Positions 1 to 22,137 of a stretch of DNA of 22,137 nt are shown here, piece by piece. Origin of the DNA: a virus; the IMG/VR virus record IMGVR_UViG_3300037088_000067, positions 1-22,137 of that record; one strand, written 5' to 3'. A program made the translations under genes and the position numbers. The stretch's first letter is position 1, and every line of letters starts with the position of its first letter. The notes under the pieces were generated by a model, which was not told the origin of the DNA, did not search any database, and worked only from the letters and a program-made list of their open reading frames with translations.

Positions 1-20
1 AATGTTTTCATTGTTTTCAT
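1..20 (-). CDS. Start of a further late gene, cut off by the window edge
   Basis: An ATG at 20 opens a reading frame (Met-Lys-Thr-Met-Lys-Thr) that runs off the left end after six codons. It lies 26 bases after the stop codon of the tail fibre gene and is preceded by an A-rich stretch (AAAAACCTAATAAA), the kind of leader seen before other genes here. A second in-frame ATG lies at 11. Too little is present to assign a function. In this position a fibre-associated, lysis or second fibre gene would be common, but that is only inference. Confidence 0.35.
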
Positions 21-46
21 TTTATTAGGTTTTTAATTTGTATTTC

Positions 47-1264
47 TCATTCTTTCTTTTCAAGTACCCTTATCCTTGCTTTCAATTCCTGAATTTCTTT
101 TTGCTGATCCTGAATAGCCTTTAACATAGGTGCTATCAACTTTGAATATTCAACTGTTTCTGGCAACCCATTTTTATCATAGGTTATGAAAGATTTATTT
201 ACCTTCTCTACATCTTCGGCAATCAGTCCATATTGTTTTGTATTGGTAGTATCTTTCTTGTAAAGGAAATTTACGGGTTTAAGCTTGTAGAGCCAGTTTA
301 TATTCTCCATCGGAGTAATATTATGTTTAAATCTCCGTGACGACGTTAACTTTCCTATTAACCCTGTATTATCAACAAATAATGCAGCATTCGTCCCACC
401 AACTACTGCTGAATATATTGATGGATCAATAATATTACCAGTACTGTCTATTTCAAGTTTTTTCGTTAATGAACCTGCCATAGCAGTCCAAAGTTCAAAT
501 GAAGAAGAAAACTTATCTTTTCTTACATTTGTCAGTTTATTATACAATCTTCCTGTTTCAGTACTCTCATAATTATCATTTTCAAGTGAAAAAGATTGAT
601 ATAAACCAAAACCATTTGCCGGAGTACCGGTGGGTGTACCAGCAAACTTTGCTACTTTAAAAGAAGAGGATGAAGAAGATGATTGCCCTACTGCTTCAAA
701 TGGTATTCCTGATGAAGAGGCACTGGCAACAACTCCAACTCCATTGCCAGATGAATAACCCCGCACCCCACTGGCATTAGTTCCAGTTGCACGACCAGAA
801 ATGCCATTCCCAGTTGTTGCTGTACCATAAACCCCAGTTCCACTATTTCCTATTCCCTCAATGGCAATATCAGTATAAGAAGAAACAGTAGCTTTTATAT
901 CACCATTTACTTCAAACTTAACCGTCGGTGTTTGAGTACCTATACTAATACTATCGGTTAAATTATTAGGATACATCCGGCGCCTTAATCCTGTTAAATT
1001 TTCCGTCCAATAAGTTGGGGTTGATGTACCGGCGATTGGCGTAAGCCACCCCTGTCCATAAACATAATTAAAGGTTTCCACGGCAGTAATGGGATGATTG
1101 AGATAATAAAACACTCGCCGTGCCTTATTATAAACCAATGTTGATGAATCCAGTGCTCGATTGAATTTTGTAGTATCATTCAAAACCTGCCATTCGGTTA
1201 AGGTTGTTTGTCCGAATAATGAAATGGAAAACAAAAAAAGCAATATCAGAAATATCTTTTTCAT
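47..1264 (-). CDS. Secreted-type tail fibre with C-terminal S74 intramolecular chaperone
   Basis: This 405-residue protein is probably a receptor-binding or tail-tip fibre. The start at 1264 is chosen because its ATG overlaps the TGA of the upstream tail gene (ATGA); an in-frame ATG at 1321 lies inside that gene. Residues 1-19 (MKKIFLILLFLFSISLFGQ) look exactly like a Sec signal peptide, which is odd for a virion protein. The middle has a motif typical of Bacteroidota fibre proteins (GTQTPTVKFEVNGDIKAT) followed by Gly/Ser/Thr-rich repeats such as GVYGTATTGNGISG, which suggest a trimeric beta structure. From about residue 308 the sequence SSRRFKHNI matches the start of the endosialidase chaperone (Peptidase_S74) domain, with the expected Ser and Lys five residues apart for self-cleavage. 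The protein ends in a coiled coil. The host-like export signal could reflect recombination with a chromosomal fibre-domain gene. Confidence 0.85.
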   Translation of the reverse strand: MKKIFLILLFLFSISLFGQTTLTEWQVLNDTTKFNRALDSSTLVYNKARRVFYYLNHPITAVETFNYVYGQGWLTPIAGTSTPTYWTENLTGLRRRMYPNNLTDSISIGTQTPTVKFEVNGDIKATVSSYTDIAIEGIGNSGTGVYGTATTGNGISGRATGTNASGVRGYSSGNGVGVVASASSSGIPFEAVGQSSSSSSSFKVAKFAGTPTGTPANGFGLYQSFSLENDNYESTETGRLYNKLTNVRKDKFSSSFELWTAMAGSLTKKLEIDSTGNIIDPSIYSAVVGGTNAALFVDNTGLIGKLTSSRRFKHNITPMENINWLYKLKPVNFLYKKDTTNTKQYGLIAEDVEKVNKSFITYDKNGLPETVEYSKLIAPMLKAIQDQQKEIQELKARIRVLEKKE

Positions 1265-3447
1265 AAGTTTACAAATTGAATTTCTTTCCATACATAAACC
1301 CCGGCAGCATTTTTTATACAAACATACAAAATATCATCCTCCCCTGTATTACCTATTACCCGAAATAAAATACCTGCCTTTGTTTCTCCAGGATCCGGAA
1401 GCGCATTAGCGTTCGGGGCCGGAACACCGGTTGAAAAATTATTTATAATAGTAACCAAAGAAGATGAATCCAGCGCTGATAATTTATTTTTATTCGGAAT
1501 ATCTGTTTTTAGTTCTGTTGTATCTTCCAAATACCAGGAAGCCAAACCCCAAACGGCCCCGGAATCATGATTGCCCGGCTCAAGGTCTAACCCGGTTTGG
1601 GCAGTTGTCAACAGTAAGTTCATTATAAACCATTCGCCCTCCCAGGTATCATTATTCGCCGAAAAAGTCGCTGATAATATTGCATGTTTGCCGGTAGTAA
1701 AAACAAAGGCCCGCTGAGCGCCATATACTTTTGAGATTATCGAATGAGTGACCCTGGCACATGGGGTTTGCTGGCCCTTCAATACTTCATTGACCATTAA
1801 CTGGGTAATGAGATTATTTTGGGTGCCGTTTTTTATTCTCCATGATGAAGAATTTACCCAACTGGAGCCATCTGAAGTCATTATTTTTCCAATATCAGCC
1901 CCGGAGTTTGCATCTCCTATTAAAGTATCTGGAATCTCCAATGTTTCAGTGGCTATTGCCGAATTTATTGCCCGGAATAAAACATTACCGGACGTAGGCT
2001 GAAGATCGCTATTAAGTTCAACCAAATTAAAATTTAGCCAATAACACACCGGTGTCGCTCCCGATATGGAAATTACCTGATAATATTGATTATAAAAAGC
2101 GTTAGCCTGTGAAAAAGTAAAATATCCCGTTGCCGAACCGCCCGCCGTTATTGGCACGGTTAGGGTCATAAAATTAATATTCAGATATTGAAATATATAA
2201 AGTGCCGGAGTAAACATCCCGCTCCAGAAAGTACAAACATGATCGTCGTCTGCAACCCATTGAAAAGCAAATTGGCCATTATCACCATTAAAAAGTGAGT
2301 AATATCTCGGTGATGCCCCTACACCCAAATCCAAAATCAATGAAAGTGTATATTTCATTTGGAACGGAGGTGGCATTATTGTAAAATAAAATATCTGCTG
2401 AATGGTGCCGGTGAAAAACAGATTATAATTTGCCCCACCAGCTACCAGGCCTAACAATGTCACACTGGCATTTGGATAAGGATCGGGCAAAAGGTTGTCG
2501 CCACCAGCAGCTTGTTGATATTCATAATTTTTTGTAACCTGTTTTAATGCAGGAAAAAACGTGGTTGATCCTCCGGCAAGGATATTGAACACGGTTGAAA
2601 GATAATCATCGGAAGCATTATAAGATAATAGTGTGCCTGATTTATTATAAGAACGTGTGATCAGCGTAGAATTGATAAGCTCATTAACCTGAACGATATG
2701 AAAGCAACCCTCGGAAAGCATGATGCGTGCGCCCCAGGTCGAAAGGATCATTTGTAAAACATCCAGACATTTCGAGGGTGTAAAAGTATCGTTATCAAAT
2801 TTATAAAAGGTTTCCTGGGCTACATTCGCATAAGCCAAAGGATCAGCGTTGGCATAAAAATGTTGGTGAACATCATACCAATGAACACTGGTTTTCAAAA
2901 AAACATCCCCGGAGGCAAATAAAGTCATTAAACCCGTTTGCGACAAAAGTTCAATCAAAAGTGTTATGAAAGTGGCCCGACCGGAATATAATGTTCCGTT
3001 TGTGGCAACGAAATCAATATTTTTCAATGCAGCCAATCCATCGGTAAAAAAAATCTCGTATTCATAAGGATAATAAACATCCTCGAATTTCCCCAAGTCC
3101 TGCAACAAAACACCCATCCACCAGATAGTACAATTTGCCTGATCATAAGCCAGACTGCCTGAGCTTGCTTTATATATTTTACAAAAGAAACGCTGTTCTG
3201 CAGATCCGATAATGTCAGTGATAAAAGCCTCAAAATCGGAATCCTCGACAAGTGCCATTACCTTACAAACCGATCCGACAACCGGATCAAAACGTTCCTT
3301 GCTTCCGGCATAATTAGCGGAAAAGAAGGGAGATCCACAAGTAAAGTCGGTTGGGGTTGTATAGGTATGGGCCATGTCCAGAATATTGACACGCCAGAAA
3401 ACTCCGTTATCTGAATAAAATTCTGACCGGTAGCGAATATTTGCCAT
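1261..3447 (-). CDS. Large tail-tip / baseplate-like protein
   Basis: This 728-residue protein is encoded between the tape measure and the fibre, the position of distal-tail and tail-associated-lysin type proteins in siphoviruses. Its ATG shares one base with the tape-measure stop (TAATG), and its own TGA overlaps the start of the fibre gene. I do not recognise a named domain with confidence. It is rich in aromatic residues, Asn, Thr and Gly, has no signal peptide or membrane segment, and reads like a beta-rich structural protein. The N-terminal part (YRSEFYSDNGVFWRVNI) resembles the opening of tail hub proteins. The last 50 or so residues look like a separate small attachment domain ahead of the fibre. 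A role as central tail-tip or baseplate hub is inferred mainly from position and size. No catalytic motif for peptidoglycan cleavage was seen. Confidence 0.65.
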   Translation of the reverse strand: MANIRYRSEFYSDNGVFWRVNILDMAHTYTTPTDFTCGSPFFSANYAGSKERFDPVVGSVCKVMALVEDSDFEAFITDIIGSAEQRFFCKIYKASSGSLAYDQANCTIWWMGVLLQDLGKFEDVYYPYEYEIFFTDGLAALKNIDFVATNGTLYSGRATFITLLIELLSQTGLMTLFASGDVFLKTSVHWYDVHQHFYANADPLAYANVAQETFYKFDNDTFTPSKCLDVLQMILSTWGARIMLSEGCFHIVQVNELINSTLITRSYNKSGTLLSYNASDDYLSTVFNILAGGSTTFFPALKQVTKNYEYQQAAGGDNLLPDPYPNASVTLLGLVAGGANYNLFFTGTIQQIFYFTIMPPPFQMKYTLSLILDLGVGASPRYYSLFNGDNGQFAFQWVADDDHVCTFWSGMFTPALYIFQYLNINFMTLTVPITAGGSATGYFTFSQANAFYNQYYQVISISGATPVCYWLNFNLVELNSDLQPTSGNVLFRAINSAIATETLEIPDTLIGDANSGADIGKIMTSDGSSWVNSSSWRIKNGTQNNLITQLMVNEVLKGQQTPCARVTHSIISKVYGAQRAFVFTTGKHAILSATFSANNDTWEGEWFIMNLLLTTAQTGLDLEPGNHDSGAVWGLASWYLEDTTELKTDIPNKNKLSALDSSSLVTIINNFSTGVPAPNANALPDPGETKAGILFRVIGNTGEDDILYVCIKNAAGVYVWKEIQFVNL

Positions 3448-6400
3448 TAATAACCCCTTATGCGTTGAACCTGAACGCCTCCACGTTCATTCGAAAGATA
3501 AATATCTGATCCCTTTAAAACACCTTCAAGTTTTATGGTTTGCTGATTTCCCTGGAATAATGATTTAAGTTTTGAGAAAGGTGCAATGACTTCCGGGTCT
3601 GTTGTAGCGTTCGGATTATCACCGACCATTGCCATTGTAGGTGCAAACGCCAGTCCGCCCTCAGCTAATGATGGTAATGGCTGTGAGGCTATTTCAGCTA
3701 TCTCAATAGCGCCCATAACACCAACCAGGGCCGCCAATATTATTCCTGCAACACCCCCAGGGTTTGCAAGTGCGGTAACGATACCCAATGCCGTTGCGAT
3801 TATAGCTTGTACCAATGAGATTTCTTTTTGATCTTTAGCCTGTTCGCGCATTAACTTTTTGCGTTCCTTTTGTTCTTCTTTCCCAATTTTTGTTAATGCT
3901 TCCGATTTTTGTTTTTCAGACATCGTAGAATTATTAATGGCATCTTTTTCATTGGAATAATAGTCTGACATTGTTTTTTCACGGTTAGCAAAACTTGTAT
4001 CTATAATCGACCCAATGACCCCGACAACCGAAGAAATAACGGCCCCGACCTCCTGAACAGCAGAATTCCATCCATCTACAAATTTTGAAGCCACACCCTG
4101 AATTAATGTTCCTATTGCCGAGAACGTTTTGCCAAAACTGGAGGCCAAAGGCCCCAGGGATCCAGTCAGGTCGATAAGTTTTGACTGAACTTTATCAATT
4201 ACCGACCCAAGCGTTTGAGCCTGTTTTATTCCTGCATTCGGGTCAACCTTTTGAGGACTGATTTTTGCTGCCGGGGGGGTAAAAACCATTCCAGGTGTTA
4301 CTGTTTTTATCTCTTCTTTGTTTTCTTTTTTGAGATTGACCTCCTGTTCCATTAACCCTATTTCAATCTTCATATCTCCGATAAACCGCTCAAGGTTATT
4401 CAGTTCGTCTTTCTTTTGGGTCAAAAGTTTTCCGGTAGCCTCAGAATTGATGTTTTTTGTTGCTACCTCGGTATTATATTGACTTTGAAGTCCGGAAACT
4501 TCTTTTTCCAAATCCTTGTAAGCGATCTGCTCTTTAGCAAGTGTTTCAATAAGTTCCTTGTGGGTCTTTGCTGAATTATCTCCTGTTGCCATTCGGGGTT
4601 CTTCCCGTTGTTCAGGTGAGGCCATTTTCTTTATAGCACTCTCATCCTCCAGCGTTTTTATATAATTCTTTTCATTTTCAATCAGTCGGCCAATATTATC
4701 AAGGTCCTGTTTTCGGGTTATTAAAAGTTTACCGGTTGCCTCAAGGTTTGCGCCTTTGGCCGAAATCTCACCATCACAGGCAGCCGTAAAGTTTTTGGTT
4801 GCTGTTGTAAGCAATTCCGATCCGGCTGTTTCGAGTGTAAGACCACTAAAGTATTTTGGTGAAATTTCCTGCAATGCCTTAATGGCCTTTAGTTTATCTT
4901 CTTTTGTGGTGTTTTCATCCTTAATTTTTTCGATTAAAGATTCAACATTCTTTTTCTCATTACTAAGTCCTTCTATTATCTTTGCACTGGTAGCAAGTTC
5001 GGCATTATATTTTTCCTGGAGATCAGTAACTTCTTTTTGAAGACGTTTATAAGCATCCAGCTCTTTACCTAATTCCGCCGTTGCGGTTGCATGTGATTTA
5101 CCGGATTTATCAATCTTATCAATATTCTCGGCAATGATTTTATTGTAAACATCAATTTGAGTGTTATTGTTTTTAAGAACTTCGCTGGTATTTTGTAAAC
5201 TGGATTGAGCGGCCGACATGGCGCCCACAAAGTTCATTACACCACCGGCAGAACTAAGTACACCTGCTTTTAATTTTTGCCAAAAATCCAAACTACCGGC
5301 ATCGGAAACCCCGGCGGCAATCTTATCATTCTCGGCCATCAGTTTGGCAATCTCGGTAGTGGCAATCTCGACCCTTGCTTTTGCCAAAAGTGCATCGCAA
5401 TAAAGTTTAGTTACCTGAGTTGCCTTTTCTGTTTCAACTTTTTCCAGGGTTATGTTCCCATAATATTCAGGTGATATCTCGTTCAGCTTTTTAATCGCTT
5501 GTAAGCGTTCATCTTTTGTTTTTGTTTCGTCTCTTGCAGTTTTTGAAAGATTTTCAATTAATTGCTTCTCGGAATTTATCTGATTAGAATAACCCATAGA
5601 AGCAACAGTTAAATCATTGGTAAGGTTTTTCTCAATATTAAGATTCCCGAAATATTTTGGTTCGGCAGAATTAAGTTTGTTAATTGCATCCAGCCTTTTA
5701 TCCTTGCTGTCTTTTTCGTTTTTAGCAATACTTATAAGACCGTCAATGCTTTTTTTCTCCAGGTCAATCTGATCAGTATATTTTTTATTTGCAACAGACA
5801 AAGCCTCGGTTGCAACTTTCTCCAGAGTAAGATTGCCAAAATACTTAGGCGATATATCCTGCAATTCTTTTAGTGCTTTTAATTTATTCTCTTTACTTGC
5901 AGTTTCGCTTTCGACAGTTTTTATAAGTGATTCAATATTTTGCTTTTCAGAGGCAACCGCCTCTATTGCCTTTGCATTGGTATCGTTCAGCGCTTTTGTA
6001 GCAGCCTCAGCAGCCGTAAGCCTCGTAACATGAAGATAAAGAGCCGTACCAACTGCAATAATAGCAGCAGCCAGTAATATCCAGGGGTTTGCCGCCAGGA
6101 ACATAATCATATTTTTCATCACCCCGATGAGCATTGTAAATCCATTAATCATGATGGATAATATGGCCGGGATTTTGCCTATAATAAACAGCATCGGCCC
6201 GATGGCTGCGACAACAGCCAAAATACCCAAAATCCATTTTTTTGTGGTTTCCGAAAGTGAATCCATCCAGGTTGCAAATGACTTCATTCCGTTAATCATT
6301 GGTGTTAATCCTGTAACTATGATTTTCCCAAATGATTCTGAAAGTTCCGCAATGGTATTTTTCATCTGTTCCAATGGTCCAAGTCCGGCCTTTGCCTGCG

Positions 6401-6968
6401 CCTCGGCAACCTGAAAAGCATCGCCCATGATCTTTTGGGCCAATGCAGCCTGTTGTGTGGGATCTTTCAAATTTTTGATTGCCGGGACCATTCGCCCCAA
6501 TAAAGTATATTGACCCTCCTGAGCTTGTATGGCAATTTTCATAGCACGGGTCATATCTATCCCATAAGCCTGTGAAAGTCCGATGGCATCCTGGGCAGCT
6601 TTCTTTGCATCCGGAGCCTTCATATTCTCTGCCAAGGCCAAAAGGCCAATGGCAGAATCTCTGGAAACGGTTGTTAATTTGGAAAGTTCTTCGGCAAAGG
6701 CGTGATATTGAGAAGAAAGTAATTCAGCATTTTTCCCATTAGCCGTCAATGCGGCAGACAAGGTAACAGAAGCCTTTTCAGCTTCACCAAATTCCTTAAC
6801 TGCAACAGCGCCGAATGCAATAATAGGAAGTGTAAGGGCCTGGGTGAGTTGGGAGCCCATTTTTGTGAGTTCCTTCGATACCAGATTAAGTTGTTTCTTT
6901 ACTTTCTCTAATTCAGTAAGTAGCGGGGTACTATCTCCCCAAATTTTGACGGCCAGACTTATTGCCAT
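3447..6968 (-). CDS. Tail tape measure protein
   Basis: This 1173-residue protein sets tail length and is the largest gene here, directly after the tail-assembly chaperones as expected. The N-terminal third carries tape-measure signatures: ELEKVKKQLNLVSKELTKMGS, an alpha-helical Ala-rich stretch, and hydrophobic segments at roughly residues 245-265, 268-290 and 295-313. A second hydrophobic pair lies near the C-terminus, ahead of the motif GDNPNATTDPEVIAPFSKL, which is typical of tape measures. Residues 340-528 are three tandem units of exactly 63 residues, and a fourth copy lies at 670-732; each contains a KYFGNLTLE-like core. Two further coiled-coil blocks (DAYKRLQKEV and IAYKDLEKEV) are also duplicated. 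At about 1.5 angstrom per residue, the length would correspond to a tail near 175 nm (an inference). Its start overlaps the end of the chaperone extension by 38 bases. Confidence 0.94.
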   Translation of the reverse strand: MAISLAVKIWGDSTPLLTELEKVKKQLNLVSKELTKMGSQLTQALTLPIIAFGAVAVKEFGEAEKASVTLSAALTANGKNAELLSSQYHAFAEELSKLTTVSRDSAIGLLALAENMKAPDAKKAAQDAIGLSQAYGIDMTRAMKIAIQAQEGQYTLLGRMVPAIKNLKDPTQQAALAQKIMGDAFQVAEAQAKAGLGPLEQMKNTIAELSESFGKIIVTGLTPMINGMKSFATWMDSLSETTKKWILGILAVVAAIGPMLFIIGKIPAILSIMINGFTMLIGVMKNMIMFLAANPWILLAAAIIAVGTALYLHVTRLTAAEAATKALNDTNAKAIEAVASEKQNIESLIKTVESETASKENKLKALKELQDISPKYFGNLTLEKVATEALSVANKKYTDQIDLEKKSIDGLISIAKNEKDSKDKRLDAINKLNSAEPKYFGNLNIEKNLTNDLTVASMGYSNQINSEKQLIENLSKTARDETKTKDERLQAIKKLNEISPEYYGNITLEKVETEKATQVTKLYCDALLAKARVEIATTEIAKLMAENDKIAAGVSDAGSLDFWQKLKAGVLSSAGGVMNFVGAMSAAQSSLQNTSEVLKNNNTQIDVYNKIIAENIDKIDKSGKSHATATAELGKELDAYKRLQKEVTDLQEKYNAELATSAKIIEGLSNEKKNVESLIEKIKDENTTKEDKLKAIKALQEISPKYFSGLTLETAGSELLTTATKNFTAACDGEISAKGANLEATGKLLITRKQDLDNIGRLIENEKNYIKTLEDESAIKKMASPEQREEPRMATGDNSAKTHKELIETLAKEQIAYKDLEKEVSGLQSQYNTEVATKNINSEATGKLLTQKKDELNNLERFIGDMKIEIGLMEQEVNLKKENKEEIKTVTPGMVFTPPAAKISPQKVDPNAGIKQAQTLGSVIDKVQSKLIDLTGSLGPLASSFGKTFSAIGTLIQGVASKFVDGWNSAVQEVGAVISSVVGVIGSIIDTSFANREKTMSDYYSNEKDAINNSTMSEKQKSEALTKIGKEEQKERKKLMREQAKDQKEISLVQAIIATALGIVTALANPGGVAGIILAALVGVMGAIEIAEIASQPLPSLAEGGLAFAPTMAMVGDNPNATTDPEVIAPFSKLKSLFQGNQQTIKLEGVLKGSDIYLSNERGGVQVQRIRGY
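4773..5951 (-). repeat. 63-residue coding repeats in the tape measure gene
   Basis: Within the tape measure, units begin at residues 340 (SEKQNIESL), 403 (LEKKSIDGL), 466 (SEKQLIENL) and 670 (NEKKNVESL). The first three are contiguous and exactly 63 codons (189 bases) apart, covering 5385-5951. The fourth covers 4773-4961 and is separated from the others by an unrelated segment. Conserved positions are an acidic/basic helix, the core KLNEISPKYFGNLTLE and a closing Tyr or Phe. Copies have diverged considerably, so the duplication is old. Confidence 0.9.
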
Positions 6969-7293
6969 AAAATTGTTCTAATTTACGGATTTCCTCCGGT
7001 GTTATTATTGGTACTTCTTTTGTTGTTTCTTTATCCCACCGGAATGGCATGAAATCCTTTAATTTTGGCCGATCTTCAGGTTTTAACTGAATAATGAAAA
7101 GATAATAAGTTGAAAGCCTTGTACGCTCCCATGCCTCCCGGTTTAAAAATTGTTGATGCTGCGACCATCCTTCCAGACAATTCCAAAATTCACGTGGGGT
7201 CATTCCCCAAAACTCATCAGGTGCCAGCCGGATTTGCCCGAATGCAATCTCCTGGAGATAATCCCAGGTTATTTCTTCACCGGTGCCTTCCCT
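6931..7293 (-). CDS. Tail assembly chaperone, frameshift extension (T part)
   Basis: This frame is open for 120 codons from the A9 run at 7293-7301 down to 6931. It has an internal ATG at 7203, but the upstream 30 codons contain clear family sequence (DYLQEIAFGQIRLAPDEFWG), so it is most likely made as an extension of the preceding protein by -1 frameshifting. The motif LRLxPxxFWxMTPREF resembles the small phage tail-assembly chaperone family found in siphoviruses and gene transfer agents. The fusion product would be 101 + 120 = 221 residues. The end overlaps the tape measure start, the usual arrangement of G/GT-type chaperones. Independent initiation at 7203, giving 90 residues, is possible but would discard the best conserved part. 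Confidence 0.8.
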   Translation of the reverse strand, partial: REGTGEEITWDYLQEIAFGQIRLAPDEFWGMTPREFWNCLEGWSQHQQFLNREAWERTRLSTYYLFIIQLKPEDRPKLKDFMPFRWDKETTKEVPIITPEEIRKLEQFYGNKSGRQNLGR

Positions 7294-7595
7294 TTTTTTT
7301 TATCATGCACCATTGAATCAGCAAAGATCCCCATCGTCTGACCGACAACCGTAATATCTTCATCAATCCATTGTTCTACATCATCAATAGTTGGAACCTG
7401 GTCACGCCCGGCAAACTTAGCACCCATTTTCAAGGCGCACCAAATCAAAACTTTTACCTCACCGGCTTTTATGTTATTTACTATATTTGTGGCCTCATTC
7501 AATGTCCTGCCGGTAATGTCGCAAAACTCAGCGATAGTTGAAAATGCAAACGATACCGGCCGCATCTGGCCACCGATTTGAACTTCTTTTATCAT
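7269..7595 (-). CDS. Tail assembly chaperone (G part)
   Basis: This 108-residue protein lies between the tail tube and tape measure genes, the standard place of the tail-assembly chaperone that coats the tape measure during tail polymerisation. It starts at an ATG overlapping the preceding TGA. The sequence is compact and mostly helical (VSFAFSTIAEFCDITGRTLNEA), with an acidic middle and a basic tail, DKKKGKAPVKK. The codons for the three lysines at about 99-101 form the slippery run of nine A followed by GGG. Normal decoding ends seven codons later. Shifting back one base fuses this protein to the downstream frame. No named family was assigned from the sequence alone; position and frameshift support the call. 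Confidence 0.8.
   Translation of the reverse strand: MIKEVQIGGQMRPVSFAFSTIAEFCDITGRTLNEATNIVNNIKAGEVKVLIWCALKMGAKFAGRDQVPTIDDVEQWIDEDITVVGQTMGIFADSMVHDKKKGKAPVKK
7290..7301 (-). other. -1 ribosomal frameshift (slippery) site
   Basis: On the coding strand the sequence is GAT AAA AAA AAA GGG in frame 0. Nine consecutive A (7293-7301) allow both tRNA-Lys to re-pair one base back. Moving to -1 opens AGG GAA GGC ACC and onward without a stop into the chaperone extension ending at 6931. The coordinate offset between the two frames (393 = 131 codons) confirms that a single -1 step joins them. A downstream stimulatory structure was not established. Confidence 0.8.
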
Positions 7596-8335
7596 TCTTC
7601 TTCTCCATAAGTTCCAATTACTATAAATTCTGTATCATTCGGGAAAATAGTAATTTTCTGTCCGGTAATAAGATCAATACTTGCATGACCATCAATCAAA
7701 AGCCCATCTGCTGCATCTATTGTGGCCGTTCCGGCACCCTTGTTGATAAATCCCATCTTTGCCGCTGAAATATTTGTGATGATATCCAGATGGGCCGCAA
7801 CGGCCGTAGCACTATTGAAGATATAAAGATCATTAAGTCCGGAAACAGTAATCTCTTGGGTGATAGGAAGTATATTACCATCTCCTTTTGAATCTGCAAT
7901 ACCTCCCTGGCTTCCGGATCCGCTACCCGGCGTAATAACAGATAATATTCCCGTTCCTTCAAACGAACATGAATAGGTAACATTATTATTATTAGGCGCC
8001 GTCATTTGTGCCGAGGTCAGGTAAGCTGTTCCGCCCAGGTAATAATCAGCGGCATTGGCAGTCTTTATATAAAGAGTTACCAACGTCCGGCTAACTATCA
8101 AGTTAAACAGATAAGCAAGGTTGTAAGATACATCCAATGCTATTAATCCGTTCTGTGATACTGTCCAGGATCGCTGACCAGGAAGCGAAGCCTTCCATCC
8201 CGAAGATGCTTTTGTCGAAGCATCACGGCCGCTCTGCGATATTTGAACCGTACAGTCCGTAGCATGAAGTATGGCATGGGTGTCGTCAAATACCGTTATC
8301 TCTGTCCCGTTAAGGATACCTGCTGTTACTGCCAT
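7592..8335 (-). CDS. Second tail tube protein with C-terminal extension
   Basis: This 247-residue protein is a paralogue of the protein encoded just upstream (8787-8374). Both share the plan MA(V/T)TxGIxNGTxxxx, GxRSWxxxxxGLIALD, and a terminal SCSFEGTG motif, as in TP901-1-type major tail proteins. After the shared part (about residues 1-130), a Gly/Ser linker (GSGSGSQGG) leads to an additional domain of about 110 residues that ends in Gly-rich beta-like sequence, ITGQKITIFPNDTEFIVIG. The extension could be a surface-exposed domain decorating the tube, or make this protein the tail-tube initiator or terminal ring. Which of the two paralogues is the main tube subunit cannot be told from sequence. 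Confidence 0.8.
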   Translation of the reverse strand: MAVTAGILNGTEITVFDDTHAILHATDCTVQISQSGRDASTKASSGWKASLPGQRSWTVSQNGLIALDVSYNLAYLFNLIVSRTLVTLYIKTANAADYYLGGTAYLTSAQMTAPNNNNVTYSCSFEGTGILSVITPGSGSGSQGGIADSKGDGNILPITQEITVSGLNDLYIFNSATAVAAHLDIITNISAAKMGFINKGAGTATIDAADGLLIDGHASIDLITGQKITIFPNDTEFIVIGTYGEEE

Positions 8336-8373
8336 TGTCTTAGAATTTAGAGGTTAATAAACCCCGGCAGCCG

Positions 8374-8787
8374 TTAGGTATGCGATCCTTCGGTAAAAGA
8401 GCCGGTTCCTTCAAATGAACACGAAAACCCTGCACTGGTATTATCCGGATCATTCTGGCTTACATCTTTCAGATAGCCGTAACCGTACCAGTATTTATCA
8501 CCGGACGCCTCGGTTGAAAACTTTAACAGGACCTTTGTCCGGTTGTTCCAGAGTGCCACAAGACTTGTGAAGGTCGTTCCGGTTGCATCCAGCGCAATCA
8601 GTCCATCGCATTTTCCATTCCAGGAACGTTTGCCCTCGCCAAAGGTTTCATATCCGGCATCACTCTTTACGGTTGTTTCCCTGGGCGAGTGTGTCAAGGC
8701 AAATTCACAGGTTTTTGATCCTGCTATTGCAGTACCATCTACATAAAGTAGCATGTTAGTTCCATTGATAATTCCAGTTGTTGCCAT
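8374..8787 (-). CDS. Major tail tube protein
   Basis: This 137-residue protein matches the general plan of phage major tail (tube) proteins: N-terminal GIINGTNMLLYVDG, a central GKRSWNGKCDGLIALD, and C-terminal SAGFSCSFEGTGSF. It follows the tail terminator and precedes its longer paralogue and the chaperones, which is the normal siphovirus order. It has no signal peptide or membrane segment. The minimal length suggests this is the basic tube subunit, with the longer paralogue specialised. Confidence 0.85.
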   Translation of the reverse strand: MATTGIINGTNMLLYVDGTAIAGSKTCEFALTHSPRETTVKSDAGYETFGEGKRSWNGKCDGLIALDATGTTFTSLVALWNNRTKVLLKFSTEASGDKYWYGYGYLKDVSQNDPDNTSAGFSCSFEGTGSFTEGSHT

Positions 8788-8798
8788 TTTTATAAGTA

Positions 8799-9176
8799 TT
8801 AATTGTTAATTCTAAATTCAAATTCAATCGTTTTACTGAATATTTTTAATCCTTCGTCCCAGTTATCCTGTTCTGTTATGTACCGGATACGATTTACGGT
8901 TACTCCACCAAAGGAACCATGTTGATTATCGAGTGCAGTACGAATCAGTATTGCCTTTGCAGCACAAATAGCATAGGTATCAGAAAAAATATCAATCAGG
9001 ACCGTTCCGACATCGACCGGAGCAACCGATCCTTTTATGTTATCAGGTTGAACTCTTAAAATATTGTAAACCAAATAAGGTGTAACGGTTTTCTGAGGAG
9101 CGCGCATAGGATAGCAGGCAACCGTTGAGTTGCACTGCGTATAAATTACCTTCCCTATGTTTGTTATATCCATCAT
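8799..9176 (-). CDS. Tail terminator / completion protein (DUF3168-like)
   Basis: This 125-residue protein caps the tail tube and docks it to the head. The sequence has the family pattern: an N-terminal short helix, a conserved PYLVYNIL segment, then VGTVLIDIFSDTYAICAAKAILIRTAL and a closing beta strand FSKTIEFEFRI. The chosen ATG at 9176 overlaps the TGA of the gp10-like gene; a second Met codon follows immediately at 9173. Position between the gp10-like gene and the tail tube gene agrees with this role. Confidence 0.8.
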   Translation of the reverse strand: MMDITNIGKVIYTQCNSTVACYPMRAPQKTVTPYLVYNILRVQPDNIKGSVAPVDVGTVLIDIFSDTYAICAAKAILIRTALDNQHGSFGGVTVNRIRYITEQDNWDEGLKIFSKTIEFEFRINN

Positions 9177-9625
9177 AACCTATCGATTTCGGCCTGAATA
9201 TTTTTCTCCAGGTAATTTTTTAAACTATCTTCAACTACATCTCCATACATTCCCCATGCCTCATCAACAAAAGGCCGGGGTGCAACTGTGTAATTTTCTG
9301 TTCCCGCCATCGGGAAATGTTCATACCAGGGATCCAGTGAACCCGTGAACCTGGGGCGGACCCAAACGGTGGGATAAGTTGGCCCAAGGCTAACAATTGT
9401 TCCAATAGAAGCCCTTAAATAACCGGGAGGATGGTTCCGTTTTGCAATTTTTTCCCCAGACACACCGGTTTCGGAAACTGGGCAAAGCATCTTCATGCAA
9501 TCTTCCAGCGGCTTAGTACATTTTTTTAAAGCATTAATAACAGCCACCTTCTCCCTATCACTAAATGTCAAGAGTTGCCCTTTTAGTTTATCTAAACCCT
9601 CAAATTTATATCCAACTGCGATCAT
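9173..9625 (-). CDS. HK97 gp10-like head-tail / tail completion protein
   Basis: This 150-residue protein resembles the HK97 gp10 family, which acts at the head-tail joining step. The N-terminus has the typical GLDKLKGQL segment and a helix with LKKCTKPLEDCMKML. The middle has PPGYLRASIGT, close to the family's usual TGxLRxSI pattern. The C-terminal part, RPFVDEAWGMYGDVVEDSL, matches the family's usual end. The start overlaps the stop of the head-closure gene (ATGA), so the two are likely translationally coupled. Confidence 0.85.
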   Translation of the reverse strand: MIAVGYKFEGLDKLKGQLLTFSDREKVAVINALKKCTKPLEDCMKMLCPVSETGVSGEKIAKRNHPPGYLRASIGTIVSLGPTYPTVWVRPRFTGSLDPWYEHFPMAGTENYTVAPRPFVDEAWGMYGDVVEDSLKNYLEKNIQAEIDRL

Positions 9626-9945
9626 ACTTTTTTCTTTCCTGTTAAAACCAAAAACCTTCTGCGCCCAACTTCTTTAATTTCAATTATATCGTAGTATTCC
9701 GAGTTATATGTTATCCTGCTTTTTTGATCAATCCCGGTGCGGTAACGTATTTTGAAATCCATAAATCCCGTTGCCGTTATTTTCTCCGCCTCAGTTCCTT
9801 CTTGCCCGATTGTCGGATCAGCCTCGGACCAGCAGGTTGCCAAAGTTGACCAGGTTATTGCCTTTCCGCCAAATGCATCCGCCGTTTCTGTCGGATTTGA
9901 AATTGTTATCCTACGATACAATTCCCCTATTGTTATACCAGCCAT
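9622..9945 (-). CDS. Head closure protein (SPP1 gp16-like)
   Basis: This 107-residue protein matches the phage head-tail adaptor/head closure family. It opens with the typical phrase on the rigid orientation of the measurement site, IGELYRRITISNPTE..DAFGG. It continues with WSTLATCWSEADP, a beta-barrel core (ATGFMDFKIRYRTGID) and closes with YYDIIEIKEVGRRRFLVLTGKK. It plugs the portal channel after packaging and provides the surface for tail attachment. Start and stop overlap its neighbours by a few bases. Confidence 0.9.
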   Translation of the reverse strand: MAGITIGELYRRITISNPTETADAFGGKAITWSTLATCWSEADPTIGQEGTEAEKITATGFMDFKIRYRTGIDQKSRITYNSEYYDIIEIKEVGRRRFLVLTGKKKV

Positions 9946-10532
9946 TACAACCTAAGATAACGGTTCATGTTCATAAGCCATTTCGCACCGTTAGGAAGAT
10001 TCTCAACATGTGCATTGAGTACAACATCCTGACGGTTCTCATATAAGTGGCCGATCAGTAAAAGCATTGCCTGTCGTATGGTTGCCGGTATTGCTGCTGC
10101 ATTATCAAAACCTACGGTATAACGAATCCATACTGCATTGTCGATCCAGCGCGTGACAGGCCAAAAGCGTGCATAATTCAAACACAATCTACCTGGTTTA
10201 GAAACTGTATCAGCAATATAACAAGTCGGATCAAGCGCTATTTCAGTCCCCGTCAGCGCATCCAGATAATGACAATAAGCAATAGCCGTGATTGGCCATT
10301 TGCTCAATTGTATTTGATATTCAAAAGGAAACTGATCAATATAAAGTTCCTCGACCGTTGGAAGTAACCGGATACGGCAATAATTCTCAATTATTTCCTG
10401 GGCAACACTAATAAGTGTAGTTACCAGGGAATCGTCCGTTGTATCCGAATCAAGTTTCAAATGCAGTTTTGCATCCAAAAGTGAAATCGGAAGATCAGTA
10501 GAGGGTGTTATGACTTTTATCCCGTAACTCAT
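9945..10532 (-). CDS. Head-tail connector (HK97 gp6-like)
   Basis: This 195-residue protein resembles the gp6-type DNA-packaging/connector family that forms a ring under the portal. Diagnostic sequence is the N-terminal ISLLDAKLHLKLDSDTTDD followed by LISVAQEIIENYCRIRLLP, then strands YIDQFPFEYQIQLSKWPITAI and a helical C-terminus PATIRQAMLLLIGHLYENR. The family often ends shortly after this helix, as here. The ATG overlaps the upstream TGA, and the stop overlaps the head-closure ATG (TAATG). Confidence 0.9.
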   Translation of the reverse strand: MSYGIKVITPSTDLPISLLDAKLHLKLDSDTTDDSLVTTLISVAQEIIENYCRIRLLPTVEELYIDQFPFEYQIQLSKWPITAIAYCHYLDALTGTEIALDPTCYIADTVSKPGRLCLNYARFWPVTRWIDNAVWIRYTVGFDNAAAIPATIRQAMLLLIGHLYENRQDVVLNAHVENLPNGAKWLMNMNRYLRL

Positions 10533-10810
10533 CTTTTCTTTTTCTTCGGAGGTTCAGGTTTTTTAATGACCTTCGGGGGTTCAGGTTTTTTTATAACCTT
10601 TGGCACTTCTGGGGTTTCTGTTTCCGCTTTTGCGGCTTTTGCTGTTTCAAAAGCCATTGCCGGTTTTGGCTGCTGATCTTTTGGCAGGATTTTTACAAAC
10701 CCCACAAACTCAAATCTTTTGGCATCATCTTCGGGCATTTCAACCGTCTGCCCGGCAACACCGTGACAGTTAGGACCTGAAAAGGTTTCTATGATTAAGC
10801 ACTTTGTCAT
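10529..10810 (-). CDS. Small protein with Pro/Lys-rich repeat tail
   Basis: This 93-residue protein sits between the capsid gene and the connector gene. The first half (about residues 1-50) looks like a small folded domain: CLIIETFSGPNCHGVAGQTVEM then DDAKRFEFVGFVKIL. Small proteins of this kind are frequent next to capsid genes. The second half is low complexity: an Ala/Glu stretch, two direct copies of KVIKKPEPP, and a terminal KKKKR. The basic, extended tail could contact DNA or capsid, but no function is established. The repeat unit is visible in DNA at about 10533-10600. Product confidently real from overlap with the next gene; function unknown. Confidence 0.75.
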   Translation of the reverse strand: MTKCLIIETFSGPNCHGVAGQTVEMPEDDAKRFEFVGFVKILPKDQQPKPAMAFETAKAAKAETETPEVPKVIKKPEPPKVIKKPEPPKKKKR

Positions 10811-10832
10811 ATTGTTGGATTTAAGAGGATAA

Positions 10833-10859
10833 GCCCCGGCGAACCGGGGCCGCTGCCCC
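10833..10859 (-). terminator. Alternative GC-rich hairpins after the capsid gene
   Basis: Just after the capsid stop, the RNA-sense strand has GGGGC-AGCG-GCCCC (10859-10846) and GCCCCGG-TTCG-CCGGGGC (10850-10833). They share the GCCCC segment, so only one can form at a time. The second has a perfect 7-bp stem and a UUCG tetraloop and is followed by CTTATCCTC, not a full U-run. It is likelier a partial terminator or mRNA 3'-end stabiliser that lets capsid message exceed downstream message than a complete stop. Confidence 0.6.
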
Positions 10860-10866
10860 TGTTTGA

Positions 10867-12153
10867 TTAGGTGTTACCCATCGTCAAATACTTCAACGCT
10901 TTTGTTGTCAGCACACGGCTGTCGGTACGGTGAAGCAGTATGATGGCAATCTGATCATAATCTGCATAACGCTCAGCGAGTCTTAAGATCCTAATCCCGG
11001 CTACGTCACGGATCATAAATCGGGAGAAGTCACCGAAAAGGATCGGTTTGGTTGCAGCTCCGATGTTCGCCATTGACTGATTGATGAAGTAAGGGAATCC
11101 AAACATCTTATCGGCCATACTTGTGGTGTTACCCATGATACCGGGTGCGCCTGTAAATATTGGAATGTCAAGTGTGGTTCCCAGCGACAATTTAAAAATA
11201 GCCTTTGCTGTTGAATCATTGAACATAAAGGCACATTTTGGAGATTTACGATAAGCCGGATCCACAGAATACATCAGGTCCATGATGTTTGCCTTTGTAA
11301 TAGCAGAAGCAGAGGTAAGGTTTACGCCTGAATCGGTTGCACCATATACGCATCCCTGTGGCTGGGTGTTCGATCCTGTTCCTGTGGTAAAATAATCGGC
11401 TTCGATCCTTCCGATACGTTCTGCCAGAATATCTGCACAATAGGCATTAAAATCAACCTTTTCATCCTGTAAAAGTTCGGTCGGGATCAGCACTTCATCC
11501 GATGAGAATTTAAAAGCATAAAAGGTCTGTTTCCCAAATGCTACAGGGGTAACGGTAACGATGGTATTGATGCCAAGTAATCGTCCCTTGTTAGTGGTAT
11601 CGTCAATTGTCGGGTAATCCAAAGGATATCCGCCATCGGTTGTGATTACCTTAGCCGCCTCACGTGCGCCCCCGTAAGCCTTTAGTTCTTTCACCAGGAT
11701 GTCCTCCAGGATTGTCGGAACCAGGTAACCCCCTAATGTCGTTGTGACATTCTGTGGCTCATTGGCCCGGCTTTCTTTACCTTCGTGATAAGGAACGCGG
11801 GATTCCATCTGCTGGTGGATTTTCCTTTCTTCATCATTGAGCTTTTCAACTCCAAAGAAAGGATTAAGGACCTTTCTAAATACATTGGTTTCCTTTATGG
11901 CGCGTTCTTCTTTGGTTTCTCCGTGAGGATCTTCACGAAGTGCCGGGAGTTGCATTTCTGCCTTAATCTCTCCCAGTTTCTCCAGCCTACGTTGTTCAAC
12001 CTGGAGTGCCGTGTTCTTATCGAACAACTCGTCAAACTTTGTATTTTCCTCGGCAGTCATATCCCGCTTTTCGGTCGAAGCCTTTTCATGGATTTCCACC
12101 ATTTCTTTTTTCAGGCTCGCCCTTTCTTCGATAACTTCTTTTAAGTTTTTCAT
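10867..12153 (-). CDS. Major capsid protein, HK97 fold
   Basis: This 428-residue protein forms the head shell. Residues 1-70 are a charged coiled coil (LKEVIEERASLKKEMVEIHE), the delta or scaffolding domain removed by the protease during maturation. Cleavage probably falls in about residues 125-140, ahead of NVTTTLGGYLVPTILEDIL, the usual start of the mature HK97-fold subunit. The remaining sequence contains family patterns such as KFSSDEVLIPTELLQDE, ERIGRIEADYFTTGTGSNTQPQG and GFPYFINQSM. It lies after the protease and portal genes, the order expected for HK97-like phages. No separate scaffold gene is visible, consistent with the fused delta domain. Confidence 0.95.
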   Translation of the reverse strand: MKNLKEVIEERASLKKEMVEIHEKASTEKRDMTAEENTKFDELFDKNTALQVEQRRLEKLGEIKAEMQLPALREDPHGETKEERAIKETNVFRKVLNPFFGVEKLNDEERKIHQQMESRVPYHEGKESRANEPQNVTTTLGGYLVPTILEDILVKELKAYGGAREAAKVITTDGGYPLDYPTIDDTTNKGRLLGINTIVTVTPVAFGKQTFYAFKFSSDEVLIPTELLQDEKVDFNAYCADILAERIGRIEADYFTTGTGSNTQPQGCVYGATDSGVNLTSASAITKANIMDLMYSVDPAYRKSPKCAFMFNDSTAKAIFKLSLGTTLDIPIFTGAPGIMGNTTSMADKMFGFPYFINQSMANIGAATKPILFGDFSRFMIRDVAGIRILRLAERYADYDQIAIILLHRTDSRVLTTKALKYLTMGNT

Positions 12154-12173
12154 TTTTAAAGGGTTTTTGTTGT

Positions 12174-12187
12174 GCCTTTTTCAAGGC
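12174..12187 (-). other. Hairpin with GAAA tetraloop before the capsid gene
   Basis: In the 40-base gap between the protease stop and capsid start the RNA-sense strand reads GCCTT-GAAA-AAGGC, a perfect 5-bp stem with a GNRA loop. It lies 20 bases upstream of the capsid ATG. It might act on mRNA stability or translation of the capsid gene; no function is shown, and such short hairpins can occur by chance. Confidence 0.35.
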
Positions 12188-12193
12188 TTCGGT

Positions 12194-12814
12194 TTATAAA
12201 GAAGCAAGTTTTATCTTGCGGATTCTTTCATTTTGTTTAATAATATCAGCGATTATTGGGATTTCAGCATCTTTCTGGCTACGAAATTCCGTCATTGATC
12301 TTTCGGCAACCGCCGTATCTTTATAGGCCGGATCGCAGGTATAGGTAATATCTGCCAGTTCTTCACATCCTCCGGCCATAAGTGTACGGGTTACGGCACC
12401 AGTTGTGGAATCCGATTCCCATTTCGATCCGCCATCAGCACACCGGAATTTGAAAGACATCCCGGAAATATCACCCCGTTTTACAAGTGTTAAAAGATCA
12501 TTACCATCGGATGTAGGTGGAATTTTATTCTCGGTCCTTAGTCCTTCATCCGAATCACTTATCTTCAATGTACCGGATTTTGTGCGCCCGACCAGCCTTT
12601 CATTATTATGTTCGATAGTGGCCAAAACATCCTGATCCATCACGCCTGAGAAAAAGCCAGGTTCAATAATTTCTGTAAATCCACCCATACCACCGATAAC
12701 CTGGGAACGTTTGTTATAAACGGCGGCCAGTCCTGCTAAAACAGGTTCGTTTTTGCCATCAGCCCTTATTTCGAGTTGAACCGGCATTGTCCGGGTTTCA
12801 AATATCTTTTCCAT
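12194..12814 (-). CDS. Prohead maturation protease (HK97 gp4-like, U35)
   Basis: This 206-residue protein cleaves the capsid delta domain inside the prohead. The fold signatures are visible in order: LAGLAAVYNKRSQVIG, then EIIEPGFFSGVM, VLATIEHNNERLVGRT with His69 as the likely catalytic histidine, GLRTENKIPPTSDGNDLL, and RGDISGMSFKF with the catalytic serine at 118 or 120. The C-terminal portion, LADITYTCDPAYKDT, is a common ending in the family. The start ATG directly abuts the portal stop (TAA ATG), so translation is probably coupled. Confidence 0.95.
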   Translation of the reverse strand: MEKIFETRTMPVQLEIRADGKNEPVLAGLAAVYNKRSQVIGGMGGFTEIIEPGFFSGVMDQDVLATIEHNNERLVGRTKSGTLKISDSDEGLRTENKIPPTSDGNDLLTLVKRGDISGMSFKFRCADGGSKWESDSTTGAVTRTLMAGGCEELADITYTCDPAYKDTAVAERSMTEFRSQKDAEIPIIADIIKQNERIRKIKLASL

Positions 12815-14170
12815 TTATTTAACTTTTAATCCGTTTAAAGGTTTTCCATTTACTCCCGGAGCGCCGGGTGGTGGTTCGCCTGCCGGTGGGTTTTTAACTT
12901 CACCCGATACTGAATCCACATCGGCCATATTCAGCGGAATAAAGAAATCATCACCGCCTTCACGTGGGTTCATTTCTTCTTTATCCCTGATCTCGTTCGG
13001 CGACATACAACCGATAGCAAACATTGTCCGATAGTAATCAGAGCGTTGTTTTGAATCACCGCGCACCAAGCCGCCGAAATCGAAATGAGAATAATATTTC
13101 CCTGATTGCTTTTCTTTTTCAGTAAAAAGTTTACGATTGATTTCGGCTTCCCATTTTTCACACCAACTCCAGATCGTATAAGAGATAAACTCGAGGCTTT
13201 GCTGCTCGATGTTATTATTTGTGGCCCTGTCCAGGTCTCCCAAAAGATGGGGCGGAAGCCCAAACATACGGGCAATCTCGACAATCTGGAATTTACGGCT
13301 GTCAAGGAATTGAGCATCGGCCAGCGGCATCGACATTGATTTGAACTCCAGACCGGATTCCAAAAGTAGCGGTTTTGCCTTTTCGCCATATTGTGATTTA
13401 TCTTCCAGTGATTCTTTTAAACGGTGATAAGCCTCCTCATTCAACTCGCCAGGGTTTGTAAACACACCAGAAAAAGCAGCATTATTTTTGTAAAAGTTAC
13501 CGCCAAACTTTTCAGCAGCCAAACCAAGTCCTATATTCTCGCGGGCAACCGAAACGATAGACCTCCCGGCGATGCCATCAAACGAAAGACAAGGAATATG
13601 AACCATGTTCATTGAATCAACCTGTCTTTTCTTATCAGTTCCGGTTTTTACATCATGTTCTGTAATCTCATATCTGAGCGTTTTTCTTCCATCAGCACGG
13701 ATACCGATATAAGGCCGCACATCTTTTGACTGAAACAGGTCAAGTGCAATAGGAGTAAAATATTCATCCCGGATAATTTCAGAATAACCATTGCCCCACA
13801 ACAGGCAGAATTGCATCATATTCTCACGCCAGATGTATCCGGTATAAAGTTCCGAAGGGTTCCATAAAAGTTGGTGAACAGGATGATCGATAGCAACGTC
13901 TTTGCTACCTTTTGTTGAACGGATAACCCCAAACGGGAAAGATGCAATGGTTGAGGAAAGTAATTGAACCGAACGGTAAACGGCCGAATGTGCCGGGGCC
14001 GTTTCGGGGTCAACCCGAACGCCCGCACTTGTCGGACGGCCGCCATAAATATCCAATAACCAACGGTTAGGATTCGATGAAGGGTGTTCGGGGTTTTGTG
14101 CCTGATAATTAAGCGGATCGTTTATCGACCGCCTTTCTTTCGGTTTACCAAATTCGAGTTTGAAGTACAT
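12815..14170 (-). CDS. Portal protein, HK97 family
   Basis: This 451-residue protein forms the dodecameric ring through which DNA is packaged. Family signatures are HSAVYRSVQLLSSTIASFPF (about 61-80), HPVHQLLWNPSE, LLWGNGYSEIIRDE, SIVSVARENIGLGLAAEKFGG, and the late VEIARMFGLPPHLLGDLDRA. The C-terminus is a disordered Pro/Gly-rich tail. The start at 14170 is the only Met before the conserved core that leaves the N-terminal arm intact. The gene begins a separate unit behind a 110-bp gap with promoter-like features, unlike most junctions in this window. Confidence 0.96.
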   Translation of the reverse strand: MYFKLEFGKPKERRSINDPLNYQAQNPEHPSSNPNRWLLDIYGGRPTSAGVRVDPETAPAHSAVYRSVQLLSSTIASFPFGVIRSTKGSKDVAIDHPVHQLLWNPSELYTGYIWRENMMQFCLLWGNGYSEIIRDEYFTPIALDLFQSKDVRPYIGIRADGRKTLRYEITEHDVKTGTDKKRQVDSMNMVHIPCLSFDGIAGRSIVSVARENIGLGLAAEKFGGNFYKNNAAFSGVFTNPGELNEEAYHRLKESLEDKSQYGEKAKPLLLESGLEFKSMSMPLADAQFLDSRKFQIVEIARMFGLPPHLLGDLDRATNNNIEQQSLEFISYTIWSWCEKWEAEINRKLFTEKEKQSGKYYSHFDFGGLVRGDSKQRSDYYRTMFAIGCMSPNEIRDKEEMNPREGGDDFFIPLNMADVDSVSGEVKNPPAGEPPPGAPGVNGKPLNGLKVK

Positions 14171-14220
14171 CCTGGGGATTTACAGGATGCAATAATATAC
14201 AATAAATTCAGGCTTTCACC

Positions 14221-14270
14221 GTAACAAAGTTACATTTCATTCAAATACTTATTAACATTTGTATGTTAAT
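14221..14270 (-). promoter_or_regulatory. Candidate promoter with two inverted repeats upstream of the portal gene
   Basis: The 110-base gap 14171-14280 holds two perfect inverted repeats: GTAAC-AAA-GTTAC (14221-14233) and ATTAACAT-TTGT-ATGTTAAT (14251-14270). Read on the minus strand, TAACTTTG (14232-14225) matches the Bacteroidetes -7 consensus TAnnTTTG exactly and lies within the first repeat. The -33 position would fall inside the second repeat, where only a weak TTAA is present rather than TTTG. Transcription would begin near 14219, leaving a leader of about 50 bases before the portal ATG. Repressor or activator sites overlapping the promoter are inferred. Confidence 0.5.
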
Positions 14271-14280
14271 AGCTGCATTT

Positions 14281-14532
14281 TTACAGTTTTCTTTCTGTTC
14301 TTGTGCATGATTTATAGTAACGATTACGGCATTGGCGGAAACTTTCAAAATTAGCATATTTACGTTTTTGGAAGTGGCGAAAGTAAATTCGCTCAACAGC
14401 CTCGTAAGCATCTTCCTGGTTGGTATAAAAACTCAATATTTCGATAAAATTCTCAGTAAACCCTTTTATATTCTGGAGTTTAAGTATGTGGTCCGGGATA
14501 TTTGAACCTTCGATTACTTCTTTTACAGTCAT
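14281..14532 (-). CDS. Small conserved-looking phage protein, unknown function
   Basis: This 83-residue, mostly helical protein has a Tyr/Arg-rich C-terminal half, EDAYEAVERIYFRHFQKRKY followed by FESFRQCRNRY. The pattern is reminiscent of small unnamed proteins seen in Bacteroidota phages and prophages near packaging genes, but I cannot name a family. The start overlaps the glycosyltransferase stop (ATGA), so it is the last gene of the accessory block, ahead of the gap before the portal gene. Basic residues at the end (SCTRTERKL) might bind nucleic acid; this is speculation. Confidence 0.7.
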   Translation of the reverse strand: MTVKEVIEGSNIPDHILKLQNIKGFTENFIEILSFYTNQEDAYEAVERIYFRHFQKRKYANFESFRQCRNRYYKSCTRTERKL

Positions 14533-15248
14533 AATTTAAAATATTTATTCAAATAATCATCCGGAAAATATTCGATCTGCGTTTGATTGTTTAATTCTAT
14601 ATGAGTGATGTGATTGATGTTGGTATTGGTTTTTATGTCAACAATATAAGGAAATTCCCCGCTATTAATTACAGTATTAGGAATTTTAAGCCACAGCTTC
14701 ATCCGCTCAGAGCTATTGCCATCACAACTGCGCTCAATCTCGTCTTCATAAAGATCAATATTTTTTTTCTTCATCAACTCCAAGACGTCCCGATGGATCA
14801 TGCGCCCGGCCCCGACAACCATTCCCCGGTAAGTATAGGTTTTAAAATAAAAAGTCTTTTTGGAAATTAGATCATAGAAGAAAAGTGAATCAATGCCAAA
14901 CACCGGGACATTGTTTTTAAAGGCTTTTTTATAGAGTAATTCAATCCTGGGATGGATCAAATCGTCTGAACCAAAATTCATCAGGTAATCAAACTTAAAT
15001 TTTTTGAGTGCATAATTTATTCCTGCGTTCATTTTTCTTCCCAGGGGTTGATTCTTAAAATAACACATGAAAATATTATATTCACTACATAGCCCCTCCA
15101 GTTCCTTTAGCTTAGGATCATCTGGGCAAAGTATTGCCAATACCTCAATTTCCCATTTTACCTTCCGGCAAAATAATTTAAGGTTCCGGTAGACGATCTC
15201 TACGACCTCCGGACGCTTCCAAAGTGGTATGAGAATAAGGATTTTCAT
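14529..15248 (-). CDS. Family-2-like glycosyltransferase (GT-A fold)
   Basis: This 239-residue protein looks like a nucleotide-sugar glycosyltransferase. It begins with the typical first strand and turn MKILILIPLWKRPEVVE, has NQPLGRKMNAGINYALKKF (the loop and helix preceding the donor site), and then a DxD-type metal-binding motif in FGSDDLIHP (about residues 92-100). The following YRGMVVGAGRMIHRDVLEL segment fits the acceptor side. There is no membrane segment, so it is probably cytoplasmic and acts on a soluble or peripheral acceptor. The ATG overlaps the upstream TGA. Acceptor could be a host surface glycan, a virion protein or a nucleotide; the sequence does not decide. Confidence 0.85.
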   Translation of the reverse strand: MKILILIPLWKRPEVVEIVYRNLKLFCRKVKWEIEVLAILCPDDPKLKELEGLCSEYNIFMCYFKNQPLGRKMNAGINYALKKFKFDYLMNFGSDDLIHPRIELLYKKAFKNNVPVFGIDSLFFYDLISKKTFYFKTYTYRGMVVGAGRMIHRDVLELMKKKNIDLYEDEIERSCDGNSSERMKLWLKIPNTVINSGEFPYIVDIKTNTNINHITHIELNNQTQIEYFPDDYLNKYFKL

Positions 15249-15478
15249 AATGAATCGAATGCTTTTTCAAATTCAATTATTTTGGCATCAATAAATTCAA
15301 TTGTAATCTTTTGGATTTTCTGATAAAGTTCTAAATATAGACTTTCGCCAATTACTGCATTAATTTTAATTAACGCATTTGTATTATTAAAAGGTAATTT
15401 GGCATCATTAAGGTCTATTTTTAAATCCCTAATTACAGATTTTAATTTTGCTGCTATTTCAAATTTTTCTGTTTCCAT
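15245..15478 (-). CDS. Small protein, unknown function
   Basis: This 77-residue acidic/basic helical protein is not recognised. It has two amphipathic helices, one near EIAAKLKSVIRDLKID and a longer one, LYLELYQKIQKITIEFIDAK, consistent with a coiled coil or small helical bundle. The TGA overlaps the glycosyltransferase ATG and the start follows the acyltransferase-like gene by four bases, so it is a member of the same operon. It has no signal peptide or Cys. Confidence 0.65.
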   Translation of the reverse strand: METEKFEIAAKLKSVIRDLKIDLNDAKLPFNNTNALIKINAVIGESLYLELYQKIQKITIEFIDAKIIEFEKAFDSL

Positions 15479-15482
15479 TTTT

Positions 15483-16220
15483 TTAAAATTTATGATCTCG
15501 TGAATATTTCCATTTACAAGGCTCCGGGCGGAAAAGAAAATACTGTTTCCAGTCAGTAAGCCCGTATTTACCCTTTGGTGTTTTTTCTCCGCTGATAAAA
15601 GTATGGTATTCCAAATATTTAACAGGGGTACTTTCTTTCAAAAACTCAAAGACTTTTATATGTAAAAGCGTCATTATTTCGTCTTTCAGGCAGTTGCCAT
15701 GTCCTATAATCATTGAATACATGGCATATTCACCTAAAACAATGACCGTAATATAAGCCAAAAGCCGCTTATCGACCTCTATTTCACCCTGTTTATGGCC
15801 TAAATCTTCGTGAAAAACCCCAAAATCCGCTGAAAAATGCTTAAAACACACGATTTTCGGTGCAGTTTTCCACTCAATCTCATAACCGCCCTTTTCCTCG
15901 ACTGTTTCCAAATAACTGGGCTTCATTTTGCCGCCAGCCCTTATTTCCTTGCTTGTATTGATCGCTACAATGTCACCGATGAATGACTGCCAGTTAAATT
16001 GTTCAACAAAATAACCAAGTTTCAAACATTTGCGATAGCCATAACGCTTATTGTAACTGATCTTTGCAATATAATCGCTTACATCAGTAAATTCATCCAG
16101 AAAAAGTATAGCAGGGGGATACTTCTCATAATGAAAATCCGAATCCAGCGGAAGCCAGTATCGCTGATAAAATTCCATGCAAATTGAAGAACAGGGCAAT
16201 AAAGGATCGAGTGTTATCAT
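15483..16220 (-). CDS. GNAT-like acyltransferase candidate
   Basis: This 245-residue protein resembles unnamed GNAT-fold or FemAB-like proteins found in glycan clusters and in some phages. The distinctive central pattern is RKCLKLGYFVEQFNW followed by GDIVAINTSKEIRAGGKMKPSYL, close to the INTSxExRQGRPMxxSY phrase of that group as I remember it. Further on, LAYITVIVLGEYAMYSMIIG and GNCLKDEIMTLLHIKVFEFL fit the substrate-binding and C-terminal helices. It probably transfers an acyl or aminoacyl group, but substrate is unknown. The gene follows a 72-base gap. Confidence 0.55.
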   Translation of the reverse strand: MITLDPLLPCSSICMEFYQRYWLPLDSDFHYEKYPPAILFLDEFTDVSDYIAKISYNKRYGYRKCLKLGYFVEQFNWQSFIGDIVAINTSKEIRAGGKMKPSYLETVEEKGGYEIEWKTAPKIVCFKHFSADFGVFHEDLGHKQGEIEVDKRLLAYITVIVLGEYAMYSMIIGHGNCLKDEIMTLLHIKVFEFLKESTPVKYLEYHTFISGEKTPKGKYGLTDWKQYFLFRPEPCKWKYSRDHKF

Positions 16221-16292
16221 GGTTTAGTTATCTGTCCCCAGCCGGCTCCGATCACCGGCTTACGGATTTGGGGGTTTGGCTTATTTGGATTT

Positions 16293-16487
16293 CTAATCCC
16301 GATATTTCTCAAGCCTATACTCTTCGAGCCATAAAACGGGAGGTTTATTCCCAGGATCAGTAACGTGTCCTTCAACACAATAGGAATTATCTCCCTTTAT
16401 GTATTGAGTTCTTGCCGTGACAACTCCGGTAAATCCGGTATGCTTGTCAATTACTTTTGTTTCTAATTCAATTTTGAAATTTTCCAT
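16293..16487 (-). CDS. Small SH3-like phage protein
   Basis: This 64-residue protein contains DKHTGFTGVVTARTQYIKGDNSYCVEG, written here as its two halves: DKHTGFTGVVTAR and QYIKGDNSYCVEG. That pattern recurs in small unnamed proteins of many phages (KVTGFEGIVTGRAEYLTG-type), predicted to be a single beta-barrel. Its role is unknown. I prefer Met at 16487 because the conserved pattern usually starts close to it and TTAAAACA precedes it; an in-frame Met at 16517 would add ten residues. Confidence 0.7.
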   Translation of the reverse strand: MENFKIELETKVIDKHTGFTGVVTARTQYIKGDNSYCVEGHVTDPGNKPPVLWLEEYRLEKYRD

Positions 16488-16530
16488 TGTTTTAATGATT
16501 TGATTGTTATATGGCATTATTGCCGTTATT

Positions 16531-16971
16531 TTAAATTTTTGTTATATGCCAGTAAACACCACCCCGATAATCAGAGCGTTTCATCAATTCGCCTTCAGGA
16601 AGTTTCAAGCCTTCATTAATTGAGGCTTGACAAATCCCAATGACGAGATATTTTTTTGCCATCTTTTTTAATTCAGGATAAAGCGCCCAAACCTTAAAAT
16701 CATCATACGTATATTGATCGGAAATAATAAGTTCGTACCTCCAAAGAGAAATATAAGCACAATCAATAAAATGAAATGCATCTCCAATGGTCTGTCTATA
16801 TCCAAAATGTTCCATTAACTTCATTTTCTCCTTGTCCTCATCAACAAGTATGACATTTTTGATCCCCGCCTTATGGATATATTGCACATCATTCTCACCA
16901 CCATAGGCGGCTGCAAACAGACAGAGTACTGTTTTACAATCTTTTAAAATATATTCAGGGAAGTTGCTCAT
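16531..16971 (-). CDS. Small Rossmann-fold methyltransferase-like protein
   Basis: This 146-residue protein has the layout of a class I SAM-dependent methyltransferase core. It includes a glycine-containing first loop (LCLFAAAYGGENDVQYI), an acidic end of strand two (VILVDEDKEKM), a conserved GDAFHFID, and a fourth strand YELIISDQYT. It is short and lacks a separate substrate domain. The start at 16971 is preferred over 16983 because it gives an ATGA overlap with the deacetylase-like stop at 16968. Substrate could be a sugar or small molecule given its neighbours; SAM binding is a prediction only. Confidence 0.6.
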   Translation of the reverse strand: MSNFPEYILKDCKTVLCLFAAAYGGENDVQYIHKAGIKNVILVDEDKEKMKLMEHFGYRQTIGDAFHFIDCAYISLWRYELIISDQYTYDDFKVWALYPELKKMAKKYLVIGICQASINEGLKLPEGELMKRSDYRGGVYWHITKI

Positions 16972-17639
16972 TCCGACCACCATTGAGGATGAATTAAAAG
17001 TTGCATTACACGGTTGTCTTTGCTATTAAAATCCTGAACCGTTGAAACCGGGTTGTGATTCCACTCATTTCCGCTGTCACAAAAATAGATATTGTTTTTG
17101 ATAAAATAGGTTTCGTATTCCAACCCAAATTCCGATAGGTCAAATTGTTCAATCGGGATAACGGACTGAAAGTTAAATTTCAGTTTCCAGATATTGTAAT
17201 TATGAAAGATGAGTTCGTTTTCATGTGCAACGAAGTGACCGGCAGTACCACGAACCTTTGCGCCGTAATCCCTGAGTTTCTTTAAAGGCGTTTCGATGAA
17301 TTCCCGTATCGGTTTAAATCTTCCAGTCAGGTACCACGCCTGGGCTGCATCGTTATGCCATCCGATTTCATGGCCATAACTTTGTATCTCGGTTATCTCT
17401 TTCTGGATATCCACACCAAAATAAGGAGCTGTATCGAGAACGAAATAAGTAGATCGAATTCCCATCTCGGCCTCGAGCCGGGCCATAAATACCGCCCGGT
17501 CAATACGCATATCAATATCGTGCCGCAGATAGACCTTCCGACCTGTTGCCGGTTTATCGTTTTCAATCGAAGGGAAAAACACAAATGGTGCCTTTATTGA
17601 TAGCAAAAATTCCCGGTAATCAGTGTCTTTAAAATTCAT
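16968..17639 (-). CDS. Polysaccharide-deacetylase-like protein, copy 2
   Basis: This 223-residue protein belongs to the NodB/CE4-like superfamily, close to the WbmS-type group found in O-antigen clusters. Visible motifs are YLRHDIDMRIDRAVFMARLE (metal-binding Asp in RHDID), STYFVLDTAPYF, YGHEIGWHND, LRDYGAKVRGTAGHF, and a final LLIHPQWW. The canonical NodB HxxxH pair is reduced: HEIGWH is present, but the second His after it is absent (HNDAA). It is paralogous to the protein at 19711-19058. No signal peptide is present, so it works in the cytoplasm or on nucleotide/lipid-linked sugars if active. Confidence 0.8.
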   Translation of the reverse strand: MNFKDTDYREFLLSIKAPFVFFPSIENDKPATGRKVYLRHDIDMRIDRAVFMARLEAEMGIRSTYFVLDTAPYFGVDIQKEITEIQSYGHEIGWHNDAAQAWYLTGRFKPIREFIETPLKKLRDYGAKVRGTAGHFVAHENELIFHNYNIWKLKFNFQSVIPIEQFDLSEFGLEYETYFIKNNIYFCDSGNEWNHNPVSTVQDFNSKDNRVMQLLIHPQWWSE

Positions 17640-17641
17640 AA

Positions 17642-17851
17642 TTATATATATTTGCCTTCAAACCAAGTATCAAACCAAAGCCAAGCACAAAGACCCAATG
17701 GTCCACCCGGTATTCCAAGAACCACGGAGAGTATTGCTTGCAAACCTTCATTTTTAATACATAACTTGATAAAAATTAACATTAATAAAATCCAGATTCC
17801 TACCGCAAACAAAGCTACCAATGTTGATAAAATAATTCCAAGTGTTTTCAT
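17642..17851 (-). CDS. Two-helix small membrane protein
   Basis: This 69-residue protein has two hydrophobic segments: about residues 5-30 (IILSTLVALFAVGIWILLML) and about 40-62 (ILSVVLGIPGGPLGLCAWLW). They are separated by a short charged loop, KLCIKNEG. The ends are short and both probably face the same side. The topology could fit a class II holin, but no lysis gene is nearby, and it lies inside the glycan-like block, so it may equally be a membrane anchor or accessory protein. It is preceded by an A-rich leader and starts 11 bases after the PP-loop gene. Confidence 0.65.
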   Translation of the reverse strand: MKTLGIILSTLVALFAVGIWILLMLIFIKLCIKNEGLQAILSVVLGIPGGPLGLCAWLWFDTWFEGKYI

Positions 17852-17862
17852 AATTTTAATTT

Positions 17863-18993
17863 TTAAAATTCATATAATTTTGGATTTCTTATAAATTCAA
17901 CAAATTTATTAATATTTTCCAGGTCTTTTGAGGTTTGTTTTTGAATCCCTATCTCTTTAAACTTTGCAACCATCATTTTGTAACTTTCCGGGGTGTTGTA
18001 TTGCTTAGTCAAATTATCATTATAACGATCACAGAAAGAAACGTCAACACCCATATACCTTTCAAATTCAGGTAGATTATACCTGGCTTTCTGGATTCCA
18101 TACACCGTAGAGGCGGCCATTTTTAACGGTCGTTGCTTAAGATAATGAATTATAAACTCTTTTATTTTTTTATCCTTAAAGTCAAGTTGTTGCCCCAGGG
18201 TTCCAAGTTTCCGGAAACACTTATAACAATGACCGCAAAAATTAGGTTCATAAATGCGATGATGACAGGAGCAGGCCAAATTCTTATAAGCAGAATCATT
18301 CACAATGCGCGTACTCAATATCTCAGAAACACCGGCCAACAAATACACCAGGTTAATCCCTAACCTGGAAAGTATTAACCGGATGTAATCTGTGCGGCCC
18401 TCGCTGGATGAGCTATTAAATTTGAAAGGATCGCCATACCAAAAAGCCATATCATCGAAGATGGCCCCAAATGTTATGTATTTTATTTTCAATATGTTTA
18501 CAAGTGGAAACATCAACCCAATGTAACCATCTCCCATATTATAGCCCCGGTCGTCAGGGAAATAAATTTCACGCATCAACTCCAGGTCAGTTTCAACCAT
18601 CATCGTCCGGGTGTTGTGCAATATCCTCATTTGACTCAGGTTAAAATCCGGATCATAGGAGCGATATAGATTAACCGGGATGCAGTCCGGGAACAAAACT
18701 TTTATTGCCGTTGAATCCACCCCGCCGGAATAACAGAGCAGTGTTTTATCATTGTCGTTTTCTATCTCAGGCAAACCGGCAATAGGAAGATCGATGTATT
18801 TGTTTCTTCTGTTTTCGCCACAATCATAAAACAATATCCACACCATTAAATCAAAAAGATATTTTTGCTCATCTTCGATGTCCACCGTATAATTGGCAAA
18901 AAACATCTTTCCCGCCACCCTGATCGTAATTGAACAGCCCTGAAGCACAACCTCGACCGTGTTCTTTTTCATCTCATAAATCAGCGTTCTCAT
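17863..18993 (-). CDS. PP-loop ATPase with QueC-like zinc motif
   Basis: This 376-residue protein contains a PP-loop nucleotide-binding motif, LLCYSGGVDSTAIKVLFP, with SGGVDST at residues 89-95, as in N-type ATP pyrophosphatases that activate a carbonyl via an adenylate. The C-terminal half has C241, C243, C253, C256 and C259 in CSCHHR..CGHCYKC, closely matching the CGxCxxC zinc motif of QueC (7-cyano-7-deazaguanine synthase). The protein is about 150 residues longer than QueC, and no other deazaguanine gene (folE, queD, queE, tgt/dpdA) is in the window. It might instead be a sugar amidotransferase, given its glycan-like neighbours. The ATG lies 14 bases after the tRNA-like element. Confidence 0.75.
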   Translation of the reverse strand: MRTLIYEMKKNTVEVVLQGCSITIRVAGKMFFANYTVDIEDEQKYLFDLMVWILFYDCGENRRNKYIDLPIAGLPEIENDNDKTLLCYSGGVDSTAIKVLFPDCIPVNLYRSYDPDFNLSQMRILHNTRTMMVETDLELMREIYFPDDRGYNMGDGYIGLMFPLVNILKIKYITFGAIFDDMAFWYGDPFKFNSSSSEGRTDYIRLILSRLGINLVYLLAGVSEILSTRIVNDSAYKNLACSCHHRIYEPNFCGHCYKCFRKLGTLGQQLDFKDKKIKEFIIHYLKQRPLKMAASTVYGIQKARYNLPEFERYMGVDVSFCDRYNDNLTKQYNTPESYKMMVAKFKEIGIQKQTSKDLENINKFVEFIRNPKLYEF

Positions 18994-19006
18994 ATCAAAA
19001 TATTTG

Positions 19007-19058
19007 TGGAGGTGCCGGGGGTCGAACCCGGTGGGCTGTGGCCTCTACCACCACCCCC
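19007..19058 (-). ncRNA. Minimal tRNA-like element (acceptor and T arm)
   Basis: The 64-base gap between two genes is almost filled by a 52-nt tRNA-like fold. Reading the minus strand, GGGGGTG (19058-19052) pairs with CACCTCC (19014-19008) as a 7-bp acceptor stem with one G-U pair, followed by A as discriminator. The T arm is perfect: CCGGG-TTCGACC-CCCGG. Instead of D and anticodon arms there is a single hairpin GTGG-TAGAGG-CCAC and a six-base linker. No CCA is encoded. GGTAGAG is reminiscent of a D-loop, so it could be a deletion derivative of a real tRNA. Its first base overlaps the stop codon of the deacetylase-like gene. Confidence 0.5.
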
Positions 19059-19711
19059 TATAAATCCCACCACTCCGGATGGATCAAAATTTGTAGCCTT
19101 CCGCCTTTTTCAAAATAATCTTTTAAAACCTCATCATTCTTTTCAAGCCACCGGCCATGACTATCCGAAACGTAATGAGTATGTCCGTTATGATAAGCCT
19201 CTATTTCCAGTCCAAACTCTTTCATTTCAAATACTTCACCCTTATAACCATCGAAGTCTTTAGCCTTAAATCTAAATACATTGTAATTTATATACCGGTT
19301 CGTATAACAGAAAGGATCGCCGTGCGAAGCCGTGACTGTTACATTAATCCCATATTTGCGTAACGCCTCCAGCGGCCGGTTAATTATTTCTCGCATGGGC
19401 TTATCTGTAAAAAGGCTTTCGGTGATTGAATTATTATGCCAGCCGATCTCATGTTTTAGGTCTTTCTGCATTTGCAAAAGACAATTAAAGAATTCCCCAT
19501 CATTATAATTCCAGTAAGGAGCCGTGTTCAAAACGAAATAAGCAGAATGAACATCCATCTCGTATTCCAAAAGTGCCATTTTACAGGACCGCTCCAGGTC
19601 CAGGTCGATGTCGTGCCGTAAGATTATACCTTTTCCCTCGGTATGAAAGTCAATCAACTGATCCTTAATCAGGTTCAGGAATTGGATATAGCCTTCTTTT
19701 GTGAAGTTCAT
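19058..19711 (-). CDS. Polysaccharide-deacetylase-like protein, copy 1
   Basis: This 217-residue protein is a second NodB/CE4-like enzyme of the WbmS-type group. It shows IILRHDIDLDLERSCKMALL with the metal Asp, AYFVLNTAPYWNY, LKHEIGWHNNS, LRKYGINVTVTASHGD, EFGLEIEAYH, and the terminal ILIHPEWW. All these have counterparts at equal spacing in the copy at 17639-16968, so the two arose by duplication, though they have diverged widely. The second histidine of the usual HxxxH pair is missing here too. ATGA overlap with the large terminase stop places it in the packaging operon. Confidence 0.8.
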   Translation of the reverse strand: MNFTKEGYIQFLNLIKDQLIDFHTEGKGIILRHDIDLDLERSCKMALLEYEMDVHSAYFVLNTAPYWNYNDGEFFNCLLQMQKDLKHEIGWHNNSITESLFTDKPMREIINRPLEALRKYGINVTVTASHGDPFCYTNRYINYNVFRFKAKDFDGYKGEVFEMKEFGLEIEAYHNGHTHYVSDSHGRWLEKNDEVLKDYFEKGGRLQILIHPEWWDL

Positions 19712-21264
19712 AATCTGCGTACCCCTTCGGGCCTCTTTGTTAAATCATTATAAACCGAATCGCCGGTATTCGGCCCCAGCCATCCGCCGATAGCCTCGAC
19801 CAGCGCAACCATTCCATCTACCTTTTCCGTGCTTTTATCCTTTGCTATTTTAATATTTCCAGCCGGATCAGCAACAATCATCACATTGGAACACATCCAG
19901 CGCATCACAGGATTACCGCCATGAACAATATTTTCATTCAACAGCAACGCTTCGACTTCTTTTGTCGGGTTTGACATTGACTTGAAACCCTGTCCGAAGG
20001 GCTCACAGGTGAAGCCCTGATCAATAAGTTTCGGGATGATCTGCTCTGCCCGCCAGGGATCATATTCAACTTTCTTAATTTTGTAAACCTCTTTCAACTC
20101 CATCAACTTCTTTTCGATATATTCATAATCGATAGAATTGCCCGGCGTTTCAATAATGTAACCCTGTTTAATCCAAAGGTCATAATTCACCCCGTCTTTT
20201 TTAGTGCGCTCACGTGCCGATAGTGCCGGACAAAAGAAAAACGGAAGTATATAATGTTTTGCCTCGATCTTAAAATCTAAAAGGACAACCGATAAATCTC
20301 TTACTGTTGATAGGTCCAGTCCAATAATACAAGTCCGGCCCCGGAGTGCCTGGAGATCCAATGGTTTATTTCCCCGCATCCAAAGTTCATCAGTGATCCA
20401 TTTGGTTTCCTGCGTAGTCCATTGATTTAACTGCAGTCGGCGGAAAGTGTTTTCATAACTTGGTTCATTAACCGCCCGTGCTGCTTCTTTTGTAACATAG
20501 TCCAGCTTCAATCCAATCCCCAGGTTCGGGTTTGCCTTTGCCCACGCTTTCGGGTCCTGAATATCGTCCTGTGGGTCGGTTTCGTAAATCACAGGTAGAA
20601 ATTCATCGTCTTTAATGATCCCATCTCTGACCTTTTTTGCGTAATCGTATTGTTCATAACAGATCGTATTACGATCATACCCGGCAGTAGTGAAAACAAT
20701 TACCAACGGCTGTAATCGAGAACCGATTGAAGTAGTCAGCACGTCCCAAAGTTCACGGTTTGGCTGTGTGTGAAGTTCATCAAAGATTATTCCGTGTGAA
20801 TTAAATCCATGTTTATTATCTGCAGCACGAGAAAGTACCTTGTAAAAACTGGCCGTCTTTTCATAGATTATCGAATTGCGGAAAGACTGGATGCGGGTAC
20901 TAAGTTCCGGGCTTTGTTTTATCATCGTCTTTGCGTCCTCATGGATGATCCCGGCCTGACCCCGGTCGGATGCCGCACTGTAAACTTGTGATCCTATTTC
21001 TCCGTCCGATGATAAAAGATAAATAGCTAAAGCAGAGCCCATTGTACTTTTACCGTTTTTACGAGCAACAAACACAAATACCCGCCGATATTTTCGGGAA
21101 CCATCCTCGCGCTTCCATCCAAACAAAGGTTTTATTATCAACTCCCGCTGCCAGGGAGCCAGGATAAAAGGCAATCCACCTAACTCGCCATTGACGTGAG
21201 TACAGTATTTCTCAATCCAATTGACTACCTTATCGGCTGCTTTTATGTCGTAATGGAATTCCAC
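19708..21264 (-). CDS. Terminase large subunit (packaging ATPase/nuclease)
   Basis: This 518-residue protein drives DNA into the prohead and cuts concatemers. The ATPase shows APWQRELIIKPLFG, a Walker A variant VARKNGKST (about 66-74), Walker B GIIFDEL (about 158-164) and the coupling motif FTTAG (191-195). The nuclease domain begins at IIGLDLSTVRDLS (about 313-325), with its metal-binding Asp. The layout matches the phage Terminase_1 family. The start is GTG at 21264, and the upstream lipoprotein ends TAG directly over it (TAGTG), so translation is probably coupled to that gene. The end overlaps the deacetylase-like start. Confidence 0.97.
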   Translation of the reverse strand: MEFHYDIKAADKVVNWIEKYCTHVNGELGGLPFILAPWQRELIIKPLFGWKREDGSRKYRRVFVFVARKNGKSTMGSALAIYLLSSDGEIGSQVYSAASDRGQAGIIHEDAKTMIKQSPELSTRIQSFRNSIIYEKTASFYKVLSRAADNKHGFNSHGIIFDELHTQPNRELWDVLTTSIGSRLQPLVIVFTTAGYDRNTICYEQYDYAKKVRDGIIKDDEFLPVIYETDPQDDIQDPKAWAKANPNLGIGLKLDYVTKEAARAVNEPSYENTFRRLQLNQWTTQETKWITDELWMRGNKPLDLQALRGRTCIIGLDLSTVRDLSVVLLDFKIEAKHYILPFFFCPALSARERTKKDGVNYDLWIKQGYIIETPGNSIDYEYIEKKLMELKEVYKIKKVEYDPWRAEQIIPKLIDQGFTCEPFGQGFKSMSNPTKEVEALLLNENIVHGGNPVMRWMCSNVMIVADPAGNIKIAKDKSTEKVDGMVALVEAIGGWLGPNTGDSVYNDLTKRPEGVRRL

Positions 21265-21563
21265 TATTTACCGTTATATGTTAGGGTTACAGTTTCGCAT
21301 TCAGATAAGAAAACATTTATGGAAACTTTTATAAAAAGCCCCGAAACAGTTTCAAATACACACTTATGTGATCCGGTCGGAATTGATATTTTTTTAGATT
21401 GCCCCGGAGTTAAAAAATAACAATTAAACCTATCGGTTTCGATTTCTACCGTTACCTGGGATGAATTTATAAAATTGACAATACCAGTACCATCACAAGT
21501 ATCTTTCTTTTTACAGGAAATCAAGACAACTAATAACACCAATAATAATAGATATTTTTTCAT
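21264..21563 (-). CDS. Small lipoprotein, possible superinfection-exclusion factor
   Basis: This 99-residue protein has a clear lipoprotein signal: Met-Lys-Lys, a hydrophobic core LLLLVLLVVL, and the lipobox LISC with Cys17, followed by KKKD. The mature part is about 80 residues, rich in beta-type sequence, with three further Cys. It is encoded between the two terminase subunits, which is unusual. Phage-encoded lipoproteins are known to block superinfection by masking receptors or stopping DNA entry (for example Llp of T5), and that is the leading guess here. The sequence itself shows only export and lipidation. A promoter candidate lies directly upstream, suggesting expression from a dormant phage. 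Confidence 0.8.
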   Translation of the reverse strand: MKKYLLLLVLLVVLISCKKKDTCDGTGIVNFINSSQVTVEIETDRFNCYFLTPGQSKKISIPTGSHKCVFETVSGLFIKVSINVFLSECETVTLTYNGK

Positions 21564-21599
21564 GTTTTTATTTTTGTTTCATAGGGTGTAACATTCTAA

Positions 21600-21629
21600 C
21601 TAAACTATTAAATATTAATAACTTACAAA
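21600..21629 (-). promoter_or_regulatory. Bacteroidetes-type promoter candidate for the lipoprotein gene
   Basis: On the minus strand TTTG (21629-21626) is followed after 18 bases by TAGTTTAG (21607-21600), one base away from the -7 consensus TAnnTTTG, at near-normal spacing. Transcription would begin near 21594, giving a 30-base leader with an A-rich ribosome-binding region before the ATG at 21563. It lies wholly between the small terminase stop and the lipoprotein start. Confidence 0.5.
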
Positions 21630-21630
21630 A

Positions 21631-22089
21631 TCAAGTAAAATCATCATCCGATGGGTTTGTTTTCTGAACCTGTGCCTTTAATCGTTCTCTTGCAATAGGA
21701 CCAAATCCCAGTTCACTTGCTAATTTAATAGATAATATTTCTTCCTGCTTAGCAATTTTAAAAGCCGCCGAAATACTCGATGTCGTATTACCCTGTTTGT
21801 CAGTAGTATATTCAATCCTGCCCTCATCCTGCTCATATTTACGCCAGTTAGAAAATGATTTACAGAACAACACAATGATATGAAGATCCCTGGAGTCCAG
21901 TATTCCTTTTGCCCTAAGTTCATTCGTAACCTGAAAGTATAACTCCTTTTCACCCTGATCGAATTCACTTGGAGGCGGTGGCACAAAGTCAATATGCGAA
22001 GGAACTAAAGAAGTGCCTATTGACCTGCATTTCTGGAGGGTTCCCTTCGCTTTTTTAACTGATTCAGGTAATTTTTTCCGACCTCTCAT
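21631..22089 (-). CDS. Terminase small subunit, P27 family
   Basis: This 152-residue protein recognises phage DNA to start packaging. It opens with the family pattern MRGRKKLPESVKKAKGT, basic and Gly-containing. It continues with PPPPSEFDQGEKELYFQVTN, then GILDSRDLHIIVLFCKSF, and a helical end with ISAAFKIAKQEEILSIKLAS and LGFGPIARERLK, the typical P27 C-terminal half. The start is preceded by AAATAATAAT. It is separated from the large subunit by the lipoprotein gene, an unusual interruption of the pair. Nothing else is recognisable in the 48 bases to its right. Confidence 0.9.
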   Translation of the reverse strand: MRGRKKLPESVKKAKGTLQKCRSIGTSLVPSHIDFVPPPPSEFDQGEKELYFQVTNELRAKGILDSRDLHIIVLFCKSFSNWRKYEQDEGRIEYTTDKQGNTTSSISAAFKIAKQEEILSIKLASELGFGPIARERLKAQVQKTNPSDDDFT

Positions 22090-22137
22090 ATATTATTATT
22101 TATAATCTCACCAATTTTGCATGAATAAAGAAATGAT

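Follow-up and report, generated by a model that had tools for sequence, protein, structure and literature searches.

A 52-nucleotide tmRNA-like element amid phage packaging genes and a wider class of message-less tRNA-like domains in phages

The DNA analyzed here, called the window, is the whole 22,137-nucleotide stretch of a 22-kb virus contig (IMG/VR record IMGVR_UViG_3300037088_000067), and a tRNA-like element of 52 nucleotides lies on its minus strand (19058..19007) within the terminase-portal-capsid gene block of a tailed phage. The gene upstream of this element (19058..19711, minus strand) codes for a 217-aa protein that resembles polysaccharide deacetylases by eye, without a significant Pfam match, and the downstream gene (17863..18993, minus strand) codes for a 376-aa protein with a DUF6395 match and a visible SGGVDS PP-loop motif. 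As a preliminary description of the locus had stated, the element starts on the last base of a stop codon, wherein its first nucleotide (G1) is also the final base of the upstream TAG. It had also been said to fill the intergenic gap exactly, which is not the case, as 13 nucleotides (19006-18994) separate it from the ATG of the downstream gene (18993). A scan for promoters and terminators around the element gave nothing above chance. The upstream protein and the product of window positions 16968-17639 are paralogs of about 220 aa (39% identical) that belong to one cassette between TerL and portal, and different subsets of the genes of this cassette are present in related phages.

Read 5′ to 3′, the RNA begins with the 5′ strand of an acceptor stem (GGGGGUG; 19052..19058), which is followed by a hairpin (GUGGU-AGAG-GCCAC, written continuously as GUGGUAGAGGCCAC; 19038..19051) at the place where the D loop and H2 helix of a tmRNA tRNA-like domain (TLD) would be, and then by the linker AGCCCA (19032..19037) instead of the GGAC that is typical of the TLD family. 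The T arm comes next, with the stem strands CCGGG and CCCGG enclosing the loop UUCGACC (19015..19031), and the RNA is completed by the 3′ acceptor strand CACCUCC (19008..19014), wherein U70 faces G3, and by the discriminator A73 (19007), all on the minus strand. CCA is not encoded at this end, where A73 is followed by CAA. The 7-bp acceptor stem, the perfect T arm and the discriminator are therefore all present as originally described, although the strand had been left unstated. All 12 acceptor and T-stem pairs are intact, and the single G.U occurs at pair 3-70, such that the acceptor (7 bp with G3.U70 and A73) and the T arm (5 bp with a UUCRANN loop) have the form expected of a TLD. G3.U70 and A73 are the keys for AlaRS and specify alanine in tmRNA and tRNA-Ala alike (PMC3968760).

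The minimum free energy (MFE) structure of the 52-mer alone, which accounts for 72% of the ensemble at -25.9 kcal/mol, consists of exactly the acceptor, the 5-bp hairpin and the T arm, in agreement with the claim that one short hairpin stands in place of the D and anticodon arms. A TLD-like alternative, in which GGUAGA forms the D loop and H2 has 3 bp, is less stable by 3.4 kcal/mol. The folding energy itself is unexceptional (z -1.4, equalled by 19 of 200 shuffles), and flanking pairings compete with this fold when a 151-nucleotide stretch is folded. The combination of features is rare, however, as a scan for a 7/7 acceptor, a 5/5 T stem and a TTCRANN T loop finds a single site in the window versus 0.073 expected from shuffled windows, both strands being counted.

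With G3.U70 and A73 intact, and with adjacent cassette genes that lack an assigned function, the RNA might be an alanine-charged minihelix that donates its amino acid to an enzyme of the neighboring sugar/peptide-type cassette. A related idea, an aminoacyl-transfer reaction linked to a nearby GNAT-like protein, was part of the preliminary description, which listed a processing signal, a decoy and decay as other candidate explanations. However, searches with Pfam, PHROGs and NCBIfam recognized no GNAT, Fem-type or aminoacyl-transferase family near the element, and the AlphaFold model of the putative GNAT protein is uninformative (pLDDT 31). The transfer idea is unsupported, given that no match exists for the supposed GNAT protein, and the RNA is absent from homologous cassettes in relatives. 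We consider a donor role extremely improbable.

Although the label ‘tRNA-like element’ was right, it overlooked both the alanine pair and the tmRNA-type character of the acceptor/T half. The covariance-model search that had been proposed as a check returned tmRNA (RF00023) as the best family match, with both tmRNA ends aligned, but at 29.6 bits (E 1.4e-8) the score falls under the gathering score of 47. The element has neither a tag reading frame nor pseudoknots, as only 20 nucleotides lie between the acceptor and T stem. Likewise, its fold contains no anticodon arm as a tRNA gene would, and ARAGORN, when run on the window, called no gene at the element. The 3′ half is more informative. A search of 84,980 species genomes for the exact 25-nucleotide sequence encompassing the T arm, acceptor strand and A gave three matches, each of them at the 3′ end of a tmRNA gene. 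ARAGORN calls two of these genes as tmRNA, and the remaining one, which belongs to a Chlorobiota genome, is identified as tmRNA by Rfam (151 bits). A relaxed version of the 3′ half is present in 89 of 395 genomes from the phylum of the Chlorobiota match, and 30 of these loci were examined, revealing 28 tmRNA 3′ ends, no tRNA and two uncalled loci. On this evidence, the acceptor/T half of the element probably has a tmRNA-type rather than a tRNA-type identity.

Similar small elements were recovered with a relaxed pattern in two unrelated phage contigs (L009 and L010), and most of the matches listed for a broader pattern are copies of the tmRNA TLD, 59-69 nucleotides in length, from which the message region is excised and in which the H2 helix is capped by a small loop. 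Because this broader pattern fixed parts of the acceptor, the search was repeated with the acceptor left free (UUUCGAC...GGAC...T arm), which yielded at least 95 distinct sequences. Among the matches listed, a 7/7 acceptor stem is present in 90 of 95 distinct sequences, in 24 versions, and G3.U70, which the pattern did not demand, is present in 90 of the 91 sequences that have six or more acceptor pairs. An H2 helix of at least 5 bp occurs in 78% of the class versus 3.6% of controls with re-paired halves (again among the matches listed), and all six pair types are found at nearly every H2 position examined. In an alignment of 31 TLDs, 97.1% of the cells pair and two-sided changes number 119 against 31 expected from shuffles, whereas every slid structure performs far worse. 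Members fall into two length groups of about 61-69 and 71-81 nucleotides, and many in the longer group carry an inner hairpin (e.g. CCGCACGCGG). Rfam matched the submitted TLDs of 62-82 nucleotides at the ends of the tmRNA model (57-77 bits), and ARAGORN called one of 90 members, as a tRNA.

Judged by sequence and covariation, class members are complete tmRNA TLDs, mostly unannotated, in which a hairpin replaces the tag-coding part, and we count at least 90 distinct predicted phage-borne message-less TLDs with perfect, covarying stems across many unrelated phages. Several reside in named phage isolates. An 80-nucleotide complete TLD adjoins four tRNAs in Stenotrophomonas virus Jojan60 (L139 1948-2027), and complete TLDs of 78 nucleotides lie within the tRNA arrays of Streptomyces phages LuckySocke (L251 2501-2578) and GiJojo (L252 1501-1578). 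Pontimonas phage phiPsal1 carries a 79-nucleotide complete TLD between the genes for its head protease and its major capsid protein (L253 2000-2078), and a TLD is located between the same two gene types in a metagenomic phage contig (L143). The examples from Jojan60, LuckySocke and phiPsal1 are unannotated, and a ‘hypothetical protein’ is annotated over that of GiJojo. Other TLDs directly follow genes for a DnaB helicase (L039, L209), a small terminase subunit (L247) or an exonuclease (L163).

When model R1, which was built from 31 message-less phage TLDs with the window left out, is applied to the window, the element is the sole match (31.8 bits, E 2.4e-5), but R1 aligns it only by deleting the entire D loop. 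The position of H2 is taken by the 5-bp hairpin, which is followed by AGCCCA where TLDs have GGAC. The unpaired D loop with GG..UUCGAC that characterizes TLD-only RNAs is missing, and for this reason we class the element as a strongly reduced relative of the message-less tmRNAs rather than a full member. Some Ala-tRNA-like sequences give comparable R1 scores (L057, 35.7 bits; L042, 33.1 bits), and thus the score alone does not separate a TLD from a reduced tRNA-Ala. These scores, together with the G3.U70 pair and similar acceptors common to both RNAs and a GGUAGAG in the middle of the element as in tRNA D loops, could be read as signs of a tRNA-Ala that has lost its former D stem and anticodon arm. 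The 3′ half is a better guide to the choice between tmRNA and tRNA than the R1 score, and its exact form occurs in tmRNA genes only, while none of the 30 similar 3′ halves from one phylum is a tRNA. Descent from tRNA-Ala therefore seems quite improbable. Four sequences (L042, L056, L057 and L091) that resemble reduced tRNA-Ala with an anticodon arm had been excluded from R1. Separately, we noted phage RNAs of 68-69 nucleotides with G3.U70 acceptors (L056 1178-1246, L057 3389-3457, L091, L064 and L123) that are possibly reduced tRNA-Ala, with a D arm that is tiny or missing and an anticodon-like arm (CUUGCAA in some).

The affinity of the 3′ half with tmRNA also raises the possibility that the element is the remnant of an attachment site, wherein a tmRNA 3′ end serves as the attP of an ssrA-integrating element and the 5′ acceptor strand is present by chance. 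Genes for tmRNA are frequent integration sites (PMC11915505), and a 46-nucleotide match in contig L031 adjoins an integrase. However, no integrase was recognized among the window proteins searched, the element resides amid packaging genes, and the fortuitous presence of GGGGGTG at a suitable distance is unlikely (0.002-0.03 by a rough hand estimate), making this origin very improbable. The 46-nucleotide pattern class itself (L015, L021, L031 and others) was rejected as probably attachment-site related, given its mismatch at acceptor pair 5 and the integrase beside L031; its matches resemble tmRNA 3′ ends and include 15 copies of one sequence.

The element has been seen in one phage only, being present in the window and, as a second and identical copy, in contig L003, which is nearly identical and represents the same phage. 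No named phage matched the locus at the DNA level, and relatives reached through the DUF6395 gene were the same phage only. There is no TLD-like match in 54 TerL relatives or in 14 deacetylase relatives, and a weak match in L313 is a bare T arm. Related phages with this gene pair but without the stems had been named in advance as evidence against the element, and such an arrangement does exist in the only relative that carries the same pair (L007/L258), wherein the genes are 6 nucleotides apart and the element is absent. In this sole comparable relative, however, the downstream gene has itself been cut down to some 20 codons, and thus the site is degenerate there. In L007, this remnant of the DUF6395 gene (6440-6502) directly follows the deacetylase-like gene.

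This narrow distribution, together with the loss of the D loop and of GGAC, favors the view that the element is a decayed relic, either of a message-less tmRNA or of a tmRNA piece without a D loop, that is non-functional and kept by chance. Some loss would be expected in a relic, but every acceptor and T-stem pair (12 in total) is intact, the T loop and the alanine determinants G3.U70 and A73 are preserved, and the 52 nucleotides fold exactly into three helices. We regard decay as unlikely overall, but as an outcome to be taken seriously.

The overlap with a stop codon is not confined to the window. After this arrangement had been seen there, we counted stop codons near 152 elements pooled from all loci, the window included, and found 38 in which a frame of 90 codons or more on the same strand stops between -60 and +12 relative to G1. 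The final base of the stop is G1 in three of these 38 (the window, where the codon is TAG, L163 and L247), G1 directly follows the stop in three more, and the stop lies within the acceptor strand (GGGGNTGA) in others. Counts of overlap with open reading frames from a plain ORF finder were set aside as unreliable in G+C-rich contigs. If RNase P were to cut at G1, an overlapping stop codon would be lost and the upstream message would become non-stop, and hence a substrate for the very rescue pathway that the RNA mimics. That TLD excision leaves the upstream message without a stop is a suggestive inference.

An acceptor and T arm suffice for RNase P. The element might therefore be a processing signal and nothing else, at which host RNase P and tRNA 3′-end enzymes cut the late mRNA between genes, leaving an idle 52-mer. 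Its location at a gene boundary on the coding strand, with G1 on the stop codon, is consistent with this role, and related elements also abut genes. However, G3.U70 and A73 are unneeded for processing, and the retention of G3.U70 in the class while neighboring acceptor pairs vary points to alanylation. We judge a role in processing alone to be improbable.

In bacteria, tmRNA is the molecule that rescues stuck ribosomes. The explanation we prefer, to which we assign slightly less than an even chance, is that the element is a minimal message-less relative of the tmRNA TLD that acts as a decoy on tmRNA partners. As part of the late polycistronic transcript of the phage, it would be released as a 52-mer by host RNase P and 3′-end enzymes, would receive CCA, and could then be charged by AlaRS and bound by EF-Tu. 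There is no tag message in the 52-mer, and thus trans-translation could not be completed. Instead, the RNA would occupy AlaRS and EF-Tu, as well as SmpB if this protein tolerates the absence of the D loop, and would thereby dampen host ribosome rescue during infection. We hold only tentatively that the window 52-mer itself is an active decoy. Contacts between the D loop and T loop are required for SmpB binding (PMC3968760), which makes the binding of this protein by the 52-mer doubtful, and a decoy for AlaRS and EF-Tu or a decayed relic is then as likely.

A precedent for the decoy exists in mycobacteriophage DS6A. Hudson and Williams (PMC4131195) state that this phage encodes little beyond a TLD and that tmRNA is strongly inhibited by a similar molecule whether or not it can be charged, titration of SmpB being ‘perhaps’ the cause. 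A 2025 survey (PMC11915505) likewise reports inhibition of the endogenous tmRNA of E. coli by the DS6A form. By analogy, the complete phage TLDs would fit this mechanism directly. Their near-invariant G3.U70 suggests that charging matters to class members, although charging would be unnecessary if they acted by SmpB titration only. It is conceivable, though we consider it speculative, that message-less tmRNAs represent a widespread viral strategy, wherein an alanylatable TLD enters or blocks host rescue, and that the window element is an extreme reduction whose excision strips the upstream stop.

According to the published description of the DS6A TLD-only tmRNA (tmRNA Website 11587; PMC4131195, PMC11915505), both it and the window element are phage-encoded and consist of little more than a TLD without a tag frame, but in the window element, at 52 nucleotides, the D loop and GGAC linker of the TLD are missing as well. 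Full-length bacterial and phage tmRNAs (RF00023) share with it the G3.U70 acceptor, A73, the T arm and the CACCUCCA 3′ end, whereas their pseudoknot body, tag frame and UUCGAC D loop are absent. Similarly, bacterial tRNA-Ala and the element have an acceptor, a T arm and the G3.U70/A73 identity in common, but the element lacks an anticodon arm and D stem and has a 3′ half of a type found in tmRNA genes only. The message-less tmRNAs of Mallomonadaceae plastids (~65 bp; PMC11915505) are also tRNA-like domains without a tag frame, but they are organellar and closer to other plastid tmRNAs, in contrast to the phage elements, which reside on mobile genomes.

Two accounts of tmRNA (PMC4131195 and the 2025 survey, PMC11915505) name message-less forms from DS6A and two plastids, to which at least 90 distinct, covarying phage examples are added here. 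The wider TLD class is a more important result than the window element. With it, one can ask directly by experiment if phages use such RNAs to suppress, to divert or to exploit the rescue of ribosomes, and its natural TLDs of 52-81 nucleotides offer tools to dissect the needs of SmpB, AlaRS and EF-Tu.

Several additional RNAs were observed in the course of this work. Microbacterium phages Skylord (L134 1947-2036) and Katzastrophic (L136 ~1940-2030) carry TLD-like RNAs of about 90 nucleotides, seen by eye, that have the acceptor GGGCCTG/CAGGTCC and reside just upstream of tRNA-Asn and tRNA-Gln; R1 scores of 36.9 and 22.9 bits, respectively, give partial confirmation only. A Pistol ribozyme match (L207 5224-5296; 42 bits, over the gathering score) is found on a phage contig that also has a message-less TLD. 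Finally, unannotated tmRNA-type 3′ ends near positions 1500-1536 in Acinetobacter phage BUCT628 (L129) and Alcaligenes phage QDWS595 (L130) possibly belong to full-length tmRNA genes.
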